Source of the DNA: Billgrantia sulfidoxydans
GTDB taxonomy: Bacteria > Pseudomonadota > Gammaproteobacteria > Pseudomonadales > Halomonadaceae
DNA: 64,000 nucleotides
Reading direction: 5' to 3'
Assembly: GCF_017868775.1 (NCBI RefSeq)
Contig: NZ_CP053381.1
Span: 558,001 to 622,000, forward strand
Made by a program: the position numbers and the translations under genes
Shown here: one piece after another, positions 1 to 64,000 of the stretch
Layout of the letters: each line of letters opens with the position of its first letter
Position numbering within the stretch: the stretch's first letter is position 1
Notes under the pieces: model-generated
What the model was told of the DNA's origin: nothing
What the model saw: the letters and a program-made list of their open reading frames with translations, nothing else
Databases searched by the model: none

Positions 1-1526
1 AGGCCGGCCAGCAGCAGCCCCAGGCGCAGGCGGCGCCCACCGCGCCGGCTTTCGCGCAGCTGGTGCTGGATGCCGCCCAGGGCGTGGGCCTGGCGCCGCC
101 GCTGGCGATGCTCGTGCTCGATACGGCTGAGCGCCTGGTGGGCCACGGAAGGCAGCTCGGGCAGCTGGCGCGACAGCTCCGGCGCCTGACGCTTGAGCGA
201 TTCCCACAGGCCCACCGCGCCGGCGCGCTCGTGCATCCAGCGTTCCAAATAGGGCTTGGCGGTGCTCCACAGGTCGAGGTCGGGATAGAGCTGGCGCCCC
301 AGTCCCTCGATGTTGAGCAGGGTCTTCTGCAGCAGCACCAGCTGTGGCTGCACCTCCATGTTGAAGCGCCGTGCGGTCTGGAACAGCCCCAGCAGCACCT
401 GGCCAAAGGAGATGTCCTTGAGCGGCTTCTCGAGGATCGGCTCGCACACCGTGCGGATGGCGGCGGCGAACTCGTTGGCACGCGTGTCCTCGCCGACCCA
501 GCCCGACTCGATGTGCAGCGCGGCGACCTCGTAGTAGTCCTGATGGAAGAAGGCGAGCAGGTTGCGCGCCAGGTAGTCCTGGTCCTCGCGGGTCAGGCTG
601 CCGACGATGCCGCAGTCGATGGCGATGTACTGCGGGTCGTGGGGGTGCTCGCGGGACACGAAGATGTTGCCCGGATGCATGTCGGCATGGAAGAAGTTGT
701 CGCGGAACACCTGGGTGAAGAAGATCTCCACGCCGCGTTCGGCGAGCCGCTTGAGGTCGGTGCCCTGGGCGCGCAGCGCGGCGATGTCGGCCACCGGGAT
801 GCCGTGGATGCGCTCCTGCACCATGACCCGGCGGCGGGTGTGCGACCAGTGAACCGTGGGCACGTGAAGCAGCGGCGAATCCTTGAAGTTGCGTTTGAGC
901 TGCGAGGTGTTGGCGGCTTCCTTGTGCAGGTCGAGCTCGTCGAACAGGGTGGCCTCATAGTCACGAACCACCTCCACCGGGCGCAGCCGTCGCGCTTCTG
1001 GCAGCAGGGCCAGCAGCCCCGCCACCCGGTACATCAGCGCCATGTCCTGGCGCATCACCCGGTCGATGGCGGGGCGGATGATCTTGACCACCACGTCCTC
1101 GCCGCTGTGCAGGCGGGCGGCATGTACCTGGGCAATGGAGGCCGAGGCCAGCGACTCGGGCTCGAAATGGGCGAAGGCGGCGTCGAGTGGCATGCGAAGC
1201 TCGGCCTCGACCAGAGCCCTTGCCTCCTCGGCGGGAAAGGGCGGCACCTGGTCCTGCAGGCGCCTCAGCTCGTTGGCGATCTCCTCGGGCAGCAGGTCGC
1301 GGCGGGTGGAGAGCAACTGGCCGAACTTGACGAAGATCGGGCCCAGCGATTCGAGCGCCAGGCGCAGGCGTTCGCCGCCGGTGCGGCGTCCCACCGGCAC
1401 CAGGCGCAGCGGCGAAAGCAGGAAGGCCAGCCGCAGCCACCACGGCAGGCGTTGCAGTGGCAGCAGGGTATCGAGGCGGTAGCGGGTGATCACCCAGATG
1501 ATGCGCAGCAGCCGTAGCCCCATCAT
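1..1526 (-). CDS. ubiB: UbiB, atypical kinase-like ubiquinone biosynthesis protein (partial)
   Basis: ABC1/ADCK/UbiB-family protein needed for ubiquinone synthesis, acting as an ATPase-like helper of the membrane-associated Ubi enzymes. The minus-strand reading begins [10 protein letters not shown] and shows the family signatures: KFGQ (about residue 66), the Ala-rich loop ASIAQVHAA in place of a P-loop, HADMHPGN in the catalytic loop, and IDCGIVG as the metal-binding segment. About 508 of a usual ~540 residues are present; the C-terminus, which normally carries the membrane helices, lies beyond position 1. The start ATG (1526, or the next ATG at 1523) overlaps the ubiJ stop, so ubiE-ubiJ-ubiB is a tightly coupled operon as in E. 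coli. Identity is clear; only the 3' end is missing. Confidence 0.95.
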
Positions 1527-2146
1527 GGCGCGGCCTCGTGTTCCAAGCGGCGGCGCAGCCTGGCCAGGCGGGCCTCGAGGCGGTCGGCGGCCACCTCCAG
1601 CTCGGTGAGGTGGTCGCGCAGGGTCTCGAACTGGTGACGCCCGGGCAGCAGGCGCGCCTCCTCGAACACGTACTCGGCGATATCGGCGCGCATCTCCTCC
1701 TGGGCACGCAGGCCCCAGCGGGCCATGCGCCTGAGCCCCTCGGCCAGGCTGTGGGCAGGCACGTCGCCGAGCCAGCGGGCGAGCTCCGCCTCCCAGTCGA
1801 TGTCGAGGTCGAAGAACAGCTCGCGCACCTCCTCGAGCAGGTGGACCCGGCCCCGCACTGCCAGGCGGCCGCGGAACATCAGCCGCTCCATCGATTCGCC
1901 GCCGAGCAGCTCACCGAGCGTCTCGGCATCGAGTTCGACGACGGCGTCGGCGCTTCCCTCGTCGAGCTCTTCCTGGCGCATCAGGTCGACGCCACGCGGA
2001 TGGAAGCTCAACAGCAGCGTCAGGGTGGGGTGCTCCAGGCGCAGCAGCAGCCGGCTGCCGGCCAGCCGGGCCAGACGCGAGGGCGCGGCCAGATCGCGGG
2101 CGAGAAGGGCATTGAGGGTACGCTCGATGCCGGCCAGGACCAACAT
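1523..2146 (-). CDS. ubiJ: UbiJ, SCP2-domain ubiquinone biosynthesis accessory factor
   Basis: A 207-residue protein starting [12 protein letters not shown], with an N-terminal SCP2-like sterol-carrier fold (about residues 15-115) followed by a charged helical C-terminus rich in Glu, Arg and Leu (about 140-205). UbiJ binds lipid and organises the soluble Ubi complex that acts on long-chain ubiquinone intermediates. Assignment rests on the fold-like pattern and, strongly, on its place between ubiE and ubiB. The start was chosen because the ATG at 2146 overlaps the ubiE stop by one base (TAATG); an upstream extension of the same frame runs only through out-of-frame ubiE sequence. Sequence conservation in this family is low, so context carries much of the call. 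Confidence 0.88.
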
Positions 2147-2913
2147 TATAACTTGATGCCGCGATGCAGGGCGACGATGCCGCCGGTGAGATTGGTGTAC
2201 TCGACCCGCTCCAGGCCTGCCGCTTCCATCATCGCCTTGAGCGTCTCCTGGTCGGGGTGCATGCGGATCGACTCGGCCAGGTAGCGGTAGCTGTCGGCGT
2301 CGCCCGCCACCATCTGGCCCATCACCGGCAGCAGGCGAAAGGAGTACTCGTCGTAGGCGCGAGTCAGCAACGGATTGCCGGGCTTGGAGAACTCCAGCAC
2401 CAGCAGGCGGCCGCCGGGCTTGAGCACGCGGCACATGGAGCGCAGCGCGGCGTCCTTGTCGGTGACGTTGCGCAGGCCGAAGGCGATGGTGATGCAGTCG
2501 AAGCTGTTGTCGGGAAACGGCAGGCACTCGGCATTGGCCTGCACGTATTCGACGTTGCCGCCGACGCCGTGGTCGAGCAGCTTGTCGCGGCCGACCCGCA
2601 GCATCGAGGCATTGATGTCGGCCAGGACCACGCGACCGCGGGGCCCCACCAGGCGCGAGAACTTCAGCGTCAGGTCGCCGGTGCCGCCGGCGATGTCGAG
2701 CACGCTGTGGCCGGGGCGCACGCCCGCGCGCTCGATGGTGAGCCGTTTCCACAGCCGGTGAATGCCCAGCGACATGAGGTCGTTCATGACGTCGTAGCGC
2801 GCCGCCACGGAGTGGAAGACGTCGGCCACGCGCGAGGCCTTCTCCGCTAACGGCACTTCCTGGTAACCGAAATGGGTGGTGCGCTGGTCCCCGGAGGTGG
2901 AGTGAGGGCTCAT
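2146..2913 (-). CDS. ubiE: UbiE, demethylmenaquinone/2-polyprenyl-6-methoxy-benzoquinol methyltransferase
   Basis: SAM-dependent C-methyltransferase of ubiquinone (and, where present, menaquinone) synthesis. The 255-residue product has the class I methyltransferase motif [13 protein letters not shown], the acidic residue ending strand 2 (VVLADIN), and the UbiE/COQ5 signature around [13 protein letters not shown], followed by the [15 protein letters not shown] motif. Length equals the usual ~250 residues. It is the first gene of ubiE-ubiJ-ubiB. A modest promoter-like sequence lies 57 to 86 bases upstream of the start. Confidence 0.97.
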
Positions 2914-2969
2914 GCGAAAGGGCTCCCGAGTCGCTGCGGAAAGGTGAGGCGGGCCTCGTTCAGGGCCAC

Positions 2970-2999
2970 ATTGTAGCCTTCGGCAACGGCGCTTGTCTT
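2970..2999 (-). promoter_or_regulatory. Candidate sigma-70 promoter for ubiE-ubiJ-ubiB
   Basis: On the minus strand AAGACA (-35, 2999-2994) and TACAAT (-10, 2975-2970) are separated by 18 bases in the only spacer upstream of ubiE. The -10 matches 5 of 6 consensus positions and the -35 4 of 6. Inferred by eye only. Confidence 0.4.
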
Positions 3000-3011
3000 G
3001 ACGCCCGTCTC

Positions 3012-3395
3012 CTACAGCTGCTTGATTTCGATGCCCAACGGCTCGCGGCTGGCGCCGGCCTTCTCCAGGCGCTCGAGGTAGTCGGCCCAGTAGGCCTCAC
3101 GGTTCTCGATCAACTCGAAGAGGTATTCCCAGCTGTACAGGCCACTGTCGTGGCCGTCGTCGAAGGCGAGCTTGACGGCGTAGCGGCCCACCGGCTCGAT
3201 GTTCTTCAGGCCGACATCCTTCTTGCCGACCTGCAGCACGGCCTGGCTGGGATGATGGCCGCGCACCTCGGCGGAGGGCGAGTAGACGCGCAGGTACTCG
3301 ACAGCCAGGCGGTGGCTCTCGCCGTCGGGGTAGGTGAGCTCCAGCTCGCGGGCCTTCTTGTGATAGTGGATCTTGCTGGGGATGGGGGCTGTCAT
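3012..3395 (-). CDS. DUF971 protein (gamma-butyrobetaine hydroxylase-like N-terminal domain)
   Basis: A 127-residue protein starting [20 protein letters not shown]. It matches the small stand-alone DUF971 family, which resembles the N-terminal metal-binding domain of gamma-butyrobetaine hydroxylase; typical segments are the [14 protein letters not shown] region and the [16 protein letters not shown] motif near the C-terminus. No catalytic hydroxylase domain follows. Its biochemical role is not established. In pseudomonads it commonly follows hslVU, as here. The frame stays open upstream through the heptad repeat, but the ATG at 3395 gives the standard family length, so the longer version was rejected. 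Confidence 0.88.
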
Positions 3396-3411
3396 GGGCA
3401 GACTCCTGACG

Positions 3412-3481
3412 TCGAGCTTCGAGCTTCGAGCTTCGAGCTTCGAGCTTCGAGCGGCTCGTGGCCCGAAGCCCGTGGCACGTG
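3412..3481. repeat. Degenerate 7-bp tandem repeat array between hslU and the DUF971 gene
   Basis: Five perfect tandem copies of TCGAGCT occupy 3412-3446, followed by TCGAGCG. Read in the GC-first register, the array continues as GCTCGTG, GCCCGAA, GCCCGTG and GCACGTG up to 3481, two bases before the hslU stop codon, so it is a heptad array with a perfect core and a decayed flank. It fills most of the 88-bp spacer. Heptad arrays of this general kind occur between genes in pseudomonads and relatives; function is unknown. Confidence 0.85.
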
Positions 3482-3483
3482 GC

Positions 3484-4806
3484 TTACAGAATATACCGCG
3501 ACAGATCCTCGTCCATGGCCAGCTCGCCGAGCTGGGAGTCGACGTAGGCGGCATCGATCGCCAGCGGGCTGCCGAGGTCGGCGCCCTTGAACGAGGCCTC
3601 TTCCAGCAGCCGCTCCATCACCGTGTGCAGGCGCCGCGCACCGATGTTCTCGGTGCCCTCGTTGACCTTCCAGGCGATCTCGGCGATGCGTTCGATGCCA
3701 TCCTCGGTGAACTCGATCTCGAGTCCCTCGGTGGCCAGCAGCGCCTTGTATTGCTTGGTCAGCGCGGCGGAGGGCTCGGTGAGGATGCGCTTGAAGTCCT
3801 CGGGCGTGAGCGCCTCGAGCTCGACCCGGATCGGCAGGCGGCCCTGCAGTTCGGGGATCAGGTCGGAGGGGCGCGACAGGTGGAAGGCGCCGGAGGCGAT
3901 GAACAGGATGTGGTCGGTCTTGACCATGCCGTACTTGGTCGAGACGGTGGAACCCTCGATCAGCGGCAGCAGGTCGCGCTGCACGCCCTCGCGGGAGACC
4001 TCGCCGCCGCTGGACTGGCCGCTGCCCTTGGCCACCTTGTCGATCTCGTCGAGGAAGACGATACCGTTCTGCTCCACGGCGTCGATGGCGCGGTGCTTGA
4101 TCTCCTCCTCATTGACCAGCTTGGCGGCCTCCTCGTCGCGCAGCAGGGCGAAGGCATCCTTGACCTTGACCCGGCGGGTCTCGGTCTTGTGGCGACCCAT
4201 GTTGGAGAACAGGCTCTGCAGCTGGCTGGTCATCTCCTCCATGCCCGGCGGGGTCATGATGTCGATGCCTGGCCCCTGGGGGGTGATCTCGATGTCGATC
4301 TCCTTGTCGTCGAGGTCGCCCTCGCGCAGCTTCTTGCGGAAGATCTGACGCGTCGAGCTGTCGGCACGGGGGCTCTCCTCCTGGCCGCGGGGCGGCGGCA
4401 GCAGGGCATCGAGGATGCGATCCTCGGCGGCGTCCTCGGCGCGATGGCGCACCTCGTTCTTGGCCTGCTCGCGCACCAGCTTGATGGCGGCCTCGGTGAG
4501 GTCGCGGATGATCGATTCGACGTCGCGGCCGACGTAGCCCACCTCGGTGAACTTGGTCGCCTCGACCTTGATGAAGGGCGCGCGGGCCAGTTTGGCCAGG
4601 CGCCGGGCGATCTCGGTCTTGCCGACCCCGGTGGGGCCGATCATGAGGATGTTCTTGGGCGTGACCTCGGGGCGCAGGTCGTCGTCGAGCTGCATACGCC
4701 GCCAGCGGTTGCGCAGGGCGATGGCGACGGCGCGCTTGGCGTCCTGCTGGCCGACGATGAACTGGTCCAGGGCGTGAACGATCTCGCGGGGTGTCATCTG
4801 GGACAT
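3484..4806 (-). CDS. hslU: HslU, ATPase/unfoldase subunit of the HslVU protease
   Basis: AAA+ unfoldase that feeds substrates to HslV in the cytoplasm. The 440-residue product begins [20 protein letters not shown], with Walker [10 protein letters not shown] (about residue 57), an intermediate domain roughly spanning 110-240, Walker B VFLDEIDK, and the C-terminal sequence DLSRYIL, whose last residues dock into HslV in known structures. Length matches E. coli HslU (443). The ATG at 4806 was preferred over an 18-residue upstream extension because it matches the family N-terminus. It lies 11 bases after the hslV stop, so both are co-transcribed. Confidence 0.98.
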
Positions 4807-4817
4807 GATGGCGGCCT

Positions 4818-5336
4818 TCAGAGCGTTTCGAGGGTGACGTGATGGTTGGTGAACACGCAAATGTCGCCGGCGATCTCGAGCGATTTCTCGGTGATCTCCC
4901 TGGCCGAGAGGTCGGTGTTCTCCAGCAGGGCGCGGGCCGCGGCCAGGGCGAAGTTGCCGCCCGAGCCGATGGCGATGATGCCGCGCTCCGGCTCCACCAC
5001 GTCGCCATTGCCGGTGATGATCAGCGAGGCGTTCCTGTCGGCTACCGCAAGCAGGGCCTCGAGCCGGCGCAGGGCGCGGTCGGTGCGCCAGTCCTTGGCC
5101 AGCTCCACGGCCGCCTTGACCAGGTTGCCCTGGTACTTCTCCAGCTGCGCCTCGAAGCGCTCGAAGAGGGTGAAGGCATCGGCGGTGCCGCCGGCGAACC
5201 CCGCCAGCACCTGGCCGCGGTAGAGGCGGCGTACCTTGCTGGCGTTGCCCTTCATCACGGTGTTGCCCAGCGATACCTGGCCGTCGCCGGCCAGGGCTAC
5301 CTGGTCACCGCGGCGCACGGAAACGATCGTGGTCAT
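4818..5336 (-). CDS. hslV: HslV, proteolytic subunit of the HslVU protease
   Basis: Proteasome-beta-like threonine peptidase. The 172-residue product starts [20 protein letters not shown]; after Met removal the catalytic Thr1 is exposed. Conserved [15 protein letters not shown] contains the active-site Lys, and [18 protein letters not shown] and [19 protein letters not shown] are near-identical to E. coli. The frame extends 38 residues upstream, but that would bury the N-terminal threonine, so the ATG at 5336 is used. It is followed directly by hslU. Confidence 0.98.
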
Positions 5337-5381
5337 GGAGAGTGACTCCGTAACGGGGAGCCGGGGCTCCCGGTGACTTTC

Positions 5382-5403
5382 GGTCCCCGGCTGGCCGGGG
5401 ACC
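5382..5403. terminator. GC-rich inverted repeat in the SPOR-gene/hslV spacer
   Basis: A perfect 10-bp inverted repeat, GGTCCCCGGC and GCCGGGGACC, separated by two bases, lies between the end of the SPOR-domain gene and the hslV start. No T-run follows on either strand, so it may be a factor-dependent or partial terminator, or an mRNA-stabilising stem. Confidence 0.45.
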
Positions 5404-5478
5404 GTGAAAGAGCATTCAGGGAAGGTGTGGGCGGCAGGGAGCGAATTCAAGCGCCATCGGCCGGTCCACCAGCGCGCC

Positions 5479-6204
5479 TCAGTTGGTGGCGCGATGGCGC
5501 AGCGGCGTGATCCCCTGGGTGGTCATCAGGTCCTCGGCGCGATTGAGCTCGCGGGTGTCGTCGTAGGGGCCCACCATGACCCGGTGCCAGGTCTCGCCGT
5601 CGGCGGACTGCACCTGGCTGACCTGGGCCATCAGGCTCAGGTTGCGCAGGCGCTGGCGCAGCTGCTCGGCGTCCTCCGGCTGGCGGAACGACGCCGCCTG
5701 CAGCATGTAGCGCGTCCCCGCCGGCGCTTCTGCCTCGGTGGCCGGGGTGGCATTCACCTCGTCGCGCAGGTTGGCGGCGATCACCTGGGCGATGGGGTCG
5801 TCGGCCGGCGCCGTCTCGCTGGCGGCACCGGCGTCGAGGGGCGGCGGCACCTCGACCGTCGGCTCGGGCGGCGAGGCGGTCGAGGCGACCTCCTTGGGGG
5901 CCACCACCTCTTCGGGCAGCAGGGTATAGAACTCGAAGGTGGGCATGGGCGGCTCGCGCGGCTCGATGGTCGGCGCGGGCTCGCTCACCTCGGTGGGCGT
6001 ACGCGGGATCAGCTTGGCCAGCGGCGAGTCGCTGCCCGCCTGCCAAGGGGCGGTGCCGTGCTGGTGCTGGGCCAGCAGGAAGCCCGCCACGACCCCGCCG
6101 ACGCCCCATACCCAGCCGGGCAGGCGAAAGCCCTCGCGCCGGGCCGGAGCGCGCTTGCGGCTGCTGGTGGCGCCACGTTTCTTCGGCGTGCGACGGGCGG
6201 CCAT
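5479..6204 (-). CDS. SPOR-domain protein (FtsN-like)
   Basis: A 241-residue single-pass inner-membrane protein: a basic cytoplasmic N-terminus ([11 protein letters not shown]), a transmembrane segment around residues 28-45 ([20 protein letters not shown]), a long Pro/Glu/Ala-rich periplasmic linker, and a C-terminal SPOR domain from about residue 165 ([10 protein letters not shown] to the end), which binds denuded peptidoglycan at division sites. The layout is that of FtsN, and in pseudomonads a gene of this type also sits between argS and hslV. The linker is low in sequence conservation, so 'FtsN-like' is safer than ftsN. It starts 3 bases after the argS stop. Confidence 0.88.
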
Positions 6205-6207
6205 GGC

Positions 6208-7893
6208 TTACATCTCCTCCGGGGCGCTGACGCCCAGCAGGTCGAGGCCGTTGCGCAGCACCTGGCGCGTGGCCAGGCCCAGGGCCAGGCGGGCGTTGCG
6301 CAGCTCGTCGTCGTCGACCATGACCTTCACCGCGTTGTAGCAGGAGTGGAACTCGGCGGCGAGGTCTAGCAGGTACTGGGCGACCTGCTGCGGCTCGCGT
6401 GAGGCCGCGGCGTGATCGACCACCTCGGGGAAGCGCGCCAGGCGGTTCATCACCGCTTTTTCCTGGTCCTCCTCGAGCCGGCCCAGGCTGACCATCGCCA
6501 GGTCGTGGTCGAACCCCAGACCCTGGGCGTCGGCCTTGCGCAGCATGCTGCACACCCGGGCGTGGGCGTACTGCACGTAGTAGACCGGGTTGTCGTTGGA
6601 CTGCGAGCGGGCCAGGTCGATGTCGAAGGTGAGCTGCGAGTCGGCGCGGCGCGCGGCGAGGAAGAAGCGCGTGGCGTCGCGGCCGACCTCGTCGATCAGG
6701 TCGCGTACGGTGACGTAGCTGCCGGCGCGCTTGGAGAGCTTCACCTCGACGCCGGAGCGGGTCACCATCACCATCTGGTGCAGCACGTAGTCGGGCCAGC
6801 CCTGCGGGATGCCGGCCTCCAGCGCCTGCAGGCCGGCGCGCACCCGGGTCACGGTGGAGTGATGGTCGGCCCCCTGCTCGTTGATCACCGTAGTGAAGCC
6901 GCGCTGCCACTTGTTCAGGTGGTAGGCCACGTCGGGCAGGAAGTAGGTGTAGCTGCCGTCGGACTTGCGCATCACCCGGTCCTTGTCGTCGCCGAAGTCG
7001 GTGGTGCGCAGCCACAGGGCGCCGTCCTGCTCATAGGTATGGCCCTTCTCGATCAGCCGCTCGACCGCTTCCTCGACCTTGCCCTCGCGGTACAGCGAAG
7101 ACTCCAGGAAGTAGACGTCGAAGGAGACGCCGAACGCCTTGAGGTCGAGGTCCTGCTCGCGGCGCAGCCAGGCCACGGCGAACTCGCGGATGGCGTCGAG
7201 GTCGTCGGGGTCGGCCTTGGCGACGACGTGGCGGTCGTCGGCATGCACCGTCTCGCCGGCCAGGTAGTCGTTGGCCACCTCGACGATGTAGTCGCCGCGG
7301 TAGCCGTCCTCGGGCCAGCCGCCGTCGTCGGGCGTGAGGCCCTTGGCCCGGGCCTGGACGGACAGCGCCAGGTTGACGATCTGGGCGCCGGCGTCGTTGT
7401 AGTAGAACTCGCGGGTGACGTCGTGGCCGGTGGCCTCGAGCAGCCGACAGATGCAGTCGCCGATGGCCGCGCCGCGGCCGTGGCCCACGTGCAGCGGCCC
7501 GGTGGGATTGGCGGAGACGAACTCGACCTGGACCTTCTGCCCGCGCCCGGCCAGGCTGCGGCCGAACGCGTCGCCGGCGTCGAGCACCTGGCGCACGACC
7601 TGGGCGGCGGCGTCGGTGGCGGCGAAGAAGTTGATGAAGCCGGGGCCGGCGATCTCCACCCTCTCCACGGCGTCGCTCGCGGGCAGTGCCGCGATCAGCG
7701 CCTCGGCCAGTTCCCTGGGCTTGCGACCGGCCGGCTTGGCCAGCGTCAACGCCAGGTTGGTGGCATAGTCGCCATGGGCCTTGTCCTTGGTCGGATCGAC
7801 CTTGATGGTCGGCGCGGCATCGGCGGGCAGCGTGCCCTGCTGCTTGAGCGTGTCGAGGGCGTTCTCGAGCAGGGAGATGATCGTCTCTTTCAT
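6208..7893 (-). CDS. argS: Arginyl-tRNA synthetase
   Basis: Class I aminoacyl-tRNA synthetase charging tRNA-Arg. The 561-residue protein starts [20 protein letters not shown] and has the HIGH-type motif HVGHGRG (about residue 130) preceded by the family segment SANPTGPLH, the KMSKS-equivalent KLSKR, and a C-terminal DALR anticodon-binding domain ending [12 protein letters not shown]. Length is normal for the bacterial enzyme. The start was set at 7893; 27 upstream codons in frame are not conserved. Two tRNA-Arg(ACG) genes lie elsewhere in this window. Confidence 0.98.
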
Positions 7894-7994
7894 GAAGCGG
7901 TTATGTCCTGTAGCGGCGGGCGCACGAGGTGACGACGAAGCCTGAGGCACTCGCGAACGAAAAGGCGCGGCCACGAAAGTTGGGCTGGTCGGCC

Positions 7995-8023
7995 ATTATC
8001 GGCAATTGTGCCGACGCTTTAAA
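7995..8023 (-). promoter_or_regulatory. Candidate sigma-70 promoter for argS and downstream genes
   Basis: Minus-strand TTTAAA (8023-8018) and GATAAT (8000-7995) with 17-base spacing lie just after the priA stop and about 100 bases upstream of argS. The -10 matches 5 of 6 positions. It could drive argS-SPOR-hslVU. Visual inference. Confidence 0.45.
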
Positions 8024-8031
8024 GGCCGCGT

Positions 8032-10263
8032 TCAGCTCAGGGTCTGCGGGTCGACGTCCAGCGACCAGCGCACCCGGCGTGCCTCGGGCGAGGCCTCGAG
8101 CCAGGCGGTCAACTGCGCACAGGCGGCGTGAAGCTGGCTGCGCCGGCCGGCGCTGAGCATCAGCTGCACGTGGTAGCGGTTCTGGCGCCGCTCCATGGGC
8201 GCCGGCACCGGCCCCAGGCAGTGCACGTCGGGGGCATGTTCGGCGACCCACTGGCGCAGCATGGCGCTCGCTTCGCGGCCAAGCGAGCCGGCCGCTTTCT
8301 CGCGCGGGCTCTCCAGTCGCAGCAGGGCGAGGAAGCGGTAGGGCGGCAGCGCGGCGGCGCGGCGCTCGGCCAGCAGCTGGCCGGCCAGGGCGTCGTAGCC
8401 GTGTTCGGCGAGCAGGCGCAGGTGCGGGTCGTCGGTGTGCAGGGTCTGCACCAGCACGCGGCCGGGGTGGGCGGCCCGGCCGGCGCGGCCGGCTACCTGG
8501 ACGAGCAGCTGGGCGCTGTGCTCCAGGGCGCGGAAGTCGCTGGCGTAGAGCCCGGCGTCAGCGTTGACCACCACCACCAGCGTGACGTGGGGCAGGTGGT
8601 GGCCCTTGGCCAGCATCTGGGTGCCGACCAGCAGGCAGGGGGTGCCGCGCCTCACCTCACCGAGGGTCTGCTCGAAGGCGTCGCGTCGCCGCGTGCTGTC
8701 GCGGTCGATGCGGTGTACCGGCACCTTGGGGAAGAGGGCGGCCAAGGTCTCTTCGGTGCGCTCGGTGCCGCTGCCCAGCGGACGCAGGTCGGCGCTGCCG
8801 CAGCCGGGGCAGGCGTCCGGCACCGGGCGGTGTTTGTCGCAATGATGGCAGGCCAGCATCGGCGGCTGGCGGTGCAACGTCATGCGCGCGTCGCAGTGGT
8901 CACAGTCGGCCAGCCAGCCGCAGGCGTGGCAGGCCAGGGTGGGCGCGAAGCCGCGGCGATTGATGAAGACGAGGACCTGGTGGCCGGCCGCGAGCGTCTC
9001 GCGGATCGCCTCGATGGCCGGCGGGATCAGTCCGCCCTGGCGCGGGCGGCCGCGCAGGTCGATCAGCTCCAGCCGGGCCGGGGCGTGGCGGCTGGCGCGG
9101 CGGGTCAGGCGCAGGTGACGGTAGTTGCCGCGCTCGGCGTGGTAGAGGCTCTCCAGCGACGGCGTGGCGCTGCCCAGCACGAGGGGGATGCCGTGATGCT
9201 TGGCGCGGGCCACGGCCAGGTCGCGGGCGTGGTAGCGCAATCCCTCCTGCTGCTTGAACGAGCCGTCGTGCTCCTCGTCGACGATGATCGCGCCGGGCCG
9301 CGCCAGCGGCGTGAAGATCGCCGAGCGGGTGCCGATGACGATCGGCGCACGGCCGCTGGCCACCGCCTCCCAGGCGTCGAGGCGCTCGTTGTCGGTGAGC
9401 CCCGAGTGCAGCGCCACCACCGGCACCCGGAAGCGGCTGCGAAAGCGCGCCAGGGTCTGCGGCGTGAGGCCGATCTCCGGCACCAGCAACAGCGCCTGGC
9501 GCCCGCGGGCGACCACCGCCTCGATCAGCTGCAGGTAGACCTCGGTCTTGCCGCTGCCGGTCACGCCGTGCAGCAGGCAGGGGTGAAAGGCGTCGAGGCG
9601 CTCGTGAATCGCCGCCAGGGCCGTGGCCTGCTCGCGGTTGAGCGGCAGCGCCGGCTCGGCCAGCAGCTGTGAGGTGGCGGGCTCGGCGGCGGCGAGCGGT
9701 ATCTCGTGGCGTTCGGCCAGCGCTTTCTCCACCAGCGCCAGCAGCTGTTCGCGGGAATAGCCCTGGGCCACTATCGCTTGGGTGGGCAAGCCGTGCGGAT
9801 GCTGGCGCAGCATCGCCAGCAGCTCGGCTTGGCGCGGCGCACGTAGCAGCCGTGCATCGTCATCGCCGGGGGGCGCCAGGGCCTGCCAGCGTTCGCGCCG
9901 ACGCCCGACCAGGGGGCGCCCCTGGCGCAGCAGCACCGGCATCGCCTGGTGCAGGGTGTCGCCGAGCGAATGTTGGTAGTAGCGCGCCGTGAAGCGGCAC
10001 AGCCACAGCCACTCCTCGGGCAGCGGCTCGGCGTCCAGGCGGGCCTCCACCGGCTTCAGCTGCTCCAGGGGCAGGTCGCTGTGGTCGCGGCACTCCATCA
10101 CCACGCCGATCACCTGGCGACGGCCGAAGGGCACGCGCACGCGAATGCCGGGCTGCCAGCCGCCAACCGGGGCGTCGCGGCACGGGCGGTAGTCGAACAG
10201 GCGTCTCAGGGGCGTGGGCACCGCCACGCGCAGCACGCGAGGCGAAGAGTGGGATTCGGGCAA
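8032..10263 (-). CDS. priA: PriA, primosomal replication-restart helicase
   Basis: 3'-to-5' DNA helicase that reloads the replisome at collapsed forks. Domains: N-terminal 3'-DNA-binding domain ([23 protein letters not shown]-like segment), Walker [11 protein letters not shown] (about residue 235), Walker B DEEH, and a zinc-binding insert with Cys pairs ([32 protein letters not shown]). The start is decided by sequence: a TTG at 10263 is preceded by GGAGG four bases upstream and places the first conserved residues nine codons in, giving 743 residues (E. coli has 732). An ATG 59 codons further up would read through the rpmE promoter region and is rejected. Confidence 0.95.
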
Positions 10264-10292
10264 TTGGCCTCCGGCGTCGGCTCTGCTAGAAT
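10264..10292 (+). promoter_or_regulatory. rpmE: Candidate sigma-70 promoter for rpmE
   Basis: TTGGCC (10264-10269), a 17-base spacer and TAGAAT (10287-10292) form a promoter directed at rpmE. It abuts the TTG start of the divergent priA. A start near 10299 would give a leader of about 140 bases containing a GCCTGG...CCAGGC stem. Confidence 0.5.
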
Positions 10293-10441
10293 GTCCGGCC
10301 GTCGTGGCGCCTGGCTCTCGGGAACCAGGCCCGGCGGCTACCGGTTGGTGGAACGACGTAACGAGTAGCGACGACAGACAACCCGTATGCGGTGCCTGGC
10401 AACGGATCAGGTGGCGGCATACCGCTCCAATGAGGCTCAAG

Positions 10442-10657
10442 ATGAAACAAGGTATTCACCCGGATTACAAGATGGTCACCGCGACTTGCTCCTGCGGCGC
10501 GACCTTCGAGGTCGGTACCACGGCCGGCCATGACCTGTCACTGGACGTCTGCTCCCAGTGCCACCCTTTCTACACCGGCAAGCAGAAGCAGGCGACCACC
10601 GGTGGACGCGTCGAGCGTTTCAACAAGCGCTTCGGTGCCGCCATCAAGCGCGGCTGA
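10442..10657 (+). CDS. rpmE: 50S ribosomal protein L31 (zinc-binding type)
   Basis: A 71-residue ribosomal protein starting [12 protein letters not shown]. Cysteines at 16, 18, 37 and 40 (CSCG...CSQC) form the zinc site that marks the C+ paralogue; zinc-limited bacteria usually keep a second, C-minus L31 elsewhere, not seen here. The ATG at 10442 is the conserved start; the frame is open further upstream but unconserved. Divergent to priA, as in many gammaproteobacteria, and followed by a strong terminator. Confidence 0.97.
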
Positions 10658-10685
10658 TTCGCCCCTGCTGCGGCGATACGCCTCG

Positions 10686-10714
10686 AAAACCCGCCTTCAT
10701 GGCGGGTTTTCTCG
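10686..10714 (+). terminator. Rho-independent terminator after rpmE
   Basis: AAAACCCGCC, loop TTCAT, GGCGGGTTTT: a perfect 10-bp stem running into TTTTCTCGTT. It is nearly symmetric, with A-run and T-run, but no minus-strand gene approaches it closely. Confidence 0.85.
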
Positions 10715-10841
10715 TTCTGGGGGGAAGGGAAGATATCGACCGGCGATAAGGAAAGGGTTATGGATACCGCATCTGGCATAAGTTGCAGCAAATGGTGGCG
10801 ATTGTTCGCGAACGAGCGTTCAAAAGCGGCGAATGGCATGC

Positions 10842-10871
10842 TTGTTGAGTAATGGAAGCTTTTTCTATATT
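10842..10871 (+). promoter_or_regulatory. Candidate sigma-70 promoter for the malic enzyme gene
   Basis: TTGTTG (10842-10847), 18-base spacer, TATATT (10866-10871) in the most A+T-rich part of the spacer between rpmE and the malic enzyme, giving a leader of about 35 bases. Confidence 0.45.
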
Positions 10872-10913
10872 GTAGATGCCCTTACCCAAAAGTATGGATA
10901 CCGGACCCTCAGC

Positions 10914-12185
10914 ATGACAGACGCCAAGAAGCAGGCAGCGCTGGACTATCACGCCAAGCCGATTCCCGGAAAGCTCTCCGTGGAGCTGACCAAGCCCACC
11001 GCGACCGCTCGTGATCTCTCCCTTGCCTACAGTCCTGGTGTCGCCGAGCCGGTACGCGAGATCGCTCGCGACCCGGAGAACGCCTATCGCTACACCGGCA
11101 AGGGCAACCTGGTGGCAGTGATCTCCGACGGCAGCGCGATCCTCGGCCTGGGCAACCTGGGGCCGCTCGCCAGCAAGCCGGTCATGGAGGGCAAGGGCGT
11201 GCTGTTCAAGTGCTTTGCCGGCATCAACTCGGTGGATGTCGAGGTCAACGCCGAGAGCCCGCAGGCCTTCATCGATACCGTGGCGCGCATCGCCGACACT
11301 TGGGGGGGCATCAATCTCGAGGATATCAAGGCGCCCGAGTGCTTCGAGATCGAGCAGGCGTTGATCGAGCAGTGCAGCATCCCCGTGTTCCACGACGATC
11401 AGCACGGCACCGCCATCGTCACGGCAGCCGGCATGCTCAATGCGCTGGAGATCGCCGGCAAGCGCCTGGAAGAGGCCAGGATCGTCTGCCTCGGCGCCGG
11501 CGCGGCGGCCATCGCCTGCATGAAGCTGCTGGTCTCCTGCGGAGCCCGCGCCGAGAATCTGCTGATGCTCGATCGTCGCGGCGTGATCCACGCCGGCCGC
11601 GAGGGGCTCAACCCCTACAAGGCGGTATTCGCGGTGGAGACCGACAAGCGCACGCTGGACGACGCCATCGAGGGCGCCGACGTCTTCATCGGCCTGTCCG
11701 GGCCCAACCTGGTGACCGCCGAGCACATGCGCAAGATGGCGCCGAATCCCATCGTCTTCGCCTGTACCAACCCCGACCCGGAGATTCACCCCGATGTGGC
11801 ACGGGAGGCGCGGCCCGACGTGATCATGGCCACCGGTCGCTCCGACTACCCCAACCAGGTCAACAACGTGCTGGGTTTTCCGTTCATCTTCCGTGGCGCG
11901 CTGGACGTGCGTGCCACGCGCATCAACGAGGAGATGAAGGTGGCGGCCGTGCATGCGCTCAAGGACCTGGCCCGTGAGCCGGTGCCCCAGGCGGTGCTCG
12001 ACGCCTACGAGCGCGAGCACATGGCGTTCGGTCCCGAGTACATCATCCCCACGCCGGTCGACGTGCGGCTGCTGGAGCGCATCCCGGCGGCGGTGGCCCA
12101 GGCCGCGGTGGACTCCGGCGTGGCGCGTCGCCCCTATCCGGCCCACTACCCGCTGAAGGCCGTGGACGACGTCTACGGCGGCTGA
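10914..12185 (+). CDS. maeB: NADP-dependent-type malic enzyme, short form
   Basis: Oxidative decarboxylation of malate to pyruvate with NAD(P)H formation. The 423-residue product starts [20 protein letters not shown] and shows the family segments [10 protein letters not shown], the catalytic Lys region [12 protein letters not shown], the metal-binding [12 protein letters not shown], and a nucleotide-binding [12 protein letters not shown]. It ends after the NAD(P)-binding domain: the phosphotransacetylase-like domain that makes E. coli MaeB ~760 residues long is absent, as in the ~420-residue pseudomonad enzyme. Cofactor preference cannot be proved from sequence. The start at 10914 follows the conserved N-terminus; 27 codons upstream are unconserved. 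Confidence 0.93.
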
Positions 12186-12208
12186 CGCCGGGCCACCTCG
12201 CCTCATGC

Positions 12209-12243
12209 CAGTGCGCCGGCCTTCGGGCCGGCGCACTGCGTTT
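12209..12243 (+). terminator. Rho-independent terminator after the malic enzyme gene
   Basis: A perfect 13-bp stem CAGTGCGCCGGCC / GGCCGGCGCACTG with a TTCG tetraloop, followed by CGTTT. It sits between convergent genes and could also serve the DUF481 gene ending at 12261. Confidence 0.8.
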
Positions 12244-12260
12244 CGGGGTGCTGCGGCGGA

Positions 12261-13007
12261 TCACCAGTTATAGAGCAGTGTCACGTTGCTGGTGTGGTCG
12301 GTGTTCGCATCGGCCGTCTCGGGCGGGTTGGAGTTGTGTTTGACCTCGTGGGAGAGGCGCAGCGAAAGCCGCGAGTTGAGGCGTGTCGTGAGCGACGACA
12401 CCGAGCGCGACGTGGTGTTCTCGTCGGTGGCTTCCACCGACATCTCCTGGCGCAGGTGGGAGTGGTCGGAGAAGGTCCACTGGTAGTCGAGGGCGCTGTA
12501 GACCACGCCAAGGCTCTGGCTCTCGCCCTGATCGATCCGGTCATGGCGAAAGCCCGGTCCGCCTTCGAGCGAGAGCCGGTGCCGGTCGGTGTCGATGACG
12601 TCACGCCCGTAGCCGCCGATGGTGGTGATCTGCTGGTCGTAGCCGCTGAAGCGGTCCTTCTCCCAGCGAGCGAAGCCGAACAGGTAATGTGGCCCGTTGA
12701 AGTCGTAGCGCTCGCGCCCCGAGAGCAGGTACTGCTCGGCGCTGGTCTCGCCGTCGCGGGCCACGTTGCGCACCTCGCCGCGCAGCGTGTGGGTCAGGCG
12801 ACCGGTCAGCCAGGCCAGCCGGCTCTTGCCGATCAGGGTCTGGCTGTCGGTGTTGCCGGAGAGGTGGGTGTAGCCGAGTTCGGCTTCGCCGCTGAAGGTG
12901 GGGCTGTCTTCCTCGGGCTGCGGCGGGGCATAGAAGACGCTGTTGGCGAGGGCGGTGCCCGGCAGCAGCATCAGACCGGTGAAGCACCATGGAATAAAGC
13001 GTGGCAT
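12261..13007 (-). CDS. DUF481 outer-membrane protein (YdiY-like, salt-induced type)
   Basis: A 248-residue protein with a Sec signal peptide (MPRFIPWCFTGLMLLPGTALA, cleavage predicted after ALA) and a body of alternating aromatic/polar strands typical of a small beta-barrel, ending in the outer-membrane-type C-terminus TLLYNW (terminal aromatic). Family hallmarks are the early GYTHLSGNTDSQTL segment and W/Y-rich strand motifs. DUF481 proteins include E. coli YdiY and the 'putative salt-induced outer membrane protein' group; function is not established. The start at 13007 was chosen for the signal peptide. No operon partner: it lies between the malic enzyme (convergent) and mrcA. Confidence 0.85.
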   Translation of the reverse strand: MPRFIPWCFTGLMLLPGTALANSVFYAPPQPEEDSPTFSGEAELGYTHLSGNTDSQTLIGKSRLAWLTGRLTHTLRGEVRNVARDGETSAEQYLLSGRERYDFNGPHYLFGFARWEKDRFSGYDQQITTIGGYGRDVIDTDRHRLSLEGGPGFRHDRIDQGESQSLGVVYSALDYQWTFSDHSHLRQEMSVEATDENTTSRSVSSLTTRLNSRLSLRLSHEVKHNSNPPETADANTDHTSNVTLLYNW

Positions 13008-13117
13008 AGCAACGAACCTGTCCTGTTGTCCCGGTAACGGGCCGCCTGGGTGAGCGGCTGTTTGGCGGTTGGCAAGACGGTGGGCGGCGTCCTTGCCACC
13101 CCTCGCATACGTTCCGT

Positions 13118-15643
13118 TCAGAAGATTGCCTCGTAGCTGCCGGTGCCCTGCGAGCCGCTGCGCTGCTCGATCTCCTGCTCGACCCGACGCGGCTCCATGT
13201 CGGGCAGATGATCGGGATGGAAGATCTCGGTGATCCCGCCGGGCTGGCCGTCGGCCAGGCGTCGCCCGGTCTGCTCGTCGATGCGCATCCGGACCAGCTG
13301 GTCCGGCTCCTCGGGGATGGCCTCGGGCCGACCGTTCAGCGCGTTGCCCATGAAGTCGATCCAGACCGGCAGGGCGGCGTTGCCGCCATACTCGGCGATC
13401 GACTCGTTGTTGTCCTTGCCGATCCACACGGTGGCCACCAGGTCGTCGTTGTAGCCGGCAAACCAGGCGTCACGGAAGCCGTTGGTGGTGCCGGTCTTGC
13501 CCACCACGTCGCTGCGGTTGAGCGACAGGGCGGCACGCCCGGTGCCGCTCTCGATCACGTCACGCAGCATGTCGCGCAGGATGTAGACGGCCGTCGGGTC
13601 GGCGACCCTGGGCGCCACGTCGTAGCGCTTGCCGTCGATCTCGACCTCGGTCTGCCCCTCGCGACAGTCGCGGCAGGCGATCGCGGGGCGGGCCTCGCTG
13701 ATGACCTGGTCGTCGCTGCCGCGGGTGATGCGTTCGATGAACCAGGGCGAGACCTGGAAGCCGCCGTTGGCCAGCACGGCATAGGCGTTGGTCATCTCCA
13801 GCGGGGTCAGGTCGGCGCTGCCCAGCGCCAGCGACAGGCCGCGGGGCAGTCGGCTCGGGCTGAAGCCGAAGCCCTCCAGGTATTCGATGGTGTTGTCGAG
13901 CCCCAGGGTCTGGAGGATGCGGATCGTCACCAGGTTGCGCGAACGCGCCAGCGCCACGCGCAGCCGGGTCGGGCCGAGGAAGTCGCCGCTGGAGTTCACC
14001 GGTCGCCAGATCTCGTTGCTGCCGTCCTGCATCACCACCGGCGCGTCGTTGACCACCGAGGAGGCGGTCATCAGGCCGGTGTCGAGGGCGGCGAGATAGA
14101 CGAAGGGCTTGAAGATAGAGCCCGACTGCCGCTGCGCCTGCACCGCGCGATTGAACTTGCTGGCATTGAAGCTGAAGCCGCCCTGCAGGGCGAGAATGGC
14201 GCCGTTGGCCGGATTCATCACCACCAGCGAGCCCTCGGCGTCGGGGCGCTGGGAGAGCCGCCAGCTGCCATCTTCGCGCTGCAGGATCCGCACCAGGTCG
14301 CCGGTGTCGGCGATCTCGGCGGCGGAGCCGGGCTCGGCCCCGCGAGCCCGCGGGCTGCGGTACTCGCGAGCCCAGGAGAGGCCGTCCCAGTCGAGGGTGA
14401 CGAGTTCGCCTTCCCGGCTCAGCACGCGCATCTCGCGGCCCTCGCTCCCGACCACGATGGCGGGCTGCAGGGGGCCGAAGCCCGGCGTGCGCTCCAGCAC
14501 CCGCAGCCAGTTGCTGACGTCGCCGTCGATACCCTCGACGCGCGTCTGGCTGCGCTCCGCGGCCTGACGCGCGGTCTGCATGATCTCGGGCGACTCGTCG
14601 AGCTCCTCCTCCAGGCCGCGGCGCTCGGTGCGCTCCTGCGCCTCGGCGAGGCTGGCGGGGATGTTGCGCTCCTCCGGGCCGCGCCAGCCGTGGCGGGTGT
14701 CGTAGTCGATCAGGCCGCGGGCCAGGGCCTGGCGGGCGAAGGGCTGCAGCTCGCTGTCCAGGGTGGTGTGGATACGGTAGCCGCCGGTGTAGGCCTCGTC
14801 GCCGAAGCGCTCGATGGCGTACTGTCGGGCCATCTCCGCCACGTAGTCGGCGTCCACCTCGACCTGTGCCACGTAGCGGCGGGCGGTGGTCGGTTCCTGC
14901 ACCGCGGCCTCGTAGGTCTCCTGGTCGATGTGGCCGAGCTCGCGCATGCGGTAGAGGATCCAGTTGCGGCGAATGAGCGAGCGCTCGGGATTGGCCAGCG
15001 GGTTGAACGACGAGGGCGCCTTGGGCAGGCCGGCGATCATCGCCTTCTGCGCCAGCGTCAGCTCGTCGAGCGGCTTGTTGTAGTAGACCTCGGCGGCGGC
15101 GGCGATGCCGTAGGCGCGGTGGCCGAGGAAGATCTTGTTGACGTAGAGCTCGAGGATCTCCTCCTTCGACAGGATCTTCTCCATCTGCAGCGCCAGCAGG
15201 ATCTCGCGGATCTTGCGGGTGAAGGTGCGGTCCAGCGTCAGCAGGTAGTTGCGTGCCACCTGCATGGTGATGGTGGAGCCGCCCGACTGGATGTCGCCGC
15301 TGGCGACCAGCTCCACGGCGGCGCGTGCCAGGCCCTTGGGGTCGACGCCACGATGGTCGAAGAAGGAGGCGTCCTCGGCGGCCAGCAGAGCCTGGAGGAA
15401 GTCCTCGGGAATCTCGTCGAAGGTGACCGGCATGCGCCGCTCCTCGCCGTATTCGCCGATCAGCTTGCCGTCCCGGGTGAAGATGCGCAGGGGGGTGTGC
15501 AGCTCGAAATCCTGCAACTGGCGAACGTCGGGCAGGCCCGGCGAGAAATAGAGGGCTGCGCCGGCCACGCTGAGCAGGGCCGCGGCGGACAGCGAGACCA
15601 GCAGCCAGAAGGCCGAGAGAACTAGAGTCTTGATCCACTTCAT
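13118..15643 (-). CDS. mrcA: Penicillin-binding protein 1A (bifunctional)
   Basis: Class A PBP making and cross-linking peptidoglycan. The 841-residue protein has a short cytoplasmic tail, one N-terminal transmembrane helix (about residues 7-32), a GT51 glycosyltransferase domain with the catalytic EDASFF (residues 90-95), and a transpeptidase domain with SIFK (about 508), SRN (about 566) and KTG in GKTGTTN (about 715). A PBP1A-specific inserted region (about 300-440) is present. The gene is divergent from pilM, the classical arrangement in gammaproteobacteria. Confidence 0.97.
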   Translation of the reverse strand: MKWIKTLVLSAFWLLVSLSAAALLSVAGAALYFSPGLPDVRQLQDFELHTPLRIFTRDGKLIGEYGEERRMPVTFDEIPEDFLQALLAAEDASFFDHRGVDPKGLARAAVELVASGDIQSGGSTITMQVARNYLLTLDRTFTRKIREILLALQMEKILSKEEILELYVNKIFLGHRAYGIAAAAEVYYNKPLDELTLAQKAMIAGLPKAPSSFNPLANPERSLIRRNWILYRMRELGHIDQETYEAAVQEPTTARRYVAQVEVDADYVAEMARQYAIERFGDEAYTGGYRIHTTLDSELQPFARQALARGLIDYDTRHGWRGPEERNIPASLAEAQERTERRGLEEELDESPEIMQTARQAAERSQTRVEGIDGDVSNWLRVLERTPGFGPLQPAIVVGSEGREMRVLSREGELVTLDWDGLSWAREYRSPRARGAEPGSAAEIADTGDLVRILQREDGSWRLSQRPDAEGSLVVMNPANGAILALQGGFSFNASKFNRAVQAQRQSGSIFKPFVYLAALDTGLMTASSVVNDAPVVMQDGSNEIWRPVNSSGDFLGPTRLRVALARSRNLVTIRILQTLGLDNTIEYLEGFGFSPSRLPRGLSLALGSADLTPLEMTNAYAVLANGGFQVSPWFIERITRGSDDQVISEARPAIACRDCREGQTEVEIDGKRYDVAPRVADPTAVYILRDMLRDVIESGTGRAALSLNRSDVVGKTGTTNGFRDAWFAGYNDDLVATVWIGKDNNESIAEYGGNAALPVWIDFMGNALNGRPEAIPEEPDQLVRMRIDEQTGRRLADGQPGGITEIFHPDHLPDMEPRRVEQEIEQRSGSQGTGSYEAIF

Positions 15644-15715
15644 GAAAAGACGTTATCCGTGGTGAGGGCAGGAAGGAGATGGCGATGAAAATGCGCCTTC
15701 ACTGGCGTGGTCGCC

Positions 15716-15721
15716 ATTATA
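15716..15721 (-). promoter_or_regulatory. mrcA: Candidate -10 element for mrcA
   Basis: A perfect TATAAT on the minus strand about 75 bases upstream of the mrcA start, in the 277-bp spacer shared with pilM. No good -35 is visible 16-18 bases upstream, so its strength is uncertain. On the plus strand TATGAT at 15821-15826 is a weaker candidate for pilM. Confidence 0.4.
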
Positions 15722-15920
15722 AAGAACCTGAGCCGCTCGCCACCAGCGTTGAGGCAGCGCCCCGTCCAACTTTGTGTGCAGTGGCGAAATATCATGTAAC
15801 CTCATTCCTAGTAATGCGGGTATGATCTTTCTCAGCCTTCCGCGCTCAGGTGCAACAGGCATACAAGAGCAGGATGACAACTAGCGGCTATCGCAACGGC
15901 ATACGCAAGGGCAACGATTG

Positions 15921-16982
15921 ATGCGACTCAGACCCTCCGGCAAGGGGTTGATCGGTGTCGATATCACCTCGGCAACGGTCAAGCTGATCGAACTCAAGCG
16001 GGTGGGCTCCCACTACCAGATCGAAAGTTATGCCGTCAGGCCGTTGCGCGAAGGTGCCGTGGTCGAGCGACGCATTCGCGACATGGGAGAAGTAGCCGAT
16101 GCGCTGCGCCGCGCGGTCGAGAGCGCCCGGCCCGCGTCCCGGCTGGCCGCCGCCGCGGTGCCGGCCAGCGCGGCCATCACCAAGACCCTGACGCTGCCCG
16201 CTTCGCTCAACGATGACGAGATCGAAGCGCGTATTCAACTCGAATCAGACAAGCACATCCCGTTTCCGTTCAGCGAGGTCGCCTTCGACTTCCAGCGGCT
16301 CGGGCTCAACGCCCGCTACGGTGACCAGCAGGACGTGCTGCTGGTCGCCTGTCGCCAGCAAGACGTCGTCCAGCTCACCGATGCCCTGCACCAGTCCGGG
16401 CTGTCGCCCGCGGCGGTGGACGTCGAGACCTTCGCCATGGAGCGCGCCTTCGGCGAGCTGCGCCAGCAGCTGCCGCCGGCCGCCGGCGACGACGATTGCG
16501 TGGCACTGGTCGATATCGGCGCCACCATGAACGCTTTCCATGTGTTGCGCGGCGGGCGCATCGTCTACAGCCGCGACACCGTCTTCGGCGGGCGCCAGCT
16601 CACCGAGGAGATCCGCGCGCGCTACGGCCTGACGCTCGAGGAGGCCGGCCTGGCCAAGAAGCGGGGCGGGCTGCCGGAGGATTACCGGACCAGCGTGCTC
16701 GAGCCCTTCATCGACACCCTGGTACAGCAGGTCGGCCGTTCGCTGCAGCTCTACTACACCGCCGGACGCAAGCAGGAGGTGCGGCGCATGGTGCTGGCCG
16801 GCGGTTCCAGCGTCATCCCCGGCCTTGCCGAGCGGCTCGCCCGCGAGAGCGCGATGCAGGTGGTGATCGCCAATCCCTTCCTGCGCATGAGGATCAATTC
16901 CCGCATCGACGTCCAGACCCTGGCCAGCGATGCCCCGGCGATGGTCACTGCCTGCGGCCTGGCCATGAGGTCGCCGACATGA
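15921..16982 (+). CDS. pilM: PilM, cytoplasmic actin-like protein of the type IV pilus alignment complex
   Basis: A 353-residue FtsA/actin-fold protein that binds ATP and the cytoplasmic tail of PilN, linking the pilus motor platform to PilNOP and PilQ. Visible signatures: the first phosphate-binding loop GVDITSATVKLIEL, VDIGATMNAFHV as phosphate loop 2, and the adenosine segment VLAGGSSVIPGLAERL. The ATG at 15921 is used; an adjacent TTG at 15918 only adds one residue. First gene of pilMNOPQ, each joint overlapping or close. Confidence 0.96.
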   Translation: MRLRPSGKGLIGVDITSATVKLIELKRVGSHYQIESYAVRPLREGAVVERRIRDMGEVADALRRAVESARPASRLAAAAVPASAAITKTLTLPASLNDDEIEARIQLESDKHIPFPFSEVAFDFQRLGLNARYGDQQDVLLVACRQQDVVQLTDALHQSGLSPAAVDVETFAMERAFGELRQQLPPAAGDDDCVALVDIGATMNAFHVLRGGRIVYSRDTVFGGRQLTEEIRARYGLTLEEAGLAKKRGGLPEDYRTSVLEPFIDTLVQQVGRSLQLYYTAGRKQEVRRMVLAGGSSVIPGLAERLARESAMQVVIANPFLRMRINSRIDVQTLASDAPAMVTACGLAMRSPT

Positions 16983-17554
16983 CCATCGAAATCAACCTGC
17001 TGGCCTGGCGGGAGCAGCAGCGGGCGCGGCGCAGCCGTCGCTTCTACCTGGCGCTGACGGTCATGGCCCTGCTCGGCGGCGCGGGCGGCCTGGGGCTGAC
17101 CTACCACTACGACGCCGCGCTGGCTGCCCAGCGCGAACGCAATGCGCACATTCAGGAACGCATGCAGCAACTCGATGGCGATATCCGCTCGATCGGCGAA
17201 TACGAGGCCATCCGCGAGCGCATGATCGGCCAGGTGCAGGTCTTCAGCGACCTGCAGCAGGGGCGTTCGCAGACGGTCCGTGTCTTCCGCGACCTCACCC
17301 TGAGCCTGGTCGACGGCGTGCATTACCTGCAGATGAGCCGCCAGGGCGACCAGCTGCGGCTGACCGGGCGTGCCGAGAGCAACCATCGAGTCTCCGAGCA
17401 GATGCGCGCGCTGGCTGCCGCGCCGGCCTTCTCCGAGCCGGTGCTGTCGGAGGTGGAATCCGACGGCGGCGCGCGCCGCCGCTTCAGCCTCGGCGTGACC
17501 CAGCTCATGGAAGGCATGCCGCCCCCGGGGGATGAAGAGGAGGGCGAGCCATGA
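16979..17554 (+). CDS. pilN: PilN, type IV pilus inner-membrane alignment protein
   Basis: A 191-residue bitopic protein. Its N-terminal MTIEINLLAWREQ carries the INLL(P/A)WR motif that inserts into the PilM groove, followed by a transmembrane helix (about residues 22-42), a coiled coil (about 48-85) and a periplasmic ferredoxin-like domain that pairs with PilO. The ATG overlaps the pilM stop as ATGA, indicating translational coupling. The acidic C-terminal tail GDEEEGEP is unremarkable. Confidence 0.95.
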   Translation: MTIEINLLAWREQQRARRSRRFYLALTVMALLGGAGGLGLTYHYDAALAAQRERNAHIQERMQQLDGDIRSIGEYEAIRERMIGQVQVFSDLQQGRSQTVRVFRDLTLSLVDGVHYLQMSRQGDQLRLTGRAESNHRVSEQMRALAAAPAFSEPVLSEVESDGGARRRFSLGVTQLMEGMPPPGDEEEGEP

Positions 17555-18177
17555 ACCTGCGCGCCGAGGTACGCCGTCTTCGCGAGCTCGACTGGCGCGG
17601 GCTGGACCTGAAGGAGTCGGGTGCCTGGCCGCTGCTGCTGCAATGGCTCTGCTGTCTGCTGGTGCTGGGCCTGACCTTCGCCGCTACGCACTGGTACCTG
17701 GCCGGCCCCAAGGCGGACGAGCTCAAGCGCGCCGAAGCGGAGGAGGAGCGGCTGCTGATCGACTATCGCAACCGCGCCGCCCAGGCCGCTCGCCTGCCCG
17801 ACATGCTCGAGCAGCTGGCCCGGCTCGAGTCGCGCATGGACGAGCTCATGGCGATGCTGCCCTCGGGGGCGGAGATCCCCTCGTTGATCGACAGCATCAG
17901 CGAGAGCGCCCTCGACCACCATCTGACCATCGACTTCATCCGCCTGCGCAGCACCGTCGAGCGCGACTTCTATGTCGAGCGCCCGTTCGATCTCCAGGTG
18001 GAGGGCGAATACCACCACATGGCGGGCTTCCTCGCCAGCGTGGCGGCACTGCCGCGAATCGTGACGCTGCACGACTTCGTGCTGGCGCCGGTGGAGGGCA
18101 GCGATCGCCTGCGCCTGTCGATGCTGGCCCGCACCTACAGTTACCGTGCCCAGCCCGAAGAGGAGGCGTCGCCATGA
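17551..18177 (+). CDS. pilO: PilO, type IV pilus inner-membrane alignment protein
   Basis: A 208-residue partner of PilN with the same architecture: short basic cytoplasmic segment, one transmembrane helix (about residues 28-50), a coiled coil rich in Glu/Arg/Leu (about 53-95), then a periplasmic ferredoxin-like domain (family feature MLPSGAEIPSLIDSIS). PilN and PilO heterodimerise beneath PilP-PilQ. ATGA overlap with pilN upstream and with pilP downstream. Confidence 0.95.
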   Translation: MNLRAEVRRLRELDWRGLDLKESGAWPLLLQWLCCLLVLGLTFAATHWYLAGPKADELKRAEAEEERLLIDYRNRAAQAARLPDMLEQLARLESRMDELMAMLPSGAEIPSLIDSISESALDHHLTIDFIRLRSTVERDFYVERPFDLQVEGEYHHMAGFLASVAALPRIVTLHDFVLAPVEGSDRLRLSMLARTYSYRAQPEEEASP

Positions 18178-18698
18178 TGCGGTCGTCGATGGCGCTGGTG
18201 GCCGGCCTGATCCTGGTGGGCTGTGCCGACCCCCATCTGGGCGAGCTGGACCGCCGGCTGAGCGACATTCGCGCCAACCCGGGGGCGCCGCGCGTACTGG
18301 AGATGCCGGAGATACCCACCTACCAATCGATACCTTACCAGGCCAGCGATCGTCGCAGCCCCTTCCGCCCCCAGCTGCCGGAGCCGGAGCAGGCGCCGGT
18401 GGGCGACAGCGACCTGGCGCCCGACCTCGAGCGGGCACGCGAACCGCTCGAGGGGTATGACCTGGAGGCGTTGAGACTGGTGGGCATCCTGACCATGAGC
18501 GGCCAGACCCATGCGCTGGTCCGGGCGCCGGAGGGCGAGGTGCATCGGCTGCGTCCCGGCAACTACCTGGGCCGTAACCATGGCCGGATCGTCAGCATCA
18601 CCGGTTCGACGGTGCAGCTGGTGGAGCTAGTGCCCACCGGCGGAGGCGGCTGGATGGAGCGCACGACACAGCTGGCGCTGGAAGAGACGAGGCGCTGA
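18174..18698 (+). CDS. pilP: PilP, type IV pilus lipoprotein
   Basis: A 174-residue lipoprotein: signal peptide with lipobox Leu14-Val15-Gly16-Cys17, a flexible Pro-rich linker whose RRSPFRP segment resembles the stretch that contacts PilNO, and a C-terminal beta-sandwich (about residues 85-170, including MSGQTHALVRAPEGEVHRL and GNYLGRNHGRI) that docks on the PilQ secretin. Start ATG overlaps the pilO stop (ATGA). Followed after 55 bases by pilQ. Confidence 0.95.
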   Translation: MMRSSMALVAGLILVGCADPHLGELDRRLSDIRANPGAPRVLEMPEIPTYQSIPYQASDRRSPFRPQLPEPEQAPVGDSDLAPDLERAREPLEGYDLEALRLVGILTMSGQTHALVRAPEGEVHRLRPGNYLGRNHGRIVSITGSTVQLVELVPTGGGGWMERTTQLALEETRR

Positions 18699-18753
18699 GA
18701 ATACTGCGGTAGCTCGTGGCAGGGCACCTGGAACAGGCAGGAGTAGGGCAACG

Positions 18754-20877
18754 ATGAGAGATGTGATTCGCATAGTGGGAGGGCTCTGCCTGGCGCTGGT
18801 GGCAATGCCCGGCCTGGCAGCCACCGCGCTGACCGACCTGGACTTCCGCCAGGGCGAGCACGGCGAGCTGCTGATCGACCTCTCCTTCAGCGAGGGCGTG
18901 CCGGAAGTCCGTGGCTATCGGCTGGACGAGCCGGCGCGATTGACCCTCGACCTGACGGACACGACCAACGCCCTGGAGCGCCGCCGCATCGACCTCGGCA
19001 TCGGCGGAGTCGAGCAGGTCACGGCGCTGGAGGCCGGCTCGCGCACGCGCCTGGTCTTCAACATGGATGGCCCGCTGCCCTACGACACGGTGCAGGAGGG
19101 CGATCGGCTGAGGCTGGTCATCGGCGGCAGGGAATCCGCCTCGGCGGCTGCGGCGCCGAGCCCCGAGCCGGCCGCTGCTTCCCGGCCCGCAGCGGCCGTA
19201 CCGAGCGCGATGCCGACCATCACCGACATCGACTTCCGCCGTGGCGAGGAGGGCGCGGGCCGTCTGATCGTCACCTTCGACCGAGCCGGCATCGATGCCA
19301 GGGTGCGCGAGCCGGGCCGAAATCGCATCGTCGCCGAACTCAGCGGGGTCGAGCTGCCGGAGGCGTACAATCAGGCCCTCGACGTCACCGATTTCGGCAC
19401 GCCGATTCAGCGTATCACGCCGCGCTCCGGACGCGACGGCGTTACCCTGGAAATCGAAGGCAGCGGCGAGTTCGCCATGCTTTCCACCCAGAGCGGGCGG
19501 CAGCTCACCATCGAGGCGCAGCCCGTCACCCGGCAGGAGCGCGAACAGCGCGTACGCCAGCAGTTCCCCTACACCGGCGAGCGCATCACGCTCAATTTTC
19601 AGGACATCGAGGTGCGTTCGGTGCTGGCGATCATCGCCGACTTCACCGGCCTCAACCTGGTCGCCAGCGACAGCGTCACCGGCGAGGTGACCCTCAACCT
19701 GCAGGACGTGCCCTGGGACCAGGCGCTCGACCTGGTGCTCAAGAGCCACGGCCTGGCCAGCCGCCAGGAGGGCAACGTCATCGTGGTGGCGCCGGCCAGC
19801 GAGCTGGCCAACATCGAGCGCCAGCAGCTCGAGGCGCGGGCCCAGGCCGAGACGCTGGCGCCGCTGGTGTCGGAGTACGTCCAGGTCAAGTATGCCCGCG
19901 CCGAGGACCTGGCCCAGCTGCTGCGGGGTGGCGAGGGCTTCGGGCTGCTCTCGGAGCGTGGCCGGGTGGCGGTGGATGCGCGCACCAACACGCTGCTGAT
20001 CCAGGATACCGCCGACCAGATCCAGGAGATCCTCGCTACCCTCGAGCAGCTCGACGTCGCCGTGCGCCAGGTGCAGATCGAAGCGCGCATCGTCATCGCC
20101 CGCGACGGCGTGACCCAGGAGCTCGGCGTCAACTGGGGGGCCTCGGGCGGCGGCAGCCGCTTCAACCTGGGCGGTGCCTCGACCGGCACCCCCATCGCCG
20201 GGTTCGGCGACGGCCTCACCGGCCAGCGCGACGGCCGCGGGCAGTTCACCGGCGAGTTCGACGACCCCACCGGCAGCCGCTTCGAGCGCGGCGGGCTCGC
20301 GGTCGACCTGGGTAGCGCCAACCCCATGACCAGCTTCAGCTTCGGCTATCTCTCCGGCGACATCCTGCTCGACCTCGAGCTGCGCGCGCTGGAGAGCGAG
20401 AACAAGAGCCAGACCATCTCGCAGCCGCGGGTGATCACCGCCAATCAGCGCAAGGCGACGATCATCCAGGGCGAGGAGCGCGCCTTCCAGTCCATCGGCG
20501 AAGGCAACGTGCCGCAGACCGAGTTCAAGGAGGCCGAGCTGTCGCTCGAGGTGACCCCGCAGATCACCCCCGACAACCGCATCATCATGGACCTGGTGGT
20601 CAAGAACGACAGCTTCCGCGAGGCGGCGGTGGGCCAGGCGCCGCCCATCGACACCAATCGCATCGAGACCCAGGTGCTGGTCGACAACGGCGAGACGGTG
20701 GTGCTGGGCGGCATCCTCACCACCGAGCAGTTGAGCCGCCTGGCCAAGACGCCGTTCTTCGGGGACCTGCCTGTGCTGGGTAGGCTTTTCCGGTACAATG
20801 AGTCGAGCAACCAGAAAGTGGAGCTGCTGGTGTTCATCACTCCACGGATACTCGAGGACGGCCTGGCGATTCGCTGA
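18754..20877 (+). CDS. pilQ: PilQ, type IV pilus outer-membrane secretin
   Basis: A 707-residue secretin through which the pilus exits. A Sec signal peptide (cleavage near LAATA) precedes two AMIN peptidoglycan-binding domains (about residues 28-120 and 155-250), separated by an Ala/Pro linker; then the N0/N1 secretin-N domains (from about [20 protein letters not shown]) and the secretin barrel (about 440-700) with ending [12 protein letters not shown]. Length matches P. aeruginosa PilQ (714). A good Shine-Dalgarno AGGAG lies before the ATG. Confidence 0.97.
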
Positions 20878-21419
20878 TGCAGGACTTGCCCAATCTGATA
20901 CTGGTCGGCCCCATGGGAGCCGGCAAGAGCACCATCGGCCGCCTCCTGGCGGCCGAGCTTTCCCGCGACTTCCTCGACAGCGACCACGAGATCCAGGCCC
21001 GCTGCGGCGCCGACATCCCGTGGATCTTCGATGTCGAGGGCGAGGCGGGCTTTCGTCAGCGCGAAGTACAGATGATCGAAGATCTGACCGCGCGCGAGGG
21101 CGTGGTCCTTGCCACCGGTGGCGGGGCGGTGCTGCGCGAGGAGAATCGCCGGCGCCTGCGCGAGCGGGGCACCGTGGTCTATCTGTTCACCACCGTCGAG
21201 CAGCAGCTCAAGCGCGTGGCCAAGGACCGCAACCGCCCCCTGCTGCAGCGGCCCGACCGCGAGCAGGTGCTGCGCGAGATGTTCGATCTTCGCGACCCCC
21301 TCTATCGCGCCACGGCCGACATCGTGGTGCGCACCGACCGACGCAGCCCGCGGGCGGTGGTCAACGAGATCGTGCGCCGCGTGCAGCGGCTGGTCGATCC
21401 CCTACAAGCCAAGGCCTGA
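20877..21419 (+). CDS. aroK: Shikimate kinase I
   Basis: Phosphorylates shikimate at O3 in aromatic amino acid synthesis. The 180-residue protein has P-loop GPMGAGKST, shikimate-binding DSDHEIQ and GGG ([10 protein letters not shown]), and the lid Arg in NRPLLQRPD. The ATG overlaps the pilQ stop by one base (TGATG), so it is co-translated from the pil transcript. Followed at once by aroB. Confidence 0.97.
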
Positions 21420-21422
21420 ACC

Positions 21423-22535
21423 ATGTCCATGAGCGAACCTCGAGCGAGCCGACGCAGCCTGCAGGTGGCGCTGGGCGAGCGCAGCTATCCCATCCACATC
21501 GGCACCGGCCTGCTGGGCGACCCCGCCTGGCTCGCGCCCTACCTGGCCGGGCGCCAGGTCATGGTCGTCACCAACGAGACGGTAGCGCCCCACTACCTGG
21601 CGCGCCTCAAGCAGGGGTTGCCGGGTGATGCCGAGGTCCGCGAGCTGGTGCTGCCCGACGGCGAGGCGACCAAGACCCTGGCCAGCGTCGGCCGCATCTG
21701 GGATGCGCTGCTCGAGGCCGGCTTCAACCGCCGCTGCACCCTGATCGCCCTGGGGGGCGGGGTGATCGGTGACATGGTCGGCTTCGCCGCTGCCTGCTAT
21801 CAGCGTGGCGTGGCATTCATCCAGGTGCCCACCACGCTGCTCTCGCAGGTGGATTCCTCGGTGGGCGGCAAGACCGGCGTCAACCATCCGCTGGGCAAGA
21901 ACATGATCGGCGCCTTCTGGCAGCCGCGGGCGGTGCTGATCGATACCGATACCCTGCAGACGCTGCCGGCCAAGGAGCTCTCGGCGGGGCTGGCCGAGGT
22001 AATCAAGTACGGTTTGATCCGCGACGCCGAGTTCCTGGCCTGGCTGGAGAGCGAGATGGCCGCGCTGAGAGCGCTGGAGCCGCAGGCGCTGGCCTGGGCC
22101 ATCGAACGTAGCTGCCAGCTCAAGGCCGAGGTCGTCGCGGCGGACGAGACCGAGCAGGGCGTGCGCGCGCTGCTCAACCTCGGCCACACCTTCGGCCATG
22201 CCATCGAGGCGCACCAGGGCTACGGCAAGTGGCTGCACGGCGAGGCGGTGGGAACCGGCATGCTGATGGCCGCCGAGCTGTCGCAGCGCCTCGGCTGGCT
22301 GTCGCGCGCCGACGTCGAACGCACCGCCGCCATCATTGCCGCTGCCGGCCTGCCGCTGACGGCCCCCGCCGACATGGGGGTGGAGGATTTTCTCGCCCGC
22401 ATGCGCCTGGACAAGAAGAACGTCGACGCGCGCCTGCGTCTCGTCCTGCTCGAGGCGCTCGGCCGAGCGGTGATCCACGACGAGACCCCTCCGCCGCTGC
22501 TCGAGGCGCTGCTGGTCGCCTTTCCGCGCCGTTGA
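21423..22535 (+). CDS. aroB: 3-dehydroquinate synthase
   Basis: Converts DAHP to 3-dehydroquinate using NAD+ and a divalent metal. The 370-residue protein shows the nucleotide-binding [13 protein letters not shown], the substrate loop [18 protein letters not shown], and the metal-binding His in [11 protein letters not shown] plus a downstream HGEAV. Length is normal. It ends the pilMNOPQ-aroKB run, with a strong terminator 33 bases later. In several relatives a damX-like gene follows aroB; none is present here. Confidence 0.97.
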
Positions 22536-22568
22536 CCTGACGCGCAGATCGAGGTGGAGCTTGTAAAG

Positions 22569-22601
22569 AAGGCCGCACGAAGCGATTCGTGCGGCCTTTT
22601 T
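22569..22601 (+). terminator. Rho-independent terminator after aroB
   Basis: Perfect 13-bp stem AAGGCCGCACGAA / TTCGTGCGGCCTT with GCGA loop, running into TTTTT. Confidence 0.92.
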
Positions 22602-22984
22602 GCGTGGGCCTGCGCCTGGGGCGCTTTGCCCCTCAAGCATTGAATCCGTATGCCTCATGCCGGATCGGCATGGGGGAAATGGCTAATTTTAGACTAAAGT
22701 CGAATGCTCCGTTTTGGCCGTTTGGAATCCGTTTATGGGCCACGCAAGTCTTTGAACTGATGGTTTTTTTTGCTTTGCTTCATTCAGCAAGTTGCGGATT
22801 TGGCGAAGGTTTTGCTGGCGAGAGGGGAGGCTGGAGATTGCGCGTCGGGGGAGTAAGTGTCTATGCTGGGCGTCCTTTTCACGCGACGTTAGCCGGCTGT
22901 CTTTGTCAGCGCAAACGAAAAGAAAACAGATAAAAATACATAACGGCTAACGTTTGGTCAATAGTCATTCTCTGAGGCACGCCC
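22602..22984. promoter_or_regulatory. Gene-free gltB upstream region with two inverted-repeat elements
   Basis: This stretch is more A+T-rich than its neighbours and I see no credible gene (an open frame covering 22589-22933 has no recognisable protein features). It holds a 17-bp palindrome CATGCCG-GAT-CGGCATG (22656-22672); a perfect split repeat ACGTTAGCCG (22886-22895) and CGGCTAACGT (22944-22953); and between these arms a TTGTCA (22903-22908) with an A-rich -10-like GATAAA (22929-22934) at a long 20-base spacing. It most likely contains the gltBD promoter and regulator sites; which regulator is unknown. Confidence 0.55.
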
Positions 22985-28881
<5,897 letters not shown>

Positions 28882-28902
28882 CCACACCGTTCCCCACCTG
28901 CC

Positions 28903-28925
28903 CGCCCCGGCCAAGTGCCGGGGCG
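28903..28925 (+). terminator. Terminator-like hairpin after gltD
   Basis: CGCCCCGGC, loop CAAGT, GCCGGGGCG, followed by TTGTCGTT. The T-tract is broken, so efficiency is uncertain. Confidence 0.65.
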
Positions 28926-29002
28926 TTGTCGTTCGGCGCGCTCTTTTTCTAGACTCAGGTTCGGGTACCCGTGACAGGAACCGAACGCGACAGGAGACGA
29001 TC

Positions 29003-29557
29003 ATGGACGATTCGCTCGACATGCTGGGGCTGGCCGATGCCGATGGCGGCCCCGTGGCACCTGAGTGCCGGCACTTCGCCGACGACGGGCGCATTCCCAA
29101 CAGCCCGCTGGCGACCCTGGCCTTCCGCTCGCGGGGGGTGAACCCGGTGTTCGATCGCGAGGACATCGCCGCGCGCTTCGAGCGCCTGTTCGGTGCCAAC
29201 GGCTGGCGGCCGAGCTGGCGCGGCGGGGTCTACGACTACCACCACTACCACTCCATCGCCCACGAGGCCTTCGGCGTGCTATCGGGCTGGGGCAGGCTGC
29301 GCCTGGGCGGCGAGCGGGGCGATGACGTCGAGCTGCGCACCGGCGACGCCTTGGTACTGCCGGCGGGCACCGGCCACTGCCACCTCGAGGCCAGCGCCGA
29401 CTTCCTGCTGCTGGCCGCCTACCCCGAGGATCAGCGCGAGCTCGACCTGATCGGCGCCGACCCGGAGGCGCACGATGCCGCCGTGGCGCGCATCGCCCGT
29501 GTCTCGCGGCCGCCGCGCGATCCGCTGGGCGGCGATACGGCGCGCTGGTGGCCTTGA
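29003..29557 (+). CDS. Cupin-domain protein of unknown function (YjlB-like)
   Basis: A 184-residue soluble protein. The cupin metal-binding pattern is visible as HYHSIAHEAFGVLSG (motif 1, H-x-H and E) and GDALVLPAGTGHCHLEA (motif 2 with its His), with the sequence NPVFDREDIAARFERLFGANGW ahead of it shortened in most cupins, so it resembles the small YjlB-type family seen next to metabolic genes. Substrate unknown. A clear AGGAG lies seven bases before the ATG at 29003. It is flanked by the gltD terminator and pyrG and shares no obvious operon. Confidence 0.8.
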   Translation: MDDSLDMLGLADADGGPVAPECRHFADDGRIPNSPLATLAFRSRGVNPVFDREDIAARFERLFGANGWRPSWRGGVYDYHHYHSIAHEAFGVLSGWGRLRLGGERGDDVELRTGDALVLPAGTGHCHLEASADFLLLAAYPEDQRELDLIGADPEAHDAAVARIARVSRPPRDPLGGDTARWWP

Positions 29558-29648
29558 GCCGCGCCCGGCGGCGGCGAAATTGAGCCATTGGTCGTAATCT
29601 GCTACGCTGTCGTCCCATCCTGGCGCGGCTTTCTGCCACGCCTCATGA

Positions 29649-32196
<2,548 letters not shown>

Positions 32197-32267
32197 CGGC
32201 GGTTACCCAGGCAGTGGCGCTATAAGCCGAGAGAGACATTAGCCCCTATCGACTCAATCAACGCTGA

Positions 32268-33581
<1,314 letters not shown>

Positions 33582-33621
33582 GCGCATCGCTCTGGCCATC
33601 TGGCCGACGATATCGCTGACA

Positions 33622-33647
33622 TTTTTGTAGGACATTGACTACAAAAA
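33622..33647. promoter_or_regulatory. 26-bp palindrome resembling a GacA/UvrY upstream activating site
   Basis: TTTTTGTAG and CTACAAAAA flank eight bases as a perfect 9-bp inverted repeat. Its core TGTAGG-N6-ACTACA (33626-33643) matches the GacA/UvrY box TGTAAG-N6-CTTACA at 9 of 12 fixed positions and keeps the 18-bp geometry. It lies about 110 bases upstream of the GGA-rich RNA region. In known Csr/Rsm RNAs such boxes lie from roughly -60 to -190. It is not a terminator: the T-run is at the 5' side on both strands. Confidence 0.6.
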
Positions 33648-33677
33648 GGCGAAGACCTAAGCCTACATAGCAGTGAG

Positions 33678-33707
33678 AAGGCCGATGCCGGAGGTGTCGG
33701 CCTTTTT
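33678..33707 (+). terminator. Terminator downstream of eno
   Basis: AAGGCCGA and TCGGCCTT form an 8-bp stem with an 11-base loop (TGCCGGAGGTG) and run into TTTTT. The loop contains a GGA. It is the likely end of the eno transcript, though it lies after the GacA-type palindrome. Confidence 0.75.
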
Positions 33708-33754
33708 CTATCCCTTTGTTTTTACTGGCTTGGCTGCTTCTTCAGTCAACTTTA

Positions 33755-33993
33755 GGGAGGCCTTGAAGTTGATTGGCGGCCGCTTGCGCCTTTTGCCGGA
33801 CATGCCAGAATGCACGTGGGACAAGGCAGAGCGGGAGGCTCTCCGGCAGGATGCAACGGGATGCTATCGACGTGGCACGCCCGGTGTGACAGGAAGTCGC
33901 CTCCGGGCAGGGACGTTGCCGCAGGAGAGAGGGCGGAGGGAACCGCCCAAGGAAATGCTGGGAGCCGGGCGACCTATGGGTCGCCTTTTTTTT
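33755..33993 (+). ncRNA. CsrB/RsmZ-type CsrA-sequestering small RNA (candidate)
   Basis: No protein fits this stretch, but it holds 13 GGA motifs in about 208 bases (roughly 4 expected from composition). Several sit in the loops of short perfect stems: AGAGC-GGGAG-GCTCT (33828-33842), GCA-GGA-TGC (33846-33854), GAC-AGGAA-GTC (33888-33898), GGCA-GGGACGT-TGCC (33906-33920) and GGGCGG-AGGGAA-CCGCCC (33931-33948). This is the hallmark of CsrB/RsmZ RNAs that bind CsrA. It ends in a strong terminator (33967-33993), lies beside fdxA as rsmZ does in Pseudomonas, and has a GacA-box-like palindrome upstream. csrA itself is 11 kb away. The 5' end is not resolved; 33755 is the first GGA cluster, and no convincing -10/-35 pair was found. 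Confidence 0.72.
33967..33993 (+). terminator. Rho-independent terminator of the candidate CsrB/RsmZ-type RNA
   Basis: GGCGACC, loop TATG, GGTCGCC, followed by eight T residues (33986-33993): one of the strongest terminators in the window, fixing strand and 3' end of the RNA. Confidence 0.92.
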
Positions 33994-34017
33994 GCCTGGG
34001 CTACGGGGGCGGACGCT

Positions 34018-34045
34018 GCGCCGAATGCCGGCCGGCATTCGGCGC
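34018..34045. terminator. Perfect 28-bp palindrome between the small RNA and fdxA
   Basis: GCGCCGAATGCCGG followed by its exact reverse complement. It lies 22 bases past the fdxA stop (minus strand) and could fold as a stem at the end of the fdxA mRNA, but no T-run follows on either strand. Confidence 0.55.
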
Positions 34046-34067
34046 GAGTGGGCGGGTCTGGCTGGGC

Positions 34068-34391
34068 TCAGCGCTCCAGGTACTGCAGCTTGCCGGGCTT
34101 GCCGTCCCACTCCTCGGCGTCGGCCGGGGGATCCTTCTTCTCGGCGATGTTGGGCCACACCTCGGAGAGCTCGGCATTGAGGGCGATGAACTCCTCCTGG
34201 CCCTCGGGGAGTTCATCTTCCGAGAAGATCGCCTCGGCGGGACACTCCGGTTCGCACAGGGCGCAGTCGATGCACTCGTCCGGGTGAATCACCAGGAAGT
34301 TGGGGCCTTCGTAGAAGCAGTCCACCGGGCAGACCTCGACGCAGTCGGTGTACTTGCACTTGATGCAGTTTTCGGTGACGACAAAGGTCAT
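34068..34391 (-). CDS. fdxA: FdxA, 7Fe (3Fe-4S/4Fe-4S) ferredoxin
   Basis: A 107-residue electron carrier. Cysteines at 9, 12, 17, 21, 25, 40, 43, 46 and 50 fit a 7Fe ferredoxin of the Azotobacter FdI/Pseudomonas FdxA group, with a long C-terminal extension ([18 protein letters not shown]). The start [10 protein letters not shown] is the family start. It lies downstream of mutS on the same strand and converges on the candidate small RNA. Redox partner unknown. Confidence 0.97.
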
Positions 34392-34445
34392 GCCTGTCTC
34401 CCTCCTCGCAGCCGGGTCGTGACCTCCCGGTTGGTAATGTTCGGT

Positions 34446-34489
34446 ATCAGCCTTAAGCCTGATGGTTATAAAAAATTAACTTTTTATAA
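34446..34489 (-). promoter_or_regulatory. fdxA: fdxA promoter region with two palindromes
   Basis: An 18-bp near-palindrome ATCAG-CCTTAAGC-CTGAT (34446-34463, 16 of 18 positions symmetric) is followed by a perfect 9-bp inverted repeat TTATAAAAA/TTTTTATAA with a six-base gap (34466-34489). They sit 55 to 98 bases upstream of the fdxA ATG in a very A+T-rich patch. Promoter plus operator is the likely reading; the second repeat could also be an UP-like element. Confidence 0.5.
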
Positions 34490-34552
34490 GATGTAATTTG
34501 CTGGACGCTTCATTCTAGACAGGCCTCCCCGTGTGAGCAAGCGGCGCGACAC

Positions 34553-37141
34553 CTAGAGCTTCTCGCGCCAGGCATAGATCAACTCCAGCGCTCGGCGCGG
34601 CGTCAGCTCATCCGGGTCAAGGCCGGCCAGATCGTCGAGCAGGGGGTGGGGCGCGGTGGCAAACAGATCGCTCTGCAACGGGGCCGGCCCGCTGTCGTGT
34701 CGAGGGGTGCCACGGTGGCCCTGGTCGACCTCCTGCTGCTCGAGCTGGGCCAGCTTGTCGCGCGCGCGTGCGATGACGGATGGCGGCACGCCGGCCAGTT
34801 GGGCCACTTGCAGGCCGTAGCTCTGGCTGGCGGGGCCCTCTTCCACCCGGTGCATGAAGACGATGCCGTCGCGATGCTCGGCGGCGGTGAGGTGCACGTT
34901 GGCCACCCCCTCGGCCTGATCGGCCAAGGCCGTCATCTCGAAGTAATGGGTGGCGAACAGGGTGAAGGCACGCGTGCGGGTCAGATGCTCGGCGCTGGCC
35001 CAGGCCAGCGACAGGCCGTCGAAGGTGCTGGTGCCGCGACCGATCTCGTCCATCAGCACCAGACTGTGGTCGCTGGCATTGTGCAGAATGCTGGCGGTCT
35101 CGGTCATCTCCACCATGAAGGTCGAGCGGCCGCCCGCCAGGTCGTCCGACGAGCCGATGCGGGTGAAGATGCGGTCCACCGGGCCGATGCAGGCCTCGTC
35201 CGCCGGCACGAAGCTGCCGGTATGGGCGAGCAGCACGATCAGCGCCGCCTGGCGCATGTAGGTCGACTTGCCCCCCATGTTGGGGCCGGTGATGACCAGC
35301 ATGCGGCGGCGGTCGTCGAGCACCAGGTCGTTGGGCACGAAGGGCGTGTCGCTGACGTGCTCCACCACCGGATGTCGCCCGCCGCGAATCTCGATGCCGG
35401 GCAGTTCGGCGAGACGGGGCCGCGAGAAGCCGAGCGCCTGGGCACGCTCGGCGAAGGCCGCCAGCACGTCCAGCGCGGCCAGCGCCCGGCCGGTGCCCTG
35501 AAGCGCGTTGAGTTCGGCGTTGAGCGAGTCGAGCAGGCTGTCGTAGAGCAGCTTCTCGCGGGCCAGGGCGCGTGACTTGGCGGACAGCGCCTTGTCCTCG
35601 AACTCCTTGAGTTCGGGAATGATGAAGCGCTCGGCGTTCTTCAGGGTCTGGCGCCGGATGTAGTCGACCGGTGCCTCGCGGGCCTGGGCGCGGGGGATCT
35701 CGATGTAGTAGCCGTGCACCCGGTTGTAGCCCACCTTGAGGCCGGCCAGTCCGGTGCGCTCGCGCTCGCGGGCCTCGAGCCGCACCAGGTAGTCGCCGGC
35801 GTGCTCGGCCAGCCCGCGGTAGTCATCGAGCTCGGCGTCGAAGCCTTCGCGGATCACGCCGCCGTCGCGGATCACCACCGGCGGGTTGTCGACCAGCCCG
35901 CGGGCGAGCAGGTCGGCGAGTTCGGGGTAGGGGCGGATATGATGGCTCAGCTCGTCGAGTGCGGTCCCTTCGCTGTAGTGCTGCAGCTCGCGCTCGAGCG
36001 TGGGCAGCGCCAGCAGGGCGTCGCGCAGGCGCGCGAGATCCCGCGGCCGGGCGCTGTAGAGTGCCACCCGGGCGAGGATGCGCTCGACGTCGCCGATCGC
36101 CTTGAGCAGCTCGCGCAGGGCCACGAAGCCCTCCTGCTCGAGCAGCAGCGCGACCGCCGCCTGGCGCCCCTGCACCTGGGCACGGTCGCGCAGCGGGCGG
36201 TTGAGCCAGCGCTTGAGCAGCCGCGAGCCCATGGCGGTGGCGGTGGTATCGAGCACGCTGGCCAGGGTATTGTCGCCGCCGCCGCCGAGGTTGATGTCGA
36301 TCTCGAGGTTGCGTCGACTGGCGGCGTCGATCACCACGGCATCGTCGCGGTTCTCCACGCCCAGCGCGGTGACGTGGGGCAGCCGCGAGCGCTGGGTGTC
36401 ACGGGCGTACTCGACCAGCACGCCGGCGGCGGTGAGGGCGGCCTCCAGGTGGGCACAGCCGAAGCCGCGCAGGTCCTGCACCTGGAACTGGTCGCACAGC
36501 AGGCGCGTGGCCGATTCGAGATCGAACAGCCAGTCGCTCTGGCGGCGCAGCCCCGGGCGACCCTCCAGCGCGGGCGGCAGCGACAGGCTCTCGGGCAGCA
36601 GCAGCTCGGCGGGGTCGAGGCGCTGCAGTTCGGCGAGCATGTCGCCTTCGCCTTCCACCTCGAGCACGCTGAAGCGGCCGCTGGAGAGTTCCAGCCAGGC
36701 GATGCCCCAGCAGTCGCCGACCGGGTGCACGGCGACCAGCAGGTTATCGCGGCGGGCGTCGAGCAGCGCCTCGTCGTAGAGCGTGCCCGGGGTGACGATA
36801 CGCACCACGCGGCGCTCCACCGGCCCCTTGCTCGTCGCCGGGTCGCCGATCTGCTCGCAGATGGCCACCGATTCGCCGGCCTTCACCAGGCGCGCCAGGT
36901 AGCCCTCGGCGCTGTGGTAGGGCACGCCGGCCATGGGAATCGGCTTGCCCGCGGACTGCCCACGCTGGGTCAGGGTGATGTCGAGCAGCGCGGCGGCGCG
37001 CCTGGCGTCGTCGAAGAACAGCTCGTAGAAATCGCCCATTCGGTAGAACAGCAGCACCTCGGGGTGCTCGCGCTTGATCTTCAGGTACTGGGCCATCATC
37101 GGCGTATGGCTCGGCACATCCGTCTTGACCGCGTCGTTCAT
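34553..37141 (-). CDS. mutS: MutS, DNA mismatch recognition protein
   Basis: Recognises mispairs and starts methyl-directed mismatch repair with MutL. The 862-residue protein has the N-terminal mismatch-binding domain with the Phe-x-Glu motif ([10 protein letters not shown]), connector and lever domains, and the ABC-type ATPase with Walker [10 protein letters not shown] (about residue 618), and ATP-binding-site helix-turn motifs through [12 protein letters not shown]. The C-terminal dimerisation tail (about 800-862) is present. Divergent to the MscS gene. Confidence 0.98.
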
Positions 37142-37222
37142 GCTTTCTCGGCTGGCTCGTCGGTTGTGTGGGCATGGAAGGAAGCAAGGTTACCACGCCC
37201 CACCCGCGCTCGACATGCCGTA

Positions 37223-37255
37223 ACAAAGCCACGCCGTCAGAAGGCGTCGCTTTGT
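37223..37255. repeat. Inverted repeat in the mutS/mscS divergent spacer
   Basis: ACAAAGC-C-ACGCC and GGCGT-C-GCTTTGT surround a seven-base loop: a 12-bp stem with one C/C mismatch. It sits 38 bases ahead of the MscS start in the 152-bp divergent promoter region; CATAAT (37257-37262) follows it and could be the -10 of the MscS gene. Confidence 0.5.
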
Positions 37256-37293
37256 CCATAATGACTGGCGCCATCGGATAAAGGGAGGCATCC

Positions 37294-38415
37294 ATGGAGA
37301 CGGAATTGTGGCAAGGCTGGGGGGCGTGGCTGGGCCAGCCGACCCTGGTGACGGCGCTCCTGCTGCTGGGCATCACGCTGGTCGCTTACCTCGTCCTGCG
37401 CCTGGCATTGCGCCTGCTCGTCGGTCGCATCGTCGACTGGTCGGCCCATGGGCGCGGGCACTGGCGGCACTATGCGGCGCATATCGCCGAGCATACCAGC
37501 CGACTGCTGCTGGCCGTGCTGGCCCTGCAGGTGGCCCTGTTCGTGGTGGAACTCGATCCGCTCTGGGAGCGGCGGGTCAGCCATTTATGGTTCCTGGTGC
37601 TGGCGTTTCAGTTCGGCCTGTGGGTGGATGCCGCACTGGGCCTGTGGAAGGAGGATACGCTGCGGTCGGAGGCCGGGCGCGACAATCAACTGACCGTGAC
37701 CATGGTCGTGCTGATGTTTCGCATCGGGCTCTGGGCCGTGGTGTTGCTCTCCGTCCTGGCCAACCTGGGGGTCAATATCACCGCCTTCGTGGCCAGCCTG
37801 GGGATCGGTGGCATCGCCATCGCGCTGGCGGTGCAGACCCTGCTCGGCGACCTGTTTGCGTCGGCGTCGATCGGGGTCGACAAGCCGTTCAAGGTCGGAC
37901 ACTTCATCGTCTTCGATACGATCGCCGGCACGATCGAGTACATCGGGCTCAAGACCACCCGCATTCGCAGCCTCAGCGGCGAACAGGTCATCATCTCCAA
38001 CACCCGCCTGCTGCAGCAGACCATCCACAACTACAACCGCATGCAGGAGCGGCGCGTGGTGTTCAACCTGTCGCTCTCCTTCCGCACGCCGCTGGACAAG
38101 GTGCGCGAGGTGCCGGAGATCGTTCGACAGGTCATCGAGTCGGTGGAGAGCACACGCTTCGATCGCGCCCACCTGCGCTTCTTCGATGACTATGCGCTGA
38201 AATATGAGGTCGTCTACTACGTGCTCAGCCCGGACTTCAACCTCTACATGGACATCCAGCAGACGATCAACTTCGGCCTGCTGGACGAACTGCGCAAGCG
38301 CGAGATCAAGTTCGCCATGCCGGTGCGCTCTCTCGAATTTCTCGACGAGGTGCCGCTGGCGGCAGAGTGGGCGGGCGCCTCGCCGGCGCGGGCCCGTGCC
38401 GACGACCGGGCGTGA
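37294..38415 (+). CDS. MscS-family mechanosensitive ion channel
   Basis: A 373-residue inner-membrane channel, expected to release solutes on hypo-osmotic shock. Hydrophobic segments are at about residues 17-40, 65-88, 97-115 and 140-160, and then the pore-lining helix with the Ala/Gly packing AFVASLGIGGIAIALAVQ. The cytoplasmic MscS beta domain (FKVGHFIVF, GLKTTRIRSLSGEQVIISN) and alpha/beta vestibule follow. It is larger than E. coli MscS (286), with extra N-terminal helices. Stand-alone gene before pncC. The family call is secure; the ionic specificity is not. Confidence 0.9.
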   Translation: METELWQGWGAWLGQPTLVTALLLLGITLVAYLVLRLALRLLVGRIVDWSAHGRGHWRHYAAHIAEHTSRLLLAVLALQVALFVVELDPLWERRVSHLWFLVLAFQFGLWVDAALGLWKEDTLRSEAGRDNQLTVTMVVLMFRIGLWAVVLLSVLANLGVNITAFVASLGIGGIAIALAVQTLLGDLFASASIGVDKPFKVGHFIVFDTIAGTIEYIGLKTTRIRSLSGEQVIISNTRLLQQTIHNYNRMQERRVVFNLSLSFRTPLDKVREVPEIVRQVIESVESTRFDRAHLRFFDDYALKYEVVYYVLSPDFNLYMDIQQTINFGLLDELRKREIKFAMPVRSLEFLDEVPLAAEWAGASPARARADDRA

Positions 38416-38523
38416 CGAAGCGGTGATGCCTGCCAATCAAGGGGGGATGCGCTATGGTAGCAGGCAGCCGCAGAATGCGTGGCCGGCGCCTGTCGGCCGG
38501 TCCTTACCAAAAGGAGCGATACC

Positions 38524-39036
38524 ATGCCCCACAGTGCCTCCAGCCTGGCCAACCTCGACCTCGCCACCCTCGCCGAACGGCTCGGGCGACGCTGTCGCGA
38601 GCATGGCGTCAGCGTCACCGCCGCCGAGTCGTGCACCGGCGGCGGGGTGGCCAGTGCGATTACCTCGGTGGCCGGCAGTTCGGATTATTTCGATACCGGC
38701 TACGTGACCTACTCCAACGCCGCCAAGGCGCGCCTGCTCGGTGTACCCGAGGCAACGATCGCCCAGCACGGCGCGGTCAGCCGCGAAGTGGTGGAGGCCA
38801 TGGTGGCGGGCGCCTGCCGCGACAGCGGGGCCAAGCTCGGCGTGGCGATCAGCGGCGTGGCCGGACCCGACGGCGGCACGCCGGAAAAGCCGGTGGGCAC
38901 CGTGTGGCTGGCCTGGGGCAGCGAGGCACGCCAGCGGGCCGAGCGCTTCCACTTTCCCGGCGACCGCCGCGCGGTGCGCGAGCGCGCGGTACGCGAGGCC
39001 ATCGTCGGGTTGATTCGTTACCTCGAAGCCGACTAG
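38524..39036 (+). CDS. pncC: Nicotinamide-nucleotide amidohydrolase (CinA C-terminal domain protein)
   Basis: A 170-residue single-domain protein of the PncC/CinA-C family, which deamidates nicotinamide mononucleotide in NAD recycling. Signatures: the catalytic AESCTGG with nucleophile Ser, [15 protein letters not shown], and [20 protein letters not shown]. The N-terminal MoCF-like COG1058 domain of full CinA is absent, as in Pseudomonas. It sits immediately before recA, the ancestral cinA-recA order. AGGAG eight bases before the ATG at 38524. Confidence 0.95.
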
Positions 39037-39063
39037 TCGCGCGGCGTTTTTTTCGTCATACTA

Positions 39064-39079
39064 CTGTCCAACCATACAG
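39064..39079 (+). promoter_or_regulatory. recA: LexA (SOS) box upstream of recA
   Basis: CTGT-CCAACCAT-ACAG fits CTGT-N8-ACAG exactly and overlaps a -10-like TACAGT (39075-39080), 78 bases before the recA start. The standard arrangement for LexA repression. Confidence 0.9.
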
Positions 39080-39157
39080 TGTCCGGGCGAGCTCCCCACG
39101 GTGGCCCGCCTACCAACTGCACCTGCAAGCGTCTGCGAGTTCTGCGAGGAGAGCCTC

Positions 39158-40222
<1,065 letters not shown>

Positions 40223-40225
40223 GCC

Positions 40226-40705
40226 ATGCCTGCCCGGTCCGAAGCGCCCGCGGCGTCCCCGCGGGATGACGCCATCCGCCTGCTGGCCCGGCGCGAGTAC
40301 TCTCGCGCCGAACTGACCCAGCGGCTGGCGTCCCGGGCCCACCCCACGGAGGCGATCGACGCCTGTCTCGACGCGCTGGCCGAGGCCGGCCTGCAGTCCG
40401 ACGCCCGTTTCGCCGAGAGCTTCCTGCGCTCGCGGGTGATGCGCGGCCAGGGTCCGCTGAAGGTGCGTGCCGAGCTGGAGCGGCGCGGCGTCGAGCGCGG
40501 CCTGATCGCGGCCGCGCTGGCCGAGGCCGAGCGGGAGGGCGAGGTCGACTGGTTCGAGCTTGCCCGCGAGGTACTCGAGCGCCGCTTCTCCGGCCCTGGC
40601 GATACCCCTCGCGAACGCGCCCGGCGCGAACGCTTCCTGGCGGCCCGCGGCTTCGATTTCGAGCAGATCCGTCATGCCCTGGCGCGACTCGGCGCCGTCG
40701 ACTGA
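40226..40705 (+). CDS. recX: RecX, RecA regulator
   Basis: Modulates RecA filament growth. The 159-residue protein carries the three-helix RecX repeats: the first signature is [19 protein letters not shown], the next [23 protein letters not shown], and [17 protein letters not shown]. Normal length. Co-transcribed with recA (3-base gap). The alaS promoter lies in the 174 bases that follow. Confidence 0.95.
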
Positions 40706-40749
40706 GCACGGTCATGTGCACCTCCCCTTCAGTCGCTTGACAACTGCGT

Positions 40750-40755
40750 TATAAT
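40750..40755 (+). promoter_or_regulatory. alaS: Candidate -10 element for alaS
   Basis: A perfect TATAAT 125 bases before alaS. A TTGACA sits only seven bases upstream (40737-40742), too close to be its -35, and at the usual 17-base distance only CTTCAG is found. The perfect -10 makes the position likely even so. Confidence 0.45.
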
Positions 40756-40879
40756 GCCTCCCTTTGCGAACGCCCTAGGTGGCGCTCCTGACACGTCAAG
40801 GCGTGCGATTCGGCCAGGTTGACACGGTGCTGGACGCGCCTGCCCGTCGGGTGACCACGCTCATCGCCACGGATACCCC

Positions 40880-43489
<2,610 letters not shown>

Positions 43490-43497
43490 CGCGAGAC

Positions 43498-43528
43498 AGG
43501 GCCGGCGACCGTGATGTCCCGGCCCTTT
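43498..43528 (+). terminator. Terminator-like hairpin after alaS
   Basis: AGGGCCGG ... CCGGCCCT stem with a 13-base loop, followed by TTTGACTTT. The T-tract is short. Confidence 0.6.
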
Positions 43529-43589
43529 GACTTTGACGACTTTCACTCATCCGGGCGCGTCGCGCTCGATAAGCGAGGGAAAACCGTAG

Positions 43590-44840
43590 ATGGCACTATA
43601 CGTACAGAAATTCGGCGGCACCTCGGTAGGCTCCGTGGAGCGCATCAAGGCCGTGGCCGAGAAGGTCAAGGGCTTCCGTGACGATGGCCATCAGGTCGTG
43701 GTCGTGGTTTCCGCCATGAGCGGCGAGACCAACCGCCTGATCGGCATGGCCAACGAGATCAACGACGAGCCCACGCCGCGCGAGATGGACATGCTGGTCT
43801 CCACCGGCGAGCAGGTCACCATCTCGCTGCTGGCGCTGGCCCTGCACAAGCTCGGCGTACCGGCGACCTCCTACACCGGTTCCCAGGTCGGCATCCTTAC
43901 CGACAGTGCCCACACCAAGGCGCGCATCCAGCGTATCGAGACCGACGAGATGCGCGAAGATCTCGACGAAGGCAAGGTGGTCGTGGTGGCCGGCTTCCAG
44001 GGGGTCGACGAGGAGGGCAACATCACCACGCTGGGCCGCGGCGGCTCCGATACCACCGGGGTGGCGCTGGCCGCCGCGCTGGGCGCCGACGAGTGCCAGA
44101 TCTACACCGACGTGGATGGTGTCTACACCACCGATCCGCGCGTCTGCTCCAAGGCGCAGCGCCTCGACACCATCACCGTCGAGGAGATGCTCGAGCTGGC
44201 GAGCCTCGGCTCCAAGGTGCTGCAGATTCGCTCCGTCGAGTTCGCCGGCAAGTACAATGTCCCGCTGCGCGTGCTGTCCAGCTTCCAGGACGGCCCCGGC
44301 ACCCTGATCGTTGCAGAATCCGACCAAGACGAGGACTCCATGGAAGAACCGCTGATTTCCGGCATCGCCTTCACTGCCAACGAGGCCAAGCTGACCCTGC
44401 TCAACACCCCTGACGTGCCGGGCGTGGCCTCGCGCATCCTCGGGCCGATCGCCGACGCCAACATCGAAGTCGACATGATCGTGCAGAACGTGGCGCCGGC
44501 CGGCGACTACACCGACTTCACCTTCACCGTGGCCAAGGGCGACTACAAGAAGACCCTGAAGATCCTCGAGGAGCAGGTGATTCCCGACCTGGGCGGCGGC
44601 GAGGTCAACGGCGACGACAACATCGCCAAGGTCTCGCTGGTCGGTGTCGGCATGCGCTCGCATGCGGGTGTGGCCTCCAAGATGTTCCGCGTCCTGGCGG
44701 ACGAGAACATCAATATCCGCATGGTCTCCACTTCCGAAATCAAGATTTCGGTGGTGATCGACGAGAAGCAGATGGAACTCGCCGTGCGTGCCCTGCATAC
44801 CGCTTTCGGTCTGGACAAGGCCGATATCGAGAGCGAATAG
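43590..44840 (+). CDS. lysC: Aspartate kinase
   Basis: First enzyme of the aspartate family (lysine, threonine, methionine, ectoine). The 416-residue protein has the amino-acid kinase domain ([11 protein letters not shown] at the N-terminus, [16 protein letters not shown]) and two C-terminal ACT domains for feedback control (from about residue 250). It is the class that often has an alpha/beta form: Met251 (44340) is preceded by GAGGA nine to five bases upstream and would start a protein equal to the ACT domains. In halophiles this enzyme also supplies ectoine synthesis. Followed by csrA. Confidence 0.97.
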
Positions 44841-44996
44841 GCAAGCAACAAGAAAATTAACAAGGTACGGACGGCTTGCATACGGTGCCTGTTCTACGCT
44901 GGGGGAAGTCTGCTGCGATGAGCGGCGCGGCTTCCCTTCAACGCTGTCATGGTGTCATGGTGGGGTTGGTGGTGGTGCACAGTGGTTCATATGTTA

Positions 44997-45002
44997 CATA
45001 AT
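44997..45002 (+). promoter_or_regulatory. csrA: Candidate -10 element for csrA
   Basis: CATAAT (44997-45002), embedded in an A+T-rich stretch, matches five of six -10 positions; the -35 is not convincing (TTGGTG at 44966-44971 is 25 bases away). It would give a leader of roughly 60 bases that starts just before the hairpin at 45018. Confidence 0.35.
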
Positions 45003-45017
45003 GCAAGCAGCAACTAA

Positions 45018-45064
45018 GCGTCGGGGATCGACGCGCATCCCGTTGCTAGTCGTCTGAGAAGGAG
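45018..45064 (+). promoter_or_regulatory. csrA: csrA leader with a GGGAU-loop hairpin and GGA Shine-Dalgarno: candidate CsrA autoregulatory site
   Basis: GCGTCG, loop GGGAT, CGACGC (45018-45034) is a perfect six-base-pair hairpin showing GGA in its loop, the form preferred by CsrA. The Shine-Dalgarno AAGGAG (45059-45064) supplies a second GGA about 30 bases on. Two such sites, one of them at the ribosome binding site, are the known pattern for CsrA repressing translation. Function is inferred. Confidence 0.55.
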
Positions 45065-45071
45065 ATCAGTC

Positions 45072-45272
45072 ATGCTCATCCTGACCCGCCGAGTCGGAGA
45101 AACGCTGATGATCGGTGATGACATCACCGTGACCGTCCTTGGCGTCAAGGGCAACCAGGTCCGTATTGGCGTCAATGCGCCGAAGGATGTCGCCGTACAT
45201 CGTGAAGAGATCTACCAGCGCATTCAGCGCGAGAAGTCCGACAATGAGGGGGGTAGCGGCTCCGCCTCGTAA
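45072..45272 (+). CDS. csrA: CsrA/RsmA, carbon storage and translational regulator
   Basis: A 66-residue dimeric RNA-binding protein, starting [19 protein letters not shown], with the core motifs [20 protein letters not shown] (RNA-contacting Leu4 and Arg44 regions retained). It binds GGA loops in mRNA leaders and is titrated by sponge RNAs such as the candidate at 33755-33993. Shine-Dalgarno AAGGAG lies seven bases before the ATG. It lies after lysC and before tRNA-Ser, a conserved pseudomonad order. A stem GTTTGGC/GCCAAAC (45293-45309) without T-run follows. Confidence 0.98.
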
Positions 45273-45325
45273 CGTCGTGCCGGCTTCCTCCCGTTTGGCG
45301 TAGCCAAACAAATAGCTGAATACGC

Positions 45326-45354
45326 TGGACAAAGGGGAGCCAAAACGATAGGAT
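45326..45354 (+). promoter_or_regulatory. Candidate promoter for tRNA-Ser
   Basis: TGGACA (45326-45331, 5 of 6), 17-base spacer, TAGGAT (45349-45354), starting transcription about 12 bases ahead of the mature tRNA. Confidence 0.6.
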
Positions 45355-45372
45355 ATGCGCCGTGTCGTTGAG

Positions 45373-45465
45373 GGAGAGGTGGCCGAGTGGCTGAAGGCGC
45401 TCCCCTGCTAAGGGAGTATGGGGTTTATAGCCCCATCGAGGGTTCGAATCCCTCCCTCTCCGCCA
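45373..45465 (+). tRNA. tRNA-Ser(GCU)
   Basis: Class II tRNA of 93 bases. Acceptor GGAGAGG/CCTCTCC, discriminator G, encoded CCA; anticodon loop CTGCTAA with anticodon GCT; long variable arm (GGAGTATGGGGTTTATAGCC region); T-loop GGTTCGAATCC. Reads AGU/AGC serine codons. Confidence 0.97.
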
Positions 45466-45499
45466 TGCGACACGTTGTCGTTGTTCGAAGCGTGATGAT

Positions 45500-45576
45500 G
45501 CGCCCGTAGCTCAGCTGGATAGAGTACCTGACTACGAATCAGGTGGTCGGAGGTTCGAATCCTCCCGGGCGCGCCA
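45500..45576 (+). tRNA. tRNA-Arg(ACG), copy 1
   Basis: 77 bases: acceptor GCGCCCG/CGGGCGC, discriminator G, encoded CCA; anticodon loop CTACGAA with anticodon ACG (first base normally edited to inosine); D-loop AGCTGGATAGAG and T-loop GGTTCGAATCC. Identical to the copy 180 bases downstream. Confidence 0.97.
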
Positions 45577-45679
45577 AGAGTGGCGAAGTGAGCACAAGCA
45601 CTCGAGTCGGGGTGCGCAGGTTTCTCGTCGTGCGGTTCGAAGAAGGCATCGTTTTGCAGGATCGTGGATCTTGCCGTCA

Positions 45680-45756
45680 GCGCCCGTAGCTCAGCTGGAT
45701 AGAGTACCTGACTACGAATCAGGTGGTCGGAGGTTCGAATCCTCCCGGGCGCGCCA
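45680..45756 (+). tRNA. tRNA-Arg(ACG), copy 2
   Basis: Same 77-base sequence as the copy at 45500, separated by a 103-base spacer that is not repeated. Followed immediately by a terminator, so tRNA-Ser and both tRNA-Arg genes are probably one transcript. Confidence 0.97.
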
Positions 45757-45762
45757 GATTGT

Positions 45763-45797
45763 GACCCGTCCTCGTTCGAGGGCGGGTCTTCTGCTTT
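45763..45797 (+). terminator. Terminator of the tRNA cluster
   Basis: GACCCGTCCTCG, loop TT, CGAGGGCGGGTC: 12-bp stem with one T-G wobble, followed by TTCTGCTTT. Confidence 0.85.
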
Positions 45798-45841
45798 GGC
45801 CCCCCGGCCACGCCGCGGGGTGCGTCGATCGACTAGCCGAG

Positions 45842-45909
45842 CCGGCATGGGATGATGCCGGTCGCGCGATCGTTTGGGTGCCCTCGCGATGCGGTGGGCA
45901 CCTTTTTTT
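45842..45909 (+). terminator. Hairpin plus orphan terminator between tRNA-Arg and dusC
   Basis: CCGGCAT-GGGATG-ATGCCGG (45842-45861) is a perfect 7-bp stem with a GGGAUG loop; then GGTGCCC/GGGCACC (45877-45902, 12-base loop) runs into seven T residues. The tRNA transcript already ends at 45797, so this is either a back-up terminator or the end of a small, unidentified transcript. Confidence 0.7.
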
Positions 45910-45983
45910 ATTCTCCTTTTATTCTCCGCAGCTGTCCTCACCTCCGCCTGACCAGGCTTCGCCGTTGTGGCCGAGCCGGGTGC

Positions 45984-47000
45984 TCAGGCGAGGGCGAGGT
46001 CGTTGCACTCCGGCTCCGGCTCTTTGCAGCCGAGCCCTGCCAGCAACGTCTCGAGATCATTGATGCGCTTTAGCGCCTGGAAGCGACGCGCGGCCTCGGC
46101 ATCGCGCTGGCGCATGTGGTTCAGCCATTGCTTGATCAGGGAAGTGACAACTCGCTCGGGGAGTGTGGTACGCTGCAATGCAGCAAAATCTGCCAGAACC
46201 TTGGCGCGAGCCTGCCACGGCGTGGCGGCGAGCTGCTCGCCGGTTGCCAGCCAGTGGCGAATGCGCGGAGCCAGCCAGGGGTCGGCCAGCGCGCCGCGGC
46301 CCAGCATCACGTCGCGACAGCCCGAGAGGGTGCGGGCCTTCCAGTAGTCCTCGAGGCTCCAGATGTCGCCATTGGCCACGACCGGAATGCGCAGGTGGCG
46401 GCGGATGCGGCCGACCCACTCCCAGTGGGCCGGAGGGCGGTAGCCCTCGTCGCGGGTGCGGGCGTGGACGACGAGCTGCGCAGCACCGCCGTCCTCAGCG
46501 GCCCTGGCGCAGTCGAGCGCCAGGCGCCGATGCGAGAAGCCCAGGCGGATCTTGGCCGTGACCGGTATCTCGCTGCCCACGGCGGCATGGACGGCCGCCA
46601 CGGCGGCGCGCACGCGGCGCGGGTCGCGCAGCAGCGAGGCGCCGCCATCGTGGCGATTGACCAGCTTTGCCGGGCAGCCGAAGTTGAGATCGACGGCGAT
46701 GGCGCCTAGCCGCAACGCCTGTTCGGCATTGGTTGCCAGGGCTCCGGGGTCGCTGCCCAGCAGCTGCAGCGCCACCGGCACGCCGGAGGGCGTCGTCACG
46801 CCCGCGTCGAGCTCGGGGCAGTGGCGGCGAAACACCCTCGGCGGCAGGCGCGCATCGACGACGCGAACGAACTCCGTCACCGTCCAGTCGAAGCCGGGCC
46901 GCCGGGTCAGCAGGTCGCGGGTATGGGCATCGATCACGCCCTCCATGGGGGCGAGACCGATGCGTCCTTGTAGTAAAACAACAACTTTGTCTTCCACCAT
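45984..47000 (-). CDS. dusC: tRNA-dihydrouridine(16) synthase
   Basis: FMN enzyme reducing U16 of tRNA. The 338-residue protein has the N-terminal signature LAPMEGVIDAHTRDL, active-site Cys109 in NFGCPAKLVNRHDGG, and phosphate/FMN-binding VVANGDIW and GRGAL. The PTPSG-like TPSGVPVALQLLG and FVRVVDARLPPRV fit DusC rather than DusA/B. The start ATG at 47000 has only a weak Shine-Dalgarno; a TATATT at 47017-47012 on this strand lies 12 bases upstream, so the mRNA could be nearly leaderless. Ends convergent with the tRNA region; divergent to oadG. Confidence 0.93.
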   Translation of the reverse strand: MVEDKVVVLLQGRIGLAPMEGVIDAHTRDLLTRRPGFDWTVTEFVRVVDARLPPRVFRRHCPELDAGVTTPSGVPVALQLLGSDPGALATNAEQALRLGAIAVDLNFGCPAKLVNRHDGGASLLRDPRRVRAAVAAVHAAVGSEIPVTAKIRLGFSHRRLALDCARAAEDGGAAQLVVHARTRDEGYRPPAHWEWVGRIRRHLRIPVVANGDIWSLEDYWKARTLSGCRDVMLGRGALADPWLAPRIRHWLATGEQLAATPWQARAKVLADFAALQRTTLPERVVTSLIKQWLNHMRQRDAEAARRFQALKRINDLETLLAGLGCKEPEPECNDLALA

Positions 47001-47113
47001 GGCGCGCTTGCAATATATCCAGAGTGTGGCAGTTTATAGGGCCGCCATTTACCGCTTGGCGACATGTTTGCGGCCATTTGCAGGCAAGTCGTGAAGGATG
47101 AGGGAGATAGTGC

Positions 47114-47365
47114 ATGCAGGACAAGCAGTTGTTGCTCGACGGTCTGGCCCTGATGGGGGTCGGCATGGGGTTCGTTTTTGTTTTTCTTACGGTCCTCGTA
47201 ATCATCACGACCCTGATGTCGAGAATCGTCTGCCGCCTGGCGCCAGCTCCCGTGCCCCCGGCCCCCGTGCCGACCTCCACGGCTGCCGACAAGACCGATG
47301 ACGCCCAGCTCCTCGCCGTCATCAGCGCCGCCGTACACCGCTACCGCCGTCGCCACCGCCGCTGA
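47114..47365 (+). CDS. oadG: Oxaloacetate decarboxylase gamma subunit
   Basis: An 83-residue small membrane anchor that holds the alpha subunit on the beta subunit. One transmembrane helix (about residues 7-33, [20 protein letters not shown]) is followed by a Pro/Ala linker and a His/Arg tail ([10 protein letters not shown]) typical of the zinc-assisting C-terminus. First of oadGAB. A Shine-Dalgarno-like GAGGGAGA precedes the ATG. Confidence 0.92.
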
Positions 47366-47421
47366 CCGGCGCCGCCAAGCCTCATACTACTACACAACAC
47401 GCTACCTACGGGGTCATTCTG

Positions 47422-49269
47422 ATGAGTGAGACCAAGCGCCCGCTGGGCATCACCGACGTCGTCCTGCGCGACGCCCACCAGTCGCTGTTCGCCACCCGCC
47501 TGCGGCTCGACGACATGCTGCCGATCGCCGAGAAGCTCGACCGGGTCGGCTTCTGGTCGCTCGAGTCCTGGGGTGGGGCCACCTTCGACGCCTGTATCCG
47601 CTACCTCGGCGAGGATCCGTGGGAGCGGATACGGGCGTTGAAGGAGGCCATGCCCAACACCCCGCAGCAGATGCTGCTGCGGGGCCAGAACCTGCTCGGC
47701 TACCGTCACTACGCCGACGACGTGGTCGACCGCTTCGTCGAGCGCGCCAAGACCAACGGCGTCGACGTGTTCCGCGTGTTCGACGCCATGAACGACCCGC
47801 GCAACCTGGAGCGGGCGATCCAGGCCGTGCGCAAGGTGGGCGGCCATGCCCAGGGTACCATCTCCTACACCGTGAGCCCGGTGCACACGCTGGACAGCTG
47901 GGTGGAGCTCGCCGAGACCATTGCCGCCATGGGCGCCGACTCGCTGGCGATCAAGGACATGGCTGGCCTGCTCACGCCCTACGATGCCTTCGAGCTGGTC
48001 AGCCGCCTCAAGAAGGCGCTGGACATCCCCATCCACATGCAGTGCCACGCCACCACCGGGCTCTCCACCGCCACCTACCTCAAGGCGATCGAGGCCGGGA
48101 TCGACAATGTCGACACGGCCATCTCCTCGATGTCGATGACCTACGGCCACAGCCCGACCGAGTCGGTGGTGGCCATCCTCAAGGGGACCGAGCGCGACAC
48201 CCATCTCGACCTCGAGCTGCTCGAGGACATCGCCGGCTACTTCCGCGAGGTGCGCAAGAAGTACGCCGCCTTCGAGGGCTCGCTGAAGGGCATCGATTCG
48301 CGCATCCTGGTCGCCCAGGTACCGGGCGGCATGCTCACCAACATGGAGAGCCAGCTCAAGGAGCAGGGCGCCGGCGACAAGCTCGATGACGTGCTGGCCG
48401 AGATCCCGCGCGTGCGCGAGGACCTGGGCTTCATCCCGCTGGTCACGCCCACTTCGCAGATCGTCGGCACCCAGGCGGTGATGAACGTGATGATGGGCGA
48501 GCGCTACAAGTCGATCTCCAAGGAGGTCCAGGCGCTGCTCAAGGGCGAGTACGGCGCCGCCCCGGCGCCGTTCGACAAGGCGCTGCAGAGCCGCGTGCTC
48601 GAGGGTGGCGAGCCGATCACCTGCCGCCCCGCCGACCTGCTCGAGCCCGAGATGGAGCGTCTGGCCGCCGAACTCAAGGAGAAGGCCGCGGCCGACGGCA
48701 TCCGCCTCGCCGAGGGCGAGCGTGAGATCGACGACGTGCTGACCTACGCGCTGTTCCCGCAGATCGGACTGAAGTTCCTCAAGAACCGCGACAACCCCGA
48801 GGCCTTCGAGCCCGCTCCCCTGGCCCCCGGCCAGGAGACACCCGGCGCCAAGCTGCCGGCCGCCGCCCCGCAGGGCGGGCCCGCGGCCAAGGTGCCGGCG
48901 GCCCAGGCCGACGCGCCCGCCGGCCCCGAGACCTACACCGTCACGGTCAACGGCAAGCAGTACGTGGTCGAGGTCGCCGAGGGCGGCGAGATCGGCGCCG
49001 TGACCGAGCAGCCGGGCCCGCCGGCTGCCCGGCCCGCCGAGAGCGCCCCGGCCTCCTCCGGGGCGACGATCGCCGCCCCGCTGGCCGGCAATATCTTCAA
49101 GGTCAACGTGCGCCCCGGCGACACGGTCAAGGAGGGCGACGTGGTGATCATCCTCGAGGCCATGAAGATGGAGACCGAAGTGCGCGCCGCCACTGGCGGC
49201 ACCGTGTCCGAGGTCAAGGTGGGCGAGGGCGACAGCGTCGCCGTCGGCGACACGCTGATCGTGCTCTAA
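47422..49269 (+). CDS. oadA: Oxaloacetate decarboxylase alpha subunit (biotin carrier and carboxyltransferase)
   Basis: A 615-residue soluble subunit: carboxyltransferase domain (residues ~5-460, with [14 protein letters not shown] and the metal-binding HMQCHATTG), a Pro/Ala linker (about 475-545), and a C-terminal biotinyl domain with EAMKMET, Lys582 being the biotin site 34 residues from the end. It transfers CO2 from oxaloacetate to biotin, which the beta subunit then decarboxylates, pumping Na+. Fits a sodium-dependent halophile. Confidence 0.96.
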
Positions 49270-49282
49270 GGGTCGTTATCAC

Positions 49283-50605
49283 ATGGACAAGCTACTGACC
49301 CTGTGGGAGGGCTCCGGCCTCTACAACCTGTCGTGGGGCCAGGCGGTCATGATCGCGGTGGGCCTGCTGCTGCTCTACCTGGCGATCTACAAGAAGTTCG
49401 AGCCGCTGCTGCTGGTGCCGATCGGTTTCGGCGGCATCCTCGCCAACATCCCCGAGGCCGGATTGGCGCTGTCGGCGGCCGAGCAGGCCGCGCACCTGGC
49501 GCGTCCCGGCGTGCTCGAGGAAATGGCGGCGGTACTCGGCGTGGACCTGGCGCCGGGCGCCTCGCTGGAAGCCTGGCGCCACGCCCTCGGCGAAGCGCTG
49601 CATGGCGACCTCACGCCGCAGGCCTACCGTGCGGCCAGCGACGTGGCGCAGGACGCCGGCTACGGTAACGGCATGCTCTACCAGTTCTACAGCGTGGCGA
49701 TCGCCTCGGGCATCGCGCCGCTGGTGATCTTCATGGGCGTCGGGGCGATGACCGACTTCGGCCCGCTGCTGGCCAATCCGCGCACGCTGTTCCTGGGCGC
49801 GGCGGCACAGTTCGGCATCTTCGCCACCCTGCTCGGCGCGGTGGGTCTCTCGGCGCTCGGCTGGATGGACTTCTCGCTCAACCAGGCCGCCGCCATCGGC
49901 ATCATCGGCGGCGCCGACGGCCCCACCTCGATCTACGTGTCGAGCGTGCTGGCCCCCGAGCTGCTGGGCGCCATCGCCGTGGCCGCCTACGCCTACATGG
50001 CACTGGTACCGCTGATCCAGCCGCCGATCATGCGCCTGCTGACCACGCAGAAGGAGCGCGAGATCACCATGACCCAGCTGCGCCCGGTGTCCAAGCTCGA
50101 GAAGATCGTCTTCCCGGTCTCGCTGCTGCTGCTGGTGGCGCTGTTCCTGCCCGACGCCGCGCCGCTGCTGGGGATGTTCTGCTTCGGCAACCTGATGCGC
50201 GAGTGCGGCGTGGTCGAGCGCCTCTCCGATACCGCGCAGAATGCGCTGATCAACATCGTCACCATCTTCCTGGGGCTTTCGGTGGGCTCCAAGCTGATGG
50301 CCGAGAGCTTCCTGGCGGTGGAGACGCTGGGTATCCTGGGGCTGGGGATCGTGGCCTTCGGCATCGGCACCGCGGCCGGCGTGCTGATGGCCAAGCTGAT
50401 GAACCTCGTCAGCCACATGCCGATCAACCCGTTGATCGGCTCGGCCGGCGTGTCGGCGGTACCGATGGCGGCGCGGGTCTCCAACAAGATCGGCCTCGAG
50501 GCCAACCCGCACAACTTCCTGCTGATGCATGCCATGGGGCCCAACGTGGCCGGCGTGATCGGCTCGGCGGTGGCCGCGGGTGTGATGATCAAGTACCTGG
50601 GCTGA
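49283..50605 (+). CDS. oadB: Oxaloacetate decarboxylase beta subunit, Na+ pump
   Basis: A 440-residue inner-membrane protein with about nine to eleven hydrophobic segments. Family segments include [29 protein letters not shown] (part of the Na+/carboxybiotin site), the reentrant region and the C-terminal [19 protein letters not shown]. It decarboxylates carboxybiotin and exports Na+. Slightly longer N-terminus than in Klebsiella. Followed by a strong terminator. Confidence 0.97.
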
Positions 50606-50624
50606 GCGAGACCGGCCAAAGCCT

Positions 50625-50659
50625 GCCAACGGCGCCCTGCGGGGCGCCGTTGGCGTTTT
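50625..50659 (+). terminator. Rho-independent terminator after oadB
   Basis: Perfect 13-bp stem GCCAACGGCGCCC / GGGCGCCGTTGGC, loop TGCG, followed by GTTTT. It lies between convergent oadB and the gamma-glutamyltransferase gene. Confidence 0.9.
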
Positions 50660-50673
50660 GGGTCGCGGCGAGG

Positions 50674-52281
50674 CTACCAGGCCAGCACGGCGCCGTCGGT
50701 GCGCGGTTCGGTGCCGCCGCACAGCACGCCGCTGTCGCGGTCGCGCAGGATCACCTGGCCGCGGCCGAAGCTCAGCGAATCGGTGCGCTTGACGACCTGG
50801 TGACCGCGGCGCGCCAGGGCCTGGGCCAGGTGGTCGGGGAAGTGCGGCTCGACCTCGACGGTCCTGCCCTGGGTCCATTTCCAGCGTGGCAGGTCCAGCG
50901 CCGCCTGGGGATTGAGATGGTCGTCGAGCATGGCGGCGACTACCTGCACATGGCCTTGCGGCTGCATGAAGCCGCCCATCACGCCGAACGGCCCTACCGC
51001 CTCGCCGTCGCGGGTGATGAAGCCGGGGATGATGGTGTGATAGGTGCGCTTGCCCGGGGCCAGGGCATTGGCATGGGCGGGGTCGAGCGAGAACGACCAG
51101 CCGCGGTTCTGCAGGCTGATGCCGGTGCCCGGCACCACGATCCCCGAACCGAAACCCTTGAAGTTGCTCTGGATGAACGACACCATGTTGCCCTCGCCAT
51201 CGGCGGTGGCCAGGTACACCGTGCCGCCGTGGATCGGGTTGCCGTGCTGCGGGTCGAGCGCCTGTTCGCCGATCAGCCCGGCACGGGCCTCGAGGTAGTC
51301 GTCGGCCAGCAGCTGCGCCACGCTCGGCCCCATGGCGTCGCGCTCGGTGACGTAGCGAAGCCCGTCGACGTAGCCCAGCTTGGTGGCCTCGATGCGCCGA
51401 TGCAGCGTTTCCACCGGATCGCGTCCCTCTTCGCCCAGGCGTTCCAGCATGCCCAGCGCCTGCAGCGCGATCAACCCGCTGCCGTTGGGCGGAATCTCCC
51501 AGATGTCGTGGCCGCGGAAGCGGGTGCCGATCGGCTCGACCCACTCGGGCTGGAAGGCCGCGAGGTCCTCGCGGCGCAGCAGGCCGCCATGTTCGCGAAA
51601 GAAGGCGTCGATGCGCTCGGCCAGCTCGCCCTCGTAGAACGCCTTGGCGCGGGTTTCGCCGATGGCGCGCAGCGTGCGGGCGTGATCGGGTGCCGCCCAG
51701 CGCTCGCCGACATGCGGCGCGCGGCCGTGCGGGGCGAAGGTGTCGAACCATGGCTCGAAGACGGCGTCGTCGTGCTGGCGATAGCTGTCGTAGGCCTCCT
51801 CCCACATCCGGTTGACCACCGGCGAGATCGGAAAGCCCGCTTCCGCCAAGGCGATGGCCGGTGCCAGCAGCTCGGCGAAGGGCAGCTTGCCGAAGCGCTC
51901 GGAGAGCGCCGCCCAGGCGGCGGGCGCTCCCGGCACGGTGACCGGCAGCAGGCCGTGCTCGGGCATGCGCTCGTGGCCCAGCGCCCTGACGGCCTCGAGG
52001 GTGGCTGCCTGGGGCGCCGGGCCGCTGGCGTTGAGGCCGTGCAGCTCGCCGTCGATCCAGACGATGGCGAAGGCATCGCTGCCCAGGCCGTTCGAGGTCG
52101 GCTCCACCACCGTCAGCGCCGCGGCGGTGGCAATCGCCGCGTCCACGGCGTTGCCGCCTCGCTGCAGGATCTGCATGCCGGCCTGCGCCCCGAGCGGCTG
52201 CGAGGTGGCGACCATGCCGCGGTCGCCGTAGGTGGCCATGCGCCGCGAGGGGCTGGGGTAGAAGTGGGGGTCATGCTGCAT
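50674..52281 (-). CDS. Gamma-glutamyltransferase-family Ntn hydrolase (YwrD-like)
   Basis: A 535-residue protein of the gamma-glutamyltransferase family. Typical segments: ATSQPLGAQAGMQILQRGGNAVDAAIA near the start is shortened here to ATSQPLGAQAGMQILQ, GLGSDAFAIV, and the predicted autocleavage site HGGTVYLATADGEGN with Thr354 as likely nucleophile. Unlike E. coli Ggt it has no signal peptide and falls in the cytoplasmic YwrD-type branch, where gamma-glutamyl activity is often weak or untested; a cephalosporin acylase-like role is another reading. Its start overlaps the tctA stop by 11 bases, so it is the last gene of tctCBA and may act on the imported substrate. Confidence 0.85.
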   Translation of the reverse strand: MQHDPHFYPSPSRRMATYGDRGMVATSQPLGAQAGMQILQRGGNAVDAAIATAAALTVVEPTSNGLGSDAFAIVWIDGELHGLNASGPAPQAATLEAVRALGHERMPEHGLLPVTVPGAPAAWAALSERFGKLPFAELLAPAIALAEAGFPISPVVNRMWEEAYDSYRQHDDAVFEPWFDTFAPHGRAPHVGERWAAPDHARTLRAIGETRAKAFYEGELAERIDAFFREHGGLLRREDLAAFQPEWVEPIGTRFRGHDIWEIPPNGSGLIALQALGMLERLGEEGRDPVETLHRRIEATKLGYVDGLRYVTERDAMGPSVAQLLADDYLEARAGLIGEQALDPQHGNPIHGGTVYLATADGEGNMVSFIQSNFKGFGSGIVVPGTGISLQNRGWSFSLDPAHANALAPGKRTYHTIIPGFITRDGEAVGPFGVMGGFMQPQGHVQVVAAMLDDHLNPQAALDLPRWKWTQGRTVEVEPHFPDHLAQALARRGHQVVKRTDSLSFGRGQVILRDRDSGVLCGGTEPRTDGAVLAW

Positions 52282-53812
52282 GGGGAGGCTCCTTGGAGGG
52301 TTTGGCCAGATCCTGGGCCTGGCGCTGATGACGTTGAATCCTGCGATTCTGGTAGAGCGAGAAGATCAACGAGGCCACCGCCAGTGCCAGGAACAGCGCC
52401 GAGAGCGGCCGGGTCAGGAAGGTCAGCCAGCTGCTGTCGAGCTCGAGCGCGCGAAACAGCTGGCGCTCCAGGTTGTTGCCCAGCACCACGCCGAGGATGA
52501 GCGGAGTCAAGGGAACGTCTGCCTTCCACAACAGGTAGCCGAGGATGCCGAAGGCGAACAGCACCCAGATGTCGAACAGGTTGTTGTTCAGGGCATAGGA
52601 GCCGATCGCGCAGAGCATCAGCACCACCGGCACCAGGATCTGCTGGGGGATCAGCGAGATCTTGGCGAACCAGCGCACCAGCATCAGCTGGCACAGCACC
52701 ATGATCACGGCCCCGATCAGCAGACTGGCGTAGATCGCGCCGACCAGCACCGGATTCTGCTCGAACATCAGCGGCCCCGGGGTGATGCCATGGAGTATCA
52801 GCACGCCCATCATGATCGCCATGGGCAGGTCGCCGGGGATGCCCAGCGCCAGGGTCGGCACGAAGGCGCCGCCGGCCACGGCACTATTGGAAGCCTCCGA
52901 GGCGACGATGCCGTCCGGCGTGCCGGTGCCGAAGCGCTCCGGGTGGCGCGAGAACTTCTTGGCCTGGTCGTAGCTGACGAAGTTGGCCACGGTGCCACCG
53001 GTGCCGGGCAGGGCGCCGACCAGGCTGCCGATCAGCGAGGAGCGCACGGTGTTGAGCTTCTGCCCCGCCATGTCGCGCAGAATTCGGGCATAAGGGATGG
53101 AGACGTTGGTATCGACTCCCTTGCTCGAGTGCTTCTCGTCGCGCAGCTTCTCGATGTTTCCCATCAGCTGGGAAAATGCGAACACGCCGATCATCACCGG
53201 CAGGATCTCGAAGCCTGAGCCGAGCGCCGGCAGGCCGAAGTCGAAGCGCAGGTTGCTGTTGCGATCGTAGCCGACGGTCGTGATCAAAAGCCCCAGCGCC
53301 GCTGCCAGCAACCCCTTGAGCAGAGCGCCGTTGGAGAGCCCGGCGACCAGCGTCAGGGCAAAGACGATCAGCGCCGTGATCTCCCACGGGCGAAAGTTCA
53401 TGCTGAAGCTCGCGATCAGCGGGCCGAAGAAGACCAGCACCGCCACGCTGATCAGCGTGCCGAGGAACGATGCCGCCACGCCGATTCCCAGCGCCCGGCC
53501 GGGCTGGCCTTGTTGCGCCATGGGGTAGCCATCATAGACGGTAGTGATCGAGGAGGGCGTGCCGGGAATGCCGAGCATCACGCCCGAGACGATGCCGCCC
53601 GAATAGCCGCCGACGAACACGCCCACCATCAGCGAGACGCCGCTGACCGGATCCATGGCGAAGGTGAAGGGAAAGACCACCAGAATTGCCATGGTCACGG
53701 TGAAGCCAGGGATACTGCCGCCGACGATGCCGAACAGCACGCCGATCACGATCAGCAGCAGCACGGTAGGGCTGCTGACCTGGGCAAGAGCCTGTAGAAA
53801 GAAATCAGCCAT
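52271..53812 (-). CDS. tctA: TctA-family large membrane subunit of a tripartite tricarboxylate transporter
   Basis: A 513-residue inner-membrane permease with about ten to twelve hydrophobic segments. TctA signatures: GGSIPGFTVTMAI (loop after helix 1), GYSGGIVSGVMLGIPGTPSSI, and AGGAFVPTLALGIPGDLP as the second half-repeat. Works with the TctB membrane subunit and the periplasmic binder TctC. Typical length (about 500). Overlaps ggt by 11 bases. Substrate unknown; many family members take citrate or other carboxylates. Confidence 0.95.
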   Translation of the reverse strand: MADFFLQALAQVSSPTVLLLIVIGVLFGIVGGSIPGFTVTMAILVVFPFTFAMDPVSGVSLMVGVFVGGYSGGIVSGVMLGIPGTPSSITTVYDGYPMAQQGQPGRALGIGVAASFLGTLISVAVLVFFGPLIASFSMNFRPWEITALIVFALTLVAGLSNGALLKGLLAAALGLLITTVGYDRNSNLRFDFGLPALGSGFEILPVMIGVFAFSQLMGNIEKLRDEKHSSKGVDTNVSIPYARILRDMAGQKLNTVRSSLIGSLVGALPGTGGTVANFVSYDQAKKFSRHPERFGTGTPDGIVASEASNSAVAGGAFVPTLALGIPGDLPMAIMMGVLILHGITPGPLMFEQNPVLVGAIYASLLIGAVIMVLCQLMLVRWFAKISLIPQQILVPVVLMLCAIGSYALNNNLFDIWVLFAFGILGYLLWKADVPLTPLILGVVLGNNLERQLFRALELDSSWLTFLTRPLSALFLALAVASLIFSLYQNRRIQRHQRQAQDLAKPSKEPPHAA

Positions 53813-53829
53813 GGGTCACTCCGTAGCTA

Positions 53830-54300
53830 TCAGGGCAGCCAGACCTTGAGGCCGAAGCGGAAGATCGCGTAAACCAGTGGCGCCAGGGTGAAGCTGACAG
53901 CGAGATTGATGGTCCACTTGCGCCTGCTGTCGACGCCCAGCAGCAGTGCCAGCGAAGCCACCAGGAAGCCCAGGGTGGCAGCCAGGTAGCCGATCAGTGG
54001 CAGCAGCAGGGCGTAGAGGCCGAACAGGGCGAACAGGGCCAGCACGGTGCGGTTGAGTGCAAGCCACTCGCCGAAGGCAAGGCGTGGCGTGGTGCGTTGC
54101 GGTGCACCGGCCAGCAGCGAGCGGATCAGGAGGAGCGTGGCGAGTACCGCGATCACCACCAGCAGGATGCGCGGAAAGAGCGCCGAGCCGTACGGCTGCC
54201 AGCTGGTGGGGGGAGGTATGTTGCCGGTCTCGACCAGCAGGATACCGGCCAGCACCAGCATGGCGAGCGCGAGGGCGCGGTCCTTGGTTAGCGTCAACAT
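53830..54300 (-). CDS. tctB: TctB-family small membrane subunit
   Basis: A 156-residue, four-helix membrane protein (hydrophobic segments at about residues 8-25, 42-64, 86-122 split by a turn, and 132-150). TctB is poorly conserved in sequence, so the call rests on size, hydropathy, and position between tctC and tctA. The start at 54300 is preceded by a GGAGAGAG Shine-Dalgarno at the edge of a long hairpin. Confidence 0.9.
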   Translation of the reverse strand: MLTLTKDRALALAMLVLAGILLVETGNIPPPTSWQPYGSALFPRILLVVIAVLATLLLIRSLLAGAPQRTTPRLAFGEWLALNRTVLALFALFGLYALLLPLIGYLAATLGFLVASLALLLGVDSRRKWTINLAVSFTLAPLVYAIFRFGLKVWLP

Positions 54301-54313
54301 GTCGTCTCTCTCC

Positions 54314-54345
54314 GGCCCTGCCGGCCGGCTCCGGCCGGCAGGGCC
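54314..54345 (-). other. 15-bp perfect hairpin between tctC and tctB
   Basis: GGCCCTGCCGGCCGG and its reverse complement with a two-base gap fill most of the 52-base tctC/tctB spacer. There is no T-run on the minus strand. Such stems after binding-protein genes are known to stabilise the 5' part of the mRNA, or partly terminate, giving excess binding protein. Inferred. Confidence 0.75.
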
Positions 54346-54352
54346 ATAGGGC

Positions 54353-55327
54353 TCAGTTCTGGAAGTCGATGTTCTCGGCCGCCGCGGTCAGGGCCGCCTC
54401 GTTGTCGTCCAGGAAGGCCTGGTAATCGTCACCGGCCAGGAAGCGGATCACCGAGCCGAATTCGTTCTCTATGCGGCTGCGTACCTGCTCATCTTCCAGG
54501 GCCTTTCCATAGGCCTCGGCGATGGTCTCCTGAACTTCCTGCGGGGTGCCCTTGGGCGCGAAGATGCCGCGACTGGTGGAGTGGTCCATCTCGATGCCCT
54601 GCTCGCGCAGCGTGGCCACGTCGGGCAGGCTGTCGAGCCGCTCGGGGTGCGCCACGCCCAGCGGTCGGAAGGTGCCATCCTCGAAGAAGGCGCCACCCGA
54701 GGGCAGGTTGAACATGGCGAAGTCGATCTCTTCGGCCATCAGGGCAGAAACCTGTTCGCCGGTATCCGGATAGCCGACCAGGCGGACGTCGGCCATGTCG
54801 ATGCCGGCCGCGTCGAAGAACTGGGCCCAGAAGAAGTGGTCGGTCGAACTGGGAATCATGCTGAAGCGCACCTGACCGGGATTCTCGCGCACGTAGTCGG
54901 CGATCTCCGCGGCGCTCTGCACCGGGTGGTTGGCGTGAGCGGTGGGGATGTTGATGGTCTGGGTCAGCAGGGCGACCGGTTCGAAGGCGTCAAAGGAGTA
55001 GTCCACCGTGCCGGCCAGTTTGGACAGCGCGATGGTGTCGTGGCTGCCGAGCAGGGTGTAGCCGTCAGGGCGGGCATCCTTGACGTTGCGTGAGCCCAGC
55101 GTGGCGCCGGCTCCGGCCATGTTGACCGGAACGATCGATTCGCCCAGGTGCTGCTCCGCCTCCTGGGAGATCAGGCGGAAGATGATATCGGTGGCGCCGC
55201 CCGGGCCGTAGGGGATGATCAGGCGGATGTCCTGCTCGGGGTAGTCGGCCTGGGCCGTGCCGGTCAGGGCAATGCCGGTGGCAAGGCCGATGGCGGCGAG
55301 GGTGTGGGTCAGTCGTGTGCGCGTCAT
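54353..55327 (-). CDS. tctC: TctC-family periplasmic solute-binding protein
   Basis: A 324-residue protein with a Sec signal peptide (cleavage after GTAQA). The mature part has the Bug/TctC signatures: PEQDIRLIIPYGPGGATDII and VPVNMAGAGATLGSRNV, with DGYTLLGSHDTIA (pocket) and ADVRLVGYPDTGEQVSALM. Bug proteins bind carboxylates or amino acids through two water molecules; the ligand is not predictable. The start ATG at 55327 was chosen for the signal peptide; 17 upstream codons are unconserved. Confidence 0.93.
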   Translation of the reverse strand: MTRTRLTHTLAAIGLATGIALTGTAQADYPEQDIRLIIPYGPGGATDIIFRLISQEAEQHLGESIVPVNMAGAGATLGSRNVKDARPDGYTLLGSHDTIALSKLAGTVDYSFDAFEPVALLTQTINIPTAHANHPVQSAAEIADYVRENPGQVRFSMIPSSTDHFFWAQFFDAAGIDMADVRLVGYPDTGEQVSALMAEEIDFAMFNLPSGGAFFEDGTFRPLGVAHPERLDSLPDVATLREQGIEMDHSTSRGIFAPKGTPQEVQETIAEAYGKALEDEQVRSRIENEFGSVIRFLAGDDYQAFLDDNEAALTAAAENIDFQN

Positions 55328-55467
55328 GTCGAAACACCTTTGCTCTTGTGGGTGGTGTGGTGATGTGCCGCTCGTCATGAGGCGGCACGGTGTGAGCGCC
55401 TACTCCGCTTGGGGCGTTATTGTCGTTGTGATGTCGTTGTCGTGAGCAGCCGGCTGGGTGGCGAGCC

Positions 55468-56001
55468 TCATCCGCCGAGAAAGAGCCCTCCGTAGACGAG
55501 CGCCCCCAGCACCACGAAGGCCGGATGAGTGCGAAAGCGCAGCAGGGCAATGGCGGCAGCCGAGGCGATGATCAGCGTGTGAATCAAACCGGCGCCTGCC
55601 ACCCCCTCGCTGAGGAAACTCCAGGTCAGCCAGGCCATCATCATGGCGATCACCGGGCGTACCCACTGGCTCATGCGCTGGACACGCGGAGAGTGGCGGT
55701 GCCGGTAGAGCAGCCCCAGTGCACCGAGCATCAGCAGCAGCGATGGCGCCACCGTGGCCAGAACGGCTACCAGGGCGCCGCCGAAGCCGGCCACGTCGTA
55801 GCCCACGTAGCCGGCCATCTTGGTGGCGATGGGGCTCGGCAGGGCATTGCCGAGGGCGAGGGTTTCGGCGAACTGCTGGGCGTTCATCCAGCCGTAGCGG
55901 CCCACCACTTCGGCTTCGATCAACGGGATGATGGCAGGGCCGCCGCCATAGCCGATGATGTTGGGGATGAAGAAGGCGAGAAAGAGGTGCCAGTAGATCA
56001 C
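55468..56001 (-). CDS. ChrA-type chromate transporter half, second gene
   Basis: A 177-residue membrane protein with about five hydrophobic segments and the CHR signature NIIGYGGGPAIIPLIEAEVV plus GNALPSPIATKMAGYVGY, matching the first half of the next gene, so the two are half-size CHR proteins working as a pair. Family members include proven chromate efflux pumps, but many short-chain pairs are of unknown substrate; here the location beside a carboxylate transporter leaves the role open. ATGA overlap with the upstream gene. Confidence 0.85.
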   Translation of the reverse strand: MIYWHLFLAFFIPNIIGYGGGPAIIPLIEAEVVGRYGWMNAQQFAETLALGNALPSPIATKMAGYVGYDVAGFGGALVAVLATVAPSLLLMLGALGLLYRHRHSPRVQRMSQWVRPVIAMMMAWLTWSFLSEGVAGAGLIHTLIIASAAAIALLRFRTHPAFVVLGALVYGGLFLGG

Positions 56002-56570
56002 TGGGTCGCCTCCTTGCGCCGGAGCGCGGGACGCAGCAGGGCGGCAGCCAGCAGTGCGCCGATGATCAGGCCGGGATGGACTCCGATGAGGTAGATCAGC
56101 GCCCCCGAGGTCGCCGCCAAGGCCAGGCTGGCGATCCAGCCCAGGGCGAGCCGCGACTTGTGCCAGAAGTCCAGTGTCAGCTGTCCCATCATCACCATGA
56201 CCACCGGTACCACGGCCTGCCCCATGCCGCGGATCCAGGCCACGTCGCGGTAGCGGCTGAATACGGTGAGCAAGGCGATCATGGCCACGATCATGGGCAG
56301 GATGACGGCAATCACGGCCACGAGGCAGCCGAGCGAGCCGGCAACCCGGTAGCCGATATAGCCGGGCATCTTGGTGGCGATGGGGCCGGGCAGGGTGTTG
56401 CCGATGGCGAGGATATCGGCGAACTCCTCGTCGCTGAGCCAGGCATGGCGCTTGACCACCTCCTGCTGTACCAGAGGTATCATGGCAGGACCGCCGCCGA
56501 AGCCAAGCAGGCCGATGCGGGTGAAGGCCCAGAACAGCGCGCCCAGGGGCGCTTTGCGGGATGCCGTCAT
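55998..56570 (-). CDS. ChrA-type chromate transporter half, first gene
   Basis: A 190-residue membrane protein of the CHR family: GLLGFGGGPAMIPLVQQEVV and GNTLPGPIATKMPGYIGYRVAG are the signature loops, with about five to six hydrophobic segments. Paired with the 177-residue homologue overlapping by four bases (ATGA). First gene of a likely unit chr-chr-tctCBA-ggt, divergent to the GntR gene. Chromate is the family's best-known substrate, but there is no direct sign of it here. Confidence 0.85.
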   Translation of the reverse strand: MTASRKAPLGALFWAFTRIGLLGFGGGPAMIPLVQQEVVKRHAWLSDEEFADILAIGNTLPGPIATKMPGYIGYRVAGSLGCLVAVIAVILPMIVAMIALLTVFSRYRDVAWIRGMGQAVVPVVMVMMGQLTLDFWHKSRLALGWIASLALAATSGALIYLIGVHPGLIIGALLAAALLRPALRRKEATQ

Positions 56571-56607
56571 GCCGTCGTCTCAGGCGAATCGGTATTGAAG
56601 GTGATCG

Positions 56608-56637
56608 TTGATTTAGATTTCATTTGTCATCTTATGA
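56608..56637. promoter_or_regulatory. Candidate promoter/operator between the chr pair and gntR
   Basis: The 154-bp divergent spacer is A+T-rich. TCAT-CTT-ATGA (56627-56637) is a short palindrome of the spacing used by GntR-type regulators, next to TTGATT (56608-56613) with CTTATG 17 bases on for a plus-strand promoter. Suggestive only. Confidence 0.3.
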
Positions 56638-56724
56638 GAAAAAAATCGATTATTGTGGCTAGAATATAGGTTGAGTCAGAAAGCAGCGTCAACCTTCGAT
56701 TCCGAGACGAACAGAGGAGGGGGC

Positions 56725-57411
56725 ATGGGGATCGCCAAACGCAAGGAGCAGCCGACGACGTCCAGTCGCATCTACGACACCCTGCGACAGGACCTGGTGA
56801 ACGGCCGTTTTGCCGCAGGAGAAAAGGTCGCCATCAGTGCGCTCAAGGAGCGCTACGAGGTAGGCTTGAGCCCGCTGCGCGAGGCATTGAACCGCCTGGC
56901 GGCCTACGGTCTGCTGATCCAGGAGAACCAGCGGGGCTTCCGCGTGCCCAGCCTTGAGCGAAGCGAGCTCGACGACATCGCCGAGATGCGCAGAGAACTC
57001 GAGGGCATGGCACTGGAGCGGGCCATTCGTTTCGGCGATGCCGAGTGGGAATCCGAGCTGTTGGCCGCGGCGCATCGACTGAAGCGAGCCGACATGGCGC
57101 CGGAGAAGGTTGATGAATGGGAGCAGTTTCACGCCCGTTTCCACCGTACCCTGGTGGCGCCGTGCGGCTCGGCCTGGCTGCTGCGTTTCATCGAGCAACT
57201 GCACGACCAGTTCGACCGCTACCGCCGGATGGCACCCGAGGCGCCCGAAGTGCGCCGCGTGCTGGACGCCCAGCACGGCGAGCTGGTGCAGCTGGCGCTG
57301 GAACGTGACATCAAGGCCGCACGGGCCGTGATGGACGACCATATCCAGCGCTCCTACGAAGTGGCGCTGCGGGGCGTGACGGCGGGAGTCAGTCCGCCTC
57401 GACCAGGCTGA
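56725..57411 (+). CDS. GntR-family (FadR/FCD subfamily) transcriptional regulator
   Basis: A 228-residue regulator with an N-terminal winged helix-turn-helix (about residues 12-75; RIYDTLRQDLVNGRFAAG and GLSPLREALNRLAAYGL) and a C-terminal FCD ligand-binding domain of about 140 residues with the His metal-ligand pattern (EWEQFHARFHRTLV and ALERDIKAARAVMDDHI). It resembles the CsiR/GlaR type that senses small carboxylates. Start at 56725 because of GAGGAGGGGG immediately upstream; a further in-frame upstream stretch is not conserved. Most likely represses or activates the divergent chr-tct-ggt unit. Its 3' end overlaps yigZ by 23 bases, tail to tail. Confidence 0.92.
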   Translation: MGIAKRKEQPTTSSRIYDTLRQDLVNGRFAAGEKVAISALKERYEVGLSPLREALNRLAAYGLLIQENQRGFRVPSLERSELDDIAEMRRELEGMALERAIRFGDAEWESELLAAAHRLKRADMAPEKVDEWEQFHARFHRTLVAPCGSAWLLRFIEQLHDQFDRYRRMAPEAPEVRRVLDAQHGELVQLALERDIKAARAVMDDHIQRSYEVALRGVTAGVSPPRPG

Positions 57412-58009
57412 GATTGCCGCGCAGGCGCGCTTCCAGTGGGCTGAGATCGACCTCGGTGTCGCTGGGCCAGCCCACGCTGAGCAGCACGCCGTCGCTGGCG
57501 TAGTCGGCGGCTTCGACCGGTACGCCGTGGCTCTCGAGCCAGGCGCGGGCCTCGGCCTCGCCGGCGAAGCCGACCTTGAGCCTGAGCGCCGTGCGCTCGA
57601 CCACTTCCCGTCGCGGCAGCGCGTCGAGCCCGCGGGCCACGGCCTGGGCGTAGGCGCGGGCCAGGCCGCCGGTGCCGAGCTTGGTGCCGCCGAAATAGCG
57701 CGTTACCACGCAGCCGACCTGGCCCAGCCCGGCGCCCTCCAGCACTTGAAACATGGGGCGCCCCGCAGTGCCGCCGGGCTCACCGTCGTCGGAGAAGCCG
57801 ATGGCATTCTGTTCGCCGGGCGGGCCGGCGATGTAGGCACTGCAGTGGTGGCTGGCGTTGGGGTGAGTGCGACGGGCCTCGGCCAGCAGGGTCTCGAAGG
57901 CGGCGACGTCGGGGGCGTGGCAGAGCCAGGCGATGAAGCGGCTTTTCTCCACTTCCGTCACGCTCTCGCGCCAGGCGCCCGGCGGCAGGTCGGGGACCGG
58001 ATAGCGCAT
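57389..58009 (-). CDS. yigZ: YigZ/IMPACT-family protein
   Basis: A 206-residue protein with the UPF0029/IMPACT N-terminal domain (signature GEPGGTAGRPMFQVLEG and VTRYFGGTKLGTGGLARAY) and the small DUF1949 C-terminal domain. It is thought to act on translation or proline metabolism, but the bacterial role is not settled. Length is normal (E. coli 204). Its start overlaps by one base the stop of the LexA-like gene upstream, so the two are co-transcribed and yigZ may be under SOS control here. Confidence 0.9.
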   Translation of the reverse strand: MRYPVPDLPPGAWRESVTEVEKSRFIAWLCHAPDVAAFETLLAEARRTHPNASHHCSAYIAGPPGEQNAIGFSDDGEPGGTAGRPMFQVLEGAGLGQVGCVVTRYFGGTKLGTGGLARAYAQAVARGLDALPRREVVERTALRLKVGFAGEAEARAWLESHGVPVEAADYASDGVLLSVGWPSDTEVDLSPLEARLRGNLSLVEAD

Positions 58010-58488
58010 CAGTGGGTCAGCTCGCGGCGATCCGCCTGGCGCACCACGCCCATGACCATGCCGAGCACCTGGATGTCGCTGTTCTTGAGGTAGATGGGGG
58101 CCATGTTCTCGTTGGCCGGCTGCAGGCGCACGCCGCTCTTCTCGATGTAGAGCTTCTTCAGCGTCACCTCCTGCTGGTTGATCAGCACCACGGCGGTCTC
58201 GCCGTTCTCGGCGCTCTCCTGGCGCTCGATGATGATCACGTCGCCGTCGAAGATGTTGCAGTCGACCATCGAATCGCCGCGCACCCGCAGGGCGTAGGTG
58301 TTGCGCCGCACCATGCAGGCGGGGGCGTGGATGCTGCCGCCGCTGGGGCAGGCCTCGATCGGCAGGCCCGCCGAGACGTCCCCGAGCAGGGGCACCTCGA
58401 CGAGGTCGGTGGCGTCGACGCTGGCCCAGGAGGTGGCGATGGGCTGGTTGGGGCGTCGGTACAGGTACTGCATGGAAGGCGTTGGCAT
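58009..58488 (-). CDS. LexA/UmuD-like S24 self-cleaving protein lacking a DNA-binding domain
   Basis: A 159-residue protein with the complete S24 serine-protease fold but no LexA winged helix (LexA about 200 residues, UmuD about 139). The cleavage site Ala40-Gly41 (GDVSAGLPIEA), nucleophile Ser73 (RVRGDSMVD) and general base Lys111 (EVTLKKLY) are all intact. The N-terminal 35 residues have no recognisable domain. A perfect LexA box lies just upstream, so it is probably DNA-damage induced; UmuD-like function is the likeliest reading, but no umuC is adjacent. The ATG at 58488 follows GAGGGGG seven bases ahead. It is transcribed with yigZ. Confidence 0.85.
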   Translation of the reverse strand: MPTPSMQYLYRRPNQPIATSWASVDATDLVEVPLLGDVSAGLPIEACPSGGSIHAPACMVRRNTYALRVRGDSMVDCNIFDGDVIIIERQESAENGETAVVLINQQEVTLKKLYIEKSGVRLQPANENMAPIYLKNSDIQVLGMVMGVVRQADRRELTH

Positions 58489-58511
58489 TGGCGTTCCCCC
58501 TCTTTGCGACC

Positions 58512-58546
58512 CTGTTGAAATGTACAGGTATCCTGCATCATACCAA
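58512..58546 (-). promoter_or_regulatory. LexA (SOS) box and promoter of the LexA-like gene
   Basis: CTGT-TGAAATGT-ACAG (58512-58527) is a perfect CTGT-N8-ACAG. On the minus strand a TTGGTA (58546-58541) and TACATT (58524-58519) with a 16-base spacer form a promoter, and the box covers its -10. Confidence 0.85.
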
Positions 58547-58692
58547 GCGGTCGCCGGGTGGCAAGTTTTGCCGATGCCGACATGCCTTGACCTGAGGCAA
58601 GGGTGGCGCCGTGACGCACCCCCCGTCGCTAGCGGCTAGGGGCCTTTCCGTGTAGCATTTCGGTCGAATTTACCCTTTCCTGGAGAGTGCCG

Positions 58693-59337
58693 TTGAGCCT
58701 GCGTCTGCAAGCGCAAAGCCTGGCCTGCGAGCGTGACGACCGCTGGCTGTTCCGGGGCCTGGACCTGGATATTCGCGCTGGCGAGATCGTACGGGTGGAA
58801 GGCCCCAACGGCAGTGGCAAGACCACTCTGCTGAAGATTCTCTCCGGCCAGCTGGCCGACTACGAAGGCGAGCTGTTCTGGGGTGAGCGGCCGATGCGCA
58901 GGGCGCGGGAGTCCTTCCTCGCCAGCCTGCTCTACCTGGGCCATGCGCCGGGCGTCAAGGCCGCGCTCACGCCGTTGGAGAACCTCGCCTGGTACCAGGC
59001 ATTGGCCGGTCAGTCGGGGGGTGAGGCGGCACGCTTCCAGGCGTTGGAAGAGGTCGGCCTGGCTGGCTTCGAGGACGTCCCCGCGGCGCAGCTCTCCGCC
59101 GGTCAGCAGCGCCGCGTGGCGCTGGCGAGGCTGGCGCTGACGCCGCGGCCGCTGTGGGTGCTCGACGAGCCCTTCACCGCCATCGATCGCGACGGCGTCG
59201 CGGCGCTGGAGCGGCGGCTGGTCGAGCACGCCCACCGCGGTGGCTGCGTGCTGGTCACCACCCACCACGAACTGGCGCCGTGCGCCGAGCTGCGCCGTGT
59301 CCGCCTCGGCGGGGGAGGGGCCGATGCCGGCATCTGA
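58693..59337 (+). CDS. ccmA: CcmA, ABC ATPase of heme export for cytochrome c maturation
   Basis: A 214-residue ATPase of the CcmABC(D) complex, which with CcmE handles heme for c-type cytochrome assembly. Walker A GPNGSGKTT, ABC signature LSAGQQRRVALAR and Walker B PLWVLDEPF are intact. Start: the GTG at 58687 touches the Shine-Dalgarno GGAGA, so the TTG at 58693, seven bases from it, is preferred. First of the ccm operon. Confidence 0.95.
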   Translation: MSLRLQAQSLACERDDRWLFRGLDLDIRAGEIVRVEGPNGSGKTTLLKILSGQLADYEGELFWGERPMRRARESFLASLLYLGHAPGVKAALTPLENLAWYQALAGQSGGEAARFQALEEVGLAGFEDVPAAQLSAGQQRRVALARLALTPRPLWVLDEPFTAIDRDGVAALERRLVEHAHRGGCVLVTTHHELAPCAELRRVRLGGGGADAGI

Positions 59338-59362
59338 GGGCTCGCTGAGAGAGGGTGCGGTG

Positions 59363-60061
59363 ATGGCTCGCGAGGAACCTCGCGGCGGCCTCGCTGTCGC
59401 AGTGTGGGCAACGTTGAAGCGGGACCTGGTATTGCTGCTGCGGCGGCGCAGTGAAGTGCTGAACCCCCTGGTGTTCTTCGCCATCGTCATTACCCTGTTC
59501 CCGATCGGCATTTCCCCCGACCCGACGCTGCTGGCGACCATCGCGCCCGGCCTGCTGTGGGTGGCGGCACTGCTGGCGGCGCTGCTGTCGCTGGACAGCC
59601 TGTTCCGGGCCGATTATGACGACGGCTCGTTGGAGCAACTGCTGCTGACACCCCAGCCGCTGGCGATGCTGGCCCTGGCCAAGGTGGCCGTGCATTGGCT
59701 GCTGACCGGCCTGCCCCTGGCGCTGATGGCCCCCGTGCTCGGCATCATGCTGGCACTGCCGGCGGGCAGCTATCTGGTATTGGCCGTCTCACTGGCACTG
59801 GGCAGTGCCAGTCTCAGCCTGATTGGTGCCATCGGAGCGGCGCTGACGGTGGGGCTCTCCCGCGGCGGCGTGCTGCTGTCGCTGCTGGTCTTGCCCCTGT
59901 ACATTCCGGTGCTGATCTTCGGTGCCGGGGCCGTCCAGGCAGCCATCTTCGGCGATGGCGTGCTGGCGCACCTGGCGATCCTCGGCGCGCTGCTGGCGCT
60001 GGCCCTGATCTTCGCGCCACTGGCGATTGCGGCGTCGCTGCGCATCAGTATCAACGGTTGA
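59363..60061 (+). CDS. ccmB: CcmB, heme exporter membrane subunit
   Basis: A 232-residue membrane protein with six predicted hydrophobic segments; family segments are LVFFAIVITLFPIGI and PGLLWVAALLAALLSLD, then GSLEQLLLTPQPL and VGLSRGGVLLSLLVLPLYIPVLIF. The start ATG at 59363 fits the family and follows GAGAGAGGGTG; an alternative ATG at 59324 would overlap ccmA and add 13 residues. Confidence 0.95.
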   Translation: MAREEPRGGLAVAVWATLKRDLVLLLRRRSEVLNPLVFFAIVITLFPIGISPDPTLLATIAPGLLWVAALLAALLSLDSLFRADYDDGSLEQLLLTPQPLAMLALAKVAVHWLLTGLPLALMAPVLGIMLALPAGSYLVLAVSLALGSASLSLIGAIGAALTVGLSRGGVLLSLLVLPLYIPVLIFGAGAVQAAIFGDGVLAHLAILGALLALALIFAPLAIAASLRISING

Positions 60062-60075
60062 GAGGTTGACGAGGC

Positions 60076-60816
60076 ATGTGGGCCTTCATAAACAAGTTGC
60101 GTTCCCCCAAGTGGTTCTACGCCATCAGCGCCCGCCTGCAGCCCTGGTTCTGGGCCGCAGCGCTGATCCTGATCGTCACCGGCAGCGTCTGGGGGCTGGC
60201 CTTCGCCCCCGCCGACTACCAGCAGGGCAACAGCTTCCGCATCATCTACGTCCACGTGCCGGCGGCCTTCCTGGCCCAGTCGATCTTTATCTCGCTGGCG
60301 GTGACGGGCCTGGTGTTCATGGTATGGAAGATCAAGATCGCCGACATGGCCGCCACCGTCATGGCGCCACTGGGTGCGGCCATGACCTTCGTCGCGCTGT
60401 TCTCCGGCGCGGTGTGGGGCGTGCCCACCTGGGGTACCTGGTGGATGTGGGACGCGCGCCTCACCTCGATGCTGATCCTGCTGTTCCTCTACCTCGGCGT
60501 GATCGCCCTGCGCGGCGCCTTCGCCAGCCGCGACAGCGCCTCGCGTGCGGCCTCGGTGCTGGCCATGGTCGGGGTGATCAACATCCCCATCATCAAGTAT
60601 TCGGTGGACTGGTGGTACACGCTGCACCAGCCCGCCACCTTCACCGTCACCGGGCGTGCCGCCATGCCGATGGAGATGTGGCTGCCGCTGCTGATCATGG
60701 TGCTGGGCTTCTACAGCTTCTTCATCGCCCTGACCCTGATGCGCACGCGCAGCGAGATCCTGCGCCGCGAGTCCAGCAAGCGCTGGGTGCGCGAGCTGGC
60801 CGAGGAGGCGACCTGA
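60076..60816 (+). CDS. ccmC: CcmC, heme transfer protein to CcmE
   Basis: A 246-residue, six-helix membrane protein. The tryptophan-rich periplasmic heme-handling loop [19 protein letters not shown] carries the WWD motif, flanked by the conserved His-bearing loops ([10 protein letters not shown] and [11 protein letters not shown]). It loads heme onto CcmE. One-base overlap with ccmD. Confidence 0.97.
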
Positions 60817-61055
60817 TGGCCTTCGCGACGTTCCAGGAATTCTTCGCCATGGGCGGGCACGCCCCCTACGTGTGGTCGGCCTGGGGCCTGACCGCCGTAC
60901 TGCTGCTGGGTGCCGTGCTGCATGCCCGCGTCGAGCGCCGCCAGGTGCTGCGCCAGCTACGGCGCCGCGTACGCCGCGAAGCCCGCCAGGCCGGACACGC
61001 CGGCGAGGCGCAACCGATCCAAACTAGCAGGGGTAGAAGCACCAATGAGGCCTAA
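60816..61055 (+). CDS. ccmD: CcmD, small membrane protein of the heme-export complex
   Basis: A 79-residue protein with one transmembrane helix (about residues 18-36) preceded by FFAMGGHAPYVWSAWG, the family N-terminal pattern, and a basic tail. It helps release holo-CcmE from CcmC. Slightly longer than E. coli CcmD (69). Overlaps ccmC by one base and ccmE by 11. Confidence 0.9.
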   Translation: MAFATFQEFFAMGGHAPYVWSAWGLTAVLLLGAVLHARVERRQVLRQLRRRVRREARQAGHAGEAQPIQTSRGRSTNEA

Positions 61056-61548
61056 ACGTAAACAGAAGCTCTTCATGGTCCTGGGCCTGGTGTCCCTGGC
61101 GGCGATCGCCGTGGGGCTGACGCTCTATGCGCTGCGGGCCAACATCAACCTGTTCTTCAGCCCGATCCAGATCGTCGCCGGCGATGCGCCTTACGAGCGC
61201 CAGATCCGCGCCGGCGGCATGGTCAAGGAGGGCAGCGTGGCGCGCAATCCGGACAGCCTCGACGTCGAGTTCACCGTGACCGACTACGTCGAGGACGTGC
61301 GCGTGCATTACAGTGGCATCCTTCCCGACCTGTTCCGTGAAGGGCAGGGGGTGGTGGTGGTCGGCCAGCTGCAGCGCGACGGCTACATCCGGGCCGACCA
61401 GGTGCTGGCGCGCCACGACGAGAACTACATGCCGCCCGAGGTGTCCGAGGCGCTCGAGGCGGCCGGCTACTCTCCTGCCGACTACCAGGCCAAGGCCGCC
61501 GAGGTGGCTGAGCGTGTCGAGCAGCGTGAGGGCGCGAGCCAGAACTGA
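61045..61548 (+). CDS. ccmE: CcmE, periplasmic heme chaperone
   Basis: A 167-residue protein: one N-terminal transmembrane anchor (about residues 9-29) and an OB-fold. His124 in LARHDENYMPPEV is the covalent heme ligand and Tyr128 the axial ligand region. The start ATG at 61045 lies inside ccmD; an upstream reading from 60910 would run through ccmD and is rejected. Confidence 0.96.
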   Translation: MRPKRKQKLFMVLGLVSLAAIAVGLTLYALRANINLFFSPIQIVAGDAPYERQIRAGGMVKEGSVARNPDSLDVEFTVTDYVEDVRVHYSGILPDLFREGQGVVVVGQLQRDGYIRADQVLARHDENYMPPEVSEALEAAGYSPADYQAKAAEVAERVEQREGASQN

Positions 61549-61560
61549 TCCGGAGACGTC

Positions 61561-63567
61561 ATGTTCATTCGAATGATCCCTGAAATCGGCCATTTCGCCC
61601 TGGTCATCGCCATGCTGATGGCGGCGGTGCAGGGGGTGATGCCGCTGGCCGGCGCCGCGTTGCGCCGGCCGCTGTGGATGGCCTATGCCCGGCCCATGGT
61701 CGCCGGTCAGTTCCTGTTCGTGGTCATCGCCTACCTGTGCCTGACGGCGAGCTATCTGCTCGACGACTTCAGCGTGGCCAACGTGGCCAACAACTCCAAC
61801 TCGATGCTGCCGTGGTACTACAAGCTCAGCGCCGTGTGGGGCAACCACGAGGGCTCGGTGCTGCTGTGGAGCCTGATGCTGGCCGGCTGGAGCTACCTGG
61901 CGGCGCGCTTCTCCCGCGAGCTGCCGCGCGACATGGTGGCGCGCGTGGTCGGCGTGCTGGGCCTGGTCGCGGTCGGTTTCCTGGCCTTCGTGCTGGTCAC
62001 CTCCAACCCCTTCGAGCGGCTGTTGCCGAACGTGCCGGGCGACGGCGCCGACCTCAACCCGCTGTTGCAGGATATCGGCCTGATCCTTCACCCGCCGATG
62101 CTCTACATGGGCTACGTGGGCTTCTCGGTGGTCTTCGCCTTCGCCATCGCCGCGCTGCTCGGCGGTCGCCTCGATGCAGCCTGGACCCGCTGGGCGCGGC
62201 CCTGGACCAACCTGGCCTGGGCCTTCCTCACCGTGGGCATCGCGCTGGGTAGCTGGTGGGCCTACTACGAGCTGGGCTGGGGCGGCTGGTGGTTCTGGGA
62301 CCCGGTCGAGAACGCCTCGCTGCTGCCGTGGCTGACCGGCACCGCGCTGATGCACTCGCTGGCGGTCACCGAGAAGCGCGGCGCGTTCAAGAGCTGGACC
62401 GTGCTGCTGGCGATCTTCACCTTCTCGCTGTCGCTGCTGGGTACCTTCCTGGTGCGCTCCGGCGTGCTGACCTCGGTGCACGCCTTCGCCAACGACCCCT
62501 CGCGCGGCTTCTTCATCCTGATCCTGCTGGGCGTCACCGTCGGGCTGTCGCTGCTGATCTTCGCCCTGCGCGCGCCGCGGGTCAGCCAGCGTACCGGCTT
62601 CAACTGGCTGTCGCGCGACGCCCTGCTGCTGATCAACAACATCCTGCTGGTGATCATGACCGTCACCGTGCTGATGGGCACCGTCTATCCGCTGCTGCTC
62701 GACGCCCTCGACCTGGGCAAGATCAGCGTGGGCCCGCCCTACTTCAACGCCCTGTTCGTGCCGCTCACGGTGATCATGTGCGTGTTCATGGGCCTGGGGC
62801 CGTCGGCGCGCTGGAAGCACACCGACCCAAGCCTGCTGGTCAAGCGGCTGTGGCTCGCCGGCATCGCGGCGCTGGTCATCGCCGCGGCGATGCCGTTCGT
62901 CATCGGCGGCGAGTGGAACGCCTGGGTCGCCCTCGGCCTGGTGGCGGCGATGTGGATCGTGCTGCCGACGCTGCGCGACCTCTACGACAAGACCCGTCGC
63001 GCCGAGTCGTTCGGCGCCGGTCTCAAGAAGCTGTCGCTGGCCTACTGGGGCATGCAGCTCGGCCACCTGGGCATGGCGGTCACCATCATCGGCGTGGCGG
63101 TGGTCTCCAACTTCGAGATCGAGCGCAACGTGCGCATGTCGCCCGGCGACAGCGTCGAGGTGGCCGGCTACACCTTCACCATGCAGGAGTTGACCAGCCG
63201 CCGCGGGCCCAACTACATCGCCGACGGCGCCGCGATCGAGGTGCGCCGCGGCGACAGTCGGCGCAGTTTCATGATGAACCCCGAGAAGCGGCTCTACATC
63301 GCCCGCGGCATGCCCATGAGCCAGGTCGCGTTGCGCCCGGGGCTGCTGCGCGATCTCTACGTCGCCATGGGCGAGGACCTCGGCGACAACAGCTGGGCGA
63401 TGCGCGTGCAGTACAAGCCCTTCGTCCGCTGGCTGTGGCTCGGCGCGCTGCTGATGGCGACCGGCGGCGTGCTGGCCGTGATCGACCGGCGCTACCGGCG
63501 CCTGGCGACCTCGCGCGACCCCGAGGATAGCGCCCGCGAAGGCGCGACAAGGGAGGCCACGGCATGA
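61561..63567 (+). CDS. ccmF: CcmF, cytochrome c heme lyase subunit
   Basis: A 668-residue membrane protein with about 13-15 hydrophobic helices. The WWD motif lies in WGGWWFWDPVENASLLPWL; conserved His are in LHPPMLYMGYVGF and in the region EKRGAFKSWTVLLAIFTFSLSLLG. It joins heme from CcmE to apocytochrome c. Length is normal (E. coli 647). ATGA overlap with the next gene. Confidence 0.97.
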   Translation: MFIRMIPEIGHFALVIAMLMAAVQGVMPLAGAALRRPLWMAYARPMVAGQFLFVVIAYLCLTASYLLDDFSVANVANNSNSMLPWYYKLSAVWGNHEGSVLLWSLMLAGWSYLAARFSRELPRDMVARVVGVLGLVAVGFLAFVLVTSNPFERLLPNVPGDGADLNPLLQDIGLILHPPMLYMGYVGFSVVFAFAIAALLGGRLDAAWTRWARPWTNLAWAFLTVGIALGSWWAYYELGWGGWWFWDPVENASLLPWLTGTALMHSLAVTEKRGAFKSWTVLLAIFTFSLSLLGTFLVRSGVLTSVHAFANDPSRGFFILILLGVTVGLSLLIFALRAPRVSQRTGFNWLSRDALLLINNILLVIMTVTVLMGTVYPLLLDALDLGKISVGPPYFNALFVPLTVIMCVFMGLGPSARWKHTDPSLLVKRLWLAGIAALVIAAAMPFVIGGEWNAWVALGLVAAMWIVLPTLRDLYDKTRRAESFGAGLKKLSLAYWGMQLGHLGMAVTIIGVAVVSNFEIERNVRMSPGDSVEVAGYTFTMQELTSRRGPNYIADGAAIEVRRGDSRRSFMMNPEKRLYIARGMPMSQVALRPGLLRDLYVAMGEDLGDNSWAMRVQYKPFVRWLWLGALLMATGGVLAVIDRRYRRLATSRDPEDSAREGATREATA

Positions 63568-64000
63568 AACGACGCCTGCTGCTGATGCTGCCGCTGCTCG
63601 GCTTCCTGCTGCTGCTGCTGTTCCTCTACCTGGGGCTGGGGCTCAATCCGTTCCACCGCGAATCGCGGCTGGTCGAGGAGGCGCGAGCCTTCCCGGCCTT
63701 CGAGCTGACCACGCTGGAGGACCCCGAGCGGCGCGTCGACGAGTCGCTGATACCCGGCCAGGTCACCCTGGTCAACGTGTGGGGCGAATGGTGCCCCGAG
63801 TGCAAGCGCGAGATGCCGCAGCTGCTCGACCTGGCCGACCGCGGCGTGCGCCTGGTCGGCATCAACTGGAAGGACACCCGCGACAAGGCGCGGGGCTTCC
63901 TCGACGAGTTCGGCGACCCGTTCGAGGTCAACCTCTTCGACCCCGAGGGCGAGCTCGCCTTCGAGCTGGGCGTCTACGGTGCCCCCGAGTCCTTCCTGGT
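63564..64000 (+). CDS. ccmG: CcmG/DsbE thiol:disulfide oxidoreductase (partial)
   Basis: Periplasmic thioredoxin-like reductant of apocytochrome c cysteines. The 145 codons in the window hold an N-terminal transmembrane anchor (about residues 4-24), and the active-site WCPEC with Cys77 and Cys80. The gene is cut by the window end; the usual length is about 180 residues. The start ATG overlaps the ccmF stop. Confidence 0.95.
   Translation, partial: MKRRLLLMLPLLGFLLLLLFLYLGLGLNPFHRESRLVEEARAFPAFELTTLEDPERRVDESLIPGQVTLVNVWGEWCPECKREMPQLLDLADRGVRLVGINWKDTRDKARGFLDEFGDPFEVNLFDPEGELAFELGVYGAPESFL

Follow-up and report, generated by a model that had tools for sequence, protein, structure and literature searches.

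Sponge RNAs that titrate CsrA act by a textbook mechanism of a known kind, and the surprise in the present case is their copy number. The site bound by GacA or UvrY has the consensus TGTAAG-N6-CTTACA (PMC4950607, PMC4682653) and in P. aeruginosa is placed by PMC4950607 at -196 for rsmZ and at -75 for rsmY. According to PMC4682653, csrB and Pseudomonas rsmZ are both sites of IHF action. E. coli CsrB resembles the RNA described here in its GGA hairpins and in its control region, for which PMC4682653 gives an 18-base UvrY-bound inverted repeat centred at -183/-182 and an IHF site before the promoter; it differs in its length of 369 nt, its 22 GGA and its genomic place. In the E. coli sequence we find the box 191 bases ahead of the annotated csrB start. 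Alcanivorax CsrR2 is likewise a predicted CsrA sponge adjoining a ferredoxin gene (PMC9788540), although, likened here by description, it differs in being reported as antisense to that gene and as having six unpaired GGA. The largest printed set of sponges that we encountered is that of Azotobacter vinelandii, for which the table in PMC7366521 lists nine, RsmZ1-7 and RsmY1-2; RsmZ1-7 and RsmY are also named in PMC4824345.

In Halomonas anticariensis the GacS/GacA system is described as governing quorum sensing, exopolysaccharide and biofilm, and the CsrA-titrating RNA of Halomonas is entered as 'Unknown' in a comparative table of 2020 (both PMC7366521). Here we investigate a 64,000-nucleotide stretch of the Billgrantia sulfidoxydans chromosome, referred to as the window, and the genome to which it belongs (G000). 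Among the papers listed on searching Halomonas, Halomonadaceae and Chromohalobacter together with Csr, Rsm and Gac, none was seen to describe these RNAs, and an earlier in-silico mention is possible. A prediction paper by Kulkarni and colleagues appeared in 2006. As far as could be seen, neither this family's RsmZ nor the extent of its sponge set had been described before.

The segment between eno and fdxA

The features of the locus and the csrA gene of the window are as follows.

32289-33581, plus strand, eno, the upstream neighbour (TIGR01060, 674.7 bits)
33626-33643, plus strand, GacA/UvrY box TGTAGGACATTGACTACA, 9 of 12 consensus positions
33703-33727, plus strand, AT-rich block, possible IHF site, conserved in the spacer alignment
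33784-33811, plus strand, predicted promoter (TTGCGC, 16 bases, CAGAAT) in conserved columns
33817-33993, plus strand, probable RsmZ-type RNA of about 177 nt carrying 11 GGA, its start placed to an estimated accuracy of a few bases
33828-33842, plus strand, less certain 5' hairpin, AGAGC-GGGAG-GCTCT, its loop containing GGA
33873-33921, plus strand, branched stem (outer TGGCA/TGCCG, inner GCCCGG/CCGGGC, tip GTGAC-AGGAA-GTCGC), covarying helices 1 and 2
33931-33948, plus strand, hairpin GGGCGG-AGGGAA-CCGCCC with GGA loop, covarying helix 3
33967-33993, plus strand, intrinsic terminator made of an 8-pair stem and a run of eight T, helix 4
34068-34391, minus strand, fdxA, the convergent neighbour (NF045490 FdxA, 177 bits)
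34553-37141, minus strand, mutS, beyond fdxA, named from its translation and tblastn
45072-45272, plus strand, csrA, encoding the expected target protein, identified by its N-terminal motif

We consider that the plus strand of 33817-33993 very probably encodes an RsmZ-type RNA that would be activated by GacA and would sequester CsrA, as one of about eight predicted sponges of the genome. The evidence computed for this reading comprises conservation, covarying GGA hairpins, the box, the promoter, the terminator and the gene order, together with the occurrence of csrA, of gacA paired with uvrC and of a gacS-like gene. Such an RNA would be a good candidate for the 'Unknown' Halomonas entry, and the cascade becomes testable in a genus of biotechnological interest. 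A sequence-only reading of the window had proposed a sponge of this type on the plus strand, convergent with fdxA. Four lines of evidence, namely conservation, covariation, the position of the box and the order of the genes, support the strand, the convergence, the RsmZ-type identity and the proposed sponge role.

That reading had also reported 13 GGA motifs, a hairpin with a GGA loop and a strong terminator, all of which were recovered: 13 GGA lie between 33756 and 33963, the hairpin consists of GGGCGG (33931-33936), AGGGAA (33937-33942) and CCGCCC (33943-33948), and the terminator of a stem at 33967-33986 with eight T at 33986-33993. The GGA density of these 239 bases is the highest among all stretches of that length on both strands of the window, the runner-up having 10. 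The mean is 6.7 in 5000 mononucleotide shuffles, 19 of which reach 13, and 8.6 in 5000 dinucleotide shuffles, of which 131 do; composition therefore accounts for part of the density, although not for everything.

A start at 33755, as first proposed, is too early. The conserved promoter and the conserved blocks place the 5' end near 33817, which leaves 11 GGA in about 177 nt. A start at 33740-33755 was rejected, the hairpin at 33742-33778 having no conservation among the aligned spacers. The fold energy of 33740-33993, a stretch that takes in this unconserved hairpin, has a z of -3.92. For the shorter RNA, of about 177 nt, z is -2.07, with 7 of 200 shuffles folding equally well: an unremarkable value that by itself speaks only weakly for this RNA. 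The window scores 182.8 bits with our model R1 over 33811-33993, by construction, since the window sequence is a training row of R1.

The RNA carries many GGA motifs, several of them in hairpin loops, as do small RNAs of the CsrB/RsmZ kind. The earlier claim of at least five GGA in the loops of perfect stems was right in that GGA hairpin loops exist and somewhat strong in its number: in the minimum-energy fold of 33811-33993, four of the 11 are in hairpin loops, four are otherwise unpaired and three are partly paired. The 5' hairpin at 33828-33842 is absent from this fold, and a counterpart with a GGA loop is present in the folds of several relatives. The promoter and intrinsic terminator that characterize a small RNA of this kind are both present, as judged by sequence conservation alone. 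In most relatives the promoter reads TTGAGA and CACAAT (TTGAGA-N16-CACAAT in the alignment); a consensus promoter scan of the window missed the one at 33784-33811.

Between the RNA and fdxA, at 34016-34048, is an inverted repeat, GCGCCGAATGCC-GGCC-GGCATTCGGCGC, which is perhaps the fdxA terminator.

Conservation and upstream control

A blastn query with 33600-34000 gave matches in 76 of 151 genomes of the window's own family. Seventy of these loci were retrieved, six with matches of just 25-43 bases being omitted. Enolase is present in all 70 and FdxA in 65, two of the remaining five stopping at a contig end; in all 65, eno is directed towards a convergent fdxA. The comparison of related eno-fdxA spacers that had been proposed as a check was made with the 62 of 65 that are up to 760 bases long, and the GGA-rich hairpins proved to be conserved. 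Four blocks are conserved in this alignment: a palindrome, TGTAAGAGATttCCTACA; an AT-rich stretch; the promoter; and a terminator-ended, GGA-rich segment, in which the motif occurs 8 to 13 times per relative throughout the 62. Conservation is poor in the region that separates the AT-rich block from the promoter and contains the hairpin at 33742-33778.

From 41 non-redundant cores, 35 were kept as members of an alignment (A1); six (L036, L038, L040, L044, L061 and L064) were dropped on visual inspection because their length was unusual or their 5' end misplaced, and these six genomes nonetheless score 97-143 bits with R1. RNAalifold on the 35 members gave the branched stem, the hairpin and the terminator. 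Covariation was counted on this structure minus the doubtful outer terminator pairs. Paired cells make up 94.7%, versus 39-52% when partners are slid by 1-3 columns, a comparison tilted towards the consensus structure, since that structure was derived from the alignment itself. Both sides have changed in 20 of 28 pairs, versus 12.7 in shuffles; the covariation score is 0.442 (0.206 in shuffles, none of 500 reaching 0.442), and further pair types number 48 (41.4 in shuffles, one of 500 reaching 48). Within the branched stem (helices 1 and 2), 12 of 14 pairs are altered on both sides, and in 8 of 35 rows the pairing at the tip is lost. Helix 3, at 33931-33948, is altered on both sides in all six pairs while every one of the 35 rows keeps the GGA of its loop, so that one GGA loop is flanked by stems as different as GGGCGG/CCGCCC, GAGCAT/ATGCTC and TTGACC/TGGTCA.

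Model R1 covers the RNA in 119 of the 151 family genomes at E<=0.01, and in 111 at 1e-12 or better. Two genomes of one genus (g8; G031 and G046) have four R1-type units each, consecutive between eno and fdxA.

L204:2141-2868, minus strand, R1-type units, three in the locus listing
L205:2050-2775, minus strand, R1-type units, four in the locus listing

A run of five T was sought between the units of L204 and none was found, so the units may make one long RNA; a good box was also not found at this locus. Three related genomes of another genus, g16 (L155, L156 and L157), keep the fdxA-side RNA, and in these a recognisable GacA box was not found within 320 bases upstream. Judging from these sequences, regulation in g16 may differ.

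The box itself occupies a single column block of the spacer alignment. Within the first 500 bases it is present at 9 or more of 12 positions in 63 of 65 spacers (11% of shuffled spacers), and at 10 or more in 55 of 65 (1.4%). On the window a stricter pattern, TGTNNGN6CNNACA, missed the site at 33626-33643, and a looser one gave three sites versus 3.7 expected, no better than chance alone; the window box counts because it is conserved in relatives, and for that reason only. It begins about 190 bases ahead of the estimated RNA start, within the roughly 180-196 bases upstream that would be expected of an RsmZ ortholog.

Between box and promoter, 46 of 62 spacers contain an IHF-like site with no more than one mismatch, as do 23% of shuffles, and in 34 of the 46 it occupies the same place. 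The window's site has two mismatches and, like the window's 9/12 box, is weaker than in most relatives. The AT-rich region has an IHF-bound counterpart in P. protegens, as described in PMC4950607.

As the sequence-only reading had noted, csrA is within the same window, at 45072-45272 on the plus strand, and its product is nearly identical to the CsrA that PMC12889724 prints for Halomonas hydrothermalis. Elsewhere in the genome a UvrY/GacA-like protein, 54% identical to UvrY, adjoins uvrC in an E. coli-like arrangement, and there is a BarA/GacS-like kinase (36%). We infer transcription of the window RNA, its activation by GacA, its binding of CsrA and its effect on mRNAs, and the likely course is as follows. 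The GacS kinase would phosphorylate GacA, which would bind the palindromic box (33626-33643) some 190 bases ahead of the RNA start, with IHF perhaps bending the AT-rich stretch between box and promoter. RNA polymerase would start near 33817 and stop at 33993. The RNA would present up to 11 GGA, several in hairpin loops, and bind several CsrA dimers; this titration would free the mRNAs that CsrA represses.

Relation to RsmZ and other readings of the locus

The Rfam models for CsrB, RsmY and PrrB_RsmZ, which had been suggested as a check, gave no match: no Csr/Rsm family was found in the window, nor in 33580-34100 even at E<=10. Six weak matches to other families (asX2, hammerhead II, Xoo2, TarB, ar35 and SMCR2_2) fall far short of the respective cut-offs and were put down to chance. 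RF00166 (PrrB_RsmZ), with a gathering cut-off of 44 bits, finds no match anywhere in G000, and the RNA is therefore filed as one of the RsmZ kind, outside RF00166 as modelled now. Pseudomonas RsmZ, for which the model has 133 positions, has 6 to 9 GGA, unlike the window RNA with its 177 nt or so and 11 GGA.

Is the RNA then an ortholog of RsmZ? Or is it a CsrA sponge of other descent, independently arisen or displaced, that lies beside fdxA by chance? The latter is unlikely in our judgement. It would agree with the lack of an RF00166 match, with the finding that R1 significantly matches no rsmZ locus recognised by Rfam, and with the upstream gene, which is eno here and rpoS in the gene list given for Pseudomonas RsmZ in PMC4353343. 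The layout of the locus argues against it. RF00166 exceeds its cut-off in 12 of 293 genomes of the order, presumably Pseudomonas; in nine of these 12 loci the convergent order RNA-fdxA-mutS is the same as in the window, and in all 12 the model match follows the start of the best box by 178 to 190 bases, the same offset, with GGA hairpins and a terminator as further likenesses. Twelve sub-threshold RF00166 loci from other families were also considered, and fdxA adjoins seven of them, including the doubtful L200, which is without GGA. Two of the seven have a box of 11 or more of 12 at -168 to -187 and two have one of 10-11 of 12 at -280 to -297; three have no box better than 9 of 12. A further sub-threshold match, in G020 (L081), was set aside because it sits among coding frames. 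Outside the family R1 gives weak matches in 18 genomes (4e-4 to 8e-3), of which only L158, in G304, adjoins FdxA, and the others may be chance. This G304 locus (C13, 19.6 kb), beside fdxA-mutS, is matched by both R1 (4.2e-4) and RF00166 (2.6e-6). It is the one intermediate locus that the two models share, there being otherwise no significant cross-match. Orthology with RsmZ is probable from place, orientation and promoter layout, the sequence having apparently drifted past direct recognition.

Two further readings were weighed. An antisense regulator of the convergent fdxA, besides or instead of a CsrA-binding RNA, is suggested by the report on Alcanivorax CsrR2 in PMC9788540, yet the terminator ends at 33993, 75 bases short of the fdxA stop at 34068, so that overlap with fdxA needs read-through, and we regard this role as very improbable. 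Hardly credible at all is a short protein gene, or a 3' UTR of eno, in which the GGA motifs mirror a G-rich composition. Frames of 204 and 228 aa do span the segment, an ATG at 33810, overlapping the -10 element, is often kept, and composition alone accounts for the 8.6 GGA given above. However, this ATG is absent in 16 of 62 relatives, the frame elsewhere runs from 11 to 109 codons, and the lengths are spread over all three modulo-3 classes (21, 16 and 25). The stems covary, eno has a terminator-like site of its own at 33687-33701, and the RNA has its own conserved promoter. The RsmZ-type sponge is our preferred reading of 33817-33993.

A putative second sponge class

The window RNA had been called the CsrA sponge of this organism. 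The sponge role is supported but the RNA is not the sole one, seven more sponge-like genes being predicted. A search for boxes in G000 pointed to more GGA-rich segments ending in terminators. A second model, R2, was made from 27 sequences that include copies A, B, D and E and exclude F, G and H, and it gives seven matches in G000 at E<=1e-3.

G000:C1 1366849-1366983, 1367215-1367345, 1367878-1368000 and 1368148-1368275, plus strand, R2 copies A, B, F and G, in tandem beside a dusA-like gene
121509-121644 and 123368-123498 (L201:4510-4645 and L201:6369-6499), minus strand, R2 copies E and D, R2 match
G000:C1:1511156-1511280 (L265:457-581), plus strand, R2 copy H, isolated, with a 9/12 GacA-like box at -74

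In the tandem array (L202:4850-6276; G000:C1:1366849-1368275, plus strand) a terminator-like hairpin follows each gene. Segment C of the same array has nine GGA and a terminator, but its R2 E-value is 0.47, and it is only a possible fifth tandem sponge gene. R2 scores the window RNA at 12 bits and R1 matches the window RNA alone in G000. Since R1 and R2 scarcely cross-match, the two classes differ. Rfam searches of ten loci in G000 at E<=1 gave no Csr/Rsm match and one unrelated weak hit.

The box is independent of the R2 model, and 54 R2 hits above 40 bits were examined for it. Within 250 bases upstream it is present at 10 or more of 12 positions in 18 of the 54 (0.8% of shuffles) and at 9 or more in 32 (8.2%), with the best box at -73 to -78 or -96 to -101 in 38. 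Copies A, D, F and H are preceded by a box and B, E and G are without one. These four are among ten distinct box sites in G000; the other six (L072, L076, L077, L078, L079 and L080) have 3 to 7 GGA per 180 nt and no R2 match. Good GacA-like boxes with no sponge downstream stand at G000:C1:1889005, 2560710 and 2713706, and these may be direct GacA targets of a different type or chance.

R2 is found in 84 of 151 family genomes; the 67 without it include 14 of the window's own genus. The highest copy numbers, which are search tallies at E<=1e-3, are 18 in G122 (8 of the 18 matches were read), 14 in G114 and in G126, 11 in G123 and 10 in G136. The class is like RsmX and RsmY in its GGA hairpins, in a box near -75, the position that PMC4950607 reports for P. 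aeruginosa rsmY, and in its tandem copies, which PMC7911923 reports for rsmX. It differs in the lack of a Csr/Rsm Rfam match at the ten loci and in its seven copies here and up to 18 elsewhere.

On balance we lean towards regarding the family as the site of the largest CsrA-sponge expansion yet, comprising an RsmZ ortholog and a multi-copy RsmX/Y-like class, with tandem, separately terminated genes and, in one genus, a four-unit rsmZ that is perhaps one long sponge, in which dosage would tune CsrA. Should the second class prove real, the widely differing sponge-gene counts of related genomes would make up a natural series, in which one could ask why many copies of one titrator persist.

Copies within a genome are diverse, with a mean identity of 0.58 among 10 copies in G136 and 0.68 among 8 copies in G122. 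In G000, copies E and D have a common terminator stem, and dienelactone-hydrolase-like and thioredoxin-like frames lie between them.
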